64,000 nucleotides of DNA from positions 62,001 to 126,000 of the forward strand of contig JAKEHY010000038.1 in the NCBI GenBank assembly GCA_022614805.1, written 5' to 3'. Shown piece after piece: positions 1 through 64,000 of this stretch. This DNA is from Candidatus Zixiibacteriota bacterium (lineage in GTDB: Bacteria > Zixibacteria > MSB-5A5 > DSPP01). The notes beneath the pieces were generated by a model. That model was not told where the DNA came from, did no database searches, and worked only from the letters and a program-made list of their open reading frames with translations. Position 1 is the first letter of the stretch. Each line of letters starts with the position of its first letter. The position numbers were made by a program, and so were the translations under genes.

Positions 1-339
1 CAAATAAAGCTGGGCACGTTCGCTGCCGCCGGCGGCCTTGCCAAACAAGATCCACTGACCGTCGGGCGACCAACTGCCGTAGTCCACGCGGTCTTCGTAG
101 AAGGTTATCTGGTTCGGCCAGCCCCCCTTGGAGGAAATAACAAACAACTGGCCCACGCCGGGCATATTGGAAGTGAACAACACCTTGTCCCCGGCCGGCG
201 AAATATCTCCTCCGCCGCAGGATTTGATGTTCATATACTGGGCGAACGGGTAGGGCTCGGCCCAAAGGTTACCGGCCAGAATCAACAGGAAAACGGCGGC
301 CAGAACGCCCTTCTCCACCTTTTGCATAAAACCCGACAT
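1..339 (-). CDS. Secreted beta-propeller/TolB-like protein, possibly S9 peptidase N-terminus (partial)
   Basis: Only the first 113 codons lie in the window; the gene runs off the left edge. A hydrophobic signal peptide (LAAVFLLILAGNLWA) is followed by WD40-like TolB repeats of the type DISPAGDKVLFTSN and YGSWSPDGQWILFG. Such repeats occur in TolB-like periplasmic proteins and in the propeller of S9 prolyl oligopeptidases; without the C-terminus the two cannot be separated. The start at 339 is set by an AAGGAGGA site five bases upstream; a second ATG at 327 is also possible. Export is inferred from the signal peptide. Confidence 0.75.
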   Translation of the reverse strand, partial: MSGFMQKVEKGVLAAVFLLILAGNLWAEPYPFAQYMNIKSCGGGDISPAGDKVLFTSNMPGVGQLFVISSKGGWPNQITFYEDRVDYGSWSPDGQWILFGKAAGGSERAQLYL

Positions 340-425
340 ATTTCCTCCTTGCTTTCGGTTTCTTGCCCCCAATATTATCAAGCTTTGGACGCTTGGCAAC
401 CGCTTTTTGGGCCAAAGGAGAGAGA

Positions 426-908
426 ATGCGAGCAAAAAAACGGGCAGCCGAAACGATATTGACCGAACAGGTGATGCTCACCTATACCAACCACTACGGC
501 ACTCTCTATGGGGGGAAGCTCTTAGAACTGATGGACAAAGCCGCTTTTATCGCCACTTCCCGCTTTGCCCATTCCGATACGGTTACTGCTTCCTCCGAAA
601 GCGTCGATTTTCACCATCCCATCCGCTTCGGCGACATCATCGAGTTGGCCGCCAAGGTGATTTTCACCGGCCGCACTTCTATGGTCGTGCGCATTCACGC
701 CTTCGGCGAAGGCCGCCGCGACCATAAAAAGTTCTTGGCCACCACCGGCTATTTCAATATGGTGGCGGTGGACGAGCAGGGTCGTCCCAAGGAGGTGCCG
801 GAGCTTATCCTCGAAACCGAAGAGGAAAGACGGGAATGGGAGACCGGCAAACGGATTAAAGAGCTGTCCGAGGAAAGAACAGCCCGGAAAGGTAGGGGCG
901 GTTCGTGA
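426..908 (+). CDS. Acyl-CoA thioesterase, YciA-like hotdog fold
   Basis: About 160 residues forming a single hotdog domain. The motif NHYGTLYGGKLLELMDKAA is the conserved N-terminal segment of acyl-CoA hydrolases of the YciA/BACH type, which hydrolyse acyl-CoA to free acid and CoA in the cytoplasm. SSESVDFHHPIRFGDIIEL is the second hallmark segment. The ATG at 426 has AAAGGAG six bases upstream, so the longer frame from 363 is rejected. The charged tail is partly encoded by a repeat palindrome (896-915), and the TGA stop overlaps the GTG start of pth, implying translational coupling. The preferred acyl chain cannot be read from the sequence. Confidence 0.88.
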   Translation: MRAKKRAAETILTEQVMLTYTNHYGTLYGGKLLELMDKAAFIATSRFAHSDTVTASSESVDFHHPIRFGDIIELAAKVIFTGRTSMVVRIHAFGEGRRDHKKFLATTGYFNMVAVDEQGRPKEVPELILETEEERREWETGKRIKELSEERTARKGRGGS

Positions 909-915
909 ACCGCCC
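896..915. repeat. Perfect 20-bp palindrome of the TAGGGG family across the thioesterase/pth junction
   Basis: GGGCGGTTCGTGAACCGCCC is a perfect inverted repeat preceded by TA, matching the constant TAGGGG edge of the dispersed family in this window. It contains the thioesterase stop (906-908) and the pth start GTG (905-907), so it is part of both reading frames. Confidence 0.85.
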
Positions 916-1510
916 GCTTTGCTTAATCGTCGGATTGGGTAACCCCGGCCGTCAATACGCGAAAACCCGTCACAATCTGGGCTGGCAGGTTTTAGACCGG
1001 CTTTGCGAAAAGCTCAAAATCGGCTTCAAGGCCGGCAAGGGGGAATATTACGTCGCGTTGCTGGAGAAAAATGATCGGGATGTTGTCTTTCTCAAGCTGA
1101 CGACTTATATGAACGGGAGCGGAATAGCAGTCAAAGAAGCGTTGCCTTTTTTCGGCAAGGTTCCCGCCGAGCTTTTGGTCATTTTGGACGATATGGCCCT
1201 GCCTTTGGGGAAGCTCCGATTACGCGCCGGCGGCTCTTCCGGGGGGCACAACGGTCTCGAATCTATCATATACCAACTTCAAACCGAAGATTTCTCCCGG
1301 TTGCGATTGGGCATCGGCACGCCGGAGGCCAAAGGCGCCGCCGTTGGCCACGTCCTCGGCGAATTTTCAAAAGAAGAGAAAAAAGCCGCTGAAGAGATGA
1401 TGGAAAAAGCCGCCATGCTGGTCGAAATTTGTTATCAAAAGGGATTTCAGGACGCACTGAACTATCTTTCACGGCAGACTTCGATTATTGGGGAGGCTAC
1501 GGAAGAATAA
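905..1510 (+). CDS. pth: Peptidyl-tRNA hydrolase
   Basis: Hydrolyses peptidyl-tRNA released from stalled ribosomes, recycling tRNA in the cytoplasm. 201 residues, normal for the family. Visible landmarks are LIVGLGNPG near the N-terminus with Asn13, the catalytic His23 in TRHNLGW, YMNGSG, and LDDMALPLGKLRLRAGGSSGGHNG-type sequence with the conserved Asp and substrate-binding Gly/Asn. The only plausible start is the GTG at 905, which lies inside a perfect 20-bp palindrome and overlaps the preceding stop. The first codons after the start (N-R-P) are therefore repeat-encoded. Start-site access may depend on unfolding of that hairpin by ribosomes finishing the upstream gene. Confidence 0.97.
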   Translation: MNRPLCLIVGLGNPGRQYAKTRHNLGWQVLDRLCEKLKIGFKAGKGEYYVALLEKNDRDVVFLKLTTYMNGSGIAVKEALPFFGKVPAELLVILDDMALPLGKLRLRAGGSSGGHNGLESIIYQLQTEDFSRLRLGIGTPEAKGAAVGHVLGEFSKEEKKAAEEMMEKAAMLVEICYQKGFQDALNYLSRQTSIIGEATEE

Positions 1511-1546
1511 AGACCGGGGCTGCGCGCCAAAACCTTGCCCCGCCTG

Positions 1547-3862
1547 TTACCACCAGTTCCAGAACTCGACTTTGAAGAAGCGCACCACCGAGCGGCCGAG
1601 AATTTTGAAAATGGATTTTTTGCCCGCTTGTATCTTCAGCTTGCCGCTCATCCCGGCTTTCAGCCGCCCGTCCGAGTTGGCCAAAACGCCGGCCACTTTG
1701 AAGAAGATCTGGGAACGCATCTCCTCCGCCTCGCTGCTCACCTGCTGGACGTTGCCGGTATAAGTCTTGTTCGGGAAGCTGCGCAGCCGCAGCTCTATGG
1801 GCGCCTCCGGTTTGACCAAGTCGAGGTCTGACTCCGAAACCTTGGTCAAAACCCGCACCGAGTCCAGCCGGATGATGCGCAGGAGCGCCTGCGGTGAATT
1901 GACCAAAGTCACCCGTCCCGGAAAGGGGGAAACAACCGTCTGCTTGGCCAACTGCTCTTTCAAATAGCGAATGGTTCCCTCCAGCTTGGCCATCTCCGCC
2001 CGGGCTTGCTGCAGTTCCTCCGGGCGGGCACCGGATTTGACGACGTCGTAGGCCCGGTCCGCCTCTTTCCAGGCCGCCTCGGCTTTGTTCTTCTCGCTTT
2101 CAAACTTCTGAAATTCCTCCTGTGAAATGGCTTTCCGGTCGAACAGCTTCTGGGAACGTTCAAATTCCCGTTCCTTTTGCTCGAATTCCACTTTCAGCCG
2201 CCGCTGGGCTTCCTTTAACCGTTCCAATTCCTCCGGTTTGGCCCCTTTTTTCAAAAGTTCCAGCTTGGCCCGGGCCTGGTCGTAGGCGGCCTGGTTCGAT
2301 TTCAGTTCGTTTTCATACTGGTTGGAGACGAGATGGGCAACCGTTTCTGCGGCGGCAACCTGGTCCCCCACTTTCACCCTCGAACTGATACTGACGGAGG
2401 CGAAGTCGGTGCCGAAAAGTGCCATCAGCTGGGTGGAGTTCCGGTTCTCCTGACCGCCGATTATCAGTTTTTCCTCGAGAATTCCGGGCTGGGGGGCGGA
2501 AAGGGTGTAGCTGGCCAAGGGCTCAATCTCCGCTTCGCCGGAGATAGTCTGGGGATAAGGGAAAAAGAAAAAGAAAATCAAAAAAAGAAGCCCTCCTCCA
2601 ATCGTGACGCTTAATTTGACGGGAGACAGTTTTTTCACGTTTTCCTTCCCGAAAAAGTTAAAAACCTTCTGGACGGTATGCACCACCGGTACCGCAAAGA
2701 TAAAGAGGAGGAAAGCGGAAAACAATAAGAAACCGAACCCCCGCCAGGCGGAAGTGAGCGCCCCAAAGAGCCACAAAAAGAAGTACCCTAAAAAGAGGAG
2801 GGAGTAGGTGAGCCCCAAAACGCCATACAAAAGGAAAATCCGCCGCTCCCGTGGGGTATAGGCCGAAAGGCGGGGCCTGGCGCCAAAGGCCAGTTCCAGC
2901 GTTCTGGCCTTGAGATAGCCGAAGGCCTTAGCCCGCAAATTGGGAACGCCGACCCAGTCGGCCAAAATGTAGTAGCCGTCCAACTTGATGAGCGGGTTTA
3001 GGTTGAACAAAACCGTAAGAAGGGTGAAAGTGGAAGCGATGAAAAAAAGATGGCCGAGGGCCGAGCCTTCCGACAAAAGATGCCAGGCCAAAGTCGTAAG
3101 ACTCCACAAAAAAATCTGGAAAATCACCCCGGCGAAAGTTACCAAAATCTTTTTCCTTTTTTCCGTGAAAAGGTAGGCGTCCGAGACATCGCAGTAGAAG
3201 CAGGGCTGAAAGTACAAAAGCAGAAACCCCATCTGGCGCACCTCGCCACCGAAATGTTTCAGCGTGATGGCGTGGGCGAACTCGTGCAGGGAAATGGTGA
3301 CGAAAATGGTGAGCAAAACCACCACAATCGATTCCGCCCGGAAAAGCTGGCCCAGCGTCAGGCCCGAAAACTCCTCCCAGCGCAAAACGGTGACGCGGGC
3401 CGCCAAAAGGCATAGCAAAAGCCCCAAGGCCAGGAAATAAGGGGAAAAGACGAATTGAAATCTTTTTTCCAGTTTCGCGACCAGTTCATCCGGATCGAAG
3501 GCCTTCAGCTTTACGAAAAGAATTTTTTCCAGAAAGGTCTTGTCCTGTTTTTCCCACCGGCTTCCGGCAGAAGCCAGTTTTTTTTCCGATTTTTCGGATT
3601 CCAGAAACAAAAGCTCGTCCAATTTGTCGACGAACCGCTCCAGCTGCTCCAGCGGGAGCTTGAGACCGCATTCTTCTTCTATTTTGTCTGCGATTTGTGG
3701 CAGGGGGGTCTGGCCGTCCAGAAGCTGGACGATTTTGTGCTCCACTTCCCGCATACGGAAAAATCTTTGGGTGCGCGGGTCTTTGATGATGAAATAGGTT
3801 TGCCCCCCCTCTTTCTGCTGGGATTCGATTAAATCAGTTCGCAGACGGGGATGCGGGTTCAA
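1547..3862 (-). CDS. PqqD-like / M50 zinc metalloprotease / HlyD-type membrane fusion protein
   Basis: About 771 residues. The N-terminus (roughly 1-85) resembles a PqqD-like peptide-binding winged helix. Then come several membrane segments around an M50 site-2-protease core with HEFAH at 193-197 and the third zinc ligand in LIKLDGYY (Asp295). The C-terminal third is HlyD-like: a lipoyl half, a long charged coiled coil, a second lipoyl half (VVSPFPGRV), then a barrel. Proteins of this 'putative peptide zinc metalloprotease' type are linked to export or processing of modified peptides in other bacteria. No radical-SAM enzyme, ABC exporter or precursor gene was seen nearby, so the substrate is unknown. 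I place the start at TTG 3862, with AGGAG six bases upstream; the ATG at 3907 lacks an SD and would overlap the antiporter by 74 bp. Confidence 0.85.
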   Translation of the reverse strand: MNPHPRLRTDLIESQQKEGGQTYFIIKDPRTQRFFRMREVEHKIVQLLDGQTPLPQIADKIEEECGLKLPLEQLERFVDKLDELLFLESEKSEKKLASAGSRWEKQDKTFLEKILFVKLKAFDPDELVAKLEKRFQFVFSPYFLALGLLLCLLAARVTVLRWEEFSGLTLGQLFRAESIVVVLLTIFVTISLHEFAHAITLKHFGGEVRQMGFLLLYFQPCFYCDVSDAYLFTEKRKKILVTFAGVIFQIFLWSLTTLAWHLLSEGSALGHLFFIASTFTLLTVLFNLNPLIKLDGYYILADWVGVPNLRAKAFGYLKARTLELAFGARPRLSAYTPRERRIFLLYGVLGLTYSLLFLGYFFLWLFGALTSAWRGFGFLLFSAFLLFIFAVPVVHTVQKVFNFFGKENVKKLSPVKLSVTIGGGLLFLIFFFFFPYPQTISGEAEIEPLASYTLSAPQPGILEEKLIIGGQENRNSTQLMALFGTDFASVSISSRVKVGDQVAAAETVAHLVSNQYENELKSNQAAYDQARAKLELLKKGAKPEELERLKEAQRRLKVEFEQKEREFERSQKLFDRKAISQEEFQKFESEKNKAEAAWKEADRAYDVVKSGARPEELQQARAEMAKLEGTIRYLKEQLAKQTVVSPFPGRVTLVNSPQALLRIIRLDSVRVLTKVSESDLDLVKPEAPIELRLRSFPNKTYTGNVQQVSSEAEEMRSQIFFKVAGVLANSDGRLKAGMSGKLKIQAGKKSIFKILGRSVVRFFKVEFWNWW

Positions 3863-5045
3863 CTTCCACTCCTGTTTCCGGCGCAGGGCCGGGGCTTGGT
3901 TTGACATTTTTCAGGAAGATGGGAAAGAACGGCGGCACGATTAAGGTCGTTGCCGTAACCATAAAAAGCACCACCCCGTAAAACGCCTCCGAGATGACTC
4001 CGGCGGAAAGCCCCACCAAAGCCACGATGGCGCCAACTTCCCCGCGCGGCACCATTCCCCAGCCGACGGCCACGGAATTGCGGAAACCCATTCTCCAGAC
4101 GGGCAGGGCACAGCCGAGCAGTTTGGTCAGAATCGCTATCAAAGTGATGGCTCCGGCAATCCCGATGGTGGCCGGGTTGAAGAGCGCCTCCGGCGAAAGT
4201 TTGGCCCCCAAGGCAAAGAAGAAAAAGGGGACGAAAAAGTCGTATATCGGCTCGAATTTTTCCTTCAAGCGGAACTTGGCATCGTAGTCGGAGAGCACCA
4301 TCCCGGCCAAAAAGGCCCCCACGATGGCGGCGATTTTGATTTCTGCCGCCACTACCGAAAGCCCCAGGCAGAAAAGCAAAGCGAAGGCAAAGGCCGGGTT
4401 TCTGGTTTTGAATTTTTCCACCTGCCGCACCATAGGCTGGGTGATGCGGCGCCCCCAAAAAATCAAAAAGAGCACGAACCCGGCCGCTTCCAGAATCACG
4501 ATTCCCAAACCCAGCCAGGAAAACCCTCCTAGCGCGATTCCGGATACGACCGCCAGAAAAATCATCCCCAAAATGTCGTCAAAAACGGCGGCGCCAAGGA
4601 TTACCCGGGCCACTTTGGTTTCCAATAGCCCCCGTTCCGAAAATATCCGCGCCGTAATGCCGACCGAAGTGGCCACCAGGGCCGCTCCGCCGAAAAGCGC
4701 CTCGTAGCCGCTGTGCCCGGCGGCATACAGGTACAAAGCCCCCACGCCGAAGGGAAGTACAACACCCAGGACGGCTACACCCAGGGAAAGCCCTCCTACT
4801 TCCAGAAGTTTTTTGGCAGGCGTACCCAATCCAACCTCGAACAGCAGAAAAACCACACCGATTTCCGGCAGCACTTCCAGCACCGTTTCCCCGTGGATGG
4901 CCCCCAAGACCGGCACCAGCACAACGCCGGCCGCCATTTCCCCCACCAGGGCCGGCAGGCGCAGGCGTTCGAAGATTTCTCCCGCCAGCTTGGCCGCCCC
5001 GAAGGCCAAAAAAATTTCCAAAAGCAGGTTTACATGGTCCTCCAT
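3834..5045 (-). CDS. Cation:proton antiporter, CPA2/Kef family
   Basis: About 403 residues, almost entirely hydrophobic, with some 12 membrane segments matching the Na+/H+ exchanger fold (RLPALVGEMAAGVVL and IGVVFLLFEVGLGT near the N-terminus; IVGAFLAGMVLSDYDAK later). It should exchange K+ or Na+ for protons across the inner membrane. It ends soon after the last membrane helix with a Pro/Glu-rich tail and lacks a TrkA-N (RCK) regulatory domain, unlike full KefB/KefC. The M50/HlyD gene follows on the same strand with a short overlap, suggesting a common transcript. Ion specificity is not readable. Confidence 0.9.
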   Translation of the reverse strand: MEDHVNLLLEIFLAFGAAKLAGEIFERLRLPALVGEMAAGVVLVPVLGAIHGETVLEVLPEIGVVFLLFEVGLGTPAKKLLEVGGLSLGVAVLGVVLPFGVGALYLYAAGHSGYEALFGGAALVATSVGITARIFSERGLLETKVARVILGAAVFDDILGMIFLAVVSGIALGGFSWLGLGIVILEAAGFVLFLIFWGRRITQPMVRQVEKFKTRNPAFAFALLFCLGLSVVAAEIKIAAIVGAFLAGMVLSDYDAKFRLKEKFEPIYDFFVPFFFFALGAKLSPEALFNPATIGIAGAITLIAILTKLLGCALPVWRMGFRNSVAVGWGMVPRGEVGAIVALVGLSAGVISEAFYGVVLFMVTATTLIVPPFFPIFLKNVKPSPGPAPETGVEVEPASPSAN

Positions 5046-5386
5046 TTCGACCTATGTTAATAAATTTGGAGCCGGATAGAAACTGAAAACTTGCCTGCTA
5101 AAACGAGAAGGCCGCCCTTGGGCGGCCCTCCACCTTTAACCGGAAAGGACTGTTTTCAAATCTTCTCCAGTTTTCTATTTTAAGTTACGAAGTTGATATG
5201 TTTTTAGTTTCAAGTTACTTTCTTTTTTCCCTCCCCTTGTGGGGGAGGTTAGGGGGGCAAAGAAGGGTTTTGGAGGATGGAGAACCTCTCCCCGGCCCTT
5301 TTCTGTAAGGAAGGGGAAGAAAAGGGCCTTCCAGACAGGTTTTCTCACCTTCGAGGGGAGGGATTAAGGGTGGGGTCAAAAAACAT
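5046..5386. other. Gene-free stretch with hairpin repeats between divergent genes
   Basis: 341 bases between the divergent antiporter and pncA. It holds a perfect palindrome GGCCGCCCTTGGGCGGCC (5110-5127), an imperfect one CCCTCCCCTTGTGGGGGAGG (5229-5248), and a run of G-rich/C-rich patches (5270-5375) resembling other intergenic repeats here. No coding potential, RNA gene or clear promoter was recognised. Confidence 0.7.
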
Positions 5387-5950
5387 ATGAAGATAGACTT
5401 GGACACCGATGCTCTGATAATGGTGGACGTCCAGAACGACTTCTGCCCCGGCGGAGCTCTGGCCGTGCGGGAAGGGGACCAGGTCGTAAAACTGCTCAAT
5501 CACGCCCAAAAGCTCTTTCGACACATCTTTGCTACCCGCGATTGGCACCCGGAAGACCACTCTTCCTTTATGGGCCGGGGCGGCCCCTGGCCGCCGCATT
5601 GCATCCAGAACACGTATGGCGCCAAATTCCATCCTGATTTGGAAATCTCCCGCGCCTGGGTGATAAGCAAGGCGACCGAACGGGACAAAGACGCCTACTC
5701 CGGCTTTCAAGAAACTGATTTGGAAGCCCGGCTCAAGCGGGAGGGGATAAAGCGGGTCTTTGTCGGCGGATTGGCCACCGACTACTGCGTCCGCGACACG
5801 GCCCTCGATGCGCTGGCTGCCGGCTTCGAAGTTGTTCTTTTGGACGACGCCGTCCGGGGCGTGGACGTCAAACCGGGGGACAGCAAAAAGGCTGTGGATG
5901 ATGTGAAGTCAAAAGGTGCAATTCTGGAAAAAGCCTCCAGCTTGGAATAG
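5387..5950 (+). CDS. pncA: Nicotinamidase (isochorismatase fold)
   Basis: Converts nicotinamide to nicotinate and ammonia for NAD salvage in the cytoplasm. 187 residues. The catalytic triad is visible as Asp14 (MVDVQNDFCPGG), Lys95 (VISKATE) and Cys134 (LATDYCVRDT). The metal-site residues Asp52, His54 and His58 (RDWHPEDHSSF) mark PncA rather than a generic isochorismatase, as does the GPWPPHCIQNTYGA segment. The ATG at 5387 has only a distant G-rich stretch upstream, so initiation may be weak. It is followed by htrA with about 90 bp between, probably separately transcribed. nadB of the de novo NAD pathway lies at 49847-51418. Confidence 0.95.
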   Translation: MKIDLDTDALIMVDVQNDFCPGGALAVREGDQVVKLLNHAQKLFRHIFATRDWHPEDHSSFMGRGGPWPPHCIQNTYGAKFHPDLEISRAWVISKATERDKDAYSGFQETDLEARLKREGIKRVFVGGLATDYCVRDTALDALAAGFEVVLLDDAVRGVDVKPGDSKKAVDDVKSKGAILEKASSLE

Positions 5951-6005
5951 GTATTAGTTTTGATATTTTTAGAGTTTTTCCCACCCACTTCTCCTTTTTT
6001 TTGCA

Positions 6006-6011
6006 TATAAT
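6006..6011 (+). promoter_or_regulatory. Possible -10 element of htrA
   Basis: A perfect TATAAT lies about 30 bases upstream of the htrA start. No convincing -35 box is seen at the usual distance, so the match rests on the -10 hexamer and its position. Confidence 0.35.
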
Positions 6012-6038
6012 ATACCGATAGAGGTAGTGAAAGGAAGG

Positions 6039-7388
6039 ATGATGAAAAAGCTTAGCAAAGTTGTGATTCTCATTTTGGTTCTGGTCTATCCCCTTGCCGC
6101 CGGCTGGGGGCAGGATAAGAAAGTTCTGAAGACCTTCGAGGAGCTGCAGGGGGTCATCATTTCGGTTTCCAACCTGGTCAAAAACTCGGTGGTGCACATC
6201 GAGGTGGTGCAAAAGGTGGACGACCGCAAATACAAAGTGATGGGCTCCGGAGTCGTGACCGACGAGGCCGGGTATATTTTGACCAACGAGCACGTGGTGG
6301 ACAACGCGCAACAGATTATGGTCACCCTCCCCTCCAAGCGGGAATACCCGGCCGACTTGATCGGCGTGGACAAGCAGACCGATTTGGCCGTAATCAAAGT
6401 CAACACCCCCGAAAAGCTGACCGTCGCCAAACTGGGGAGCTCGGACGCCACCAAGGTGGGGGAATGGGTCATCGCCGTCGGCAACCCCTACGGCTTTGAC
6501 CGCACGGTCTCCTTCGGCATCGTTTCCGGCAAGGGGCGGGTGATGCCCAACTTCGGCCGGGAAGTGCCGTTCGTGAACGACTTTCTGCAGACCGACGCCG
6601 CCATCGACCCCGGCAGTTCGGGCGGGCCTTTGGTCAACCTGAAAGGGGAAGTCGTCGGCATAAACTCGATGGGCTTGGGCCGCGGCCAGGGGTTCACCAT
6701 TCCGATTAATATGGCCAAAGAGGTGGAAAAGAAGATTATCGCCTCCGGCGGCATCGAGCGGGGCTGGATTGGAGTGGTCATCCAGCCCTTCAACCGCGAC
6801 TTCGCCCGCTACCACGGCGAGCCGGAGCTTTCCGGCGTTTTGATTGCGGACGTTATCGAGGGCTCCCCGGCGGAGAAAGCCGGCCTGAAGGCGGGGGATA
6901 TTGTCACCGAGGTCGGCAAAAAGGAGATGGCGGCCGAAAAAGAGGATGATTTGAACGCCTTCAGCTTGACCATTGCCGAAACGCCGGTGGGGGAGCCGAT
7001 AGATTTGAAAGTCCGGCGCGGCAAGGAGGAAAAGAAGCTGGTCTTAAACGTCGGCTCCCAGCCCAAAGTCAAGCCGGAGGAGTTTGAAACCGGCCTCGGC
7101 TTCACGGTCAAAGAAATTACGGAGGGGCTTTACCGCCAGTACGCCCTCAACGACAAAGTCGGCGTTTTGGTGAGCTTTGTGGAGGTCGGCGGCGCCGCCT
7201 TTCAGGGAAAACTTTCCGAAGGGGATGTCATTGTCAAAGTCGAAGATGCTGACGCAACGGATTTGCCCTCCTTCAAAGCGGCTCTCGAGAAACACGCCAA
7301 AAAATCGCAGCTGCTTCTGCGCGTGGTGCGCGGCAAGGACAAAGTCTACGTCCTAATCCCCGGCTCCAAGCAGAAGGCGGAGAAATGA
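6039..7388 (+). CDS. htrA: HtrA/DegP-family periplasmic serine protease with two PDZ domains
   Basis: About 449 residues with a signal peptide (VVILILVLVYPLAAGWG), so periplasmic. The trypsin-like domain shows the triad: His in TNEHVVDNAQ, Asp in DKQTDLAVIKV and Ser in DPGSSGGPLVN. Two PDZ domains follow, the first starting near WIGVVIQPF and the second near GLGFTVKEIT, the usual DegP/DegQ layout for a protease that degrades misfolded envelope proteins. The region before the start reads AAGGAAGG, then ATG at 6039 and 6042; either ATG could serve, and a GTG at 6027 is less likely because it would have no SD at proper distance. A bidirectional terminator follows at 7562-7588. Confidence 0.95.
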   Translation: MMKKLSKVVILILVLVYPLAAGWGQDKKVLKTFEELQGVIISVSNLVKNSVVHIEVVQKVDDRKYKVMGSGVVTDEAGYILTNEHVVDNAQQIMVTLPSKREYPADLIGVDKQTDLAVIKVNTPEKLTVAKLGSSDATKVGEWVIAVGNPYGFDRTVSFGIVSGKGRVMPNFGREVPFVNDFLQTDAAIDPGSSGGPLVNLKGEVVGINSMGLGRGQGFTIPINMAKEVEKKIIASGGIERGWIGVVIQPFNRDFARYHGEPELSGVLIADVIEGSPAEKAGLKAGDIVTEVGKKEMAAEKEDDLNAFSLTIAETPVGEPIDLKVRRGKEEKKLVLNVGSQPKVKPEEFETGLGFTVKEITEGLYRQYALNDKVGVLVSFVEVGGAAFQGKLSEGDVIVKVEDADATDLPSFKAALEKHAKKSQLLLRVVRGKDKVYVLIPGSKQKAEK

Positions 7389-7512
7389 TTTTATCGTTTG
7401 TTATTGGGGGGAACCTTGTGTTCGCCTTTTTCTCTTTGCTAAATGCAAGACTTCGTAGGCGGCACTTCCCTGGCCGACTCGAGCTGTGTCGGCACGGGCA
7501 GGCAGTGCCGCA

Positions 7513-7530
7513 GCCGGGCTGAAGCCCGGC
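7513..7530. repeat. Palindromic repeat downstream of htrA
   Basis: GCCGGGCTGAAGCCCGGC followed by CTACG; an 18-base inverted repeat with a two-base loop and the CTAC edge shared with other elements here. The neighbouring bases 7460-7510 contain further short GGC-rich inverted segments. No gene lies in 7389-7603. Confidence 0.7.
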
Positions 7531-7561
7531 CTACGGAAGGGTCTCTATAAAGGAAGCAACT

Positions 7562-7588
7562 AAAAAGCGCCCCTTGCGGGGCGCTTTT
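7562..7588. terminator. Bidirectional intrinsic terminator between convergent genes
   Basis: AAAAAGCGCCCC, loop TTG, then CGGGGCGCTTTT: a G+C-rich stem flanked by A and T runs, so it works in both directions, for htrA (plus) and the TPR lipoprotein gene (minus). Confidence 0.85.
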
Positions 7589-7603
7589 ACTGACGGCTTG
7601 TTT

Positions 7604-8164
7604 TCAGTCGTTTTTGTCCTTACGGTTGTGCCAATTGCCCTTGCCCCGTTCGTCATCATCTCGGTATTTCTTGGTGACCACCCGGGCTTTCCCCTTGACC
7701 GCCGGCTCGAAATTCGGCACCGCCACCAGGGCCAACTCGTAATGCTCACGCGCTTTGGCCAAATGTCCGCGCCGCTCGTGCACCAGCCCGATGGAAAACT
7801 CCACTTTGGCCACCCAGACCCGTTCGCCGGGATACAAGTCCCGCACTTTGTAGTAATGCACCAGGCAGCGGTCCCAATCCCGCAATTCGCGGTAGCACTC
7901 CCCCAGGTAGAAGTGTGCCTCCCAGTTGTCCGGGTCCTTGGCTAACGCCAGTTCGAACTGCTGAATCGCCTTGCGGTAATGCCCCCGCTCGTAAAAGCGG
8001 ATGCCGTTGCGGGTGTGTACACGCGAGGCATGCTCCAATCCCGGCGACTCGACTCTTGCCGGCGGCGGTGGAGTGGTTCTTTCATGCACGATGACCGTGC
8101 GCGAAGCCGTACAGCCGGTCAAAAAGGCCCCCAAAACAAGGCCCCATCCGAAAAGTTTATGCAT
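7604..8164 (-). CDS. TPR-repeat lipoprotein (first of a tandem pair)
   Basis: 186 residues. The start ATG at 8164 follows GGGAGGG. A signal peptide ends in the lipobox LTGC, predicting a lipid-anchored envelope protein. Roughly residues 55-165 form about three TPR units, for example HYRKAIQQFELALAKDPDNW followed by a second unit with an EAHFYLGECYREL pattern. The C-terminus is highly charged (YRDDDERGKGN). It is a clear paralogue of the next gene upstream (8411-8956), sharing the block SRVHTRNGIRFYERGHYRKA exactly. TPRs mediate protein contacts; its partner is unknown. No further function can be assigned. Confidence 0.85.
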   Translation of the reverse strand: MHKLFGWGLVLGAFLTGCTASRTVIVHERTTPPPPARVESPGLEHASRVHTRNGIRFYERGHYRKAIQQFELALAKDPDNWEAHFYLGECYRELRDWDRCLVHYYKVRDLYPGERVWVAKVEFSIGLVHERRGHLAKAREHYELALVAVPNFEPAVKGKARVVTKKYRDDDERGKGNWHNRKDKND

Positions 8165-8356
8165 ACGCCCTCCCTTGATTGGTTTCCTGTTCAAATGAAA
8201 GTCCAACATTCCGTAATCCCGTAACCCCGGCTGCCCGGGGCAGTTTCCCCCGGCCGGGTCCCGAGCTCGGCTCGGGCAGGCCAGCCCCATACTATTTTCG
8301 GCTGATTTTCCAATTTCCAAAGTCCCTCTGGTTTTAATAAGAGGGTCGCCGCTAAC

Positions 8357-8390
8357 AAAAAAAGCGCCGCAGGCGGCTCTGCGGCGCTTT
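8357..8390 (-). terminator. Intrinsic terminator after the second TPR lipoprotein gene
   Basis: On the minus strand AAAGCGCCGC pairs with GCGGCGCTTT and is followed by a run of seven T. It sits about 20 bases beyond the stop of the gene at 8411-8956 and separates the two paralogues. Confidence 0.8.
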
Positions 8391-8410
8391 CGGATTTTCA
8401 AAAATACGGC

Positions 8411-8956
8411 TTAATCGTCGTCTTTTTTACCCCGGCCGCGGCGGTCATCTTCATCGTCGTCATCATCACCCCGGTCCTTGTGTTTTTTGGACTCCAGACG
8501 CCGCTTGGCTTCCTTGGCCTCCCGGTGGCTGGGAACGGCTGCCAGCGCCAGCTCGTAATGGGAGCGGGCTTCTTTATATTTTCCCCGTCTTTCGTACACC
8601 CAGCCGATTTTATATTCCACCCGGGCCGCCCAGGCCGGCTCGGAACGGAGCTCCAAAACGATGCGGTAATGTTTAAGACAGGGGTCGTACTCCCGCAGTT
8701 CCCGGTAGCATTCCGCCAAGTAGAAATGAGCCTCCCAGTTGGAGGGGTCTTTGGCAATGGCCAGTTCGAACTGGACAATCGCCTTGCGGTAGTGCCCCCG
8801 TTCATAAAAGCGAATGCCGTTGCGGGTATGCACCCGCGAGGCGTGCAGTTGTCCCGGCGGCTCCTTTTCTGCAACGACTACGGTACGGTAGCTGGTGCAG
8901 CCAGCCGCAAGGGCCGTTCCAATAAGAACCGTTACGAACAAAAGCATCCTGCGCAT
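8411..8956 (-). CDS. TPR-repeat lipoprotein (second of a tandem pair)
   Basis: 181 residues with a start set by AAGGAGGAGAT before ATG 8956. The signal peptide ends in the lipobox ALAAGC. The TPR core is closely similar to that of the neighbour at 7604-8164, including SRVHTRNGIRFYERGHYRKA and the EAHFYLAECYREL pattern. The C-terminal tail is very acidic then basic (DRGDDDDDEDDRRGRGKK), unlike the milder tail of its paralogue, so the two have diverged mainly at the end. A terminator follows each copy, so each is probably its own transcript. Function unknown; probably an envelope scaffold. Confidence 0.85.
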   Translation of the reverse strand: MRRMLLFVTVLIGTALAAGCTSYRTVVVAEKEPPGQLHASRVHTRNGIRFYERGHYRKAIVQFELAIAKDPSNWEAHFYLAECYRELREYDPCLKHYRIVLELRSEPAWAARVEYKIGWVYERRGKYKEARSHYELALAAVPSHREAKEAKRRLESKKHKDRGDDDDDEDDRRGRGKKDDD

Positions 8957-9057
8957 ATCTCCTCCTTTTTTGTTGGCTTTCGCCGGATTTTTTTGGAAAA
9001 AACGTGGATGCTCGCATTTTTTGATACCCCCGTTCTTAAAGCCCGTTCCCGCCAAAC

Positions 9058-10233
9058 TCATTTCTTTCCGACTTTCCGGCCGGCAAAGCGCCTCAGTTCC
9101 GAAGCGAGCTGCCCCATCTCCTCCGGCGTGTTGTAGAAATTAGGCGAAACCCGCACTCCGCCTTCCCGCAAACTGACGGCAATTTTTTTACTTTTCAGGT
9201 AACGCACCAACCCTTCCGCCTGCGGGTGAGTGAAGGAGAGAATGGAGGAACGATGGGGCGCCTCCAGGGGGCCGCGCAAGTGATAGGGAGAGTCGGACAG
9301 ATATTCCGCCAGCAAATCCAAAAGCCCTTTGTTGTAGCGCTCGATTTTGGCGACGCCCACTTTGTGCAAAAGCACCAAGGATTGGTGAAAGTGCCGGACC
9401 GCCTCGTGCGGATAGGAGCCGACTTCGAACCGCCGGGCGGAATCGAAGGGGATTAAATCTTTTTTCCATAGCTCCGACCAGTCCAGCTTCCAGTCCACCG
9501 CCAGCCAGCCGGAATAGGCGGGGCGCAATTTTTTTTGCAGTTTGCTGGAACAGTAAAAAAAGCCGGTCCCTCCGGCCGAAAGCAGCCACTTTTGCCCCCC
9601 GGCGGCCAAAAAGTCCACCCCCGTTTGGTGCACATCCAGAACTTGATTGCCGACCCCCTGAATGCCATCCACCACCAAAAGCGTTCCGTTGTTATGGCAA
9701 ATTTCTGCGAAGGCGGCCAAATCGTGCTTGTAGCCGTTGAAGAACTGCACATAGGAGGTCAAAAAGACCTGGGTGTGCGGCGTCAAGCTCACCGCCAGCT
9801 CTTCCGGCGTCAGATACCCTTTTTCCGTTTTCAAATAGCGGATGGTTACCCCCTTTTGTTCCAAAAGCTTTAAGGCGTACACCCCGGCCGGAAACTCCAG
9901 CTCGGAAACCGCGGCTTCATCGCCGGGTTTCAAGTCCAAGCCGGCGATGCAAATATTCAACCCGTAAGAGGTATTGGGGCAAAAACCGATTTCATCGGCA
10001 TCGGCACCTATCAATTGGGCGCCCATTTTCCGGATTTCATCCAGCATCCGGAAAGTTTCCTCCTCAAAGTCGGCGTCTCCCGTCAGCCAGCGTTTGTCCA
10101 ATTCGTCCAATTTTTTCTTCGCAAAAAGATTCAACGGCCCGGCCGAAGCGGTGTTCAAGTAAACGTTTTTAAGCGGGAAATACTTTCCGTAAGGGGTCAT
10201 TGACTTGGCCAGTTTTGACAGGGCCGCGCTCAT
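9058..10233 (-). CDS. Class-V aminotransferase / cysteine desulfurase-like PLP enzyme
   Basis: About 391 residues of the fold-type I PLP family. VYLNTASAGPLN is the N-terminal substrate segment. The PLP aspartate sits in LLVVDGIQGVGNQ and the Schiff-base lysine in FLAAGGQKWLLSAGGTGF, the arrangement of SufS/CsdA and isopenicillin-N-epimerase-like proteins. The catalytic cysteine loop of true cysteine desulfurases is not evident, and no iron-sulfur scaffold gene is adjacent, so a desulfurase role is not assumed. The ATG at 10233 overlaps the stop of the upstream membrane-protein gene (ATGA), indicating translational coupling. Substrate unknown. Confidence 0.85.
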   Translation of the reverse strand: MSAALSKLAKSMTPYGKYFPLKNVYLNTASAGPLNLFAKKKLDELDKRWLTGDADFEEETFRMLDEIRKMGAQLIGADADEIGFCPNTSYGLNICIAGLDLKPGDEAAVSELEFPAGVYALKLLEQKGVTIRYLKTEKGYLTPEELAVSLTPHTQVFLTSYVQFFNGYKHDLAAFAEICHNNGTLLVVDGIQGVGNQVLDVHQTGVDFLAAGGQKWLLSAGGTGFFYCSSKLQKKLRPAYSGWLAVDWKLDWSELWKKDLIPFDSARRFEVGSYPHEAVRHFHQSLVLLHKVGVAKIERYNKGLLDLLAEYLSDSPYHLRGPLEAPHRSSILSFTHPQAEGLVRYLKSKKIAVSLREGGVRVSPNFYNTPEEMGQLASELRRFAGRKVGKK

Positions 10234-10646
10234 ATTCGATAGGCTTTCTGTATCCCCCACAAGGATATGCTCAAAGCGGCGAAAATCCAAAGGAGGGTGA
10301 AGAACAAGTGGCCCCAGTCGAAGTCAAACCGGCTGCCCAAAAGAATGGTTAAAGGGAGAAACCCCAAAACGAAAATAACCGCCGTGGCGGCCAGCGCCGT
10401 TACGAGGGAGGAGGAAAACAGCTCCGGCCGAAACTGGGAATAAAGCCAGGCCGGAACCAAATCAAAGAAAAGCAGGGCCCAGAGAAGCCGAAAGAGCGCC
10501 TCGCCCAAAAAGCCCTTTCTTCCGGCCGCTTTCAATTCGGACCCGAAGGGAAGTTTTTTCTCTATGACGGTCGAAAGCAAGACCACGCCCAGAAGCAGCG
10601 GAACGGGAAAAGTCACCGAACGCAAAATCGGATACCAGTACTCCAT
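10230..10646 (-). CDS. Small integral membrane protein, unknown function
   Basis: 138 residues with about four hydrophobic segments (SVTFPVPLLLGVVLLSTVI; LFRLLWALLFFDLVPAWLY; VTALAATAVIFVLGFLPLTI; HLFFTLLWIFAALSISLWGI). No recognised motif. The ATG at 10646 has AAGAG a few bases upstream; longer frames to 10739 lack support. It is coupled by a four-base overlap to the class-V aminotransferase, so the two are likely made together, but nothing in the sequence explains the link. Confidence 0.75.
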   Translation of the reverse strand: MEYWYPILRSVTFPVPLLLGVVLLSTVIEKKLPFGSELKAAGRKGFLGEALFRLLWALLFFDLVPAWLYSQFRPELFSSSLVTALAATAVIFVLGFLPLTILLGSRFDFDWGHLFFTLLWIFAALSISLWGIQKAYRI

Positions 10647-10744
10647 TATACGCTCTTGACCACCTGGACCGGCACAACCGGCAAGTATAGGAAAGAAAAG
10701 TTTCTTGTCAAAACTTCCGCGCCCCGATAGATTGCCCATTCCTT

Positions 10745-11620
10745 ATGGCTAAACCCGCCTTTCCTGTTTTAATGGCTCTTCTGGGCCAATTGCTTTTGGC
10801 TTCCGGCACCTTTCTGGTGGCCAAATTTGCCCTGCTCGAAATCCCGGTCATCGATTTGGCCACGGCCCGCTTTGTTCTTTCCGCCCTCTTTCTTTTAATT
10901 TTGACCCTGGTATCCAAAAATATGCGCCGGATTGAACGGTCGGACTACGGCGGTCTTTTTCTTCTGGGGTTGCTCGGGATTCCCGTCAATCAAGGCCTTT
11001 TCCTCTGGGGGCTTTCCTACACCAGCCCCACCCACGCGGCCCTTTTGTACTCCACCCTGCCCGTTTTCGTTTTTCTTTTAGCCCATTTTTATCTGAAAGA
11101 ACAATTTCAGCGGCAAAAAGTTTTTGGAATCGGGCTGGCCTTCGCCGGGGTTATGTACATTATGCTGGAAAAGGGGCTGAAATTTGAAACCCAATACCTG
11201 CTCGGCGATTTCTTAATTTTGGTAGCGGTTTTGGCCTGGGCCGCTTACACCGTTTTGGGAAAGCCGTACTTGAACAAGTACGGTCCCCCTTTTCTGACCT
11301 TCGCCGCCGTCGCCATCGGCACCATCGTATTTCTGCCGTTTGGGATAGTCCCGACGGTCCAATACGGTTGGGGTTCGGTTTCCACCCAAGCCCTGCTTTC
11401 GCTCGGCTACATCGCTTTTTTGACCTCCGGCATCGCCTATATTCTCTGGTACTATGCCTTGTCGAAGATGGAGGCTTCCCGCGTGGCGGTGGTCAACAAC
11501 TTCCAGCCGGTGGTCACCGCAATGCTTTCGTTCTCTTTTTACGGCGAACGCTTTTCTTTGGGATTTGTGCTGGCCGGAATAGTAGTTCTAATCGGAGTGC
11601 TTTTAGTGGAGATTGCCTGA
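10745..11620 (+). CDS. EamA/DMT-family transporter
   Basis: 291 residues with ten predicted membrane helices arranged as two EamA halves (first half LLASGTFLVAKFALLEIPVI; second beginning LLGDFLILVAVLAWAAYTVL). The end of each half shows the family signature with conserved Pro/Gly before the last helices, such as YTSPTHAALLYSTLPVFVFL. The family exports metabolites or amino acids across the inner membrane; the substrate is unknown. It is the first gene of a long plus-strand cluster; its stop overlaps the start of the PaaI thioesterase (TGATG). Confidence 0.92.
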   Translation: MAKPAFPVLMALLGQLLLASGTFLVAKFALLEIPVIDLATARFVLSALFLLILTLVSKNMRRIERSDYGGLFLLGLLGIPVNQGLFLWGLSYTSPTHAALLYSTLPVFVFLLAHFYLKEQFQRQKVFGIGLAFAGVMYIMLEKGLKFETQYLLGDFLILVAVLAWAAYTVLGKPYLNKYGPPFLTFAAVAIGTIVFLPFGIVPTVQYGWGSVSTQALLSLGYIAFLTSGIAYILWYYALSKMEASRVAVVNNFQPVVTAMLSFSFYGERFSLGFVLAGIVVLIGVLLVEIA

Positions 11621-12072
11621 TGAAAAAATTGTCGAAGGAAGTCGAACGGGGGCTTTTCAAGGTTTTCTCGCGCGTGCCGCTTTTGCGGCACTTCAAACTG
11701 AAACTGCAGGCGGTGCGCCCCGGCTGCGCCCGCATCACCGTCCGCTTCGCCCCCCACCTGGCGCAGGTGCACGGCTTTATGCACGGCGGCGTTGTGGCGA
11801 CGATCGCCGATACGGCCGCCACCTACGCTTCCAACACCCTGCTTTTCCCCGAGCGGGAAACCATCACGGTGGAGCTGAAAATCAACTATGTCGCCCCGGT
11901 AAAAACCAAAACGGCGGTTGCCGAGGCGGTCGTTTTGCATTCCGGCAACAAGACCTCCATTTCGGAAGTGAAAGTATTCGACAGCAAAAAAAAGCTCTGC
12001 GCCGTGGTGTTAATCACCAACCTGATTTTGCCGCGCGGAGAAATCAGAACGCAACCAAGAAAAGAGGGGTGA
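11620..12072 (+). CDS. PaaI-family acyl-CoA thioesterase
   Basis: 150 residues of a hotdog fold. VHGFMHGGVVATIADTAATY is the signature of PaaI/4HBT thioesterases that hydrolyse aryl- or acyl-CoA thioesters; VELKINYVAPVKT is the second conserved segment. It starts at ATG 11620 by one-base overlap with the transporter stop, and its own stop abuts the next gene. Its position ahead of a tyrosine-degradation cluster suggests a housekeeping role in releasing CoA from aromatic dead-end esters, but this is inference. Confidence 0.88.
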   Translation: MKKLSKEVERGLFKVFSRVPLLRHFKLKLQAVRPGCARITVRFAPHLAQVHGFMHGGVVATIADTAATYASNTLLFPERETITVELKINYVAPVKTKTAVAEAVVLHSGNKTSISEVKVFDSKKKLCAVVLITNLILPRGEIRTQPRKEG

Positions 12073-12480
12073 ATGCTCAAAATGTTCAAACTTTCTAAAA
12101 TCCTCGAGACGGTCCTTTATGTAGACAACTTTGCTGCCACCGAAAAATTCTACACCGAGGTTTTGGGGCTTTCCGGTAAAAATGGCAACTTTGCCGTTGG
12201 GGAAGGTATGCTTTTGCTTTTTGAGGCTTCGAAGGCAGTAAAGCAAAAATCCCCACCGCCGCACGGTGCCACCGGCCCGGGACACATGGCCTTTGAAGTA
12301 CCGTTTGAAGAGTATGAGAGATGGAAAAAATTCGTAGCGGAAAAAAACATAAAAATCGAAGAGGAAATCATCTGGGACAAAGACGCAATTCCTGTGGTGC
12401 GCTCTTTCTACTTCCGCGACCCCTCCGGCAACGTTTTGGAAATTGCCACGCCAGGAATTTGGAAAAAACTCCTCGGTTAA
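12073..12480 (+). CDS. VOC-superfamily (glyoxalase/dioxygenase-like) protein 1
   Basis: 135 residues with the two beta-alpha-beta-beta-beta modules of the vicinal-oxygen-chelate fold: ILETVLYVDNFAATEKFYTE at the start, GHMAFEV in the middle and FYFRDPSGNVLEIATPGIW at the end. His (GHMAFEV) and Glu (VLEIAT) are probable metal ligands. The fold serves glyoxalases, dioxygenases, fosfomycin-resistance enzymes and isomerases, so the reaction cannot be named. It immediately follows the thioesterase (stop TGA then ATG) and is paralogous to the next gene, consistent with a tandem duplication. Confidence 0.88.
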   Translation: MLKMFKLSKILETVLYVDNFAATEKFYTEVLGLSGKNGNFAVGEGMLLLFEASKAVKQKSPPPHGATGPGHMAFEVPFEEYERWKKFVAEKNIKIEEEIIWDKDAIPVVRSFYFRDPSGNVLEIATPGIWKKLLG

Positions 12481-12485
12481 GGGAA

Positions 12486-12887
12486 ATGCCCAAGCTCAAG
12501 TGCATCCTCGAAACCGCCCTGTATGTGAAAAATCTTCCGGCAGCCGAAAAATTTTATTCCCAGGTTCTCGGCCTGCCGCTTTTGGCCAAACAAAAGGGTC
12601 GGCACCTCTTCTATTGGGTAGGCAGAGATGTATTGCTTATTTTCTATGCTCCTAAGACGTTGAAGGACAAAACGACTCCCCACGGCGCCAAAGGCCCCGG
12701 ACATTTGGCCTTTGAAGTTTCTCAAAAGGACTACGGACTGTGGAAAAAGTATCTGACCAAAAACAGAGTAAAAATCGTAGAGGAGGTCATCTGGAAAAAA
12801 CCGAACTTCCGTTCGATCTACTTCCGCGACCCCTCCGGCAACCTTTTGGAAATAGCCACCCCCGGCATCTGGGAAAAGATTAAGTAG
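12486..12887 (+). CDS. VOC-superfamily protein 2, paralogue of its neighbour
   Basis: 133 residues, clearly related to the preceding gene: ILETALYVKNLPAAEKFYSQ at the start and IYFRDPSGNLLEIATPGIW at the end. GHLAFEV and LLEIAT supply probable metal ligands. The ATG at 12486 lies six bases after the preceding stop, in a G/A-rich context. No specific reaction is assigned; the pair lies directly upstream of tyrosine-catabolism genes whose isomerase step has no identified gene here. Confidence 0.88.
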   Translation: MPKLKCILETALYVKNLPAAEKFYSQVLGLPLLAKQKGRHLFYWVGRDVLLIFYAPKTLKDKTTPHGAKGPGHLAFEVSQKDYGLWKKYLTKNRVKIVEEVIWKKPNFRSIYFRDPSGNLLEIATPGIWEKIK

Positions 12888-12945
12888 TGCTCGGCTTGCC
12901 AATCCCTCCATTTTGGGTATCTTTTTGCCGAGGAGAAATGCGGAA

Positions 12946-14058
12946 ATGAGCCTGGTCCCCCCGTATATCGAAAGCCTGAAAGCATATGTTCCGGGGAAAT
13001 CGATAGAAGAAATCAAACGCACCTACGGGCTTTCCAAAGTTATCAAGCTGGCTTCCAACGAGAACCCCTTGGGGCCCTCCCCCAAGGCGTTGGAAGAAGT
13101 CAAACGATCGCTTTCTGCATCCCATCTGTATCCCGACGGGGGCCTGCGCATCCGGGCCGTTCTGGCCGAACGGTTCAATCTTAAACTCGAAAACGTCATT
13201 GCCGGGGCCGGCTCGGAGGGGATAATGTCGAACATCATCCGCACCTTCCTGACCGACCAGGATGAAGTTTTAACCGCCGCTCACACCTTTCTGGGGTTTA
13301 TGGTCTTGGCCCGCTCGCGCGGAATCAAGGTCAATACCGTCAGCCTGACTGGCGACTGGCGCTTCGATTTGGCCGCTTTGGCCGACAAAATCAACGAACG
13401 TACAAAAATTATTTACCTGGCCAACCCGAACAACCCCACCGGCACCATCTTCAGCCGTTCTGAATTCGAAGCGTTCTTGCAGAAAATTCCCGAACGGCTC
13501 TTGGTCATTTTGGACGAGGCCTATTTCGAGCTTGCCCGGGAAAATCCCGACTATCCCGATTCGATGCGCTATCGTCACGACAACGTGATTACTTTGCGCA
13601 CCTTTTCCAAAGCATACGGCCTGGCTGGCTTCCGCATCGGCTACGGCTTTGCCCACGGAGAGCTGATTCGGAACCTGCTCAAGGTCAAATTACCCTTCGA
13701 CCCCTCGCATACGGCTCAAGCCGCCGGGCTGGGGGCGTTAGAGGATGTTGAATTTCTGGAAAAGACCCTGGAAAACAACCGCAAGGGACGGAAATTTTTG
13801 TTTGAGTCGCTGGCGGAACTCGGTTTCAACGTGATTCCTTCCGATGCCAATTTTGTTCTGGTATTACTTCCCAGCGCCGAGACGGCTCAAAACCTTTTTC
13901 AAACCCTGCTGACCAAGGGTATCATCGTGCGGCCGCAGGAAACGTCCAACTTGCCGCAGGGGATTCGGATTTCGGTCGGAATCGGTGAGGAAAATCAGAT
14001 GTTGATAGAGCATTTGGAAAAAATTCTCAAGGTCCAGCCAGCTTTCGTCGGCAATTAG
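12946..14058 (+). CDS. hisC: Histidinol-phosphate aminotransferase family; probably an aromatic aminotransferase here
   Basis: 370 residues, fold-type I PLP aminotransferase of the HisC branch: IKLASNENPLGPSPKA, YLANPNNPTGTIFS, VILDEAYFEL and the PLP lysine in TFSKAYGLAGFRIGYG. HisC proteins convert histidinol phosphate to imidazole acetol phosphate, but many also transaminate tyrosine and phenylalanine. It sits nine bases before hpd in a tyrosine-breakdown cluster with no other histidine genes, so tyrosine to 4-hydroxyphenylpyruvate is the likelier role (inference). ATG 12946 has AGGAG ten bases upstream; a four-codon frame (12938-12949) ends with its TGA overlapping this start. Confidence 0.85.
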   Translation: MSLVPPYIESLKAYVPGKSIEEIKRTYGLSKVIKLASNENPLGPSPKALEEVKRSLSASHLYPDGGLRIRAVLAERFNLKLENVIAGAGSEGIMSNIIRTFLTDQDEVLTAAHTFLGFMVLARSRGIKVNTVSLTGDWRFDLAALADKINERTKIIYLANPNNPTGTIFSRSEFEAFLQKIPERLLVILDEAYFELARENPDYPDSMRYRHDNVITLRTFSKAYGLAGFRIGYGFAHGELIRNLLKVKLPFDPSHTAQAAGLGALEDVEFLEKTLENNRKGRKFLFESLAELGFNVIPSDANFVLVLLPSAETAQNLFQTLLTKGIIVRPQETSNLPQGIRISVGIGEENQMLIEHLEKILKVQPAFVGN

Positions 14059-14067
14059 GAGGTTCGT

Positions 14068-15201
14068 ATGACCAAACCGCAAGAGAGTACGGAAAAAATA
14101 AAGACGGTCGGCGATTTTCTGCCCATCAACGGTATCGACTACATCGAATTTTACGTCGGCAACGCCCGGCAGGCCCAGCATTTCTACCGCCACGTGCTTG
14201 GTTTCTCGTTGGTTGCCTACGCCGGACTGGAAACCGGCATCCGCGACCGGGCCTCCTACATTCTGGAGCAGGGGAAAATCCGCTTCGTTTTGACCACCCC
14301 GCTTATCCCCGAACACCCGATTTCCGAGCATATCCGCCTGCACGGTGACGGCGTCAAGGACATCGCCCTGTGGGTGGATGACGCCTTTCGGGCCTTTGAG
14401 GAAACCACCAAGCGGGGAGCCAAAGCGGCCTGGGAGCCCCTGGCTTTTCGGGACGAATGGGGGGAGGTGAAAAAAGCCTCCATTTTCACCTACGGGGAAA
14501 CCGTGCACACCTTCGTGGAGCGGAAAAACTACAAAGGGCCGTTTCTGCCCGGCTACAAAGCCGTTCCGCAACCGGATAAGCTTTCCCGCCCGGCCGGGCT
14601 CAAAATCGTCGACCACGTGGTCGGCAACGTCGGCTGGAACGAGATGAACAAATTCGTCGATTTTTACGAGCGGATTATGGGATTCCGGCTCTTCAAGCAT
14701 TTCGACGACAAGGATATCTCCACCGAATACTCGGCCTTGATGTCCAAAGTAGTGACCAACGGTAATGGACGGATCAAATTTCCCATCAACGAACCGGCGG
14801 AAGGAAAGAGGAAGTCTCAAATAGAAGAATACTTGGACTACTACAAAACCCCCGGCGTGCAGCACATTGCAATGGCCACGGATAACATCATCGACACGGT
14901 CGCCAAACTGACCACGCAGGGGCTCGATTTCCTCTACGTTCCCACGACCTACTATGACGACTTGCAAAAACGGGTGGGAAAAATTGACGAACCGGTGGAC
15001 CAGCTGGCCAAACTGGGAATATTAGTCGACCGGGACGACGAGGGGTATTTGCTGCAAATTTTCACCAAGCCGGTGGAAGACCGGCCCACTTTGTTTTTCG
15101 AGGTGATTCAGCGCAAGGGTTCCAAGAGCTTCGGCAAAGGGAACTTCAAGGCGCTCTTCGAGTCCATCGAGCGGGAGCAGGCCCGCCGAGGCAACCTGTG
15201 A
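14068..15201 (+). CDS. hpd: 4-hydroxyphenylpyruvate dioxygenase
   Basis: Converts 4-hydroxyphenylpyruvate and O2 to homogentisate and CO2, with non-haem Fe(II), in the cytoplasm. 377 residues, the usual length. The three iron ligands are visible: His183 (KIVDHVVGNV), His266 (GVQHIAMAT) and Glu345 (LFFEVIQRKG). The C-terminal helix SFGKGNFKALFESIEREQ is diagnostic for HPPD and separates it from hydroxymandelate synthase with fair certainty. The N-terminal half is the degenerate VOC module. It follows hisC after nine bases and an AGGAGG site. Confidence 0.97.
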   Translation: MTKPQESTEKIKTVGDFLPINGIDYIEFYVGNARQAQHFYRHVLGFSLVAYAGLETGIRDRASYILEQGKIRFVLTTPLIPEHPISEHIRLHGDGVKDIALWVDDAFRAFEETTKRGAKAAWEPLAFRDEWGEVKKASIFTYGETVHTFVERKNYKGPFLPGYKAVPQPDKLSRPAGLKIVDHVVGNVGWNEMNKFVDFYERIMGFRLFKHFDDKDISTEYSALMSKVVTNGNGRIKFPINEPAEGKRKSQIEEYLDYYKTPGVQHIAMATDNIIDTVAKLTTQGLDFLYVPTTYYDDLQKRVGKIDEPVDQLAKLGILVDRDDEGYLLQIFTKPVEDRPTLFFEVIQRKGSKSFGKGNFKALFESIEREQARRGNL

Positions 15202-15234
15202 GGGGAGTTCGGCTAAAAATCCGGGGCCTTGGTT

Positions 15235-15669
15235 GTGAAGATTGAACTGGCCGCCCGGTTCGGTTATCTACTTGCCGCTTTTCTTCTCCTATTAAGTGTC
15301 ATTCATATTTACTGGGCGTTTGGGGGCCCTTTGGGTCTTCAGTGGGCTCGGGGTGAAGGAGAAGTAAGCCCGCTTCGGCCATTTTCCAGGATTTGGGGGG
15401 TAGCAGTCGCTTTTTTTGTGGCTGGAGCCGGCGTTCTCGGCCGGATAGGGGTGTGGGGACGCTGGCTTCCGTCCCGCCTTTTCCGTTGGGGCATCTGGCT
15501 GCTTGCCTTAGTTCTGGCCGGTTATTCCGTGTTCGCGTTCATCCAATGGAGAGAGTTTCTATTTGCATCGCTGGGAGTGTTTGTTTCTCTTTGGGTGACA
15601 ATCGTAGCCCGGTATGCCCCATCTGGCAGGAATGGAAATGTAGCCTCCAAAAACCTTGAAAGTATATGA
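15235..15669 (+). CDS. DUF3995-type four-helix membrane protein
   Basis: About 144 residues with four hydrophobic stretches and the segment LLLSVIHIYWAFGGPLGLQW, which is characteristic of DUF3995 proteins of unknown function. The GTG at 15235 has GGGG eight bases upstream; the TTG at 15229 would be too close to it. The gene lies between hpd and the FAH-family gene in the same direction; nothing in its sequence indicates a part in tyrosine breakdown. Confidence 0.75.
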   Translation: MKIELAARFGYLLAAFLLLLSVIHIYWAFGGPLGLQWARGEGEVSPLRPFSRIWGVAVAFFVAGAGVLGRIGVWGRWLPSRLFRWGIWLLALVLAGYSVFAFIQWREFLFASLGVFVSLWVTIVARYAPSGRNGNVASKNLESI

Positions 15670-15694
15670 ATTCAGTCAGGAAAAACTATAACAA

Positions 15695-16684
15695 ATGTAT
15701 CTCGTAACCTTCGAGGTCACCACCCCTGTCGGCCGCAAACGCCGGCTGGGCGCCCAGACCGACAAGGGCATCATCGACTTGAACTTCGCCTGTGCGTATC
15801 AACTCAAAAAAGCGGGACAGGCCCAGCCGTATCGGATTGCGGACGCCTTCGTCCCGGCCGATATGCTTTCTTTTCTGCAGGGAGAGAAAAATTCAATGCT
15901 CCGCGCCCAAGAGGTCTTGGCCGCTTTGAAAGCTGATTTGGAATCGGAAAAAGTTACCAGTGGCGAAGAAGGGGAACGGCTGTTTTATCGTTTGGACGAA
16001 GTGAAATTGAAAGCTCCTCTCCCCAGTCCGACCTCTCTGCGGGATTTCTACACCTTCGAACAGCACGTCAAAAAGGCCTTCGAGCTGCGCGGCGAGCCGG
16101 TGCCGCCGGAATGGTACGAAATGCCGGTTTACTATAAAGGCAACCATCAATCCATCATTGGGCCAGATGACGAAGTGACTTGGCCCGGCTTCACCGAAAA
16201 GTTTGACTACGAATTGGAGTTGGCCTGCATCATCGGCAAAAAAGGGAAAAACATCCCGGAGGAGAAGGCCGGCGACTATATCGCCGGTTTTACCGTGATG
16301 AACGATTTCTCCGCCCGTGACATTCAGAAAAAGGAGATGAAAGTCCGCTTGGGGCCGGCCAAAAGCAAAGATTTCGCCACGGCTTTGGGTCCTGTTTTGG
16401 CCACGCCGGATGAAATCGGCAACCCCCACCGGCTCAAAATGACGGCGCGGATAAACGGCGAGGTTTGGTCGGAGGGAAATTCGGAGAAAATGTACTACAC
16501 CTTCGAGCAGATGATTGCCTTCGCCTCCAAAGAAGAGACTTTATATCCCGGCGACGTTTTGGGCTCCGGCACGGTCGGCGGCGGCTCTGGCTTGGAACTG
16601 GACCGCTGGGTCAAACCGGGGGATATTATCGAGCTGGAAATCGATAAAATTGGTATATTACGAAACCGAGTGGTGAAAAAATGA
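15695..16684 (+). CDS. Fumarylacetoacetate hydrolase family protein
   Basis: 329 residues. The C-terminal two thirds carry the FAH fold: FYTFEQHVKKAFELRG, YYKGNHQSIIGPDDEV, FDYELELACIIGKKGKNI (acidic metal ligands), FTVMNDFSARDIQ and the Gly-rich GSGTVGGGSGLEL. Between hpd and hmgA the obvious role is the last step of the homogentisate pathway, hydrolysis of fumarylacetoacetate to fumarate and acetoacetate. The sequence is closer to the short prokaryotic FAH group than to the long mammalian enzyme, so acylpyruvase activity remains possible; it may also act on maleylacetoacetate directly. Confidence 0.9.
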   Translation: MYLVTFEVTTPVGRKRRLGAQTDKGIIDLNFACAYQLKKAGQAQPYRIADAFVPADMLSFLQGEKNSMLRAQEVLAALKADLESEKVTSGEEGERLFYRLDEVKLKAPLPSPTSLRDFYTFEQHVKKAFELRGEPVPPEWYEMPVYYKGNHQSIIGPDDEVTWPGFTEKFDYELELACIIGKKGKNIPEEKAGDYIAGFTVMNDFSARDIQKKEMKVRLGPAKSKDFATALGPVLATPDEIGNPHRLKMTARINGEVWSEGNSEKMYYTFEQMIAFASKEETLYPGDVLGSGTVGGGSGLELDRWVKPGDIIELEIDKIGILRNRVVKK

Positions 16685-16697
16685 CAAAGGAGCTTGT

Positions 16698-17939
16698 ATG
16701 AATTATCCATTGAAAAAAGGAAAAGCCGCCCAGCAGGCCCACGTGGGGCTGCCGGAGGGAACCTTCGAAGAAGAACATGGCCGCAAGGGTTTCTACGGCA
16801 AGTCGGCCCATTTGTATCACACCCACCCCCCCACGGCGTGGGTTCGCTTCGAGGGAAAGCTGCGCCCCCACTGCCTCGATTTGAACAAGCTGGAGCCGGC
16901 CGACCAGAAAAACCCCAAAGGGGAGCCGGTTGCCTTTATGGGAAACGACGACATCATCCTGCACGTTTCCCGCCGCACGGAACCGATGCCGTTTTACCGC
17001 CGCAACGCCGATGGAGACGAGCTCTGGTTCGTCCATCGCGGCAAAGGTCGGCTGGAATCCGACTTCGGGCCTTTGAATTTTGAACCGGGAGATTATGTAA
17101 TTGTCCCTCGTTCGGTTACCCATCGCATCGTGCCGCAAACGAAAGACAACTTCTTTTTGATTATGGAGTCCAAAACCGAGTTTGAAGAGCCGGAGAAAGG
17201 GCTTTTGGGGCAGCATGCTTTGTACGACCCGGCCGTGGTTACCACGCCGGAGCCGCAGGCCATTAGCGAGGACAAGGAATGGGAAGTGCGCATCAAAGCG
17301 GAAGGGGAATACTCCTCCCTTTTCTATCCCTTCAATCCGCTGGATGTCATCGGCTGGAAGGGGGATTTGACGGTTTGGAAAATCAATATGCGGGACATCC
17401 GGCCGATTATGAGCCACCGGGCGCATCTGCCGCCGTCCGCCCACACTACCTTCGTTACCCAGGGGGCGGTGGTTTGCTCCTTTTTGCCCCGACCTTTGGA
17501 AAAAGACCCGGAGGCGGTCAAAGTGCCGTTTTTCCACCGCAACACTGATTACGATGAGGTGATTTTCTACCATGCGGGAAACTTCTTCTCCCGTCACAAC
17601 ATCTATGCCGGGATGCTGACTTTGCATCCGCGCGGCATTCACCACGGCCCCCATCCACAGGCCCGGCTGGCGCAGGCCACCAAAACGGAAACGGATGAGT
17701 ATGCCGTGATGCTGGACGGGTTGAACCCCCTGCATTTGACCCCTGCCGGTGAAGCCGTGGATTGGAAAGAATACTGGAAATCCTGGCTGGAGGATGTCAA
17801 AAAGCCGGCCCCGCACCGTCCCGCAGAAGCGGTCAAAGCAGCGGCAACTGCGATGGCCAAGCCAACCAAAACGGCGGGGAACAGCAAAAAGCCGGTCGGA
17901 GCCAGACTTGTCCCGAAGCGTGTCGAGGGAAAGGGTTGA
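16698..17939 (+). CDS. hmgA: Homogentisate 1,2-dioxygenase
   Basis: 413 residues, cupin fold. It should open homogentisate to maleylacetoacetate using Fe(II) and O2. Visible family segments are HTHPPTAWVRFEGKLRPHCL, FYRRNADGDELWFVHRGKG, the cupin sequence GDYVIVPRSVTHRIVP, and near the end TLHPRGIHHGPHPQA with the His-rich iron site. The C-terminus carries an Ala/Lys-rich extension (PAEAVKAAATAMAKPTK) not part of the core. The start ATG 16698 follows AAAGGAG. Its stop overlaps the TTG start of the next gene (TTGA). Confidence 0.93.
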   Translation: MNYPLKKGKAAQQAHVGLPEGTFEEEHGRKGFYGKSAHLYHTHPPTAWVRFEGKLRPHCLDLNKLEPADQKNPKGEPVAFMGNDDIILHVSRRTEPMPFYRRNADGDELWFVHRGKGRLESDFGPLNFEPGDYVIVPRSVTHRIVPQTKDNFFLIMESKTEFEEPEKGLLGQHALYDPAVVTTPEPQAISEDKEWEVRIKAEGEYSSLFYPFNPLDVIGWKGDLTVWKINMRDIRPIMSHRAHLPPSAHTTFVTQGAVVCSFLPRPLEKDPEAVKVPFFHRNTDYDEVIFYHAGNFFSRHNIYAGMLTLHPRGIHHGPHPQARLAQATKTETDEYAVMLDGLNPLHLTPAGEAVDWKEYWKSWLEDVKKPAPHRPAEAVKAAATAMAKPTKTAGNSKKPVGARLVPKRVEGKG

Positions 17940-18577
17940 TTATCGACCCCAAGGCCAACGACCCGAAAAACATTTACAAGTTGATGATTGGGTCGATAGT
18001 CCCCCGCCCGATTGCCTTTGTTTCCACCCAAAACCCGGAGGGGGCCGCCAATCTGGCCCCCTTTTCCTTTTTCACCGGCGTTTCCGCCAACCCCCCGGCG
18101 GTTCTCTTTTGCCCCCTGGTGCGCATCTCGGACAGTAAGACCAAAGACACCCTGCGTAACATCGCCACCACCAAGGAGTTTGTGGTCAATGTTGTATCCG
18201 AAGCTTTTGCCGAAGAGATGAATCTAACTTCGGCCGAGTTCCCGCCGGAGGTGAGCGAGTTTTCCGAATCCGGCCTGACCCCCGTTCCTTCCCAAAAAGT
18301 GAAGCCGCCCCGGGTCAAGGAATCCCCCATCAATATGGAATGCCGCCTGCTCCAAATGGTCCCGGTCGGCTCTGAACCTCTTGGGGGGACGGTGGTTATC
18401 GGTGAAATAGTTCTCTTTCACGTCGCGGATGAACTATTCGACAACTTCCGCATTGATTTGAAAAAACTAAAACCAATCGGCCGCCTTGCCGGCTCCTCCT
18501 ATTGCCGGGTAACCGACATTTTTGACCTCATCCGCCCCAAAACCGGTGAAATAAAACCGAACGGGTCGGCATCCTGA
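17936..18577 (+). CDS. Flavin reductase-like FMN-binding protein
   Basis: 213 residues with the split-barrel flavin reductase-like fold: MIGSIVPRPIAFVSTQNPEG, NLAPFSFFTGVSANPP and VNVVSEAFAEEMN are typical. Such proteins bind FMN and reduce it or act on their own substrates. The start is TTG 17936, overlapping the hmgA stop by four bases, with GAGGG and AAGGG upstream; longer frames inside hmgA are not credible. As the last gene of the tyrosine operon it could supply reduced flavin or protect against oxidative by-products; no partner monooxygenase is present. Confidence 0.85.
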   Translation: MIIDPKANDPKNIYKLMIGSIVPRPIAFVSTQNPEGAANLAPFSFFTGVSANPPAVLFCPLVRISDSKTKDTLRNIATTKEFVVNVVSEAFAEEMNLTSAEFPPEVSEFSESGLTPVPSQKVKPPRVKESPINMECRLLQMVPVGSEPLGGTVVIGEIVLFHVADELFDNFRIDLKKLKPIGRLAGSSYCRVTDIFDLIRPKTGEIKPNGSAS

Positions 18578-18603
18578 TTGCGTTGAGCGCAATTTCTTGC
18601 TTA

Positions 18604-18631
18604 TTGACATTTAATTGGGAACGAATTTAAT
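18604..18631 (+). promoter_or_regulatory. Promoter of the first five-cysteine gene
   Basis: TTGACA (18604-18609), 16-base spacer, TTTAAT (18626-18631). The same layout with near-identical spacer (TTGGGAACGA in both) recurs before the paralogue at 19313, which supports a functional site. Confidence 0.65.
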
Positions 18632-18665
18632 TTCGCCCGTATAAATGAATGTTGGAGGAACCTTT

Positions 18666-18704
18666 TTGAAACTCGCATCGTTTTTCAATTCCATAAGGAG
18701 GTGA
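18666..18704 (+). CDS. Putative 12-codon leader ORF 1
   Basis: TTG start with GGAGGA six bases upstream (18654-18659), reading L/M-K-L-A-S-F-F-N-S-I-R-R and stopping at TGA 18702. The last codons AGG AGG TGA are themselves the SD of the secreted protein that starts at 18709. A matching frame of identical length precedes the paralogue (19371-19409), with mostly conservative differences (K/R, S/T, S/S, I/V). Translation of the leader would place a terminating ribosome on the next start. This could still be a coincidence of a strong SD reading as Arg-Arg-stop. Confidence 0.4.
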   Translation: MKLASFFNSIRR

Positions 18705-18708
18705 TACT

Positions 18709-19254
18709 ATGACTAAAAAAGTCTTAGCGATAGCGCTCTTTGTCGTATTGGCTTTTGCTTTGGTTTGGGCCGGCGATAAAAAAGCCACTACCAGCGCCCA
18801 AACGGACGCAATGAAGGCCGAGATGATGAAGTGCGCGGTCTGTAAAAACGTGGCCACGCATATGGACGAAATCGGTCCAATGGGTATGGAAGCCGCGAAG
18901 CTCAATGACGGTTTGGCTGTCCGCCACTGGGTGAAAAGCAGTGACGCCGCGAAAATTACGGCCTTCCACTCCGCCTGCAACGCCGCCAACAAGGCCGGCG
19001 AAGCCACGCCTGGCTGGACCGACGAACAGGCCAAAACCGACCTGTGCGAGTTCTGCCAGGACATGCGCACCGCTATGAAAGCCGGCGCCAAAATGAGCTA
19101 CGGCGACACCAAAAACGGGAGCATAATGGTGCTTACCTCGCCGGAACCCACCGTCCAGGCCCAGCTTGGCACGCTGCACGAAAAGTGCGCGATGATGGCC
19201 GCTTCTATGGAGGCCCCGGCCACCACCACGAAAACCAAAGCTGAAAAGCAGTAA
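18709..19254 (+). CDS. Secreted five-cysteine protein, paralogue 1 (unknown family)
   Basis: 181 residues. A signal peptide (LAIALFVVLAFALVWAG) predicts export. The mature part has Cys42-x2-Cys45, Cys90 (in FHSAC), Cys113-x2-Cys116 (DLCEFCQ) and an extra Cys160 (LHEKC). The motif MRTAMKAGAKMSYGDTKNG follows the second CxxC. The two following genes share this five-cysteine spacing. CxxC pairs without a following His exclude c-type haem; metal binding or a disulfide role is possible. I do not recognise the family. The SD AAGGAGGTGAT is near-perfect, a promoter lies at 18604 and a terminator at 19273, so expression is probably strong and monocistronic. Confidence 0.85.
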   Translation: MTKKVLAIALFVVLAFALVWAGDKKATTSAQTDAMKAEMMKCAVCKNVATHMDEIGPMGMEAAKLNDGLAVRHWVKSSDAAKITAFHSACNAANKAGEATPGWTDEQAKTDLCEFCQDMRTAMKAGAKMSYGDTKNGSIMVLTSPEPTVQAQLGTLHEKCAMMAASMEAPATTTKTKAEKQ

Positions 19255-19272
19255 TCTTTCTTGTTTCACCCT

Positions 19273-19301
19273 AAAGCCCTCCGCCGAGGAGGGCTTTTTT
19301 T
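19273..19301 (+). terminator. Intrinsic terminator after paralogue 1
   Basis: AAAGCCCTC, loop CGCCGAG, GAGGGCTTT followed by T-rich sequence. The same stem and loop recur after paralogue 2, so the whole transcription unit was duplicated. Confidence 0.9.
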
Positions 19302-19312
19302 ATTTGCTCTTG

Positions 19313-19340
19313 TTGACATTTGGTTGGGAACGATTTTAAT
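19313..19340 (+). promoter_or_regulatory. Promoter of the second five-cysteine gene
   Basis: TTGACA (19313-19318), 16-base spacer, TTTAAT (19335-19340), almost the same as the promoter at 18604. It begins only about a dozen bases after the terminator of paralogue 1, so the two genes form separate transcripts. Confidence 0.65.
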
Positions 19341-19370
19341 TTGACTCGTATAAATGTTGTAGGAGTTGTC

Positions 19371-19409
19371 TTGAGATTCTTAACGTTTTTCTTTTCTGTG
19401 AGGAGGTGA
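19371..19409 (+). CDS. Putative 12-codon leader ORF 2
   Basis: TTG start with AGGAG five bases upstream (19361-19365), reading L/M-R-F-L-T-F-F-F-S-V-R-R, and TGA at 19407. It aligns without gaps to the leader at 18666. As there, the final AGG AGG TGA overlaps the SD of the next gene (start 19415). Regulatory or coupling role is inferred only. Confidence 0.4.
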   Translation: MRFLTFFFSVRR

Positions 19410-19414
19410 AATAA

Positions 19415-19957
19415 ATGACCAAAAAAGTCATATTAATGGCGCTCTTTGTCGTTTTGGCTTTCGCTCTCGTTTGGGCCGGTGATAAAAAAGCCGCCCCCAA
19501 TCCCCAGATGGAGCAATGGAAGGCCGAGGCGATGAAGTGCGCGGTCTGTAAAAATATGGTCGGCTCGATGGAGCAGTTGATGCCGGTGATGAAAATGGAA
19601 GTGGTGAAGCTGGACAATGGGATGGCGATGACGGGAGCGATCACCGACCCCAAGCTGGTGGCCACCTATCACGGGGTTTGTGATAAATGGAGTGGTGCTT
19701 TCGCAGCCGCTACGCAAATGGCCGACGACAAGGCCAAAACCGATTTGTGCCAGCACTGCCAGAGTATGCGCGGCGTGGTGAAAGCCGGTGCGCAGGCCAG
19801 CTACGGCAAGACCAAAAACGGCGATTTGCTGGTGTTTTCGTCCAACGACCCGGCCGTCCAAGCCAAGATATCGGACTTTCACGGGCAGTGTGTGGCGATG
19901 ATGTCGCAGATGGAAACGCCGAAGGAGACCAAGTCGACGGAGAAGAAGAAATACTAA
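19415..19957 (+). CDS. Secreted five-cysteine protein, paralogue 2 (unknown family)
   Basis: 180 residues, closely related to the preceding protein, with the same signal peptide (ALFVVLAFALVWAGDKKA). The cysteines are Cys42-x2-Cys45, Cys89 (YHGVC), Cys112-x2-Cys115 (DLCQHCQ) and a further Cys in FHGQC. The segment VKAGAQASYGKTKNG matches the motif after the second CxxC of its neighbour. Methionine is frequent in the first half (MEQLMPVMKMEV), which together with Cys and His could suit copper or another soft metal, but that is speculation. It has its own promoter (19313), leader frame, strong SD (GAGGAGGTGA) and terminator (19973). Confidence 0.85.
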   Translation: MTKKVILMALFVVLAFALVWAGDKKAAPNPQMEQWKAEAMKCAVCKNMVGSMEQLMPVMKMEVVKLDNGMAMTGAITDPKLVATYHGVCDKWSGAFAAATQMADDKAKTDLCQHCQSMRGVVKAGAQASYGKTKNGDLLVFSSNDPAVQAKISDFHGQCVAMMSQMETPKETKSTEKKKY

Positions 19958-19972
19958 CCGGGGTTCGCCCCG

Positions 19973-20004
19973 AAAAAGCCCTCCGCCGAGGAGGGCTTTT
20001 TTTT
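19973..20004 (+). terminator. Intrinsic terminator after paralogue 2
   Basis: AAAAAGCCCTC, loop CGCCGAG, GAGGGCTTTTTTTT. Identical in stem and loop to the terminator at 19273. Confidence 0.92.
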
Positions 20005-20054
20005 ATTGATGTTTGTTTTCAATATTTTATATTACTTAACAGGCAAAGGAGTTT

Positions 20055-21029
20055 ATGGGAAGAAGAATTTCCTTAGTACTTTTGTTGTCCGCAGCAATTT
20101 TTGGTGGATTTTGTCTCAAAGGCCTTGCTAAAAACCCCCGACCCGCTGATAAATGGCAAAGGTTTGGACCAGGGACTTCTGAATGCCAGATTTGTAGTTC
20201 CATTTTGAGTTATTGGAATGACCCCGCTTCAACTTTAAACCGCAAGGTGGAAATAACAGCCAACGAGATTAAAATCTCCTATACGACCCAAGATTCGTTT
20301 CGGATTCCAGAAGCCGAGATAGTGTGTGATGCTACATGGAAAACTTGGAAAACTTTTAAAGTAACCAAACGTGATAGTGGCGCAATCAACCTTTGCCCTT
20401 TATGCAAAAAGGTTTCGAGTTTTGTGAGATCGGGAGCTAAAATAACTGTGCTGAAAATAAATGAGGGCTGTCTTGCAACTGTTTCTTTTGTTGAAGAACG
20501 AAAAAGCCCTTCCGAAGTTTCCGTGAAGAAAGTCATTGACAGCTTGCCAGAGAAAGCTTCTACTTCTGATACAATGTATGAGGCCGTTTCCCCTATTCGG
20601 CACATGCTCTCAAATTCCATTCTTAATCCCCCTGGAGCGAGAAAGGCCGAAATAGTAGGCGCTGCCCCTTCTACTCTCCAGCCACCCGTGCGCCATGAAA
20701 CAAAACAGCTAGATAGCATCCCTCTTTCTACATTTGATGATGTACCTCCAGATCAAAACGTTGACCAAAAACCAAGTTTAATTCGCAAGGCCGAACCAAA
20801 CTATCCACCTATCGCTTTCGCGAACAGAATCGAAGGCCGGGTGGTATTGGCAATCCTATTGGATGTAGATGGCAAAGTTTTGAGTGTTAAGGTGGCGAAC
20901 AGTACAAATGAGATTTTTAACCAAGATGCAATTATTTGTGCAAAACAATGGACTTTTAAACCAGCGATATTGAATGGAAATCCAATAAAATTTTGGTACA
21001 CCGACTCTCTTGATTTCAGAATTAAATAA
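20055..21029 (+). CDS. Five-cysteine domain fused to a TonB C-terminal domain
   Basis: 324 residues. An N-terminal signal or anchor helix (ISLVLLLSAAIFGGF) is followed by Cys44-x2-Cys47, Cys91 and Cys114-x2-Cys117 (NLCPLCKK), the same spacing as in the two upstream proteins, and by FVRSGAKITVLKINEG, matching their post-CxxC motif. A low-complexity linker (150-235) leads to a TonB C-terminal domain: PNYPPIAFANRIEGRVVLAI, VANSTNEIFNQDAI and AKQWTFKPAILNG. TonB domains contact outer-membrane receptors. No ExbB/ExbD genes are near. The codons are visibly A+T-richer than its neighbours, which may indicate transfer. Start ATG 20055 has AAAGGAG. Confidence 0.85.
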   Translation: MGRRISLVLLLSAAIFGGFCLKGLAKNPRPADKWQRFGPGTSECQICSSILSYWNDPASTLNRKVEITANEIKISYTTQDSFRIPEAEIVCDATWKTWKTFKVTKRDSGAINLCPLCKKVSSFVRSGAKITVLKINEGCLATVSFVEERKSPSEVSVKKVIDSLPEKASTSDTMYEAVSPIRHMLSNSILNPPGARKAEIVGAAPSTLQPPVRHETKQLDSIPLSTFDDVPPDQNVDQKPSLIRKAEPNYPPIAFANRIEGRVVLAILLDVDGKVLSVKVANSTNEIFNQDAIICAKQWTFKPAILNGNPIKFWYTDSLDFRIK

Positions 21030-21084
21030 CTTGAGGGTAGTTTTTACTAATCCCTAATCCCCAATCACTAATCCCTGTTTTAAC

Positions 21085-21158
21085 TGGGCGGGAGAGGACT
21101 CGAACCTCTGACCTTCTGCGTGTAAGGCAGACGCTCTAACCAACTGAGCTAACCGCCC
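21085..21158 (-). tRNA. tRNA-Val (anticodon UAC)
   Basis: 74 bases on the minus strand with the full cloverleaf: D stem GCTC/GAGC, anticodon stem TCTGC/GCAGA around loop CTTACAC (anticodon TAC, at 21122-21124) and T stem AGAGG/CCTCT with loop TTCGAGT. CCA is not encoded. The acceptor has six pairs; position 7 is U opposite C, an unusual mismatch at its inner end. Confidence 0.95.
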
Positions 21159-21180
21159 GTTTCCCCCAATATAACCTTCT

Positions 21181-21207
21181 TTGACAAAAACGGAAATCGG
21201 CTCTAAT
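21181..21207 (+). promoter_or_regulatory. Possible glmM promoter driving a leaderless transcript
   Basis: TTGACA (21181-21186) and TCTAAT (21202-21207) with a short 15-base spacer. The -10 ends eight bases before the GTG start at 21216 and no SD is present, so transcription would begin at or next to the start codon. Confidence 0.4.
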
Positions 21208-21215
21208 TTCGAAAT

Positions 21216-22568
21216 GTGAAAAAGAAATCAGAACCCCTCGTTTCCGTCTCCGGCATTCGCGGCATCGTCGGCGAATCGCTGACGCTGGAAATCATAACCA
21301 CCTACACTTCCGCCTTCGCCCGGCTGGTCAAAAGGGGTACCGTTGCCGTGGGGCGGGACACCCGCCCCTCCGGTGTGGCCATCGAAAATCTGGTGGTCGA
21401 CAACCTGATGGCGGCTGGAATCGATGTTTTGACCCTCGGCATCGTGCCGACACCCACACTCGAAATGGCCATTTTGGAAAAAAAACTGGCGGGAGGGGTG
21501 ATGGTCACCGCCAGCCATAATCCGGCGGAATGGAATGCCCTCAAATTCTTCGGTTCCGAAAGCACTTTTTTGACCCCCAAAGAGGTGGAAAAGCTAAAAA
21601 AATTGGCAAAAACGTCGCGGGTTCGAAAGGGTTCCGATAAGCAAGGTAAAAAAGCAAGCTGGGAAGGAGCGGTCCAAGCGCATATCGAAAAAATTCTGGC
21701 ATTGGAGCTTGTAAAAAAAGAAAAAATCGCCGCGAGGCGGTTTAAAGTTGCCGTCGATTGCGTCAACGGCGCGGGATTTCACGCCCTCCCCCTACTTTTG
21801 GAACGGCTGGGATGCGAAGTTGCCGGCATAAACGTAACCCCGGACGGCCGTTTTCCCCATAATCCCGAGCCGGTAGCGGAAAATTTGAAACAGTTGGAAG
21901 CGAAAGTGAGCGAACTCGGCGCCGATTTGGGAATGGCAACCGACCCGGATGCCGACCGGCTGGCCTTGGTTTCCGAAGCCGGAAAAGCAGTAGGCGAAGA
22001 ATACACGCTGGCCCTGACAGTTGATTACGTTCTTTCCCAAACCCCCGGCCCGATCGCGGTCAACTTATCAACCTCGCAAATGAATGACGAGGTCGCCAAA
22101 AAATACGGCCAAAAATGCTACCGCACGCCGGTGGGGGAAGCCCACGTGGCTTTGGCTTTGAAAAAGCATCGGAGCATAATCGGCGGCGAAGGAAACGGCG
22201 GGGTAATTTTGCCCCAATTACACCCGGGGCGAGATGCTCTGGTTGGGGCGGCTTTGATACTTTCTCACCTTGCCGAAAGAGGGAAAACGCTCGGGCAGGC
22301 GGTTGACGGGCTCCCCCGCTTTAGCTTTATTAAGGCCAAGGGAACTTTAGGCTCCAAGACGGATATAAAGGGAAAACTTGGGAGAATTGAAAAATTGCAC
22401 CCAAAAGGCCGAAAAGATAAAAGAGACGGGCTCTGGCTCGGATTTCCGGAAGGCTGGTTTCAGGTGCGGCTCTCCAACACCGAACCCATCTGGCGTTTGG
22501 CGGTCGAAGGCCAACCCGGCTGGGCGGAAGCGAAGGCCCGGGAACTTAAAAAACTCTTAACCGGTTAG
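21216..22568 (+). CDS. glmM: Phosphoglucosamine mutase (phosphohexomutase family)
   Basis: 450 residues. Interconverts glucosamine-6-P and glucosamine-1-P for UDP-GlcNAc, the precursor of peptidoglycan and lipid A. Family motifs: VSGIRGIVGE at the N-terminus, active-site serine in MVTASHNPAEWNAL, metal loop ATDPDADRLAL, sugar loop GGEGNGGV and phosphate loop VRLSNTEPIWRL. The family also includes phosphomannomutases, but adjacency to glmS (nine bases) supports GlmM. The start is fixed at GTG 21216 because an in-frame TAA lies at 21204. No SD is visible. Confidence 0.92.
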   Translation: MKKKSEPLVSVSGIRGIVGESLTLEIITTYTSAFARLVKRGTVAVGRDTRPSGVAIENLVVDNLMAAGIDVLTLGIVPTPTLEMAILEKKLAGGVMVTASHNPAEWNALKFFGSESTFLTPKEVEKLKKLAKTSRVRKGSDKQGKKASWEGAVQAHIEKILALELVKKEKIAARRFKVAVDCVNGAGFHALPLLLERLGCEVAGINVTPDGRFPHNPEPVAENLKQLEAKVSELGADLGMATDPDADRLALVSEAGKAVGEEYTLALTVDYVLSQTPGPIAVNLSTSQMNDEVAKKYGQKCYRTPVGEAHVALALKKHRSIIGGEGNGGVILPQLHPGRDALVGAALILSHLAERGKTLGQAVDGLPRFSFIKAKGTLGSKTDIKGKLGRIEKLHPKGRKDKRDGLWLGFPEGWFQVRLSNTEPIWRLAVEGQPGWAEAKARELKKLLTG

Positions 22569-22577
22569 GAAAAGTTT

Positions 22578-24404
22578 ATGTGCGGCATCGTGGCCTACGT
22601 GGGAGAGAAAAAAGCGGTCCCGATTTTGATGGAAGGGATTCACCGGCTCGAATACCGGGGGTATGATTCGGCCGGCATCGCCCTGCTCGAAAAGGGTAAA
22701 CTGACCATCCGGAAAGCGGCCGGTAAAATAGCCGTTCTGGACAAAATTTTGGAAGGGAACAACTTTTCCTCCTCCATCGGTTTTGCCCATACCCGCTGGG
22801 CCACCCACGGCGAGCCGAACGATTCCAACGCCCATCCCCATACCGACTGCAAGGGAAAGCTGGCTCTTATCCATAACGGCATCATTGAAAACTACAAAAC
22901 CCTTCGGGAAGTTTTGGCGGAAAAGGGGCACATCTTCCGCACCGAAACGGACACCGAAGTGCTGGCCCATTTGATTGAAGAGTACTACGATGGCGACCTG
23001 TTGGAAGCCGTGCGGGAAGCCCTGACGCAGGTCGAAGGAACCTACGGCATCGCCGTTTTGCACGAAGACAGCCCGGATGAAATCATCGCCGCCCGGCGGG
23101 GCTCGCCGATTTTAATCGCCCGCGGGGAAGGCGAAAACTTCGTCGCTTCCGACGCCTCCGCGGTTTTGCGCCACACCAATCAGGTGGTTTATTTGGAAGA
23201 CAAGGAAGTGGCCCAAGTCCGCAAGGATGGCTTCTCGGTTTCCACCATCGACAAAGTGGAAGTCAACCCCAAGCTGGAAGAAATCTCCTGGAGCCTGGAA
23301 GAGGCGGAAAAAGAGGGGTTCGCCCACTTTATGCAGAAAGAGATTTTCGAGCAGCCGAACACGCTGGAAAACTGCCTGCGCGGCCGGCTGAACTTTACCG
23401 ACGGAACGGCGCGTCTTTCCGGGTTGCGCCTTTCCCCGCGGGAGTTGGCGGATGTGGAGCGCATCATCATCACCGCCTGCGGCACCTCCTGGCATTCGGC
23501 CCTGGTCGGCGAATATTTGATTGAGGAAATCGCCCGCCTTCCGGTGGAGGTGGAATACGCCTCGGAGTTCCGCTACCGCTCGCCGGTGGTCAATCCGGGG
23601 ACTTTGGTTTTTGCCATCTCCCAATCGGGAGAAACGGCCGATACGCTGGCGGCTCAAAGGGAGGCCAAAAGCCGGGGAGCGAAGGTTCTGGCCATCTGCA
23701 ACGTGGTCGGTTCCACCATCGCCCGCGAAGCCTCCGGCGGTCTTTATATCCACGCAGGGCCGGAAATCGGGGTCGCCTCCACCAAGGCCTTCACCGGGCA
23801 GGTGATGACTTTGGCCTTAATCACGCTGCTTTTGGGGCGGATACGGACTCTTTCGCTAGAGCGGGGGAAGGAGTTTATCGCCGGACTTTCCAAAATCCCC
23901 GGTCTGGTTAGACAGATTCTGGAAACGGATGACCAGATTAAGAAACTGGCGGAGAAATATTACACCAAGGAAAATTTTCTCTATTTGGGCCGCGGCATCA
24001 ACTTCCCGGTGGCTTTGGAAGGAGCCTTGAAGCTGAAGGAAATATCCTACATCCACGCCGAGGGGTATCCGGCGGCGGAAATGAAGCACGGCCCGATAGC
24101 CCTAATCGACGAAAATATGCCGGTCGTGGTGGTTGCCCTGAAAGACCCGATTTACGACAAGGTGGTCTCCAACATTCAGGAAATAAAGGCCCGCCGGGGG
24201 CAGGTGATTGCCGTGGCGACCGAAGGGGACAAAGAAATCTCCCACCTGGCCGAGCACGTGATTTACATCCCGGAGACCCTGCCGGTTTTGACCCCGATGC
24301 TTTCGGTCGTTCCGCTCCAGCTTCTGGCCTACCACATCGCCGTTCTGCGCGGCTGCAACGTCGACCAGCCGAGGAACCTGGCGAAGAGCGTTACGGTCGA
24401 GTAG
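22578..24404 (+). CDS. glmS: Glutamine-fructose-6-phosphate aminotransferase (isomerizing)
   Basis: 608 residues, full length. Makes glucosamine-6-phosphate from fructose-6-phosphate and glutamine, the step before GlmM. The N-terminal glutamine amidotransferase begins with the nucleophile Cys2 (MCGIVAYVG) and shows HRLEYRGYDSAGIAL and HTRWATHGEPN. Two SIS sugar-isomerase domains follow (TACGTSWHSALVGEYLIEEI; ISQSGETADTLAAQREAKSR). The C-terminus ends in DQPRNLAKSVTVE, the conserved catalytic tail. It is probably co-transcribed with glmM. Confidence 0.98.
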   Translation: MCGIVAYVGEKKAVPILMEGIHRLEYRGYDSAGIALLEKGKLTIRKAAGKIAVLDKILEGNNFSSSIGFAHTRWATHGEPNDSNAHPHTDCKGKLALIHNGIIENYKTLREVLAEKGHIFRTETDTEVLAHLIEEYYDGDLLEAVREALTQVEGTYGIAVLHEDSPDEIIAARRGSPILIARGEGENFVASDASAVLRHTNQVVYLEDKEVAQVRKDGFSVSTIDKVEVNPKLEEISWSLEEAEKEGFAHFMQKEIFEQPNTLENCLRGRLNFTDGTARLSGLRLSPRELADVERIIITACGTSWHSALVGEYLIEEIARLPVEVEYASEFRYRSPVVNPGTLVFAISQSGETADTLAAQREAKSRGAKVLAICNVVGSTIAREASGGLYIHAGPEIGVASTKAFTGQVMTLALITLLLGRIRTLSLERGKEFIAGLSKIPGLVRQILETDDQIKKLAEKYYTKENFLYLGRGINFPVALEGALKLKEISYIHAEGYPAAEMKHGPIALIDENMPVVVVALKDPIYDKVVSNIQEIKARRGQVIAVATEGDKEISHLAEHVIYIPETLPVLTPMLSVVPLQLLAYHIAVLRGCNVDQPRNLAKSVTVE

Positions 24405-24432
24405 CGATTCAAAATCCCTCGCATCCTCTGTT

Positions 24433-24479
24433 GTGTCGGGAGTTGCTCCCGACACCCGCGTCAGGAGTAACTCCTGACG
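24433..24479. repeat. Two adjacent perfect hairpin repeats after glmS
   Basis: GTGTCGGGAG-TTG-CTCCCGACAC (24433-24455) and CGTCAGGAG-TAA-CTCCTGACG (24459-24479). The second has a close relative at 34386-34410 (CGTCAGAA...TTCTGACG), so it belongs to a dispersed palindrome family. Neither has a T run. Confidence 0.8.
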
Positions 24480-24536
24480 TAACCATCCCAGAATTAGCTA
24501 AAATCCTTCGCTCGGCTTGCCGATATTGTTACTACT

Positions 24537-24953
24537 ATGGAAAAAACCTACAATGCGGGGGCGGCCATCGGCATTATGGGGGGGGCTTTGGGCTCGGTCA
24601 TCTGGCTTTTCATCACCGGGCTGGCGGCCAATTCCCCATTTTTCGCCTTCGTTCCCACCATCTGCGGGCTGGCGGGGGGGTTTTTCGCCCTCTTTCTTCT
24701 GACCCGCAGGCCGGAACGGCGCCAGACCATCGCCGGCGGGGTCATCCTCTGGCTGGTGGCCATCAACTTGGTCTTCGGCAACCTACTTTTTGACCGCATT
24801 CCCCCAACCGTCTGGGGGATGTCCACCGGCAGGGAGCAATTTTCCCGCCTGCATATGAACCTGCTTCTGGTGGCAATGTCCCTTTTCGGCATCTACCTCC
24901 TGGCCCAGGGGTGGCGGAAGAAGCCGGAGTTCCAGTCTTCAAACTCGGCGTAA
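24537..24953 (+). CDS. Four-helix membrane protein, unknown function
   Basis: 138 residues with four predicted membrane segments (AAIGIMGGALGSVIWLFITG; SPFFAFVPTICGLAGGFFAL; TIAGGVILWLVAINLVFGNL; MNLLLVAMSLFGIYLLAQGW). A short loop between the third and fourth contains a conserved-looking WGMSTGREQFSRLH. No SD precedes the ATG, and it is separated from glmS by repeat hairpins, so it is probably its own unit. I do not recognise the family. Confidence 0.7.
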   Translation: MEKTYNAGAAIGIMGGALGSVIWLFITGLAANSPFFAFVPTICGLAGGFFALFLLTRRPERRQTIAGGVILWLVAINLVFGNLLFDRIPPTVWGMSTGREQFSRLHMNLLLVAMSLFGIYLLAQGWRKKPEFQSSNSA

Positions 24954-25071
24954 TAGATACCCTTTTGAATCTCTCGCAACTTTAGAATTTGCAAGCTCTT
25001 CCGATAAAAAAGAAAGGGCGGGTTCCGTTTCTAGAAGGCCGTCCGACAACCTATTTTGCGGGGGATGTCTT

Positions 25072-26826
25072 TTGACGGAAGAAAAAGCTACACTCGAAAA
25101 GCCGAAAATCGACGAACTCAAATTCCTGTTCGGCCTGTTTTCCAAAACGGTCAAAACCGTGATGCTCTACCCGCCGGACAACCCTCTCCCCAAAGAGTTT
25201 AAGAAAAACTTTTCTGAAAAATTCTGCGCCTTTCTCTCCGCCTCCGGCTCGCTTGCGCTGACCGTCAAGCCGGGGGAATTCTGGTGCGAAAACGAAAAGG
25301 TTTTCGTGGAATCCACCCGGGAGGAATCGATAGCCACCCGGATGCACACGGACGGCATCCGCGAGGTGACCTTTGGCGCGGAAACCACGCCGGAGGAGGT
25401 TCTGACCTTTCTGGAAACCTTCCGGGAGCTGGCGGAAGCTCACGAAAAAGCCACCGGAGAAAGCGGGCCGCATGCCGACGACCTGGTCAGCCGGCTTTGG
25501 GAAAAGGAGTTTCGGCACGTCCGCTTTGCCGTGGTCGCGGCTCCTTTTATGCAGACTTTGGATACCAAGCCCTTCGAAATCAAAAAGGAGGAGAGCGGCA
25601 AAATCGAGTACAGCGAAATAACCCTTGAGGAGCCGGGAAAAAAAGAACTGGGGGAGCAGGAGAAAAAGGATGAACGCCAGAGCTTCCAGCCCCAGGTACA
25701 GGCCATCATGGAAAGCCTGGGGGACCCGCAAAATCTCGAAAAGGAGGAACTGGAGGGGATTTTGGAACGGCTCTCCAAAGAGGGGAATTTTGACCCCTTT
25801 GAAATGGAGCTTTTCATCCTGCGGGAGACTTTGTTTCTGGAAACCGAGCGCCCGGCCTTTGACGAGACCGCCGTTCTTTTGGAAAAGCTTTTCGAGGAGC
25901 AGTTGAAAAACGGGAATTTCTCCACCTGTTCAAGGATTTTGACCGTGGCCAGCGAGGTGGGATATCTGGTCGGCGAGGAGCACCCGCAGCGGCGGGAACG
26001 TTTGCGCACGCTTGCCGCCCGAGCGGGGGATCGCGCCCGGGTCGCTCTTTTGGTCAAGGCGGTCAACGCCAATCCGGAGGCCTCGGTGGCCGATTTCAAG
26101 ACCTATTTGTCCTTTATGGGGCGTCCGGCTTTCGCCAATATGGTGTCGATGCTGGGGGACTTGGAAAGCTTCGCCTTCCGCCGGGCGGTCTGCGAGGCCT
26201 TGGAAACGAAAGGAAGCGAGGTTTTGGACATCGTCGGCAACGCCGTTTTCGACAAACGCTGGTTCGTGGTGCGCAACGTCACCTCCGTTTTGGGGAAAAT
26301 CGGCGGGGAGCGGGCGCTGGATTATCTGAAAAAACCCCTGGCGCATCCGGACAACCGGGTCAAAAAAGAGGCCCTTTCGGCTCTGGCCCGCATCGGCACT
26401 CCCAAGGCCTATTTGCTTTTGGCGGAAGCCCTGAAGGACGGCGACGAAAAAATCCGCATTATGGCCCTCTCGCTTTTGGCCCGCTGCACCACCAAGGAGC
26501 TTTTGACCCCGCTGGCGGCGGGGATGGAGGCAAAAGATTTTTCCAAAAAGTCGGATTTGGAGAAGAAGGCCTGGTTTGAGGCCGCCGCCCGGGTGGGGCA
26601 GGAAGAGGCGGTTTTGCCCCTGGTCGGCAAAATCAAGCGTTTCTCCCTGTTCGGGCGGAAGGCGCTGCAGGCCGAAAGGCTTTTAGCCGTGGAGGCTTTG
26701 GGTTTTTGCGGCAACGCCGCCGCCTCTTTTTTGTCCAACCTGGCCGGCAGCGGAAATAAAGAAATCGCCCACCGCGCACAGCATACCTTGGCCCGCTGCG
26801 GATACGTGACCAAGGAGCAAAAATGA
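25072..26826 (+). CDS. HEAT-repeat protein with an N-terminal domain shared with the adjacent HD-GYP protein
   Basis: 584 residues. Residues about 15-125 (LFSKTVKTVMLYPPDNPLPK through EVLTFLETF) resemble the N-terminus of the next gene product. A Glu/Lys-rich linker follows, then from about 385 a set of HEAT-type helical repeats (KRWFVVRNVTSVLGKIGGER; NRVKKEALSALARIGTPKAY; KIRIMALSLLARC). HEAT arrays bind proteins. No signal peptide or membrane helix, so cytoplasmic. The start is TTG 25072 with GCGGGGGA upstream. The stop overlaps the next start, so both proteins are made together, probably as one signalling module. Confidence 0.85.
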   Translation: MTEEKATLEKPKIDELKFLFGLFSKTVKTVMLYPPDNPLPKEFKKNFSEKFCAFLSASGSLALTVKPGEFWCENEKVFVESTREESIATRMHTDGIREVTFGAETTPEEVLTFLETFRELAEAHEKATGESGPHADDLVSRLWEKEFRHVRFAVVAAPFMQTLDTKPFEIKKEESGKIEYSEITLEEPGKKELGEQEKKDERQSFQPQVQAIMESLGDPQNLEKEELEGILERLSKEGNFDPFEMELFILRETLFLETERPAFDETAVLLEKLFEEQLKNGNFSTCSRILTVASEVGYLVGEEHPQRRERLRTLAARAGDRARVALLVKAVNANPEASVADFKTYLSFMGRPAFANMVSMLGDLESFAFRRAVCEALETKGSEVLDIVGNAVFDKRWFVVRNVTSVLGKIGGERALDYLKKPLAHPDNRVKKEALSALARIGTPKAYLLLAEALKDGDEKIRIMALSLLARCTTKELLTPLAAGMEAKDFSKKSDLEKKAWFEAAARVGQEEAVLPLVGKIKRFSLFGRKALQAERLLAVEALGFCGNAAASFLSNLAGSGNKEIAHRAQHTLARCGYVTKEQK

Positions 26827-28271
26827 GTTCCCCCTCGGGCGTAAAGAGTAAGGAAAAAGCCGGCCCCCCGGAACCGGCCGGCGACCTCAAGCGGGAGCTG
26901 GTGAACGGCTTTTTCGTTTTGTTCCGCACCGCCGAGCTCTACGCCCCCAGCCATCCTTCCTACCAGAAGCAGGCCGAGCATTTGTTGGCGGTCATCGCCG
27001 GCCTGCAGGAGAGGGAGGGAAGCGTGCTTTTGGAAACTTTGGACGGACATCTGTTCGTCAACGAGGCCCGTTTGAAGTTCGATTTCGAGGGGTTCGCCGC
27101 CAGCAAGTTCGTGGTCGGGCTTCTGACCTCCCATAATTTGGGGGGATTTTCGTTCGAGCCGGGGCTTGGCCGTGAGGAACTGGACCGCTTCGTTACGCTC
27201 TTCAAGAAACCGCCCGACGAGTTGGAGGGGCTTGCGGATTTGTTTGCCCGGGAGAAAATCGCCCGCATCGTGCCAAAACAGAAGGTGGAGAAGGAGGACC
27301 CCAAAAAACTGGAAAAGTTGGAGGGTTCCCGCGCCGCCGCCCGCAAGACTTTTGTCACGGCGGTTTCCCTGGTGGAGACGACGATGGCAACCGCACGAGC
27401 CGGCAAGGGAGCCAATTTGAACGCGGCCAAACGGGTCGTGCAGGAATTGGTGGATCAAATCGTGGCGGACGAGGCGGCCTTGATGGAACTGGCGGCCTTG
27501 AAACATTATGACGGCTACACCTACGCCCATTCCGTCAACGTGGCGGTCTTGTCCATTTCGCTCGGCACCCGTCTGGGGCTGGACAAGAAATCGCTGGCGC
27601 TACTGGGCTTTGGGGCGTTGTTCCACGACATCGGCAAGGTCAAACTCCCCGCCGATTTGGTCAACAAGCCCTCCCAGTACAACGAGGATGACTGGAAGCA
27701 GATGCGCCGGCATCCGGTCTTCGGGGCCAAGACGGTGATTCTGACCCGGGGCACGGACGACTATACCGGCCGGGCGGTGGAAATTGCCTTTTTGCACCAC
27801 GTCAACTACGATAAAACCGGCTACCCGGAGCTTTCCGAAAAAACGGTGCCGGGGATATTCCCGATGATTGTAAAAATCTGCGACAGCTTCAATGCGCTCT
27901 CCTCCGGGCGGATATACTTCAACAAGCCGTTTTCTCCGGACGAGGTTATCCAGAAACTGATTGCCGGGATGGGGACCCAGTTCGACCCCCTGCTGTTGAA
28001 AATTTTTGTTTCCACGGTCGGCGTTTTTCCCATCGGCTCGCTCGTGCTGCTGGACACCGGCGAGGTGGGCATCGTTTACAAGACCAATCCGGAAAACATT
28101 TACCGCCCCAAGGTGCGGGTGATTGCCGAACCTTCCGGTACGGTCAGCGAATTCCGGGTGGTGGACTTGTCCGAGCGGGACCAGAACTCGGGCCAGTTCA
28201 TCCGCAACATCAAACGCCTGCTCAACTCCCACGACTACGGGCTGGATTTGAGCAAGTTCCTTTACGTTTAA
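26823..28271 (+). CDS. HD-GYP domain protein (cyclic-di-GMP phosphodiesterase-like)
   Basis: 482 residues. Residues about 25-135 repeat the domain seen in the upstream HEAT protein (LFRTAELYAPSHPSYQKQAE; LDGHLFVNEARLKFD; FSFEPGLGREELDRFVTLF). A helical linker leads to an HD-GYP domain (about 225-400): HSVNVAVLSISLGTRLGLD, HDIGK at 268-272 and HHVNYDKTGYPEL at 325. HD-GYP enzymes hydrolyse cyclic-di-GMP. The usual HHE...DGTGYP block is altered to HHV...DKTGYP, losing the Glu, so metal binding or activity may be changed. ATG 26823 overlaps the upstream stop. A C-terminal beta-rich part follows. Confidence 0.9.
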   Translation: MSSPSGVKSKEKAGPPEPAGDLKRELVNGFFVLFRTAELYAPSHPSYQKQAEHLLAVIAGLQEREGSVLLETLDGHLFVNEARLKFDFEGFAASKFVVGLLTSHNLGGFSFEPGLGREELDRFVTLFKKPPDELEGLADLFAREKIARIVPKQKVEKEDPKKLEKLEGSRAAARKTFVTAVSLVETTMATARAGKGANLNAAKRVVQELVDQIVADEAALMELAALKHYDGYTYAHSVNVAVLSISLGTRLGLDKKSLALLGFGALFHDIGKVKLPADLVNKPSQYNEDDWKQMRRHPVFGAKTVILTRGTDDYTGRAVEIAFLHHVNYDKTGYPELSEKTVPGIFPMIVKICDSFNALSSGRIYFNKPFSPDEVIQKLIAGMGTQFDPLLLKIFVSTVGVFPIGSLVLLDTGEVGIVYKTNPENIYRPKVRVIAEPSGTVSEFRVVDLSERDQNSGQFIRNIKRLLNSHDYGLDLSKFLYV

Positions 28272-28313
28272 TTTCTCTTAATCAGACTCTTTCAGGTCGA
28301 ATCAAATTTTTCC

Positions 28314-28943
28314 CTATGTCTTTTCGACCTTTTTGGGCTGTTTGAACAATCCCCTAAAAGCAGCTTTGAATTCTTTGTTTGTTTCTAAGGAGCTTAGATT
28401 AAGCTCATAGTTTGATGCTGCAAGCAAGCGGTCGTTGGCAAAGCTTTTATCTTCTCCATCATGATAATCGAAATAGACTATTAGAACACGGACACCATTT
28501 TTCATCAATTCTCTTACCAGTGGAACAAAATCTCCATCGCCAGTTACCAATGCGGCGATATCAATTTTTCCGCCCAAACCTACTTGTAAAGCATCTACCG
28601 TTAGGGCAACATCCGTACCCTTTTCTCCCTCTGTTGTCGACATTGGCAGGTATTTTGGTTCTATGCCAGAGTGCATTAGGTCATGATAAACATTGCGTTC
28701 ATAGCGAAGATGCTTTTCCTCCGCCTTTGCAGAAGTGTACAAGCCCTGAAACCAAGTCGCATAAACTACTTTGTAAGTTCCATAACCCTGTTCCTTAGTT
28801 CGAACGTAATCTTGTATTAATGAATGAAGGGGGCGAAAATCAAGCCATCCCAACTTTTTTCTGTGGTAATAGTACTTTTGAGACTTAGAAAAGAATGAGC
28901 CATCATAGAAAGCACCTATCCGACAAATTTCTTTTGTTTCCAC
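28314..28943 (-). CDS. NYN-domain (LabA/DUF88-like) putative ribonuclease
   Basis: 209 residues with the PIN-like NYN fold: GAFYDGSFF with the first acidic metal ligand, GTDVALTVDALQVG with the second, and VTGDGDFVPLVRELMKNGVR with the third. These acidic residues coordinate Mg2+ in NYN nucleases, which act on RNA. It starts at GTG 28943 with GGGAGGG six bases upstream. The gene is much A+T-richer than its neighbours, hinting at horizontal gain. It is followed on the same strand (downstream) by nothing: HD-GYP converges on it. Confidence 0.88.
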   Translation of the reverse strand: METKEICRIGAFYDGSFFSKSQKYYYHRKKLGWLDFRPLHSLIQDYVRTKEQGYGTYKVVYATWFQGLYTSAKAEEKHLRYERNVYHDLMHSGIEPKYLPMSTTEGEKGTDVALTVDALQVGLGGKIDIAALVTGDGDFVPLVRELMKNGVRVLIVYFDYHDGEDKSFANDRLLAASNYELNLSSLETNKEFKAAFRGLFKQPKKVEKT

Positions 28944-28994
28944 TTTGACCCTCCCTTCGTTTTTGGGAATATAAAGAATTAAATCTTAAAAGTG

Positions 28995-30140
28995 CTACAC
29001 CCTCTCCGCCGGGTCGAACAACCGCTGATGCTCCAAGATGGCGTACCGGTCGGTCATTCCGGCGATGTAGTCGGCGGCCACCCGCGGGGCCGGCTCGGCT
29101 TTCAAACGGGCGCGGGTGCCGGGAGGCAACAAGTCCGGGTTGCGCACGTAGGCGGAGAATAAATCGGCGATGATGCGCTTGGCCTTGTCGGCCATCCGCA
29201 CCAGCCGGTGGTGGCGGTAGAAATTTTCGTTCAAAAAGGCCCGTAGCTCCTGGTTCTCCTTTTTCATCGGTTCCGAAAAACCGAGCGGACTTTTTTTCGC
29301 TTGGCGCACGCCCGCCAGACTTTGGATTTTCAGTTTCTCGATTTTGTCCAGCGAGTTCGCGACCAAATCGTTCACTTCCCGGTTTATCATCTCCCGTACA
29401 ATGTGGCTCTGCAGGCGGGAAAAGGGAAGTTCTTTGAATTTCCGGGTGGCGGTGGCCTCCAGTGTTTTCCAGAGAGGCAACGTGCGCACTTCATCGGGGG
29501 TCAGAATGCCGGAAGTCAACCCGTCGTCGATATCGTGGCAATTGTAGGCAGTCTCATCGGACAAGTCGACCAAATCGCATTCCAAAGTCGGCTGTTCTTC
29601 GGGATGAAACTCCTTCGGCACCGGCAGTTGGGTGGTGGTTTTGTGCTTGACGATGCCTTCGCGCACCTCGTAGGTCAAATTCAGCCCCAAAAAGCCCGGA
29701 TACTTCTGCTCCAGCAAATCCACCACCCGCAAAGACTGGCGGTTGTGGGAAAAGCCCCCTACCTCGGCGGTCAGGTCGTTCAAAATCTCTTCGCCGGTGT
29801 GGCCGAAGGGAGTGTGGCCCAAATCGTGCACGAGCGCAATGGCTTCCGCCAAGTCTTCGTTCAACCCCATCGCCCGGGCCGCCGAGCGGGCAATCTGCGA
29901 AACTTCGATGGTATGGGTCAGTCGCGTCCGGTACATATCCCCTTCGAGGTTGACGAAGACCTGGGTTTTGTATTCCAGCCGGCGAAAGGCGGTCGAATGC
30001 ACGATGCGTTCCCGGTCGCGCTGGAAGGCGGAGCGGTAGGGGTGTTCCGGCTCCAGATGCACCCTTCCGCGGCTTTCGGCCGAGCGGGCGGCATACGGCG
30101 CTAAAATTTTTTCTTCGGGGAAGATGAGTGGTTTTACCAT
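28995..30140 (-). CDS. dgt: Deoxyguanosinetriphosphate triphosphohydrolase-like protein
   Basis: 381 residues of the HD superfamily. It hydrolyses dGTP or other dNTPs to nucleoside and triphosphate. Motifs: FQRDRERIVHSTAFRRLEYK, metal His in RLTHTIEVSQIAR, HDLGHTPFGHTGEEIL, and VDLSDETAYNCHDIDDGL carrying the later Asp ligand. The length matches the shorter bacterial Dgt-like type rather than the 500-residue E. coli enzyme, so substrate may differ. Its start overlaps the end of the PorV-like gene by seven bases, placing it last in an envelope-protein operon with which it has no obvious functional link. Confidence 0.93.
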   Translation of the reverse strand: MVKPLIFPEEKILAPYAARSAESRGRVHLEPEHPYRSAFQRDRERIVHSTAFRRLEYKTQVFVNLEGDMYRTRLTHTIEVSQIARSAARAMGLNEDLAEAIALVHDLGHTPFGHTGEEILNDLTAEVGGFSHNRQSLRVVDLLEQKYPGFLGLNLTYEVREGIVKHKTTTQLPVPKEFHPEEQPTLECDLVDLSDETAYNCHDIDDGLTSGILTPDEVRTLPLWKTLEATATRKFKELPFSRLQSHIVREMINREVNDLVANSLDKIEKLKIQSLAGVRQAKKSPLGFSEPMKKENQELRAFLNENFYRHHRLVRMADKAKRIIADLFSAYVRNPDLLPPGTRARLKAEPAPRVAADYIAGMTDRYAILEHQRLFDPAERV

Positions 30141-30946
30141 TTGACTCGCACGCCAAAGCTGTTTTCACCCCCCAGTTCCGGGTGGCTGGTGTAACTGTAG
30201 TCAAACTGAAAGAGTTTGTAAAGCGCACCGAAGCCGAAGCTGTAGCGGGCCGGGGCGGTACGAAAACCGGCCCGCAGGGCCAGGTATTCGGCGGGACGAT
30301 ATTCCTGACCCAAATTCAGCCCTTCTTTTCCATCCTTTTGCGTTGTTCCGCCGGCAAAGAGGTCGACTTTCTCGGTAGCCTCTGCCGATGCACCGACAAT
30401 AAAAACGGCCGGTGCCAAAGGAGAGCTCTTTTGGTCGGGAGCGAATGGAACATTCTGCACAATCGCTCCAAAACGGATTCGCTTCAGTGCGACCAGCAGC
30501 GAGAAATCCGCCGCGATTGTTTCGTCCGAGGAATAATCACCCCCGTAGGACGCCAAAAGACCTTTGACCGAACCGCCGAAGATGAGTCGGGAGACCGGGA
30601 AAGCGGCGGAAAGCCAGAGGCCGTTTTCAAGATAGTAGTTATTTCGGCCAAAGGAATAAAATCCCGCTCCGACGTGCAGGTTTCGAAATTGAAAAACGGC
30701 GGCGGCCTGGTTGGACGAAAGCTCGTCCAGTCCGAACAAACGTTGATGACAAAAGCCCGCTTCGCGTTTGGAGAGTAAGCCCAAAAGTGAAGGATTGTAA
30801 AAGACCGCTTCCGGTTCGGGGTTGAAGTAACTTCCGCCCAGGGCGCTGGAAGCCGGGCCCCAACCGGCGCGCTCGAAGCCGGCGTGGGCGGTGGAAAAAC
30901 AGAGGAAGAAAAGAACGAGCCGGCTACTTTTTCTTAACCAGAACAA
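30134..30946 (-). CDS. PorV/PorQ-like outer-membrane beta-barrel protein
   Basis: About 270 residues with a signal peptide ending in STAHA, then GWGPASSALGGSYFNPEPEAVFYNPSLLG. The Asn-Pro followed by alternating aromatic strands is typical of the UPF0164/PorV-like barrels of FCB bacteria. The protein ends GENSFGVRVKW with a terminal aromatic residue as in outer-membrane barrels. PorV-type proteins carry type IX secretion cargo; the upstream neighbour is a candidate cargo. The start is TTG 30946 with AAGGGG upstream, overlapping the lamin-tail gene by 23 bp, so strict co-expression is expected. Confidence 0.75.
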   Translation of the reverse strand: MFWLRKSSRLVLFFLCFSTAHAGFERAGWGPASSALGGSYFNPEPEAVFYNPSLLGLLSKREAGFCHQRLFGLDELSSNQAAAVFQFRNLHVGAGFYSFGRNNYYLENGLWLSAAFPVSRLIFGGSVKGLLASYGGDYSSDETIAADFSLLVALKRIRFGAIVQNVPFAPDQKSSPLAPAVFIVGASAEATEKVDLFAGGTTQKDGKEGLNLGQEYRPAEYLALRAGFRTAPARYSFGFGALYKLFQFDYSYTSHPELGGENSFGVRVKW

Positions 30947-32609
30947 TGGTCCCCTTTTTGGTCAGACGGGCCGAGCCGGAGGTTTCCATAAAAAGAACAT
31001 AAATGCCGGAACGCAAAGTTTTACCGTTATTTCCTTTGCCGTCCCAGCGAAGCTGGCTGGAAGCAGTCGGCGAATTATCCAGCAGCGTTTTCACCTCCCG
31101 GCCGTTCAGGTCGTAAATACGGGCGGTCAGGTTGGCCTGAAAAGGGAGGGTGAAGTTTATCGTGACTTCATCATCAAAACCGTCGCCATCGGGAGAAAAC
31201 GGATTCGGCGAGATGTCGACCCCCAGATTTTCCGAATAGGCGGCGGCGATGGAGTTTTGACTGCCGGGCGTTGCTCCTTTAACGTCCACCGAGCGCCACC
31301 AGTTGGCCAGATTGTCGGACGGCAGAGCCGGGTCTTTTTTCTCCCAAGAGACGTTGCCGCCGTAGCCCTCGCCGTAGCCGATGGAGTCTTCCAGAAGCCC
31401 GAAGGGGCTGACCAGCTTTATTGTATCGCCGTCGTTATTCAAAGCCGGCCAGCTGGCGGGCTGAAAAATAGGGGCGGTTACATTCGGGTAAAACGCTTGG
31501 AAGCCGGTTTTATCATTGGCAACTATGGTAAAGCTTTTGGCCGGGATAACTGTAGAATCGACTACAATAGCAACCTGACTTTTGGCGTCGCCAATTTTCC
31601 AGCCGAAAAGCTCTGCCGCCGTATCAGCGGCATTGTACAATTCAATCCATTCCGATTCGAGCGGGCTGGCGGGGTCGGGGAGAAATTCGTTGATGAGCAG
31701 GGTTGGAGCCACCGCTCCATTTTTAATAGTGACCGCCGCAAAATTGTTTTCGTTGCGGCCGTCGAGTGGAAGGGAGATGACGATGCGCTGGTAGCCGGAT
31801 GGCAGAATTAAGTCTATTGTAAAAGCATCATTCTCTTGAGTTGCAAGAGCCGTAATCTGCGTTGAATCCAAGATTTGAAGGGCTGTAAATCCGGTATCGC
31901 CGGGAACGCCGATAGAAAAGAACAGATGCCGGGCAACAGTCGAATCGAGCCCAACATTTTTCACGGTGCCGGAGAACCGGGCCGTGAAACCGGTCAGGGT
32001 TTGAGCGGTCACCTGCTCAATGGCCAAATCATTGGCAACCGGCGCGACCGAGTTGATTTTCCCCGGCGTGGAACCGGAGGAAGCGCGGGAGACGGCAATG
32101 TTGGGTGCCGCCGCCGGAGATGCAGCCGCAATTCTTTCATAGGACTTGCCATCACCGGAATCAGCCGTCCAGATGAAAGAATCAACGGGATTGCCTTGGT
32201 GAAGCAACAAAACCCGGCCGGATGCGTTGTTCAAAGTGAATTTGCCTTTCAGCAAAGGATAGTTTTCGGCGGCCTCATCCCCCCAGATGCCGGAATTATC
32301 ACCCCACTGTTTTTCGAAAGAGTTTTCCGTTTCGTATTCGGCCACCGGTTTGCGGGAAACGACGGCAAAACCGTTCGCCGGCAGGATTACCGAGCCGGAG
32401 TCGAGGCGGGAGGTGTCGTTGCCGACCACAATAGAAAAATCGGACAGCGGGGCCGAATTTGCGTCGACATTAAAAAGTTCAATCCATTCCAAGCTGGTAA
32501 AAGAGCCCGGTTCGTTGGCTAAAACCTCGTTTATAACGACCTTCGGCGCTTGGGCAAAAGCGGGGAGGGAAAATAGGACGGTGGAAAGAACGGCGAAGAC
32601 GGTGCGCAT
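30924..32609 (-). CDS. Secreted lamin-tail-domain protein with C-terminal FlgD-like sorting domain
   Basis: 561 residues. A signal peptide (VFAVLSTVLFSLPAFAQA) precedes two lamin-tail domains (VVINEVLANEPGSFTSLEWI and LLINEFLPDPASPLESEWIE, each then ELYN or ELFN), with a CARDB-like beta domain between. The C-terminus has ISPNPFSPDGDGFDDEVTIN and ends in a FlgD-like Ig segment (ARIYDLNGREVKTLL; LRSGIYVLFME) as used for type IX secretion or surface anchoring. ATG 32609 overlaps the upstream stop (TAATG). Likely a surface or released protein; lamin-tail domains often accompany nucleases, but no nuclease motif is seen. Confidence 0.85.
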   Translation of the reverse strand: MRTVFAVLSTVLFSLPAFAQAPKVVINEVLANEPGSFTSLEWIELFNVDANSAPLSDFSIVVGNDTSRLDSGSVILPANGFAVVSRKPVAEYETENSFEKQWGDNSGIWGDEAAENYPLLKGKFTLNNASGRVLLLHQGNPVDSFIWTADSGDGKSYERIAAASPAAAPNIAVSRASSGSTPGKINSVAPVANDLAIEQVTAQTLTGFTARFSGTVKNVGLDSTVARHLFFSIGVPGDTGFTALQILDSTQITALATQENDAFTIDLILPSGYQRIVISLPLDGRNENNFAAVTIKNGAVAPTLLINEFLPDPASPLESEWIELYNAADTAAELFGWKIGDAKSQVAIVVDSTVIPAKSFTIVANDKTGFQAFYPNVTAPIFQPASWPALNNDGDTIKLVSPFGLLEDSIGYGEGYGGNVSWEKKDPALPSDNLANWWRSVDVKGATPGSQNSIAAAYSENLGVDISPNPFSPDGDGFDDEVTINFTLPFQANLTARIYDLNGREVKTLLDNSPTASSQLRWDGKGNNGKTLRSGIYVLFMETSGSARLTKKGTIVLVKKK

Positions 32610-34159
32610 TACCAAGGGCGGGCGAGTTCGACCCTCAAAAAAGTGGAGGGTTTGTTCGACAGCGAACGGTTGAAATCCTTGGACAGACGCGCCATAAATA
32701 CCAGTTCCGGGTAAATTTTCAATCGCTCCTCGAGGTAGAAAATATAATAAAATCGGTTGGTCGCGCGGTCGGTTCGTTCTCCGATTTTGCCCCAGGTGGT
32801 CAACGCCAGCCGATTTTGCGCCCAGCGCAGCCGGGCTGAAAGGGCTTCACCCCGAAAACCGAGAAAGCCCTTCGACATTTCCCCGGTAAATCGCAAATGC
32901 AGTTTTTCGCCAAACTCGTAGTCGGTCGAAACTCTTCCCTGCCATCTTTGGCGGGCTTCCAAGGTGTCGGAAAAGTCGCTTTTGGTCCAGCTTCCGTGAA
33001 TTCCGAGTTTTTTTGCGGGGCGATAGCGGCTTGAAACGTGAAACCGATGCCGGTTCAGCTTTTCGCCCAATGGCCCCCAGAAGCCAATTCTGGATGCGAA
33101 ACTCCATTGGTCGCTGGGCCGCCAGCTTTCGCTCCAGAAAAACCCTTTGGTCTGGCTGCGGGGAGTGCGGTAGGAAAAGTCCACTTCTTCGATTTCCTGC
33201 GTGCGGTAATCGCCAAAGGAGGGGCCGCCGGAGTGGATGAGGAGGCCGGAGTTGTAGTTCCAAAAAACAAATTCCGATTTCCAAAAGCCGTGTTTGGCCA
33301 GCGCCGAAAAGATGTATCCCGCCGATTTTTTGTCCAGATATCCCGTTTCGCCGGAAAATTCGGCCTCCCTTAGTTTGAAACGGACATGCAGGGAGGCGAA
33401 AGGGAAGGTTTTTTTGGCCTGCGTCTCTCTGTTTTTCAGTTCTTCACTACCCACCATTGCACCGGCTTCAAAATTTTTTCGAAAATAAGCGGCGCCCCCC
33501 GCTCCAAGCAAGTCTTCGTGGGCTTCGCTCTTGTCGAACGAGCCGAAGGCCTCGAGCAAAAAATTTTCGAGGGTGCGGCGGCCCAGCGCCCCGTTGTAGC
33601 GGGTGAAGGCGGGAAAGGCAATCGAATTAGTGAATTCGTCCGGTTTGGAGGCGGAGGAAAGGGGGTAAAATCCCCGGCCCAAAATCAGGCCTTGGCCCCA
33701 TTCGTAATCAAAATTTCCGGCGCGGAGCCCCCAACCGTTTTGAGTGAACCAGGTGCCGCGCCTTCGCAGCGAAAGCTCCCTTTCCGTTGGCGTTTTGACC
33801 CCTTCGGCAAAGAAGCCGAAGCTGTTTTTGGCCGGGCATTTGAAGGTGAAATAGTTGCGGCTGTCCTTTTGCGGCACGAGCGAATACTGGCTGCCGAGGT
33901 TGAAGTAAAGGGGGATTTGAGTTTCCGATACGGAGTCGATCTTTAATTCTTCCTGCGCCACGAATGAAAGCCGGGCCCCGCTTGCCTCCGCCGCCATAAT
34001 CGCCTCTTCAAAGGTCTCCATCGAAATTTCCCCGTCGCGGAGCTTTTCCAAAAGCTCATCCACGGAGAGGGTGGAGTCGGGTTGGGGGAAGGCATTGCTT
34101 GCGGTCAGGAATAAAAGAAAGAAGAGTTTGACTTTTGTTTTACCAATCATAGCAATCAA
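32609..34159 (-). CDS. Predicted outer-membrane beta-barrel protein with an N-terminal helical segment
   Basis: About 516 residues. Signal peptide (KVKLFFLLFLTASNAFPQ), then a short helical stretch (VDELLEKLRDGEISMETFEE), then many amphipathic strands with frequent aromatic ends (NYFTFKCPAKNSFGFFAEGV; GNFDYEWGQGLILGRGFYPL) continuing to the C-terminus. This suggests a large barrel; family not recognised. I prefer TTG 34159 as start, with GGGGGA seven bases upstream; ATG 34150 is the alternative. It is first in a coupled operon with the lamin-tail, PorV-like and dgt genes. Confidence 0.7.
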   Translation of the reverse strand: MIAMIGKTKVKLFFLLFLTASNAFPQPDSTLSVDELLEKLRDGEISMETFEEAIMAAEASGARLSFVAQEELKIDSVSETQIPLYFNLGSQYSLVPQKDSRNYFTFKCPAKNSFGFFAEGVKTPTERELSLRRRGTWFTQNGWGLRAGNFDYEWGQGLILGRGFYPLSSASKPDEFTNSIAFPAFTRYNGALGRRTLENFLLEAFGSFDKSEAHEDLLGAGGAAYFRKNFEAGAMVGSEELKNRETQAKKTFPFASLHVRFKLREAEFSGETGYLDKKSAGYIFSALAKHGFWKSEFVFWNYNSGLLIHSGGPSFGDYRTQEIEEVDFSYRTPRSQTKGFFWSESWRPSDQWSFASRIGFWGPLGEKLNRHRFHVSSRYRPAKKLGIHGSWTKSDFSDTLEARQRWQGRVSTDYEFGEKLHLRFTGEMSKGFLGFRGEALSARLRWAQNRLALTTWGKIGERTDRATNRFYYIFYLEERLKIYPELVFMARLSKDFNRSLSNKPSTFLRVELARPW

Positions 34160-34385
34160 CGTGAAATCCCCCGCCAAAATCACGGGTCTGAGCGATTTTA
34201 GTCAAACGGAAAGAGTTTGTAAAGTGGCCGGAAACACCCCTCCGGCCTTGCGGTACGTTTAACCTCCCCTTCAATCCCCTTGGCCGTGGCCCGAAGCCAC
34301 GTCTCGGGCAGGCCTCCTTCGTAAGGAGGGGACAAAAAGGCGGAGATTGGAGATTAGTGATTCGTCCCTGCCTCCGCGTCCAGAA

Positions 34386-34410
34386 TGCGTCAGAAGTGAT
34401 TTCTGACGCA
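34386..34410. repeat. CGTCAG-type palindrome
   Basis: Perfect inverted repeat with arms TGCGTCAGAA and TTCTGACGCA around a five-base centre; same family as 24459-24479. Confidence 0.8.
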
Positions 34411-34467
34411 ACAGGCAAAATCGGGCAAACATATCGGCCTGCCCCTACAAAAACACCTCATCCTTGG

Positions 34468-34491
34468 CCCCTCTCCATAAATGGAGAGGGG
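34468..34491. repeat. CTCTCCAT-type palindrome
   Basis: Arms CCCCTCTCCAT and ATGGAGAGGGG. A second copy lies at 42633-42659 with the same arms and a different centre. Confidence 0.8.
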
Positions 34492-34493
34492 AA

Positions 34494-34520
34494 GGGCGAA
34501 CACGCCGGTTCGCCCCTATG
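34494..34520. repeat. TAGGGG/CCCCTA-family palindrome
   Basis: GGGCGAAC, variable centre, GTTCGCCCCTATG. The arms differ from other copies but remain complementary, and the CCCCTA edge is kept. Confidence 0.75.
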
Positions 34521-34682
34521 GATGCGAAAGGCGAAGGCGGGCGGGTTGGGGTCGTCGGGGACGATCGGGGTAAACCCGCCCCTACAAAGGCGGAAGGCAA
34601 AAACGGGCGGGCACACTGACTTTGTTCCCGCGGCGAACCTTTCAGGTAATGAAGACCGGGGAGCGGAAGTGTCCGGTGCGGC

Positions 34683-35372
34683 CTATGGGTCGAGGGCAAG
34701 CACCGCCCACTTACTTGGATCGAAGCGCAGGTGGGGCGGCACATACCCGCGAACCAACCGATTGTCGCAGCAACCGTCGTCCGGAGGGAGCGCAGCCGGC
34801 CAGGTGACCACGGCGCCCGTGTCGCCCTCTGGAACGAAGAAAGCAAGCGCCAGCCCGGTCATTCCGGGGATTCGAGTTAGTGAAAATTGCAGCTCCTGCA
34901 CCAATCCGCCCCCCATGCGAAAGGTACTAGCCACCCAGCCGTGGCGAGAGAGGTACTCGCTCCTTTCCGCGCGCGCTTGGTCGTTTAATTCCGTGTTGCG
35001 CATCCCGTAGACGAACTGCGTGTCACTTGTCACCCACTCCCGGGCTCTCCGCGCATAGTTCACGCTTCCCAAGGCGGCGGAGGCGTGGAAAACACGGACA
35101 GAGTCCCTTTGAGCGACGCACACGCTGGCAAAACCCGGGCGGGGAGTGGTGATGCCGACGAAGAGGTGGCCGTGGTCGTGCCGCAGCCGAACGACAGTCC
35201 CGTCCGGGAGCCGGTGGAGGGCCGAACCGTCCCACTCGTTTTCCTCCATCCGTCCATCGATGACGACGGGGGCGCCGCGGGGGACGTGAACCGCCGGTTT
35301 TGACGCCGACGCTGCGCAGGATAGGGGGAGATTTAACATCAGAAAGCGCCCGGCCAAAACCAGGGATTTCAT
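34683..35372 (-). CDS. Putative lipoprotein with CBM9-like domain
   Basis: 229 residues. AAGGAGGTCTGAA precedes ATG 35372. A hydrophobic leader ends in LPLSC, a plausible lipobox. The mature part starts with APVVIDGRMEENEWDGSAL, the opening of the carbohydrate-binding family 9 / DUF1083-like sandwich, followed by HLFVGITTPRPGFASVCV. Such domains bind sugars or occur alone in cell-surface proteins. The gene is more G+C-rich than its neighbours and is boxed in by repeat clusters on both sides (34386-34620 and 35434-35601), suggesting a mobile or recently inserted unit. Confidence 0.7.
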   Translation of the reverse strand: MKSLVLAGRFLMLNLPLSCAASASKPAVHVPRGAPVVIDGRMEENEWDGSALHRLPDGTVVRLRHDHGHLFVGITTPRPGFASVCVAQRDSVRVFHASAALGSVNYARRAREWVTSDTQFVYGMRNTELNDQARAERSEYLSRHGWVASTFRMGGGLVQELQFSLTRIPGMTGLALAFFVPEGDTGAVVTWPAALPPDDGCCDNRLVRGYVPPHLRFDPSKWAVLALDP

Positions 35373-35433
35373 TTCAGACCTCCTTAAAATTCAGAGGGCG
35401 AGGGGGAACCGTCCCTGCGAAGATAAAAAATAC

Positions 35434-35601
35434 GGGCAGACACATCGGTCTGCCCCTACGGGGAAGACAGGGGTTGGTGGTAAGCGATTCGTCCGCCCAA
35501 TACCGGCCCAAAAAACAGAGGAACATAAAAAGCGGGCGGGCACAAGACCCGCCCCTACAAAAACAAAGACAAAAACGCGCAGGCACGGGGGCCTGCCCCT
35601 A
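35434..35601. repeat. Three TAGGGG/CCCCTA-family palindromes in a row
   Basis: GGGCAGACACATCGGTCTGCCCCTAC region (35434-35459), GGGCGGG...CCCGCCCCTAC (35534-35558) and GCAGGC...GCCTGCCCCTA (35579-35601). The arms differ in each copy but stay complementary. The last one supplies the TAG stop of the M16 gene at 35599-35601. The whole 35373-35598 gap has no gene. Confidence 0.8.
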
Positions 35602-37095
35602 CTCCACCACCGGCGGGGTGAGGGCGACTTTGGAGGTGGGGCCCAAAGAGGACAAATCGGCGTCGAAGCCGGCTGTGTTGCCGACCACCACCATCGTCAA
35701 ATTTTCCGGCTTCAGATAGGTCTTCGCCACGCGGAAAACGTCCTCCGCCGTGACCTTGCGGACATTGTCCAGATAATCCCTGTAAAAATTCGGGTCGCGG
35801 CCGAAGTAGTCCAGCCCCATCAACTGCCCCACCACGGCAGGGGCGGAGGTGAACTGGAAAACGAAGCGGTTGATGTAGGAATCCTTGGCGGTTTTCAGCT
35901 CTTCCTCGGTCACCGGGGCTTCGCGCATTTTTTTAATCACGTTCATCATCTCGGAGGCAGCCTTGTGGGTGGTTTCGGTTTTGGTCTGGCAGGAGGCGGC
36001 AAAGGTGCCCAAGTCGCGCGAGCCGGTATTGAACTGGGAGTTTACCGAATAGGCCAACCCCAAATCGGAGCGTACGCGGGAGGTCAGCCGCGAAGTGAAG
36101 CCGCCGCCGCCCAAGGTATAATTCATCACCTGAATGGCGTAGATATCCGGATTGGTGAAGTCCACCCCCAAATGCCCCATCGTGATGTTGGTCTGGTTCA
36201 AGCTCGGCTTGTCGATGACGTAGATGCCGGGGTTGGGTTGGCCTGCAACTTTGGGAATATCCGGGAAGCGGATGTTTTTCTTCTCCCATTTGGCAAAGAC
36301 TTTCTTGATTTTCTCCACCACCCCGTCCGGGTCAAAGTCGCCGCTTATTCCGAGCAAAACGTTGTTGGGGGCAAAATAGGTTCTGTGCCAGTCCTGCAAA
36401 TCCTCGCGGGTCAGTTTCTTGACCGTTTCCCATTCCAAAACCCGGCCGTAGGGATGGCCGCCGTAGATGCGGCTGGTGAACTCGCGGAAGAGAATCGAGC
36501 CGGGCTGGTCGTTGCGGCGGCGGATTTGCTCTTTTATCTGGTCTTTGGCCAAGTCGAGCTTTTCCTGCCGGAAGGCGGGGTTCATCAGGACGTCGGCCAG
36601 AATCTCCAGCCCGCGGTCGATATCCTTGGCCAGGACGTTCAGGTTGGCCGACCCCTGCTCGGTGCCGATGGAGGTCTCGACCGAGCCGGCCATATACTCC
36701 AGCTCGGCGTTCAACGAATCGGGCGTCAAGGTTTTCGTCCCCCCCGTGCGCATAACCGTGCCGCAGAGGCGGGAGAGGCCCGCTTTATCCGGCGGCTCGT
36801 AAATTTCGCCGGTGCGGACGGCCGCCTGCACGTTGAAGACCGGCAGGGCGCGGTCGGGATAGAGATAGAGGGAGAGGCCGTTGGCCAGAACGATTTTTTT
36901 GACCTCCTTGCCGAGTTCGGGAACGGACCAGACCAGGTCGCGATACTTCAAGGCCTCCACTTTTTTGGAGCCGGGAGAGACTTTGGAAGTGTCCCGCCGG
37001 GCCGGTTCGACGGGGCGGCCGTGCTGGGGGAAAGCCAACCCAAAGGTTAGAAGGAGAGTCAAAAGCGCCGGCATCCAGATTTTGATTTTCATCAT
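35599..37095 (-). CDS. M16-family protein lacking the zinc motif (non-catalytic partner)
   Basis: 498 residues with a signal peptide (MPALLTLLLTFGLAFPQ). It has both M16 halves (LANGLSLYLYPDRALPVFNV; later IYVIDKPSLNQTNITMGHLG), but the HxxEH zinc site of active members is replaced by sequence around SRLCGTVMRTGGTKTLT. Such proteins pair with an active M16 to close the proteolytic chamber. The active partner is the adjacent gene (37105-38616), nine bases upstream on the same strand. AAGGAG precedes the twin ATGs at 37095 and 37092. The TAG stop belongs to a repeat palindrome. Probably periplasmic. Confidence 0.9.
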   Translation of the reverse strand: MMKIKIWMPALLTLLLTFGLAFPQHGRPVEPARRDTSKVSPGSKKVEALKYRDLVWSVPELGKEVKKIVLANGLSLYLYPDRALPVFNVQAAVRTGEIYEPPDKAGLSRLCGTVMRTGGTKTLTPDSLNAELEYMAGSVETSIGTEQGSANLNVLAKDIDRGLEILADVLMNPAFRQEKLDLAKDQIKEQIRRRNDQPGSILFREFTSRIYGGHPYGRVLEWETVKKLTREDLQDWHRTYFAPNNVLLGISGDFDPDGVVEKIKKVFAKWEKKNIRFPDIPKVAGQPNPGIYVIDKPSLNQTNITMGHLGVDFTNPDIYAIQVMNYTLGGGGFTSRLTSRVRSDLGLAYSVNSQFNTGSRDLGTFAASCQTKTETTHKAASEMMNVIKKMREAPVTEEELKTAKDSYINRFVFQFTSAPAVVGQLMGLDYFGRDPNFYRDYLDNVRKVTAEDVFRVAKTYLKPENLTMVVVGNTAGFDADLSSLGPTSKVALTPPVVE

Positions 37096-37104
37096 TCTGC
37101 TCCT

Positions 37105-38616
37105 TTATAATTCAGCCGCGGGGGATTTTTCTTTGGTCACCAAAGTCACCACCGTGCGGTTGGATTTGGTGAAATACTGTTTGGCGACCTTCATAACGTC
37201 GGCGGCGGTCACTTTTTTCAGGTTTTCAATATTCTGCAGGGCGTAGCGCCAGTCGCCGGTCAAAGCCGTCACCGTGGCGAGGCCGAAAGCCGTGCCGGTG
37301 TTCGAAGAAAGGGAGCGGATGAAGTTGGCGTCCAGCTGATTTTTCACCTTCTGCAGCTCCCATTCGGTGACCGGCTCGTTTTTGAGCCGTTCCAGCTCCT
37401 CGTAGGCCGCCGTTTCGATTTCCGCAGGGGTGTGCGGGGTGAGAGGGGTCGCCGTTATGTAGAACAAATCGGGATAGCGGGAGGAGGAGTTGGAGGCGTT
37501 GATGCCGACCGCGAGTTTTTTTTCCTCGACGATTTTTTTGTAGAGCCGACTGGTGCGGCCGTCCGAGAGAATCGAGGCGATGACGTCCAGAACCTCGTTG
37601 TCCGGGTGGGCGATTTCCCGGCCCATATACCCGATGGCCAAAAGGGGATTGGCTTCGAACTCCACCTCCGCCCGGCGTTCCCCTTCCTGCTTCGGTTCGT
37701 CGGTGAAGACCGGCCGGGGGGGCTGGGGGAAGGGGGGAATATCCTCAAAATAGCGGGTCATCATCGCGAAAACCTCATCGGCTTTGACATCCCCGACGAC
37801 GGCCATAATGGCGTTGTTGGGGGCGTAGTACTGCTTGAAGAAGACCTCGACCTCCTCGCGCAGGACGGTTTTCAAATCGCCGGGCCAGCCGACCACCGGC
37901 CAGTGGTAGGGATGGGCGTTAAAGGCCAGGGCGTTGAACTGCTCGAACAGCTTGCCGAAGGGCTGGGTGTCGGTCCGCAGCCGGCGCTCCTCGAAGACCA
38001 CGTCCCGCTCGGAGTAGAACTCCCGCAGGACCGGGTTGCGAAGCCGGTCGGACTCCAGCCAGGCCCAGAGCTCGAGGCGGTTGGCGGGAAGCGCGACGTA
38101 ATACTGGGTTCCGTCGTTGCCCGTGGAGGCGTTCAGGCCGGTGCCGCCGTTTTCCAGATAGGTTTCCCAAAGCTCGTCTTTTATGACGTATTTCTTTTGT
38201 TCATCCTGCAACTGGGCAATCTGGCCGCGCAGGGATTTGACCTTGGCCGAGTCGCCGCCCCAGAGGACGTTTTGCAGTTTGTGCTGCTCGGCGCGCAGGA
38301 GCGTGGCCAGGGAGTCGATTTTTTTCATAATGGGGACTTCGGCCTCGTAGTTGGTGGTACCGATTTGTTTGGACCCCTTGAAGAGCATATGCTCCAAGAG
38401 GTGGGCCGTGCCGGTAATGCCGGGGCGCTCGTCCACGGAGCCGACTTTGAAGCGCATCAGGCAGGAGACCACCGGGGCGGTGTGGTTTTCCACCACCAGG
38501 ATTTTAAGCCTGTTTTTAAGGGTTTTTTCCTTGACGTCCAAGGTGACCTTACTCCCGGCAAAAGAAAAAAGACCCAAAGACAGGGCCGCAGCTAAAATTA
38601 CTGCTCGTTTGGCCAT
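37105..38616 (-). CDS. M16-family zinc metallopeptidase (active subunit)
   Basis: 503 residues with a signal peptide (AVILAAALSLGLFSFAG). The zinc motif is present as GTAHLLEHMLFKGSKQ (HxxEH), and the later Glu ligand is probably in YSERDVVFEERRLRTD. An insertion of about 60 residues rich in Gln/Lys/Leu (LRAEQHKLQNVLWGGDSAKV) sits after the zinc motif, as in bacterial insulinase-family peptidases. GGAGGAATT precedes ATG 38616. With the inactive partner downstream it should form a periplasmic heterodimeric peptidase; substrate unknown. Confidence 0.93.
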   Translation of the reverse strand: MAKRAVILAAALSLGLFSFAGSKVTLDVKEKTLKNRLKILVVENHTAPVVSCLMRFKVGSVDERPGITGTAHLLEHMLFKGSKQIGTTNYEAEVPIMKKIDSLATLLRAEQHKLQNVLWGGDSAKVKSLRGQIAQLQDEQKKYVIKDELWETYLENGGTGLNASTGNDGTQYYVALPANRLELWAWLESDRLRNPVLREFYSERDVVFEERRLRTDTQPFGKLFEQFNALAFNAHPYHWPVVGWPGDLKTVLREEVEVFFKQYYAPNNAIMAVVGDVKADEVFAMMTRYFEDIPPFPQPPRPVFTDEPKQEGERRAEVEFEANPLLAIGYMGREIAHPDNEVLDVIASILSDGRTSRLYKKIVEEKKLAVGINASNSSSRYPDLFYITATPLTPHTPAEIETAAYEELERLKNEPVTEWELQKVKNQLDANFIRSLSSNTGTAFGLATVTALTGDWRYALQNIENLKKVTAADVMKVAKQYFTKSNRTVVTLVTKEKSPAAEL

Positions 38617-38903
38617 AATTCCTCCTTGGTTGGTTTCATCCATCTTCGCAGAACGATTCATCTTTTTGACCCCCTGCGCGGGGTTTTAAAAAACCCCGGC
38701 GCGTCCCCCTTCGTATGGGGGACAGGAGTACAAATTCAGAGGGGAAGTATAAATGCGGAAACAGTTCGTGTAAAGCCGTCATTACGCTGGATTATACGGC
38801 AGGAAAGAGGCGGGGTTGCGGGGAATTGAATCATCGGGTCATTGAGTCATTGAATCATTTTGTGCGTCTTGACGCTCCAAAGGGGGCTGGTTACATTGAG
38901 AAT
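38617..38903. other. Divergent intergenic region with hairpins and a short tandem repeat
   Basis: Between the divergent M16 and GrdB-like genes. It includes CCCCTGCGCGGGGTTTT followed by AAAAAACCCC (38671-38697) and CCCCCTTCGTATGGGGG (38705-38721). No gene or clear promoter recognised. Confidence 0.65.
38827..38858. repeat. Four degenerate 8-bp tandem units (TGAATCAT type)
   Basis: TGAATCAT, CGGGTCAT, TGAGTCAT, TGAATCAT in direct succession. Units share the TCAT core. Confidence 0.75.
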
Positions 38904-39704
38904 ATGAAGTTCCTCAAGGCCGTGATTTTGGCTTTTGGACGGGTGATACACCGGATTTCGCCGAAGTTATCGAAAAAGCTGCAGCTGGCGTATCCCTTTT
39001 TCCGACAAAAGGTAGCCGGCTTGGCAGTTCTTAAAACCAAAACTCCACGGGTGGCCTTACTTTCCAGCGCCGGGCTGTACTTGGAGGGGGAGGCGCCTTT
39101 CGACTACAAAAGCTTATACGGGGACGCCTCGTTTCGGGTAATTCGTTCCGATTTTCCGCTTTCCTCCCTGCGGTTGACCGAGTCGGATTTAGACCGGACC
39201 GGTTTTGAGGCCGACCCGGCCAGTTTGTTTCCGCTGCCGGAGTTGAAAACCGTTGCCGCCGAGTTCGGCGGAGAAGCCGCCCTCCATCATTTTTCGCTTT
39301 TGGGGTTTAATTTGAAACGAAAAGAGCTTTTGGAAGAGACGGCGCCGGCTCTTTTGAAGATTTTGCGGGAGGATAAAACCGACCTCGTTTTTCTGACGCC
39401 GGCCTGCGTGGTCTGCCATGAGGTTTTGCCGCAGGTGGCGGGGGCTTTGGAAAAGGAGGGAATCGCGACCGTTACTTTCGCCTTCATCCCCCGGGCGTTG
39501 GAGGCAGCTCGGGGGCCACGGACGGTGCTTTTTGGCGGGGACTGCGGGCTGCCTTTTGGAAAGGCAGCCGTCGAGACCCGCAAAGAACTTCTGCGGTTGG
39601 CAATTCGGGCGGCATATGAGATGAAGACAGCGGGAGAGGTATGGAAGTTTTCTTTCGGCGCAAAGGTAGAGACAACGGTAACGAATGCCGCCGCGATTCG
39701 TTAA
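38904..39704 (+). CDS. Glycine/sarcosine/betaine reductase B (GrdB)-family protein, cysteine form
   Basis: 266 residues. VALLSSAGLYLEGEAPFDYK, YGDASFRVI and ALHHFSLLGFN match the GrdB-like family. The reductase active segment is LTPACVVCHEVLPQVAG with Cys168-x2-Cys171 where true GrdB has selenocysteine; no in-frame TGA occurs. The rest of a reductase complex (GrdA, GrdC/D) and selenocysteine genes are not seen, so a fermentative reductase role is unlikely and the function is open. ATG 38904 has only a weak GAG upstream. It overlaps the Rieske gene by 20 bases, suggesting the two work together as a redox pair. Confidence 0.8.
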   Translation: MKFLKAVILAFGRVIHRISPKLSKKLQLAYPFFRQKVAGLAVLKTKTPRVALLSSAGLYLEGEAPFDYKSLYGDASFRVIRSDFPLSSLRLTESDLDRTGFEADPASLFPLPELKTVAAEFGGEAALHHFSLLGFNLKRKELLEETAPALLKILREDKTDLVFLTPACVVCHEVLPQVAGALEKEGIATVTFAFIPRALEAARGPRTVLFGGDCGLPFGKAAVETRKELLRLAIRAAYEMKTAGEVWKFSFGAKVETTVTNAAAIR

Positions 39705-40044
39705 GGCGACGAGCCTGCGGCTTTTACGGGAGCGGCCGATACGCTCGTTCAAAATCGGACTGTTCAAAAGCGTCACCATTTTTTATGCCGGAGGAGAAAT
39801 TTTTGCCACGCAGGGGCACTGCGTGCACATGCATGCTCCGCTTTTGACCGGGCATCTGGAAGGGAGGCAGCTTACCTGTTCCTGGCACGGATGGCAATAC
39901 GATATTTCCACCGGCCAGTGCCTGACCAACGACTGGGCCAAGCTGGCGACCTATCCGGTGAAAGTGGAAGGGGAAGACGTATACGTCGGCCTGCCGGAGG
40001 AGACGGCGGCGGAAAAGCTGGCGGAGGATTGGGAGACAGATTGA
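39685..40044 (+). CDS. Rieske [2Fe-2S] ferredoxin-like protein
   Basis: 119 residues. The cluster ligands are Cys46-x-His48 (GHCVHMHAPL) and Cys65-x2-His68 (TCSWHGWQYD), with 16 residues between, as in Rieske ferredoxins of oxygenase systems. There is no signal peptide or membrane anchor, so a soluble electron carrier. The start ATG 39685 lies inside the end of the GrdB-like gene. A fused or adjacent oxygenase is absent. A role as electron donor to the preceding protein is plausible but inferred from overlap alone. Confidence 0.88.
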   Translation: MPPRFVKATSLRLLRERPIRSFKIGLFKSVTIFYAGGEIFATQGHCVHMHAPLLTGHLEGRQLTCSWHGWQYDISTGQCLTNDWAKLATYPVKVEGEDVYVGLPEETAAEKLAEDWETD

Positions 40045-40099
40045 AGTTTCGCAGGTTGTAATCAGGAAAAAAGCAAAAGCAAAATAAGGAGGAGAAAAA

Positions 40100-40699
40100 A
40101 TGAAACGGTTTTTGATTTTGCTCGTGAGTTTGGCGTTCGTATCCGGTGCAGCTTTTGGGCAGGCGGCGAAGGAGGAAAAACAATATCAGGCTTCCAAGCA
40201 GCAGAAGGACAAACAGCCGGAGGTGAAAGCGCCGGAGGTGGGTGAAAAAGCGCCGGATTTTGAACTGCCGATAGCGACCAAGGACACCATCCTCTTTGAA
40301 GGGAAAAAGCTGTCCGACTTTTTGGAAAGGGGGCCGGTGGTTTTGGCCTTTTATCCGGCGGACTGGTCGGGCGGGTGCACCAAAGAGGTCTGCACCATCC
40401 GGGACAGCTTTTCGGAATTTGAAAAGTTAGGAGCCGCGGTCATCGGCATCTCCGGCGACTATGTTTTCTCGCACAAGGAGTGGGCCAAGCACCACAACCT
40501 GCCGTTCTGGCTGGCCTCCGACCATTTGGGAAAAGTTTCCTTGCAGTTCGCCAGCTACAATCCAGAGGCGGGGTATAGCAAAAGAACCGTTTATGTTTTG
40601 GATAAAGATGGCGTGGTGCGGTACAAGAATCTGGCGTTCAAGGCCGGAAGCGAAGAGGATTACAAGACGTTGAAAGAGGCGGTGGCGTCTGCGAAATAG
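40100..40699 (+). CDS. Exported peroxiredoxin (AhpC/TSA type)
   Basis: 199 residues with a signal peptide (FLILLVSLAFVSGAAFG), a Lys/Gln-rich spacer, then a thioredoxin-fold peroxiredoxin: PEVGEKAPDFELP and VLAFYPADWSGGCTKEVCTI, with peroxidatic Cys93 and a second Cys at 98. It reduces peroxides, here in the periplasm. Peroxiredoxins normally have a P-x3-T/S-x2-C motif; here it reads P-A-D-W-S-G-G-C, an acceptable variant. AGGAGGAG precedes the start. The TAG stop is the first three bases of a palindromic repeat (40697-40721). Confidence 0.93.
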   Translation: MKRFLILLVSLAFVSGAAFGQAAKEEKQYQASKQQKDKQPEVKAPEVGEKAPDFELPIATKDTILFEGKKLSDFLERGPVVLAFYPADWSGGCTKEVCTIRDSFSEFEKLGAAVIGISGDYVFSHKEWAKHHNLPFWLASDHLGKVSLQFASYNPEAGYSKRTVYVLDKDGVVRYKNLAFKAGSEEDYKTLKEAVASAK

Positions 40700-40721
40700 G
40701 GTTTGATAAATCAAACCCCTA
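40697..40721. repeat. TAGGGG/CCCCTA-family palindrome on the peroxiredoxin stop
   Basis: TAGGGTTTGAT...ATCAAACCCCTA, nearly perfect, beginning with the TAG stop of the peroxiredoxin gene. It ends 18 bases before the next start. Confidence 0.85.
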
Positions 40722-40738
40722 AAAAGGAAGGAGGAAGA

Positions 40739-41377
40739 ATGCCGAAAATTTGGCCGCTTTTGCCGCAAGGGTTGGATGACTATCTTTTGCGTGTAGCGCC
40801 GGAGCGGGAGCCGGTTTTGCAGGAAATGGAGGCCTTGGCGAAGGAGAAGGATTTCCCCATCATCGGCCCTTTGGTGGGGCGGTTTTTGTACCAGCTGGCG
40901 CATCTGACGAAAGCGCGGCGGATTCTGGAGCTGGGGAGCGGCTATGGCTATTCCGCCTTCTGGTTCGCGCGGGCCATCGGGGCAAGCGGTCGAATATTTT
41001 GCACGGAAGGGGATGAAGAGAACGCCCGGCGGGCGCGGGATTTTTTCAAACGGGGGAGAATCAAGGCCAGAATCGAGTACCGCATCGGGGACGCCTTGAA
41101 GCTGGCGGCCAAGCTCCCGGGAAAGTTCGACATCATTTTATGCGACATCGACAAGTGGGAATATCCGGCGGTGGTGACGTTCGCCGAAAAACGTTTGAAA
41201 AAGGGTGGGGTTCTGGTGACCGACAATTTGCTCTGGAGCGCGCAGGTTTTGGACGAGAACCCGGATAAAAACACGCAGGGAATTCTGGAATACACCCAAA
41301 AACTTTACGCCAGCAAGAGCTTCTTCACCACCATTCTGCCGCTGCGGGATGGGGTTTCCGTCTCCATCCGGCTCTGA
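40739..41377 (+). CDS. Class-I O-methyltransferase (YrrM/COMT-like)
   Basis: 212 residues with the Rossmann SAM-binding fold: ARRILELGSGYGYSAFWFAR (motif I), IFCTEGDEENARRARDFF, FDIILCDIDKWEYP with the metal-binding Asp and GGVLVTDNLLWSAQV. This set matches the cation-dependent O-methyltransferase family 3, acting on catechol-like hydroxyls. The true acceptor is unknown. ATG 40739 follows GGAGGAAG. The stop TGA overlaps the next ATG, so it is coupled to the DUF4149 gene. Confidence 0.9.
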   Translation: MPKIWPLLPQGLDDYLLRVAPEREPVLQEMEALAKEKDFPIIGPLVGRFLYQLAHLTKARRILELGSGYGYSAFWFARAIGASGRIFCTEGDEENARRARDFFKRGRIKARIEYRIGDALKLAAKLPGKFDIILCDIDKWEYPAVVTFAEKRLKKGGVLVTDNLLWSAQVLDENPDKNTQGILEYTQKLYASKSFFTTILPLRDGVSVSIRL

Positions 41378-41901
41378 TGATGCGGCTGGTCGGGTTTTTG
41401 CGGGGCATCGAAAATCTGCTTTTGGGGTTGTGGGTGGGCGGGCTGGTATTCCTCGCCGCTTTTGCCGCGCCGGTTGTCTTTAAGGCGTTTGAGTCCCGCT
41501 CGGCGGCCGGCTCGGTAGTGGCGGTGATTATCCAGAAATTTTCGCGGATGGAGTACTTTTTGGCGTTGGTTTTGTTTTTTGCCGCCATCGTACTGCTTTT
41601 AATCACGGAGAAAAATTGGGTGCGGACGTACGTTTCCATAGCTTTGATTTTAATGTTTCTTTTCGCCACCCTCTACGGCCGGGTGTGGCGGCCGCAGATG
41701 TCCGCTTTGCGTACTCAAATCACCAGTTTTGACGTTCCCTCGGAGCAGGACACGTCTCCGGCTCGGCGGGAGTTTGAAAAGCTGCACCGGCGCTATACGG
41801 CTTTGGTGGTGGTGAATTTGCTTTTGGGAGTTTCGGTTCTAATTCTGAAGGGGTTTGAGACGGCGGGGAGGCGGAGAAGGGAAATGGAAGGGGTGACCTA
41901 A
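41377..41901 (+). CDS. DUF4149 four-helix membrane protein
   Basis: 174 residues with four membrane helices. LLLGLWVGGLVFLAAFAAPV with the following Phe-rich stretch is the DUF4149 signature, and a second half includes WRPQMSALR and FEKLHRRYTALVVVNLLLG with the conserved His/Tyr. Function of the family is unknown. The start at 41377 overlaps the methyltransferase stop (TGATG); a second ATG follows directly at 41380. Confidence 0.85.
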   Translation: MMRLVGFLRGIENLLLGLWVGGLVFLAAFAAPVVFKAFESRSAAGSVVAVIIQKFSRMEYFLALVLFFAAIVLLLITEKNWVRTYVSIALILMFLFATLYGRVWRPQMSALRTQITSFDVPSEQDTSPARREFEKLHRRYTALVVVNLLLGVSVLILKGFETAGRRRREMEGVT

Positions 41902-41910
41902 CCCCCTGGC

Positions 41911-41936
41911 CCCCTTCCCGGGACGGGAAGGGGGGG
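41911..41936. repeat. C-rich/G-rich inverted repeat
   Basis: CCCCCTTCCCG-GGA-CGGGAAGGGGG between the DUF4149 and nth genes; similar in style to 5229-5248 and 61642-61661. Confidence 0.7.
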
Positions 41937-41953
41937 AATGAAAAGCATTTTAT

Positions 41954-42616
41954 ATGAAAATTAAAACCTGGAAAGAGACGCCGGAGGAAAAGAAAAAGCG
42001 GGCGAAGAAAATCATCGCTTTGCTTTCCAGGGCACATCCGACGGCGAAATGCTCGCTCGACCACAAAAATCCCCTCCAGCTTTTGATTGCCACCATTCTT
42101 TCGGCCCAGTGCACGGACAAGCGGGTGAATGAAGTGACGCCGGCTCTTTTTGCCCGCTTTAAAACGGCCAAGGATTTTGCGGAAGCCGGCCTGCCCGAAC
42201 TCGAGCAATACGTGCGCACCACCGGTTTTTACCGCAACAAAGCCAAGAGCGTGAAGGCGGCCGGGCAGGCGCTGGTGGAAAAGCACGGCGGGCAGGTGCC
42301 CAAAACGATGGAGGAATTGATTCATCTGCCCGGGGTGGGGCGCAAGACGGCGAACGTGGTGCTCGGCACAGGTTACGGCATTGCCTCCGGCGTGGTGGTG
42401 GATACCCACGTCAACCGCATCGCCGCCCGGCTGGGGCTTTCGCCCCAAACGAGCCCGGAAAAAATGGAAAGACATTTGATGGAGGTGATTCCGAAGAAGG
42501 ATTGGATTTTGTTTCCGCACCAGATAATTTACCACGGCCGGGCGGTTTGCCGTGCGCAAAGGCCGAACTGCCCGGGGTGTGTATTGAGCAAGGTGTGCCC
42601 ATCCTCAACGGTATGA
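41954..42616 (+). CDS. nth: Endonuclease III (DNA glycosylase/AP lyase)
   Basis: 220 residues, usual length. It removes oxidised pyrimidines in base excision repair. The helix-hairpin-helix is LPGVGRKTANVVLG with the catalytic Lys, and the catalytic Asp lies in GVVVDTHVNRIAAR. The C-terminal [4Fe-4S] ligands fit C-x6-C-x2-C-x5-C in VCRAQRPNCPGCVLSKVC. LLIATILSAQCTDKRVNEV is the N-terminal signature. Preceded by a repeat hairpin and followed by another repeat block. Confidence 0.97.
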   Translation: MKIKTWKETPEEKKKRAKKIIALLSRAHPTAKCSLDHKNPLQLLIATILSAQCTDKRVNEVTPALFARFKTAKDFAEAGLPELEQYVRTTGFYRNKAKSVKAAGQALVEKHGGQVPKTMEELIHLPGVGRKTANVVLGTGYGIASGVVVDTHVNRIAARLGLSPQTSPEKMERHLMEVIPKKDWILFPHQIIYHGRAVCRAQRPNCPGCVLSKVCPSSTV

Positions 42617-42632
42617 ACCCCTCACCCCCTGA

Positions 42633-42720
42633 CCCCCTCTCCATCAAATGGAGAGGGGGAAATTGCAGGGGTACGTTGCAACGTGCCCCTAGGGGCGAAC
42701 ACAAGATTCGCCTCTACGAG
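42633..42720. repeat. Composite repeat block: three inverted repeats
   Basis: CCCCCTCTCCAT...ATGGAGAGGGGG (42633-42659, copy of 34468-34491), then GGGGTACGTTGCAACGTGCCCC (about 42668-42689), then AGGGGCGAA...TTCGCCTCTAC (42691-42715). The last ends just before the HD gene start at 42728. Confidence 0.8.
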
Positions 42721-42727
42721 AGACGAG

Positions 42728-43300
42728 ATGAGCGAGGATAAATTTTTGATTCCACGCGAGAAGTCGTGGGAGCTTTTGTGCGAGTACACCAAAAACGAGA
42801 ATTTGCGGCGGCATATGCTGGTGGTTGAGGCGGCTTTGCGGACGTATGCTTCCAAATACGGCGGGGACTTAGAGCTTTGGGGAACCGTGGGGCTGCTCCA
42901 CGATTTCGACTACGAGCAGAATCCCGACCCTTCCTCCCACCCGCAAAAAGGTTCGGAAATTCTGAAGGAGCGGGGGTATCCGGAGGAGGTGCGGCACGCC
43001 ATTTTAACCCACGCCGAGTATCTGGGTTTGCCAAGGCAAACCCCTTTGGAAAAGGCGCTGTACGCCTGCGACGAACTGGCTGGCTTTATCGTCGCCGTGG
43101 CTTTGGTGATGCCGAACAAGAAGCTTGCTGAAGTGACGGTGGAGTCGGTCAAAAACAAGCTGAAGAAAAAGGAGTTTGCCCGGAAGGTGAGCCGTGAGGA
43201 CATTCAGCGGGGGGGCGAGGAATTGGGGGTGCCGCTGGATGAACATATCGCCACCGTTTTGGGAGCGTTGCAGGGGATAGCGGATAAAATCGGTTTGTAG
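42728..43300 (+). CDS. HD-domain (HDIG-type) hydrolase, unknown substrate
   Basis: 190 residues. NLRRHMLVVEAALRTYASKY supplies the first His, VGLLHDFDYEQNPDPSSHPQ the HD pair, and VRHAILTHAEYLG the later His, the layout of small HDIG proteins predicted to be metal-dependent phosphohydrolases. YACDELAGFIVAVALV follows. The substrate cannot be inferred. The ATG at 42728 has a weak SD directly after a repeat block; the stop TAG (43298-43300) opens another palindrome. Confidence 0.88.
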   Translation: MSEDKFLIPREKSWELLCEYTKNENLRRHMLVVEAALRTYASKYGGDLELWGTVGLLHDFDYEQNPDPSSHPQKGSEILKERGYPEEVRHAILTHAEYLGLPRQTPLEKALYACDELAGFIVAVALVMPNKKLAEVTVESVKNKLKKKEFARKVSREDIQRGGEELGVPLDEHIATVLGALQGIADKIGL

Positions 43301-43323
43301 GGGTTCAATATATTGAACCCCCA
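43298..43323. repeat. TAGGGG/CCCCTA-family palindrome on the HD-gene stop
   Basis: TAGGGGTTCAATATATTGAACCCCCA: near-perfect inverted repeat starting with the TAG stop of the preceding gene, as at 40697. Confidence 0.85.
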
Positions 43324-43334
43324 CGCGGGTGAAT

Positions 43335-43371
43335 AAAAAAGCGCCCCGTTTCCGAGGCGCTTTTTGTTTTT
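43335..43371. terminator. Bidirectional intrinsic terminator between convergent genes
   Basis: AAAAAAGCGCC, loop CCGTTTCCGA, GGCGCTTTTTGTTTTT. Serves the HD gene (plus) and the FG-GAP gene (minus). Confidence 0.85.
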
Positions 43372-43381
43372 CGGGTGTCGA

Positions 43382-46282
43382 TTACTTCACCAGCATCATC
43401 TTTTTCGTGGCTACATAATCGCCGGCCACCAGCTTGTAGAAATAGACGCCGGAAGAGACTTTCGCTCCCCGTTCGTCCGTGCCGTCCCAGACCACCGATT
43501 TGGAGCCGGCGGCTTCGTACCGGTTCACCAGCGTGGCCACCTTCTGTCCCAGCAGATTGAACACCTCCAGCCGGACATTGGCTGCTTCCGGCAGGTCGTA
43601 TTTAATCAAGGTCTGCGGGTTGAAGGGGTTGGGGAGGTTCTGGTGCAAATCATATTTGGTCGGCAGGAGAGCCACCTGGCCGGCCGTCTTCGGCGCAACC
43701 GTCAGCTCGAAATGCCGGTCCTTGCTTGCAATGAAGCGATAGGCCGGCTCCAAGCGCAGATTCTGTTTGGCGCGGCCTTCCACATCGGCCAAGATGACGT
43801 CGTATTCCGCCGGAACGTCCGCCAAACCGTCAAAATTCAACTCGATAGCCCTCGTTTCCCCGGGTTCGACCGTGAACGTCCAGGTTTCGCTTTCGGTCAG
43901 AGTCGGCCGGATGTCGGAAAGATAATCGCCGGCTATGCCAAACTCCTTGCCTCTTTGGAAGACCACCCGCAAATCGCCGGGCATCGGAGGGGGGAGTTCC
44001 CAATCCAACCGGTCATATTCCCGCAGGGCGGATTTTGAAGTGCCCAAGGTGGTGGGCGGGGTAACTATTTCGCTGCTTTTGGCCGCAATATCGATTTTCC
44101 AGGCCAGCCCGGCGGCCAAGGCCGTGGGGGCCGGCGGGGCGGTCAAAGGAAAGTTGCCATCGAGTTTGGGGTAAAGCAGGAACACCTGTTCAGGTCCGTT
44201 GTTTTTCAAAAAATAACCGCGCCAAGGTTTCAACAAGGGAGGATTAGGTACCTGATATCCAGAAGCGGTTCTCTCGCGCAAATTCAAACTCCCCGTGCCG
44301 ATGCGGTTGTCCCGAATTGGGTCGCCTTTAAAGTGAAGGTTGAAGTCAACAAGCGGGACGTATGCCACCACGGAGTCCAAATCAACCGTATAGGGAAACG
44401 GAGTGGCAATCATATTCCAGCCGGGATCGATAGTGACTAAAGCGAGATAGTAGTCCGTCAACACGCTGTCGCCGGGCGAAGTCTCGCGCAAAAACGTAAT
44501 GTTCGGCAAGGTGGAAAGTCCCGCCGCATCATACACTTTGGAACCGACGGTGGCCAAAAACATCGAGCGGCCGGGTTGAAAGTAAAAATTCGTCAAGCCC
44601 GGAAAGGGGAACTCCCGGTAGCCGTTCAAGTTGGAGGGATTGGGAGAGGTATCCGCCAACACGGGGTCCCACCAGAAAAGCCGGGCGACATTTGAATCGG
44701 TCAGGCTGAAATCATCGGCAATTTGAATGCTGGCGGAACCATTGCTTGTCGGTGAAAACCGCATCGGGAACGACACCAACTGGTAGGCACGGTCGAAAGT
44801 GGCGGGAGCATTTTGAGTAATCGTCGTGCTCAAACGGCGAAAGGGGGGGATGTTGGTAATCGGGTCGACGCTGGCGGTCACAAAGCCGTCCGAGGTTCTG
44901 TAAAAATATTCCAAACCGCGGTTGGTCAAAGCCGTTGCCGGCAGAGTGCCGGTGAAGTCACGCTGGGTGGGGGTGCCAGCTCCGGGGGTCAAAGTCAACG
45001 TGTCGAAGGTGGTTTTGCCCATCTGGCGGTAAACCAGCTTGACGGAGGCGATGTTGGTGGAGTCAACCGCCGTTATCGCCGGCAGGGGAAGGGTCGCTCC
45101 GGTGGCCGGGTTGCCCGGTATTGATGCGGGCGTGACGGAAGGGGACTGCAGGTTGAAGATGCCTATGGAGTCACCGGAAAATGATCCAATGAGCAAGTCC
45201 GGAGCGCCGTTTCGATTGATGTCGGCGGCCGTCAGGCCCCAGCCGTAAATATTCGTTTGGGCATCCACGCGTGTGCCAAAACCTCCCGTTCCGTTGTTTA
45301 TGAAGAAATTTACGCTATCGGTAAAAAAGGGCCCGGCCGCCAAGTCGACGAAACCATCCCCTGTAAAGTCCCCGCTGCATAGACCCAAAGGGGTAGGGGA
45401 GGTAGGATAACTGACTTCCGCGTTGTAGGTGGTCAAACCGGTACCCGTTCGGACAAACAGCGAATCGGAATCAATGCCGGTATAAGCGAGGTCCAAGAGA
45501 TTGTCGTTATTCAGCAAATCCCAGGCAATCCCGTACCCCGGACGGGTGGGGATGGTCACAGGTGGTTGAAAATTTCCGTTGCCGTCTGAAACGATAATGC
45601 CAATGTTTCCCGCGCTATAGTTTGCAACGGCAACGTGTTCGAGCCCGGTGGCGGGGTCGGTCTGTTTGGCCATAAAGATCGCACCTTTTCCCCCCGTGGA
45701 AATTCTATCCGAAGTCGTTCCCGTGGAGAAACCGCCGCTGCCGTTTCCAAACCAATAGCGCACGCTGTCCTCTGTAGGAGAAGAGGTGTTCAGGAGAAGA
45801 GCAAAATCGGCATTAAGGTTGGGACCGGACAGGAAGTCAAAATTTCCAGTTACAACGGAAATTGCCGGAGCGTCCAAGTTAAATCCGAACTCGAGGGTCA
45901 AGGTGCCGTCGCCATTTCCGGAATAAAACAGGAACTCAATCGTTCCATAGGAGGCAACAATGACATCCGTATTGCCATCGCCGTTGAAGTCGGCACAGGC
46001 TGCGTCTATCATCGCCACGCTATCGGCGCTTAAACCCCCGATGCCGACCACATTTGCAGCTCCAAAGCCGCCATTTCCATCCCCAAGCATCGTGTAAACG
46101 ACGTCGCCACTATAAGATACGACGACCAAATCAGGCCTTCTGTCATTATTGAGGTCTGCGGACGTAACGTTATAGGGAGTGCCAGCCGCTTGAATCCGGT
46201 AAGGAGCGTCCGGGGTTTGGGCGGCCGTCAATGAAAAGCCGAAAAGAAGGGCGGCGGATGAGATAATTAGCAGTTTTTTCAT
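43382..46282 (-). CDS. Large secreted FG-GAP/VCBS repeat protein with type IX-like sorting domain
   Basis: 966 residues. A signal peptide (LLIISSAALLFGFSLTAA) is followed by about 380 residues of FG-GAP/VCBS repeats with calcium-type loops (SADLNNDRRPDLVVVSYSGD; DFNGDGNTDVIVASYG; DFTGDGFVDLAAG; DINRNGAPDLLIG). A beta-rich middle without recognised domains follows. The C-terminus reads YDLHQNLPNPFNPQTLIKYD, then LEVFNLLGQKVATLV and GVYFYKL, the FCB secretion and sorting domain. It is predicted to reach the cell surface via type IX secretion. It starts two bases after the PEGA gene, so the pair is co-expressed. Confidence 0.88.
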   Translation of the reverse strand: MKKLLIISSAALLFGFSLTAAQTPDAPYRIQAAGTPYNVTSADLNNDRRPDLVVVSYSGDVVYTMLGDGNGGFGAANVVGIGGLSADSVAMIDAACADFNGDGNTDVIVASYGTIEFLFYSGNGDGTLTLEFGFNLDAPAISVVTGNFDFLSGPNLNADFALLLNTSSPTEDSVRYWFGNGSGGFSTGTTSDRISTGGKGAIFMAKQTDPATGLEHVAVANYSAGNIGIIVSDGNGNFQPPVTIPTRPGYGIAWDLLNNDNLLDLAYTGIDSDSLFVRTGTGLTTYNAEVSYPTSPTPLGLCSGDFTGDGFVDLAAGPFFTDSVNFFINNGTGGFGTRVDAQTNIYGWGLTAADINRNGAPDLLIGSFSGDSIGIFNLQSPSVTPASIPGNPATGATLPLPAITAVDSTNIASVKLVYRQMGKTTFDTLTLTPGAGTPTQRDFTGTLPATALTNRGLEYFYRTSDGFVTASVDPITNIPPFRRLSTTITQNAPATFDRAYQLVSFPMRFSPTSNGSASIQIADDFSLTDSNVARLFWWDPVLADTSPNPSNLNGYREFPFPGLTNFYFQPGRSMFLATVGSKVYDAAGLSTLPNITFLRETSPGDSVLTDYYLALVTIDPGWNMIATPFPYTVDLDSVVAYVPLVDFNLHFKGDPIRDNRIGTGSLNLRERTASGYQVPNPPLLKPWRGYFLKNNGPEQVFLLYPKLDGNFPLTAPPAPTALAAGLAWKIDIAAKSSEIVTPPTTLGTSKSALREYDRLDWELPPPMPGDLRVVFQRGKEFGIAGDYLSDIRPTLTESETWTFTVEPGETRAIELNFDGLADVPAEYDVILADVEGRAKQNLRLEPAYRFIASKDRHFELTVAPKTAGQVALLPTKYDLHQNLPNPFNPQTLIKYDLPEAANVRLEVFNLLGQKVATLVNRYEAAGSKSVVWDGTDERGAKVSSGVYFYKLVAGDYVATKKMMLVK

Positions 46283-46284
46283 GG

Positions 46285-47334
46285 TTATCTTCCCCCCCCG
46301 ACGGCCGGTTTGGAAGGAGGAGGAGGAGGGAAGCCCAAGGGACCGGTGGGGCCGCCGTTACCGCCCCCCTCTCCGCCACCGCCGGCGGCGGCGACGGCCA
46401 CGATGGCCGCCACCCCTACTGCGGCGGCGCCGATGTACAAGAATTTTTTGGAGGAACTTTTCTTTTCGCCGGTAACTTCAGCCCTTGTTCCGGAAACCGG
46501 TTTCAACTTGGCGGAAACCGTGGCGGTCTTGCCGGTTTTGACCTCAAAGCTGCCGGTTTTGTCGGCATAGCCATCCCGGGAGACACGGTAGGTGTGTTTG
46601 CCGGGAACCAGCTCGGTTTTCCCTTCCGCCAAAGAGACCGGCCGGCCGTCGATTTCGACTGCCGCATCCAGCGGGTCCAAGACCATAATTAGGGTGCCCA
46701 AAGCCATTGCGGCCCCCTGCCAGTCCTCATCCCGCACCTGGATTGCGACCGTCTCCCCTTGCCGTTTCAGTTCCGCTTCGCGGACAAAGGGGGTCTGTCC
46801 GGCCTTGCGGAATTCGAGGCGATGTTTGCCGACCGCCACCTTGAAGGGGTCTTCCGTATTTTTGCGGCGCTTGCCGTCAATCAGGATATGGGCGTCGGGA
46901 CCCTGCCCGGAAATTTTGAAGAAACCGACTTTGTCCAAGGAGGCCAGATAGTCCCGCTTGGCTTCCTGAAAGACCGTGACGGCATCGGCCGGGAAGAAAC
47001 GCTCGTCAATCTGGGCATTGTTGTCGAAGGTCACCAAGTCCTGGAAAGTCTCCCTGGCTTTGGAGACATCCCCTTTTTGCTGGTGGGCGGCCCCCAGAAA
47101 CTGCAGGGCGGTGTCCAGCTGGACGTCCGAAAGGTTGCCAGTCACCACGAGGGGGGCCAACAGCGTAATGCAATCGTCAAACTTGGCGTCGTAGTAAGCG
47201 TTCTGGGCCTGCTCCAAGACGTTTCCCTGCGCCCGGGCCTGCCGGTTTGGATAGAGCACGGACACCGAAGCGAACGCAAAGTAGGCCAGAAATAGCCGGC
47301 CGGTTAGAATCCTACGTTTGAAATGGTTGTTCAT
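46285..47334 (-). CDS. Exported PEGA-domain protein with helical-repeat N-terminus
   Basis: 349 residues. ATG 47334 has GGGAGG upstream. A signal peptide (LTGRLFLAYFAFASVSVLYP) leads to TPR-like helices (LEQAQNAYYDAKFDDCITLL; ALQFLGAAHQQKGDVSKARE). Two PEGA domains follow (AHILIDGKRRKNTEDPFKVA and AAVEIDGRPVSLAEGKTELV, each then GKH-type turns). Near the end a membrane helix (FLYIGAAAVGVAAIVAVAAA) is followed by a Gly then Pro-rich tail. PEGA domains are common in surface-layer-like and secretion-linked proteins. It precedes the FG-GAP protein and may anchor or help it. Confidence 0.85.
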   Translation of the reverse strand: MNNHFKRRILTGRLFLAYFAFASVSVLYPNRQARAQGNVLEQAQNAYYDAKFDDCITLLAPLVVTGNLSDVQLDTALQFLGAAHQQKGDVSKARETFQDLVTFDNNAQIDERFFPADAVTVFQEAKRDYLASLDKVGFFKISGQGPDAHILIDGKRRKNTEDPFKVAVGKHRLEFRKAGQTPFVREAELKRQGETVAIQVRDEDWQGAAMALGTLIMVLDPLDAAVEIDGRPVSLAEGKTELVPGKHTYRVSRDGYADKTGSFEVKTGKTATVSAKLKPVSGTRAEVTGEKKSSSKKFLYIGAAAVGVAAIVAVAAAGGGGEGGGNGGPTGPLGFPPPPPSKPAVGGGR

Positions 47335-47482
47335 TGAGCCTCCCGCCTTGAATTTTGTTTTGCAAGAAAAAACCTGCCCGCTTGTGCATAGCAAAACCGT
47401 TTCATTTGGTGAACCCAAGATAAGTCGAAAAAGAAACGGCTGTCAAGGGAAATAGTGGAGGAAAAAGAGAGCCTCTATTGTT

Positions 47483-47504
47483 CCCCGGAGCAGGAGCTCC
47501 GGGG
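47483..47504. repeat. Palindromic repeat near the end of the SDR gene
   Basis: CCCCGGAGC-AGGA-GCTCCGGGG then CTACCC; the CTAC edge resembles the other families. The surrounding 47335-47527 gap has no gene. Confidence 0.75.
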
Positions 47505-47527
47505 CTACCCGATTTAGGTCCGAACGT

Positions 47528-48301
47528 TCAGCCAATTAAGACGGCGCCGCCGTTGACGTTCAGAATTTCCCCGACCACGAAGGTGGAAAGGCCGGAGGCC
47601 AGAAAAAGGATGGCCCCGGCAATCTCCTCCGCCGTGGCGGCCCGGCCCAAGGGAATGGCGGAGAGGATTTTTTTCCTCTCTTCGCCGGTCAAAGCAGAGT
47701 GGCTCATATCGGTATCGACCCAGCCGGGGGCGACACAGTTGACCCGGATGCCGAAGGGAGCCAGCTCCGGCGCCAGTGACTTGGTCAAGCTGATAACGGC
47801 CCCCTTGGTGGCGGCGTAATGGGAGTGAAAAGCCTCACCCCGCTGACCAGCCGTCGATGAAACGGTGATAATGTTGCCGGAGCGCTGCTTTTTCATATGA
47901 GGGACCGCGAGCGTTATCGGATAAAAAGTGCCGTAGAGGTTGGTTGCCACCGTTTGGGCCAGCTTTGCGGGGGTCATTTTTTCGATGGCGGCTTCCTCCC
48001 ATATACCGGCGTTGGTGACCAGAATGTCGATGCGGTTGAATTTCTTTACGGCGGCTACAATTAGTTTTTTTACATCCGAGAATTTGGAAACGTCCGCTTT
48101 GACAGCCAGCACCCGTTGGCCGGTTTTTTCGATTTCCTCGAGCGTCCGGCGCGCGGCCATTTCGTTTTTGACGTAGCTGAAGACCACGTCGGCGCCGGCT
48201 CGGGCGAAATAGAGGGCCGTGGCTTTGCCGATGCCGCGGGAGCCGCCGGTTATGACAGCCACCTGCCCGGAAAGGTCGATGAACTTGGACACGTCCCTCA
48301 C
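47528..48301 (-). CDS. Short-chain dehydrogenase/reductase, FabG-like
   Basis: 257 residues. Nucleotide-binding TGGSRGIGKATALYFARAGA, NAG in ILVTNAGIWEEAA, and the catalytic Ser-Tyr-Lys in VSSTAGQRG and HYAATKGAVISLTKSLA mark a classical SDR. The closest type is 3-oxoacyl-ACP reductase, which reduces 3-ketoacyl-ACP with NADPH; its location at the end of a lipid A operon using 3-hydroxyacyl-ACP supports that, but other SDR substrates cannot be excluded. The likely start is GTG 48301; a second GTG at 48292 is possible. Confidence 0.88.
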   Translation of the reverse strand: MRDVSKFIDLSGQVAVITGGSRGIGKATALYFARAGADVVFSYVKNEMAARRTLEEIEKTGQRVLAVKADVSKFSDVKKLIVAAVKKFNRIDILVTNAGIWEEAAIEKMTPAKLAQTVATNLYGTFYPITLAVPHMKKQRSGNIITVSSTAGQRGEAFHSHYAATKGAVISLTKSLAPELAPFGIRVNCVAPGWVDTDMSHSALTGEERKKILSAIPLGRAATAEEIAGAILFLASGLSTFVVGEILNVNGGAVLIG

Positions 48302-48317
48302 TCCGTTCGGGATAAAG

Positions 48318-49847
48318 CTACTCCCACTCGATGGTGGCGGGGGGCTTGGAGGAGACGTCGTACACCACCCGGTTTATTCCCTTCACTTCGTTGACGATAC
48401 GGTTGGAAACATGGGCTAAAAAATCGTTGGGCAGACGCGACCAGTCGGCGGTCATCCCGTCGGCGGAGGTGACCGCCCGCAGGGCAATCACGTTTTCGTA
48501 GGTGCGGGAATCCCCCATCACCCCGACGGTGGAGACCGGCAGAAAGACGGCAAAGGCCTGCCAGCTTTCGTCATACAGCTTCCAGCGTTTCATTTCGTCT
48601 ATGAAAATGGAGTCGGCCTTCTGCAACCGCGCCACCCGCTCTGCGGTCACCTCCCCGATTATCCGCACGGCCAAACCGGGGCCGGGGAAGGGATGGCGGA
48701 ACAAATTTTGGCGGGGGATTTTCAAGGCCAGCCCGAGCCGGCGGACTTCGTCTTTGAAAAGCTCTTTCAGCGGCTCGACAAGCTTGAACGGAAGCTTGTC
48801 CGGCAGGCCGCCGACGTTGTGATGGGTTTTGATGGTTGCCGAAGGGCCCTTCGCACTTCGGCTTTCAATCCAATCCGGGTAAAGCGTCCCTTGAGCCAAA
48901 AATTCAAACGGCCCTTTCTTTTTGGCTTCTTCCTCAAAAACCTCGATAAAGGTATGGCCGATGATGCGGCGTTTTTCCTCCGGCTCGGTTATGCCTTTGA
49001 GTTTGTCCAGAAAGAGGTTTTTTGCAGCGACGGTGGAAAATGAAATTTTAAAACGGGAAAGGAGTTTTTCGACCTCCTTCGCCTCATTTTCCCGCAGCAA
49101 GCCGTGGTCAACAAATACCGAGTGCAGCCGGCCCCCTATGGCGCGGTGGACCAAAACCGCCGCCACGGTCGAGTCCACCCCGCCGGAGACGGCGCAGAGA
49201 ACTTTTGCCTTTCCCACCTTCCGGCGAATCTTCTCCGTTTCGGTTTTGATGAAGGAAGCCATCGTCCAGTCCCGCCGGGCGCCGCAGATGGAGATGAAAT
49301 TCTGCAAAATCTTTTGGCCTTCCTCGGTATGCATCACTTCCGGGTGAAACTGCAGACCGAAAAGCTTTTTTCCCGGATGGAAAAAGGAGGCAACTTTGAC
49401 GGTGCGGGTGGAGCCGGTCAAAACAAAGCCGGGAGGGAGTTTTTTGACCGTGTCGCCGTGGCTCATCCAGACTTTGGAGCGGCGCTTGACCCCCTTGAAA
49501 AGAGGGTTGGCTTTTTCCACCTGGAACTCGGCCGGGCCATACTCCCGATTTTGCGAGCGCACCACTTTGCCACCCAAAAGGTGGGCCAGAAGCTGCAGCC
49601 CGTAGCAGAGGCCCAAAACCGGCCGGCCGAGCTCGAAGACTTCCCGCGGCGCGGTCGGGGCTCCGGGGTCGGATACCGAGGAAGGGCCGCCGGAGAGGAT
49701 GATGCCTATCACTTCGGGGCCGGTCAGGTTGGAAAGGGGGGTGTCAAACGGTAAAATTTCGGAGAAAACCTTTTCCTCCCGCACCCGCCGGGCAATCAGC
49801 TGGGTGTACTGGGAACCGAAGTCCAAAATGACGATTTTCTGGTGCAT
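48318..49847 (-). CDS. guaA: GMP synthase (glutamine-hydrolysing)
   Basis: 509 residues. It converts XMP to GMP using glutamine and ATP. The class-I amidotransferase domain has IVILDFGSQYTQLIARRVRE, the nucleophile in VLGLCYGLQLLAHLLGG and FHPEV. The ATP pyrophosphatase domain has AVSGGVDSTVAAVLVHRA, and the C-terminal dimerisation domain ends NRVVYDVSSKPPATIEWE, the normal terminus. ATG 49847 shares one base with the nadB stop (TGATG) and no SD is seen, so translation should be coupled. Confidence 0.98.
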   Translation of the reverse strand: MHQKIVILDFGSQYTQLIARRVREEKVFSEILPFDTPLSNLTGPEVIGIILSGGPSSVSDPGAPTAPREVFELGRPVLGLCYGLQLLAHLLGGKVVRSQNREYGPAEFQVEKANPLFKGVKRRSKVWMSHGDTVKKLPPGFVLTGSTRTVKVASFFHPGKKLFGLQFHPEVMHTEEGQKILQNFISICGARRDWTMASFIKTETEKIRRKVGKAKVLCAVSGGVDSTVAAVLVHRAIGGRLHSVFVDHGLLRENEAKEVEKLLSRFKISFSTVAAKNLFLDKLKGITEPEEKRRIIGHTFIEVFEEEAKKKGPFEFLAQGTLYPDWIESRSAKGPSATIKTHHNVGGLPDKLPFKLVEPLKELFKDEVRRLGLALKIPRQNLFRHPFPGPGLAVRIIGEVTAERVARLQKADSIFIDEMKRWKLYDESWQAFAVFLPVSTVGVMGDSRTYENVIALRAVTSADGMTADWSRLPNDFLAHVSNRIVNEVKGINRVVYDVSSKPPATIEWE

Positions 49848-51418
49848 CAGACAAAAAGCCCGGGCGGCAACAAGGTATCCTTGGCCGGATGAGTTTTGTC
49901 CGTTTCCGGGCAATCAAGGTTGTAATGCAGGCCGCGCGATTCTTTGCGAGCTCGGGCAGCTTCTACCACCAGCCGAGAGACCAAAGAGAGATTGAAGAGT
50001 TCAATCGAATCGTAGCTCAACGGATGGCCATAATAAAAATTTTTGACCCCTTGCGCAACCGCTGTCAGCCGTTCGGCCGCCAATGTTAGCCGCCGGTTGG
50101 TGCGGACGATGCCGACGTAGTCCCACATTACCGCCGCCATCGCCTCCCGTTCGTGGGCGGCCACGATTTTTTCCGGGGCCGGTTTATCCGCCGGGTGTGT
50201 GTGGATGGGGAAATCGGGAAGTTTGGCCGGCCTTTTTTCTTCCTTGATTTTTCGGGCGGCGAAGTCGGCCACCGCTAAAGCTTCCAACAGCGAGTTGGAG
50301 GCCAGCCGGTTGGCGCCGTGCATCCCGGTGCAGGCGACCTCGCCGGCAGCCAACAATCCGGGAAGACTGGTCTGTCCATATACATCCGTTACCACCCCGC
50401 CGCACATATAGTGGGCGGCCGGGACCACCGGAATCCAGTCTTTCTTCAAATCGAGTTTTTTCCGCCGGCAGAACTCGAAAATCTGGGGAAACCGTTTTTC
50501 GACAAATTTGACCTCCAGATGGGTCAGGTCCAAAAAGACGCAATCCCCGTCGGTTTCCTTCAGCACCCGGTCGATGGCGCGAGCGACGACATCCCGCGGC
50601 GCCAGTTCCTTCAAGGGGTGCATCGTTTCCATAAAGCGCTTTCCATCTTTGGCGCGCAGGATGGCCCCTTCCCCCCGCACCGCTTCGGAAATCAAAAAGG
50701 GCTGGTCGTTGGCCTGGTAAAAAGCGGTGGGGTGAAACTGCATAAACTCGAGGTTGGCCAGAGCCGCACCGGCGCGATAGGCCAGGGCCAGGCCGTCGCC
50801 GGTGGCGATGGGGGGGTTGGTGGTGTGCCTCCACAAGCGGCCGCAGCCGCCGGTAGCCAAAAGTGTGGTCGGCGCCGAAAAAGTTTCGACTGTGTTTTCC
50901 TCCGAGTCGTAGGTGCGGGCGCCCCAGATGCGGCCCTCTTTTTGCAACAGCTCGAAGGCGAAATGATGTTCGAAGACGGCAATATTTTTTTCCCTTTTGA
51001 CTTTGTCCACCAAGACCCGCTCCAGCTCCCGGCCGCTGTAGTCGCCGGCGTGGACCACCCTTTTTTGGGAGTGCCCCCCCTCCCGCCCGAGGGCAAAGCG
51101 GCCATCCTCGTGGGAAAACCGGACCCCCCAGCGGGTCAGCTCTTCGATGAGCCGGGGGCCCGATTCGACAATTTCGCGGACAATTCCCTCCTTGCACAGC
51201 CCGGCGCCGGCGGCCAGGGTGTCCTGAATATGTTTTTCAAAGGAGTCGGCCGAATCGAAGACGGCGGCGATGCCCCCCTGGGCGTAGTTCGTGTTGGATT
51301 CGCTTCGCTTCTTTTTGGTAACCACGGCTACCTTCCCCACCGGGGCCACTTTGAGGGCGAAGGAAAGCCCGGCCACGCCGGAACCCAGAACCAAGAAATC
51401 AAACGAACGTGCGGCCAA
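49847..51418 (-). CDS. nadB: L-aspartate oxidase
   Basis: 523 residues. It oxidises L-aspartate to iminoaspartate with FAD for NAD synthesis. FAD-binding FLVLGSGVAGLSFALKVA opens the protein; NTNYAQGGIAAVFDSADSFE, ATGGCGRLWRHTTNPPIATG, MQFHPTAFY and HGANRLASNSLLEALAVADF are family signatures. A C-terminal helical part follows. The start is TTG 51418, with GGAGGA eight bases upstream inside lpxK; the longer frame reaching 51706 is an lpxK overlap artefact. No nadA or nadC is in the window. Confidence 0.95.
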   Translation of the reverse strand: MAARSFDFLVLGSGVAGLSFALKVAPVGKVAVVTKKKRSESNTNYAQGGIAAVFDSADSFEKHIQDTLAAGAGLCKEGIVREIVESGPRLIEELTRWGVRFSHEDGRFALGREGGHSQKRVVHAGDYSGRELERVLVDKVKREKNIAVFEHHFAFELLQKEGRIWGARTYDSEENTVETFSAPTTLLATGGCGRLWRHTTNPPIATGDGLALAYRAGAALANLEFMQFHPTAFYQANDQPFLISEAVRGEGAILRAKDGKRFMETMHPLKELAPRDVVARAIDRVLKETDGDCVFLDLTHLEVKFVEKRFPQIFEFCRRKKLDLKKDWIPVVPAAHYMCGGVVTDVYGQTSLPGLLAAGEVACTGMHGANRLASNSLLEALAVADFAARKIKEEKRPAKLPDFPIHTHPADKPAPEKIVAAHEREAMAAVMWDYVGIVRTNRRLTLAAERLTAVAQGVKNFYYGHPLSYDSIELFNLSLVSRLVVEAARARKESRGLHYNLDCPETDKTHPAKDTLLPPGLFV

Positions 51419-52406
51419 AGAGGCGGTCCTCCAGTTTGCGGAAAAAGTATTCCTCCCCCTCGATTTTGCATTCGATTTCCAAGACCACCAGGGAAAAGCC
51501 GGGGAAGGAAAGGCCGGCCAACCGGACGGCGTCCTTTTCGGTGGTGGCCAAAAAGTCGGCGCCGGAGGCCTTGCTTTTTTCCACCAGCCAGTCCACTTCC
51601 GCCTGCGTGTAGGGGTGATGGTCGGGCAGGCCATACGAGCCGGCAATCGAGAGCTGCCAGCGTTTGGCCGACTCCAGAAAGTTCTCCGGCTGGCCCAGGC
51701 CGGCAAAAAGGAACAATTTTTTTTGCTTCAATGCGGGGAGTTCCAACTCTCTTTTTTCCGGCCACAATCGGGCGCGGGTGAGTTCGTAGGAAAAGGGGAC
51801 GGCGGGGCGGTCGAAGGGAAGCTTGGGGTTTTTGTGCTGGCGGAAAAGCAAAAGGTGGGAGCGGCGGAGGCTTTTCAGCGGCTCGCGCAACGGCCCGGCG
51901 GGAAGCAGCCGTTCGGCTTTCAGCGTCTCCCAATCGGAACTCACCAAGATGTCCACCGTCCGGGCCAGCTTACGGTGCTGAAAACCGTCATCGACCAAGA
52001 GCAAATCGGGCTTCAGGTTTTCCACCGCCCAGCGAGCGGCCTTCCATTTTTTTCCGACTACCACCGGAACGCGGGTCTTTTTCCAAACCAGATAGGCCTC
52101 GTCCCCGCATTCGCGCCAGTCGGTTTTCTCTTTTAAGCAACGGATGCCGCTGGTCGTTCTCCGATAGCCCCGGGAAATGACCGCCACGCTTGTCCCCCTG
52201 TTCAAAAAGTAGCGCACGAGCGTCAACAGCACCGGGGTTTTGCCGCTGCCGCCGGCTTCCAGTCCGCCCACCGAAATGACCGGGACGGGGGGCCGATAGA
52301 GGGGGAAAAGCTTGTGGTCGTACAAAAAGTTTTTGAACGCCACCCCCAGGCGGAAGAGCCAGGAAAAAGGAAGCCAAATCGGGTGGGGGAAAAGATTTCT
52401 TAGCAT
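51399..52406 (-). CDS. lpxK: Tetraacyldisaccharide 4'-kinase
   Basis: 335 residues. It phosphorylates the 4' position of lipid A disaccharide at the inner membrane. An N-terminal amphipathic or membrane helix (PFSWLFRLGVAFKNFLYDHK) precedes the Walker-A loop VGGLEAGGSGKTPVLLTLVR and ISRGYRRTTSGIR; the second LpxK signature is LLLVDDGFQHRKLARTVDIL. AGLGQPENFLESAKRWQL lies in the C-terminal half. It overlaps nadB by 20 bases at its end. Confidence 0.95.
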   Translation of the reverse strand: MLRNLFPHPIWLPFSWLFRLGVAFKNFLYDHKLFPLYRPPVPVISVGGLEAGGSGKTPVLLTLVRYFLNRGTSVAVISRGYRRTTSGIRCLKEKTDWRECGDEAYLVWKKTRVPVVVGKKWKAARWAVENLKPDLLLVDDGFQHRKLARTVDILVSSDWETLKAERLLPAGPLREPLKSLRRSHLLLFRQHKNPKLPFDRPAVPFSYELTRARLWPEKRELELPALKQKKLFLFAGLGQPENFLESAKRWQLSIAGSYGLPDHHPYTQAEVDWLVEKSKASGADFLATTEKDAVRLAGLSFPGFSLVVLEIECKIEGEEYFFRKLEDRLFGRTFV

Positions 52407-52430
52407 GGCAAAAGGAATCGAGCTTTTTGA

Positions 52431-53684
52431 CTATGGCCGGTTCAGCGCCTGGCGGATTTTTGAAACGGTCTTTTCGGAAACGCCCCCCCAGGGGGCGAAA
52501 GCGGCTTGGGCCGTTTCACGAACCTCGGAGCGGGGGAACTTTCTTTGCAGGAAAAACCGGACCGCTTCCGCCAGCTCCGCCGGCCCGGCGGCCGAGCGGG
52601 CGATTTCGGTTTTTGCCAGCACCTCGGCGGTTTCTTTTACGCTTTCCACCGAAGGGCCGTAAATCACCGGAGTGCCGACCGAAAGCGGCTCCAACAGGTT
52701 GTGCCCCCCGAAGGGAGCCAGGGTCCCCCCCACGAAGGCGGCTTGCGCTCCGGCATAGGCCGAGACCAACCCCCCCATTTCATCCAGAAGAAAAACCGGC
52801 GTCCGGCAGTCCAGTTCTCCGCTCGTGCGCTTGGCCGAAAGTCCGGAGGCGGCAATCAGGTTTTCGATTTCCGCAAGGCGCTCCAGATGGCGGGGGGCTA
52901 CAATCAGTTTCAGGCTGGGATATTTTTCGGAAAGGAGGCGATGAGCGGTCAGGATTTTTTCCTCCTCGCCGGGGCGGGTGGAACCGGCCACCCAGAAGAA
53001 AAAAGGGGCCAGTTTGGCGGGAGGGCAGACTTCGGTTGCGTTCCACAATAGGTCGTACTTCGTCTGGCCGATGACTTCAATTTTTTCGAGGGGGATTTCG
53101 AGCGTCTCGAAAAAAGATTTATCCTTTTCGGTTTGCACCAAAAGCTTTTGGAAGGCCGGCCGTCCGGCGTTGAAGACCGAACGAACCTTCCGGTAGCGGC
53201 GGGCGCTTTTCTCGGAAAGAGAGCCGTTGGCCAGAAAAACCGGCAGCTTTCTTTTGGCGCAGGAAGATAGAAGCTGGGGCCAGAGTTCGGTTTCGGTCAG
53301 AACAAGGAAAGAGGGGGAAAGCCGCTCCAAGGCCGCCTCGGTTATCCCCCATAAATCCAAGGGAAGGTGGAAAACCTCGATTTTCGGCTGGAAGGAGCCA
53401 AAGAGGGCTTCCGCCCGCTTGCGGCCGGCGGTGGTGAAGGTGGAAACGAGGATTTCAAAATCGGGAAAGTTTTTCTGAAAGTGGGGGAAAAGAAGCCCCA
53501 GAACGTTCACTTCCCCGACCGAGGCGGCGTGCAGCCAAATCCGCTTGCGACCGGCCGGCCGGGGCAACCCCAGCCCGATACGCTGCCAGACTTTTCGGCC
53601 CTCCACCAGCGATTCGGCCAAAATCCACAAGAACAAGAATGGAAAAGCGAACCAGAATCCCATCCGGTAGAGAAACAGGAGCAT
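52431..53684 (-). CDS. waaA: 3-deoxy-D-manno-octulosonic acid transferase
   Basis: 417 residues. It adds Kdo to lipid IVA from CMP-Kdo. The N-terminal membrane anchor (GFWFAFPFLFLWILAESLVE) is followed by WLHAASVGEVNVLGLLFPHF, the family's acceptor-site signature, and FLVLTETELWPQLLSSCAKR. The GT-B C-terminal half has APRHLERLAEIENLIAASG and FVGGTLAPFGGHNLLEPLSV. No SD precedes the ATG at 53684. It lies between lpxB and lpxK, a common order. Confidence 0.96.
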   Translation of the reverse strand: MLLFLYRMGFWFAFPFLFLWILAESLVEGRKVWQRIGLGLPRPAGRKRIWLHAASVGEVNVLGLLFPHFQKNFPDFEILVSTFTTAGRKRAEALFGSFQPKIEVFHLPLDLWGITEAALERLSPSFLVLTETELWPQLLSSCAKRKLPVFLANGSLSEKSARRYRKVRSVFNAGRPAFQKLLVQTEKDKSFFETLEIPLEKIEVIGQTKYDLLWNATEVCPPAKLAPFFFWVAGSTRPGEEEKILTAHRLLSEKYPSLKLIVAPRHLERLAEIENLIAASGLSAKRTSGELDCRTPVFLLDEMGGLVSAYAGAQAAFVGGTLAPFGGHNLLEPLSVGTPVIYGPSVESVKETAEVLAKTEIARSAAGPAELAEAVRFFLQRKFPRSEVRETAQAAFAPWGGVSEKTVSKIRQALNRP

Positions 53685-53711
53685 AAGGGGAAGAAAAGCA
53701 AAAGCCTGCGC

Positions 53712-54842
53712 TTAGACAAGCCGGCAAAAAGAGGCGGCAATTTGGGGGAGAGCGCCCGGCCGACCCAGTTTTTCCCGCACTCCGGCCAGTTTTTCTTTCA
53801 AGCGGCCGGACAAAAGGGGCTCCTTCAGGTAGAAGTAGGCCGCCTCCGCCAGCTTGTCCGGTTGAGCCTCACTTTGCAAGAACTCCGGCACGATTTTTTT
53901 CCCCGCCACCAGGTTGACCAGGCCGACGTAGGGCAGTTTTACCCATCGTTTGGCGAAAAAGTAGGTCAGGGGGGAGGTTTTGTAGAAAATCAAAAAAGGG
54001 GTTTGCAGAAGGGCAAGCTCCAAGGTCACGGTTCCAACCGAGGAGAGGGCGAAATCGGAGGCGGACATCAAACCGTAGCGGTGCCGGTCAACGAGCCGGA
54101 CTTCCGGTTCATACGCTTTGGGCAAGCTTGCCGCCGCAAGTTCTTTTGAAAGGCCCGGCGCCAGCCCCCAGGCGGACTGAAACTTCAAACCGTCCTGTTT
54201 CAAGCGGGTCAGGGTTTTGAAAATCAGGGGGAGGTGTTTTTCCAGTTGCTGGATTCTCGAGCCGGGAAAAAAGGACAGCAAGGGAAACCTGGGGTCAAGG
54301 TTGTTCAGCTTGAAAAAATCCTCTTTGGACGTTTCCGGCCTTACCAGGTCGAGAAAAGGGTGGCCGTACCATTCGGCTTCAATTCCGTGTTTTTTGTAGA
54401 ACTCGACCTCGAAGGGAAAAATCACCACCATTTTGTCCACGTATTTTTTGACCGCTTCCACCCGGCTTTCCTTCCAGGCCCAAAATTGCGGGGAAATGAA
54501 GTAGCCGACTTTCAGCCCCAGCGACTTGGCCAGTTTAGCTAAGCGCAGGTTCATTCCGGGATAATCCACCAGCAAAACCAAATCCGGTTTGCGCTTTTTC
54601 AGTTCCGTTTCGACTATGGAGAAAACCCGTCGGAAAAAGGGGAGCTTTTTGGCCACTTCCCAGAAGCCGACCACGCCCAACTCGTTGATGGCGTAGAAAG
54701 TTCGCGTTCCGGCGGCGCGGAGGGAGGGGCCGCCCAGGCCGAAGAAGTTCAGCGCGGGGTTGATTTTTTTCATCTCCACCGCCAAAGCCCCGGCCAGAAA
54801 ATCACCGGAGGCTTCGCCGGCGGAGATGAAAACTTCAGGCAT
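53712..54842 (-). CDS. lpxB: Lipid-A-disaccharide synthase
   Basis: 376 residues. It condenses UDP-diacylglucosamine with lipid X. Family motifs are PEVFISAGEASGDFLAGALA, VGFWEVAKKLPFFRRVF, PDLVLLVDYPGMNLRLAKLA, YFISPQFWAWKESRVEAVKK and the later SRIQQLEKHLPLI and SVGTVTLELALLQTPFLIFY. It starts eight bases inside the end of the Gfo/Idh gene. Confidence 0.97.
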   Translation of the reverse strand: MPEVFISAGEASGDFLAGALAVEMKKINPALNFFGLGGPSLRAAGTRTFYAINELGVVGFWEVAKKLPFFRRVFSIVETELKKRKPDLVLLVDYPGMNLRLAKLAKSLGLKVGYFISPQFWAWKESRVEAVKKYVDKMVVIFPFEVEFYKKHGIEAEWYGHPFLDLVRPETSKEDFFKLNNLDPRFPLLSFFPGSRIQQLEKHLPLIFKTLTRLKQDGLKFQSAWGLAPGLSKELAAASLPKAYEPEVRLVDRHRYGLMSASDFALSSVGTVTLELALLQTPFLIFYKTSPLTYFFAKRWVKLPYVGLVNLVAGKKIVPEFLQSEAQPDKLAEAAYFYLKEPLLSGRLKEKLAGVREKLGRPGALPQIAASFCRLV

Positions 54843-55824
54843 TCTGCAGAACCGCCAGCGACGTCAGCCCGGCCTTGGTCACCTTCCGCGCCAGCCGGAC
54901 GGCCTCCAGAGCCTCCCGGGCCGTCACTCGCGGCAGCGTTTTTTTCTGGCAGGCGGCGACGAACTCGGACAGCTCGGCGGTCAACATATCGCTTTCGGAT
55001 GCGGTCTGGAACTGGGTCATCGCAATGGCCCGCTCGCCGAAGGAGAGGGGGAGACGCACCAGCTCTTCGGCCGGAATATGAGAGGTGTTGGGCAGAAGGA
55101 CGTAGGCTTCCAGGTTTTTTTCCAGCAAATCGAGGGAAAAGTAGGCCTCCTTTTGAAACAGCCGGAATTTGCGCATTTTGGCGACCGAAATCCGGCTGGC
55201 GGTCAGGTTGGCGACGCAGCCGTTTTCGAAGGCAATCCGGGCGTTGGCGATATCCGGCTGGGCGGAGAGCACCGGCGCCAGAGAGGCGCGCACCTCCCCC
55301 GGTTTGCTTTTGACCAGCTTCAAGACCAAATCCAAATCGTGAATCATCAAATCCAGCACGACGTCCACGTCCAAATTTCGCGGGGAAAAGGAGGCCAGCC
55401 GATGAACCTCGATGAAGAGGGGTTGGGGGGAGAAAGAGAGGAGTTTTTCGAAGGCGGGGTTGAAGCGCTCGATGTGGCCGATGAAGAGGAGGCGGCCGGT
55501 TTTTTCGGAGAGTTCCATCAGCTTCTCAGCTTCGTCCACGTAGGAGGTGAGCGGTTTTTCGACGAACAGATTCCGTCCGGCTTCGAGAATTCTTTTCCCC
55601 AACTCGAAGTGAGTGACGGTGGGGGTCACCAAATCGACCGCCTCCGATTTTTCGACCAGCTCCTCGAAGCTGGAAGCGGCCGAGACGCCAAAATCGGCGG
55701 CGGTTTCTCTCGTTTTGGCCGGGTCGATATCGAAAATGGCGGCCACTTCGATTTTGGGGAAAGCGAGCCAGCTTTTCAAGTGCAGCTTGCCCAGATGTCC
55801 CAGGCCCGTCAGTCCGATTTTCAC
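54835..55824 (-). CDS. Gfo/Idh/MocA-family oxidoreductase in the lipid A operon
   Basis: 329 residues. An N-terminal Rossmann fold (KIGLTGLGHLGKLHLKSWLA) binds NAD(P); NLFVEKPLTSYVDEAEKLME carries the EKP motif; a second domain contains DLMIHDLDLVLKLVKSKPGE with the typical His. Its overlap with both lpxA (GTGA) and lpxB places it inside lipid A synthesis. In Acidithiobacillus and Leptospira, GnnA, a related oxidoreductase, converts UDP-GlcNAc to the 3-keto sugar for a 3-amino lipid A; a GnnB aminotransferase would be needed and is not adjacent. Alternative: an unrelated sugar dehydrogenase. Confidence 0.85.
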   Translation of the reverse strand: MKIGLTGLGHLGKLHLKSWLAFPKIEVAAIFDIDPAKTRETAADFGVSAASSFEELVEKSEAVDLVTPTVTHFELGKRILEAGRNLFVEKPLTSYVDEAEKLMELSEKTGRLLFIGHIERFNPAFEKLLSFSPQPLFIEVHRLASFSPRNLDVDVVLDLMIHDLDLVLKLVKSKPGEVRASLAPVLSAQPDIANARIAFENGCVANLTASRISVAKMRKFRLFQKEAYFSLDLLEKNLEAYVLLPNTSHIPAEELVRLPLSFGERAIAMTQFQTASESDMLTAELSEFVAACQKKTLPRVTAREALEAVRLARKVTKAGLTSLAVLQNA

Positions 55825-56588
55825 TTGATTAGGCCCCGGTCGGCGGCGGCAATGAAGTCCAAAAGTGTCTTTATTTCCGGCAGGGAGTCGGACTCCGCTC
55901 TCACTTTTTCCAGCGCCTGGGAGGTGTTCAGCTTGCCGCGGAAAAGGTGGCGGAAGGCGCGCTCCAAGGCGGCGACCGTTTTCTTTTCAAAGCCGCGGCG
56001 CTCCAGCCCGACTTTGTTGATGCCCAGAACCTTCAAGGGATAGCCGGCGGCCAGGGCATACGGAACGAGGTCTTGCGTTATCCGAAAGCCGCCGCCGACC
56101 ATTGAATGCGCGCCGACTTTGCAGAACTGGTGCACCACCGTGCCGCCGCCGATGATGGCCCAGTCGCCGATTTCCACGTGCCCCCCCAGCTGGACCGCGT
56201 TGGCCATAATGACGTTGTCCCCCAGGCGGCAGTCGTGGGCGACGTGGGCGTAGGCCATAAGCAGGCAGTTTTTCCCGACCGAGCTTTGGCCGGTGGCGGA
56301 AGTGCCGCGATGGAGGGTGACGAACTCGCGGATTATCGTTTTATCCCCCACGTAAAAGCGGGTTTTTTCCCCGGCGTATTTCAGGTCCTGGGGCCGGCCG
56401 GAGACGACGGCGCCGTGAAAAATCTCTACTTCGGCGCCGATGCGGGCGCCTTCGTCGATAAAGCAGGAGGAGCCGATTTTGGTTTTAGGGCCGATTTCGA
56501 CGTCTTCGGCGATGACCGTGTAGGGGCCGACTTCCACGTCCGGCGCCAGGCGAGCTTTTGGAGAAACAAGAGCGGTGGGATGAATCAT
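55821..56588 (-). CDS. lpxA: UDP-N-acetylglucosamine acyltransferase
   Basis: 255 residues. It transfers a 3-hydroxyacyl chain from ACP to UDP-GlcNAc, the first lipid A step. Left-handed beta-helix hexapeptide repeats (MIHPTALVSPKARLAPDVEV) run through the first two thirds; DLKYAGEKTRFYVGD and FVTLHRGTSATG are diagnostic, and the catalytic His is His118 in AHVAHDC. The two Gly at VGGG near residue 165 occupy the acyl-ruler position, so by alignment from memory no bulky chain-shortening residue is present. The start is ATG 56588, 28 bases after lpxC/fabZ. Confidence 0.97.
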   Translation of the reverse strand: MIHPTALVSPKARLAPDVEVGPYTVIAEDVEIGPKTKIGSSCFIDEGARIGAEVEIFHGAVVSGRPQDLKYAGEKTRFYVGDKTIIREFVTLHRGTSATGQSSVGKNCLLMAYAHVAHDCRLGDNVIMANAVQLGGHVEIGDWAIIGGGTVVHQFCKVGAHSMVGGGFRITQDLVPYALAAGYPLKVLGINKVGLERRGFEKKTVAALERAFRHLFRGKLNTSQALEKVRAESDSLPEIKTLLDFIAAADRGLIK

Positions 56589-56616
56589 AGTTTCCACTGC
56601 GCAGCTTTCCGGCAAT

Positions 56617-58011
56617 TTACTTGTCAACAATGGCGGCCATCATCTCGGCTTCGGCCACCAACGTGTCGCCGACTAAGGCTTTGCCGGAGATTTTGCAGGT
56701 GCCGCGGCGCATCGAAAGCATTTCCACCTCCAGCCGCAGGGTGTCGCCGGGAATCACCGGCTTGCGGAAGCGGACGGCGTCCATTCCCATAAAGTAGGCG
56801 ACCGATTTTTTGGGGTCTTCCACGGCGTGGAGCATCAAAAAGCCGCCGGCCTGGGCCATCGCCTCCACAATCAAAACCCCCGGCATCACCGGGTGGCCGG
56901 GGAAATGCCCCTGAAAGAAGGGCTCGTTTATGGTCACGTTTTTTATGGCCACGACTTTTTTCTTCGGCTCCAGGTCAATCACCCGGTCGATGAGCAGAAA
57001 GGGATAGCGATGGGGCAAAATTTCCTGAATGGCGCGGATATCCAAGAGATATTCTGTCTTGGGCTCCTTTTGATATTTCGTTTTTATCTGCTCTTTTTCA
57101 TACAGGGAGTGCAATTTTTTGGCCAGTTCCACGTTGGCGGCATGGCCGCTTCGGGCGGCCAAAACGTGGGCTTTCAACGGCACGCCCAAAAGGGCCAAGT
57201 CACCGATTAGGTCCAACGCTTTGTGGCGGCAGGGCTCGTTGGGAAAGCGGAGGGGAACGTCGTTCATCAGGCCATTTTTGCCCATGAATAACTCTTCTTT
57301 CAGCGCCAGCATCTTTTTCAGCCTCTTCAAATCCTCCGGGCCGACGCCGTCGTCGCAAATCACCACGGCGTTGGACAAATTGCCGCCCTTGATAAGCCCC
57401 ATCTTGGCCAACGATTCGACCTCCGACAAAAAGCAGAAGGTGCGGGAGGGGGCGAAATCGTTGACGAACTCGTCCTTCAGCGAGACCATCGAGGTGTATT
57501 GGGTGCCCAGGGCCGGGTTTTTGTAGTCCACCAAGAACGTGACCCGGAAATCGTCGGAAGGCAAGACCACCAAATCGACGTGGCGGTCCGGAATCGAGTG
57601 CGAAATGGGGGTTTCCACTTCCAGAAACTTGCGGGGGGCGTCCTGCTCGACCAAGCCGGCTTTTTGCAAAATTTCGACGAAGGGCATTGCCGAGCCGTCG
57701 CCGACCGGCGGCTCGCTGTTGTCCAGTTCCACGATGACATTATCGATTTCCAGCCCGGAGAGAGCGGCCATCACGTGCTCCACCGTATAAACCTTTACCT
57801 CCCCTTTGGCGATGGTTGTGCCGCGCAAAATATCCACCACGTTGGAGATGTGGGCGGCCACTTCCGGCTTTCCATCCATATCGGTGCGGACGAAGGTGAC
57901 CCCGGAATCGATGGCCGCCGGCTTGAAGGTGAGGGTGGTCTGGTTACCGGTGTGCAGCCCCACGCCGGATGTGGAAACGGGCGCTTTAATCGTGCGCTGG
58001 GTCTTGTTCAT
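56617..58011 (-). CDS. lpxC/fabZ: LpxC-FabZ fusion: UDP-3-O-acyl-GlcNAc deacetylase / 3-hydroxyacyl-ACP dehydratase
   Basis: 464 residues. Residues 1 to about 310 are LpxC, the zinc deacetylase that commits lipid A synthesis: [20 protein letters not shown], the zinc His in [20 protein letters not shown] and [15 protein letters not shown] with His and Asp ligands. After a short linker, residues about 320-464 are Fab[21 protein letters not shown] and the catalytic His/Glu in [20 protein letters not shown]. The fusion joins two enzymes that compete for 3-hydroxyacyl-ACP and is typical of Bacteroidetes and relatives. It is the first gene of the lpx operon. Confidence 0.97.
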
Positions 58012-58133
58012 TCTGCTTGGAAGAAAAGTTTTTTGGCGGGCTTTGGCAAGGGGCGAAAGGCGGTTTTGCCCGTTTGGCGGAAAATCTTTTGCGGTTCCGA
58101 ATAGCGATTTGATTATGAAGCGGTTATAAAAAA

Positions 58134-58149
58134 TGTTTCACGTGAAACA
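58134..58149. promoter_or_regulatory. parS site (ParB/Spo0J binding)
   Basis: TGTTTCACGTGAAACA, a perfect 16-bp palindrome equal to the bacterial parS consensus, two bases beyond the stop of the FTP-domain gene and about 120 bases upstream of lpxC/fabZ. ParB loads chromosome-organising proteins from such sites. No parA, parB or replication gene is in the window. Confidence 0.9.
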
Positions 58150-58151
58150 AA

Positions 58152-58970
58152 TTAGGTTGCAAAAAAGATGAGTTGTCCTACCCTAATAACAAAAGCTCCT
58201 TTTGTTAGATTATCTTTCAAGTTAATCCTCATTATTCGATTGGCCTTGTGAAGGATTTGGCCGGAATTGGCATCGATAAAATACTCCCAAGCCCCAGGAG
58301 GACTATCTACATGTATTTTGACCAGCCAGACAAGATAGTAATTGTTTTGATGAGGGAAAACCCGGAGCTCCGACGAAATCATCTGAACGTTTTTGCTTTT
58401 TCGAGGTAGGTCATTTTTAGCTTTTACCTCCGCGAAAGTGACATCAACCCTCGGCGTGGTGGAAATGTCGATGTCCGGATAGAGAGAACCATTGACTAAA
58501 TCCAGTTTTCCTTTGGAAGTAAAGTGGGCGTTTATCTTTCCGTTCCATACCTCTACGCCACCGTAGAACTGTTTGAAAAAAACATGTTTCATCCCGGTTT
58601 CGCCTGTTCGCACTCTTTCTAATCTTAACTCCGATAAGGGTTGTGATATTCCAAAAATGCCTTTATTCCTTTCAAAAAACTCCAAGGCAATCTCAACAGG
58701 GTCCGACTTTGTCAAACCTTCGCTGAGTTTTCCCTCAAGCCACTTAGGGGTGCCAGAGATTGAGTCGATTCTGACTTGGACGTAGGGATTACTTTGACGG
58801 AAGGCGGATATTTTCTCCTTTCTTATTGTTCGGATGCTGTCCAGTTTTTTGGATTGGTCGGAAGTCGATTGCTCTTCAGCGTAAACTGTTGAAAAAGCGA
58901 GCAAGGGAACTGTGATGAAAAGTCCGGCGAATGCCAATCGGGTTTGGGATTTTGCTGATAAAAATTTCAT
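58152..58970 (-). CDS. Exported FTP/PepSY-like propeptide-domain protein without a protease domain
   Basis: 272 residues. Signal peptide (LAFAGLFITVPLLAFSTVYA), then an FTP-type domain (VEIALEFFERNKGIFGI; MKHVFFKQFYGGVEVWNGKI) and PepSY-like strand sequence to WEYFIDANSGQILHKANRI. In M4/M36 metalloproteases these regions form the chaperone-like propeptide, but no HExxH domain follows: the frame stops two bases before the parS site. Orphan propeptide, truncated protease or free inhibitor are all possible. It is visibly A+T-richer than neighbours. Confidence 0.75.
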   Translation of the reverse strand: MKFLSAKSQTRLAFAGLFITVPLLAFSTVYAEEQSTSDQSKKLDSIRTIRKEKISAFRQSNPYVQVRIDSISGTPKWLEGKLSEGLTKSDPVEIALEFFERNKGIFGISQPLSELRLERVRTGETGMKHVFFKQFYGGVEVWNGKINAHFTSKGKLDLVNGSLYPDIDISTTPRVDVTFAEVKAKNDLPRKSKNVQMISSELRVFPHQNNYYLVWLVKIHVDSPPGAWEYFIDANSGQILHKANRIMRINLKDNLTKGAFVIRVGQLIFFAT

Positions 58971-59071
58971 ACAAACATTCTTTTGGTAATACCAATATGG
59001 ATTTCCCTGCTTATATAAGTCAAGGGGACTTCGGTTAGATTTGTTGGAATGTGAATTTAGTAACTAACTTT

Positions 59072-59121
59072 GCGCAGACACATCCTTCGACTTCGCTCAG
59101 GACGAGTCGGTCTGCCCCTAC
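59072..59121. repeat. TAGGGG/CCCCTA-family element carrying an inner insert, on the ALDH stop
   Basis: GCGCAGAC at one end and GTCTGCCCCTAC at the other are complementary; between them lies CATCCTTCGACTTCGCTCAG plus GACGAG. The terminal CTA is the TAG stop of the aldehyde dehydrogenase gene on the minus strand. Confidence 0.75.
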
Positions 59122-60569
59122 TCCGACAGGTGCAGGGCGGCCATTTTGAGGTAGGTCATCTCTTCGATGGCAAAGCGCACCCCTTCGCGGCCGGAGCCGG
59201 ATTCCTTGACCCCGCCGTAGGGCATAAAATCGGCGCGGTAGGAAGGAGAATCGTTGATAATCACGCCGCCGACTTCCAATTCCCGGAAGGCGGCGAAGGC
59301 GCGGTTCAAATTCCTCGTAAAGATGGCGGCCTGCAGGCCGTAGGGGGTGGAGTTGACCGCTTCCACTGCTTGCTCAAATTTCTCGTACGGAGTCACCGTC
59401 ACGGCCGGGCCGAAAAGCTCTTCGGTCCCAATCCGGCAGCCGGAGGGGTCGCCGAACAAAACGGTCGGCTCGTAAAAGGCCTCCTTGCGGCGGCCGCCGC
59501 ATTTCAGTTCCATCCCGGCGGCTTTGGCTTCGTTAATCCAGTCCTCCACCCGGCGGGCATCCGGTTCGGAGATGAGGGGGCCGATATCGGTGGTGCCCAG
59601 CTTGGGGTCGCCGACTTTCAAGTTTTTGGCCAGCGCGACTAATTTTTCGGTGAACGGCTTGGCGGCCGATTTTTCGACGTAGATGCGCTGGAGGGAGATG
59701 CAGACCTGGCCGGAGTAAGCGAAAGCGCCGGCAGCGCAGCGCTGCGCGGCCCAGTCCAAATCGGCGGTTTCATCCACGATGGCGGCGGAGTTGTTCCCCA
59801 ATTCCAAAAGGGTCTTTTTCAACCCGGCTTTTTCCCGTATCTGTTTCCCCACCTCGGCCGAGCCCGTGAAGGTGACCATCGCCACATTGGGATGGGAAAC
59901 CAGCCAGTCGCCGACGGTTCCCCCGGAGCCGACCAAAACGTTGAACGCCCCGGCGGGAGCGCCGGAGGCCTCCACCAGTTTGGCCAGCTTGAGCGCGGTC
60001 AAAGGCGTCAGGGAGGAAGGTTTAAGAATGACCGAGCAGCCGGCGGCCAGGGCAGGGGCAAGCTTGTGGGCCGCGAGATTCAAGGGAAAATTGAAAGGGG
60101 TGATGGCCGCAACGACGCCTATGGGGAAACGGTGGTAAAAGCCGAACTTTTTTTCCGAGCCGCCTTGAGCATCCAGCGGGACGGTTTCGCCGTGCAGCCG
60201 TTTGGCCTCTTCGGCGGCGAACTTGAACGTTTGTATGGAGCGTTCCACTTCCTGGCGGGCGAATTTGGCCGGTTTGCCGGCTTCGGCGATGATGCCGGCG
60301 GCGAACTCGTCGGCTGCCTCCCGCAGGGCGCCGGAGATTTTTTCCAAAATCTCGCTGCGTTTAAGGGCGGGGAGAACTTTCATTGCGGCAAAGCCGGCTT
60401 CCGCCGAGCGGACCGCCATTTCCACCAGTTCCTCGTCGGCGGTCGGCACGGAAGTGAGAGGCCGGCCGGTGAACTTATCGATTACGGGAAGAAAATTTTC
60501 CCCCGAAACCCAGGCCCCCCCGATGAAGAGCCGTTCCCCCGAATGTTCCCTAACTGTCGGCGATTCCAT
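59118..60569 (-). CDS. NAD(P)-dependent aldehyde dehydrogenase
   Basis: 483 residues. It oxidises an aldehyde to an acid. Conserved parts: FIGGAWVSGENFLPVIDKFT, IGVVAAITPFNFPLNLAAHK, LKPSSLTPLTALKLAKLVEA, FTGSAEVGKQIREKAGLK, the active-site Glu in LLELGNNSA and the nucleophile in AYSGQVCISLQRIYVE. The type is close to lactaldehyde/glyceraldehyde-3-phosphate (non-phosphorylating) dehydrogenases, but the substrate cannot be fixed. A TATAAT lies seven bases before the ATG at 60569 and no SD is present, implying a leaderless mRNA. The TAG stop is contributed by a repeat. Confidence 0.93.
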   Translation of the reverse strand: MESPTVREHSGERLFIGGAWVSGENFLPVIDKFTGRPLTSVPTADEELVEMAVRSAEAGFAAMKVLPALKRSEILEKISGALREAADEFAAGIIAEAGKPAKFARQEVERSIQTFKFAAEEAKRLHGETVPLDAQGGSEKKFGFYHRFPIGVVAAITPFNFPLNLAAHKLAPALAAGCSVILKPSSLTPLTALKLAKLVEASGAPAGAFNVLVGSGGTVGDWLVSHPNVAMVTFTGSAEVGKQIREKAGLKKTLLELGNNSAAIVDETADLDWAAQRCAAGAFAYSGQVCISLQRIYVEKSAAKPFTEKLVALAKNLKVGDPKLGTTDIGPLISEPDARRVEDWINEAKAAGMELKCGGRRKEAFYEPTVLFGDPSGCRIGTEELFGPAVTVTPYEKFEQAVEAVNSTPYGLQAAIFTRNLNRAFAAFRELEVGGVIINDSPSYRADFMPYGGVKESGSGREGVRFAIEEMTYLKMAALHLSE

Positions 60570-60576
60570 AACTTAC

Positions 60577-60582
60577 ATTATA
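60577..60582 (-). promoter_or_regulatory. -10 element of the aldehyde dehydrogenase gene
   Basis: TATAAT on the minus strand, separated from the ATG at 60569 by seven bases, so the transcript would start at or near the start codon. No clear -35. Confidence 0.45.
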
Positions 60583-60601
60583 CTAATATCGGCATTTTTG
60601 G

Positions 60602-61552
60602 CTACGGGTAAACCTGGTAAATGATTCCCCAGATTTCGTTCTGAAAGGTGGAGGGGTTGGCCAAGGTATTATTGGTAAAGGCATCCACGACCAAGCGGCG
60701 GTAGTCGTAATAAACTTCCGGTGAAACTTTGAACCCGCCGAAAAACTCCCCGGGAACCCTTTCCGTAAGCTGGATTCGCCGTTTGGCGTTCAGGTCGCCG
60801 ATGTGGCAGAAAACGTGGAGGAGGGTATCGAGGGTGTTGCGCACCCGCACGCGCACTTCCACCGAATCGTTCGGTTTCAGTTGAAAGGGGCTGGTGCGGA
60901 CTTTCACCACCTGGGGGTCGTCGAGGGGGTCCAAGTTCGTGTTGCGGTCCTGACGCACGGCCAGCAAATCCTTTGGATAGCCGGAAAGGTTGTTGGGGTT
61001 GGTGACGTGAAGGTGAACGGTGTCAATCAGCCGGACGACCCCGACAAACGTCTGGGTGGCGCCCATCACAAACCACCCTCGATTAGGTTTGCTATCGTTA
61101 TCTAACTTTTGGAAATAGCCGAATTTGAACACCGGGAGCTTAAAAGACTTGGCCGGACGGGGGCTGCCGGCGCTGTCGATGCGGAACTGGCCGACGAGCG
61201 TGTCCAAGATTTCGGCGCCGGCATCGCGGGGAGCTCGGGGAACAACGGTGGAAACACCCCCCTGGTCAACGGTATCGAGGTCGTTCAGGGTGATGGCCGT
61301 GTCGGGGGACGTTATGGTAAAGTTGCGGGAGAAGGAAAAATCGGTCCCGGCCACGGCGGCCCGCGAGGTGTCGAGAAAGGAATTTGAAAAGATTCCGGGA
61401 TTATCCCGGATTAAAAAGCGGATGATGTCGCGGGTGGTGAAACTCACTTTAACGGATTTCTCGCAGCCGGAGATGAAAAGCAGGAATAAAAGAAGAGCTC
61501 CGGCGGGCAGCAAGAAAAGCGTTTTATGCCATCGGGTTGGTTTCAATTGCAT
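60602..61552 (-). CDS. Hypothetical lipoprotein
   Basis: 316 residues. The signal peptide (TLFLLPAGALLLFLLFISGC) ends in the lipobox FISGC, so a lipid-anchored envelope protein. The remainder is beta-rich with no recognised domain; repeated small motifs such as RDNPGIFSNSFLDTSRAAVA near the N-terminus and a segment with aromatic strands (FKLPVFKFGYFQKLDNDSKP; GWFVMGATQTFVGVVRLIDT) suggest a sandwich fold. Later part VEVRVRVRNTLDTLLHVFCH. I do not recognise the family. The SD is weak. Confidence 0.75.
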   Translation of the reverse strand: MQLKPTRWHKTLFLLPAGALLLFLLFISGCEKSVKVSFTTRDIIRFLIRDNPGIFSNSFLDTSRAAVAGTDFSFSRNFTITSPDTAITLNDLDTVDQGGVSTVVPRAPRDAGAEILDTLVGQFRIDSAGSPRPAKSFKLPVFKFGYFQKLDNDSKPNRGWFVMGATQTFVGVVRLIDTVHLHVTNPNNLSGYPKDLLAVRQDRNTNLDPLDDPQVVKVRTSPFQLKPNDSVEVRVRVRNTLDTLLHVFCHIGDLNAKRRIQLTERVPGEFFGGFKVSPEVYYDYRRLVVDAFTNNTLANPSTFQNEIWGIIYQVYP

Positions 61553-61641
61553 ACCACTAAGGGGTAATATAATGTTTTACGTGCAGACTGGAGAGTATTT
61601 GACCCCACACTTCGGCCCCCGCATTCTGCGGGGACCTTAAT

Positions 61642-61661
61642 CCCTCCCCTCAAGGGGAGGG
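61642..61661. repeat. C-rich/G-rich inverted repeat downstream of uvrB
   Basis: CCCTCCCCT-CA-AGGGGAGGG; same style as 5229-5248. It sits between uvrB (its 3' side) and the lipoprotein gene; 61553-61704 has no gene. Confidence 0.7.
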
Positions 61662-61704
61662 GAAAGACCTCAAAGCTGTAGGGGATAAAATAGCTGAGGA
61701 TGTG

Positions 61705-63705
61705 TCAACTTCTCCGGCCGGTTTTTTTAACTTTGGCCTTGAGTTTGCCGATTTCGTCCCGGTAGGCGGCGGCCTTTTCGAACTCGTACTGGGCCGCCCG
61801 GCGCTTCATCTCCCGCATCAACGCGGCAATGCGCTCCTCCAGCTCCATCCGTTCGAACAGGTCCAGTTTTTCCTCCTTCGCTTCCGGCTGGGTTTTAGAG
61901 TCGGCAAAGAGGGTGGCTTTCAAGATTTCCTCCCTGCTTTTGTAGATGGTCTGCGGCTCGATGCCGTGAGTCAGGTTGTACTCTTCCTGGATTTTCCGGC
62001 GCCGTTCGGTTTCGGCCATCGCTTTTTTCATCGAATCGGTTATCGCATCCGCATACATCACCACTTCCCCCGCCCGGTTGCGGGCGGCCCGGCCGGCAAT
62101 CTGAACCAACGAGCGCTCGGAGCGCAAAAATCCCTCTTTGTCGGCATCGAGAATGGCGACCAAGGAGACCTCCGGCAGGTCGAGCCCTTCCCGCAGCAGA
62201 TTGATGCCGACCAGAACGTCGAATTCCGCCAGACGGAGGTCGCGCAGAATTTCGGTGCGCTCGATGGCGTCGATTTCGGCGTGCAAATAGCGCACCTTGA
62301 TGCCCATCTGGGCGATATAGTCGGCCAGGTCTTCGGCCATACGCTTGGTCAGGGTGGTGACGAGAACCCGTTCCCCTTTGGCTATCCGCTTTCGAATCTC
62401 CTCCAGCAGGTCATCCACCTGGCGGGCGAGCGGTTTGACCGTGATTTTCGGGTCGATTAAGCCGGTGGGGCGGATAATTTGTTCCACCACCACCCCCTCC
62501 GATTTCTCCAGTTCCAAATCCCCCGGCGTGGCGGAAAGGTAAACGAACCGGGGAATCAAGGATTCGAATTCTTCAAAAAAGAGGGGGCGGTTGTCGAGGG
62601 CGGAAGGGAGGCGGAAGCCGTATTCCACCAGGACCTCTTTTCTGGCCCGGTCGCCGTTGTACATCCCGCGAATCTGGGGGAGGGTTTGATGGGATTCGTC
62701 GATGATGCAGAGAAAATCGTTCGGAAAGAAATCGAGGAGGGTGAAGGGCCTTTGCCCCGGCTTGCGCCCGGCCAGATGACGGGAGTAGTTCTCGATGCCG
62801 GTGCAGTAGCCGACCTCCTTCATCATTTCGACGTCGAAGCGGGTGCGGGATTCAAGGCGCTGGGCCTCCAGCAGTTTTCCCTGTGAGCGGAAAAATTCCA
62901 GCCGCTGGGCCAGTTCTTCTTCGATAGTCACGATGGCCCGCTCGATTTTGGGCATCGTGGTTACGAAGTGTTTGGCGGGATAGATGGAGGCCTTCTTTTT
63001 TTCCTCCAGCACCTCGCCCTTCAAAATGTCGATGACCGAGATTTTTTCGATTTCGTCGCCGAAGAACTCCACCCGAACGGCGTTCTCCTCGTAAGCCAAA
63101 TGTACCTCCACCACGTCGCCGCGCACGCGGAAACTTCCGCGACCGAATTCGAAGTCGTTGCGGTTGTAGTGGATGTCTATCAGCATTTTCAGAAACTTGT
63201 CCCGTTCGAGCCTTTGACCAACCTCGACGAAGACCATCATATCCCGATAATCCTCCGGCGAGCCCAAGCCGTAAATGCAGGAGACGGAGGCGACGATGAT
63301 GGTATCCTCCCTCTCCAAAAGGGAGCTGGTGGCGCGCAGACGCAGCCGGTCGATATCCTCGTTTATGGAAGTATCCTTTTCGATATAGGTGTCGGACTGG
63401 GGGACGTAGGCCTCCGGCTGGTAGTAGTCGTAGTAGCTGATGAAAAACTCAACGGCGTTTTTGGGGAAAAAGTTTTTCAGTTCGCCGTAAAGCTGGGCCG
63501 CCAAGGTCTTGTTGTGAGAAATGACCAGAGTCGGCTTTTGCACCGCCTCCACCACTTTGGCCATCGTGAAAGTTTTGCCGCTGCCGGTGACTCCGAGAAG
63601 GGTTTGATAGCGGCGGTTTTCCTTGATCCCCTTGGAGAGGGCTTCGATGGCCTGGGGCTGGTCCCCCTTCGGTTCGTAGGAGGAGATTACCTGAAAAAGC
63701 GGCAT
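61705..63705 (-). CDS. uvrB: UvrABC excision repair protein UvrB
   Basis: 666 residues, full length. It verifies damage and loads UvrC in nucleotide excision repair. Walker A is [20 protein letters not shown]; the beta-hairpin is [52 protein letters not shown] and [20 protein letters not shown] are helicase motifs. The C-terminus has the UVR motif ([20 protein letters not shown]). I use ATG 63705; the much longer open frame to 63891 overlaps the next gene and is not credible. It follows the TPR gene by 17 bases. Confidence 0.98.
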
Positions 63706-63722
63706 TATTTCATTGGTGCGAT

Positions 63723-64000
63723 TTAAAGCCCGACCATCTTTTTGAAATCCGGGTCGCTCCAGAGGGAGTTGAAAGCGCCGTCTTTCTGGGCTTCCATTTT
63801 GTAGAAGTCGCCGCCCCACTGGATGGCTTTTTCCAGGGCCGCGAGCGACTCGGTTTTCTTTCTCAACCGGGCATAGCAGCCGGACTGCCAAAAGAGAGCC
63901 CAGGGGTTGGCCGGGTTTAACTGGAGCGTTTTCTCGAAACTTTTGACCGCTTCGGAGTAGAAGCCGGTCTGGTTCTGGACTTTTCCCAGCCCTTCGTAGT
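63723..64000 (-). CDS. TPR-repeat protein, C-terminal fragment
   Basis: The last 92 codons of a gene that enters from the right edge. TPR-like helices are visible ([40 protein letters not shown]) and the end reads [14 protein letters not shown]. The pattern of a peptide ending in a D-F-K-K-like segment after TPRs is common in tetratricopeptide proteins of unknown function. Upstream part is outside the window. Confidence 0.75.

Follow-up and report, generated by a model that had tools for sequence, protein, structure and literature searches.

The closest described counterparts of the locus analyzed here are the chromosomal ParABS systems, among them those of Bacillus subtilis (Spo0J) and Caulobacter (ParB), which use the identical 16-bp palindrome in several copies per genome (survey of Livny et al. 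2007, cited in PMC7333895). Inserted sites have delineated parS-permissive zones of roughly 500-650 kb in Caulobacter and Pseudomonas (PMC5815017, PMC7333895). The sites recognized in nucleoid occlusion (NBS) are defined by an A at position 1 and a C at position 6 of each half (PMC7383237). In that study, R173 and G201 are also said to be absolutely conserved among extant ParB orthologues; Ser at position 201 is nevertheless tolerated for parS binding and is common in dual-specificity variants (PMC7383237).

Here we describe a parS sequence, TGTTTCACGTGAAACA, in a 64-kb window (the whole stretch of DNA that was analyzed). It is very probably a standard chromosomal parS, serving as an accessory ParB loading site remote from the parAB locus. 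Such a site is ordinary in kind; it is the dispersed arrangement of parS in this bacterial order that is mildly interesting.

Results

The parS sequence lies at positions 58134..58149 of the window, with no strand assigned, and is a perfect palindrome that matches parS at 16/16 positions, exactly as the initial annotation had it. It is the sole parS match with three or fewer mismatches in the window. A chance occurrence had been judged very unlikely, and a first-order Markov model agrees: the expectation for a perfect copy is 1.2e-5 per 64 kb. The half-site TGTTTCAC (19262..19269, plus strand), previously listed as a partial match, is indeed present, but 1.6 8-mers of this kind are expected by chance per window, and we place it outside the parS system.

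The site is intergenic, since it lies 2 bp past the stop codon of a gene for an FTP/PepSY propeptide-domain protein (58152..58970, minus strand) and 122 bp upstream of the start codon of a bifunctional lpxC-fabZ gene (56617..58011, minus strand; NF009667, 643 bits). The initial annotation had likewise put it in the gap between lpxC/fabZ and an A+T-rich orphan gene; the gap stands, whereas the ‘orphan’ has recognizable FTP and PepSY domains. Lipid A genes, an aldehyde dehydrogenase and uvrB are among the genes nearby. Neither ParA nor ParB was seen among ten neighboring genes that were tested, a set made up mostly of core envelope and repair functions; for these immediate surroundings, the earlier description of a site outside any parAB context holds. 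The closest named relative found for the LpxC belongs to Candidatus Zixiibacteriota (63% identity), and a scan of named genomes with LpxC-FabZ returned distant relatives only.

We then turn to the source genome as a whole (38 contigs, 2.56 Mb, 93.4% complete), a scan of which had been proposed at the outset. It contains exactly four perfect parS sites, against about 5e-4 expected under a first-order Markov model: the window site (C1:120134), C1:148233, C23:7494 and C23:59507. There is no degenerate halo around this set: copies with one mismatch are absent across the genome, and the number with two mismatches, two, is at the level of a reversed-pattern control, which itself gave zero matches at one or no mismatch.

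These copies bear on the reading that the palindrome is merely parS-like, being either a terminator hairpin downstream of the FTP/PepSY gene or an operator for a regulator of lpxC. The site's closeness to the stop codon and the T run that comes after the site on the minus strand would suit such a role, as would the A/T runs that flank parS sites in a congener (see below) and a weak promoter-like match that overlaps the window site in a promoter scan (one match versus 0.5 expected). However, the predicted hairpin has an AT-rich stem of just 6 bp (-4.7 kcal/mol) that the terminator scan did not detect, and the identical 16-mer also occupies divergent intergenic regions (C23:7494 and C23:59507), in which a terminator would be out of place; an intrinsic terminator is thereby rejected. 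As for an operator, the flanking genes differ from one parS copy to the next and give no sign of a shared regulon. We regard the terminator or operator reading as highly improbable.

ParB was not found in the 93%-complete source assembly, which was searched with two ParB families as well as with the ParB of a congener. The annotation had said that the absence of any ParB homologue from the genome would count against a parS site, and the assembly does lack one. Instructive in this respect is the congener (G001; same genus, 99% complete), in which the gene order is mnmG-parS-parS-rsmG-parA-parB, about 7.5-10 kb from dnaA. Its contig C78 carries dnaA at 8759, mnmG at 14171-16237, perfect parS sites at 16251 and 16469, and then rsmG, parA and parB (18174-19034), at which point the contig ends. 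The dnaA contig of the source genome (C24) is collinear with C78, the aligned DNA around dnaA being about 69-89% identical, and it stops at base 23083 (equivalent to C78:15216) inside mnmG, 1 kb short of the parS pair. RsmG, too, is absent from the source assembly, in which we found a sub-threshold match only. Most simply, an assembly gap beside the dnaA contig would have swallowed the parS-rsmG-parA-parB segment: on this reading ParB is missing because the contig break inside mnmG removes it together with rsmG, and its absence is therefore uninformative about the site. The assembled genome contains no ParB sequence, and that parB is present in this organism is our inference. SMC, by contrast, is encoded in the source genome (955 bits).

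An alternative is that the lineage has lost ParB and that its parS sites persist by inertia as decayed relics. The failed ParB search would agree with this, but all four sites are perfect (4/4) with no one-mismatch copies alongside them, parABS is complete in the congener, the stretch that is missing begins at a contig end and takes in rsmG, and SMC is present; the relic explanation is likewise highly improbable. Identification as parS is well supported by the four perfect copies, the lack of a degenerate halo and the canonical parABS of the congener: TGTTTCACGTGAAACA has the 16-bp palindrome of chromosomal parS, it recurs in its genome, and in relatives it is found near parAB.

A wider survey covered 39 genomes, 35 of which have parS (at most one mismatch) and 33 of which have ParB_N. 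Of 31 tabulated class members with ParB, 25 have a parS site no more than 4 kb from parB; in a further five, parB and the nearest parS lie on separate contigs. The order that includes the source genome, the congener and a relative with a complete genome (G002) differs from the class in that additional parS sites are distributed over the chromosome arms. The congener has seven sites over five contigs, and the complete genome has three perfect sites, the nearest of them more than 56 kb from parB. This scattering of additional copies over the chromosome in the lineage is why the window site is remote from ParA and ParB genes. Our literature search found no paper combining ‘Zixibacteria’ and ‘ParB’.

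Several further features of these genomes deserve mention. The complete genome departs from most of the class in that some 60-70 kb separate parAB (C1 around 200747) from rsmG/dnaA. A leuB-like gene adjoins parS at G001:C62:19365 and at G002:C1:571470, but on opposite sides; the matching region of the source genome (C1:216.5k) has no parS, and the congener has extra sequence there. At all seven of the congener's sites (L077-L082), A/T flanks extend the palindrome past 16 bp (AAT...ATT at 6/7), and several of them share a CCAAGAGnnAAT-like stretch that lies about 45 bp further along. Together, the extended palindromes and this stretch suggest that a longer unit has been copied or homogenized.

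The complete genome also permits distances from the origin to be assigned. Cumulative GC skew in this genome is lowest at 265,548, 6 kb from dnaA (271,834), and highest at 1,300,816. Relative to this skew-defined origin, parS sites are at -8, -177 and +306 kb, and parB is at -65 kb; all of the sites are in the origin half and none in the ter half, the 306-kb site being at about 29% of an arm. Orthologues of the genes on C1, the window's contig, lie at a median of 329 kb from oriC, and those of C23 genes at 172 kb, as compared with 530 kb for uniform placement (C1 and C23 only); this placement describes a modest origin-half bias of C1 and C23 without collinearity. The lpxC-operon orthologues themselves are mid-arm, about 555 kb from oriC. 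The initial annotation had favored an origin-proximal window, which these data do not establish: dnaA belongs to a different contig (C24), and lpxC is mid-arm in the relative. The alternative it had offered, a lineage with distant parS sites, is a better fit to the spread of parS in both the congener and the complete genome.

Three of the four sites in the source genome have counterparts in the congener. Those at C23:59507 and C23:7494 are inside blocks that align with the congener through parS. The site at C1:148233 matches two parS sites in the congener, one at each junction of a rearrangement that joins sequences from C23:32.2k and C1:148.2k; about 110 bp around parS is repeated at these junctions (L079:9920-10030 and L081:11095-11205), with 87% identity. 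The rearrangement between the two genomes seems to have duplicated parS, and its geometry would fit an inversion, perhaps about the origin.

It is the window site that has no counterpart, because synteny breaks beside it: homology upstream of lpxC ends within about 100 bp of parS, and a different gene lies beyond in the congener. No parS with five or fewer mismatches was found in the lpxC flanks (about 1.5 kb) of G001, G002, G003 and G018. Without a counterpart in the congener, the site may be recent and dispensable. The nearby break would also be expected had an integrated plasmid or other mobile element delivered the site, which would then serve that element. Against this, the ten neighbors tested include no ParA or ParB and are mostly core genes, and the 16-mer is of the chromosomal type that is found beside parAB across the class; delivery by such an element is also highly improbable. 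We noted post hoc that several off-locus parS sites adjoin synteny breaks.

The ParB of the congener (L080:18174-19034) aligns with solved ParB/Spo0J structures, its GERR motif is intact, and it keeps the helix-turn-helix Arg equivalent to Caulobacter R173. At the equivalent of Gly201 it has Ser, whereas all 20 other class ParBs aligned have Gly. Three of the congener's seven parS sites are of the form TGTTTCACGCGAAACA, in which A6 is changed to G in one half; no other genome surveyed contains this form. The pairing of Gly201Ser with TGTTTCACGCGAAACA comes from one lineage, in which two of the three variant sites are copies of each other, and halves with A6 changed to C are found in genomes with Gly201. 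It is possible that sequencing error in the draft genome underlies the observation. We have considered a bolder proposal, that the centromere is being dispersed in this order: chromosome rearrangements would copy parS to both junctions, and in the congener's species a near-invariant DNA-reading residue of ParB would have changed from Gly201 to Ser together with drift, at three of the seven sites, from A6 to G at the base next to it. We hold this to be unlikely.

Discussion

Returning to an accessory chromosomal parS as the preferred reading, we envisage that ParB-CTP would nucleate on the window site and slide into the flanking DNA, that it would load SMC there, and that the site would join a partition complex with those near dnaA and parAB. 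Within the order, copies of parS have probably spread from an ancestral place beside parAB to intergenic spots along the arms. The site supports canonical ParABS segregation in a little-studied lineage, and provides a natural example of parS dispersed over the chromosome arms rather than clustered at parAB. Such dispersal bears on why the number and position of parS sites vary, and on how new sites arise.

With respect to known systems, the locus resembles the nucleoid occlusion pair of Noc and NBS in that the protein families are paralogous and the palindromes similar. Nevertheless, TGTTTCACGTGAAACA has G1 and A6 and so lacks the A1 and C6 that define a Noc-binding site, and residue 173 of the congener's protein is Arg instead of Gln. 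The likeness to chromosomal ParABS is closer, the congener having parABS with mnmG/rsmG next to dnaA, and SMC being present; the difference is that the majority of sites here stand alone, separated from one another by tens to hundreds of kb and not grouped beside parAB, and that the 306-kb site of the complete genome is beyond the usual 20% ori domain (PMC7022226). In the complete genome, the extra sites are confined to a broad origin zone, as in parS-tolerant zones (PMC5815017) and as for the origin-distal sites of B. subtilis (cited in PMC7333895); the spread from -177 to +306 kb there resembles the permissive zones of Caulobacter and Pseudomonas. Those zones were defined from inserted sites, whereas the dispersal described here is natural, in an uncultured lineage.
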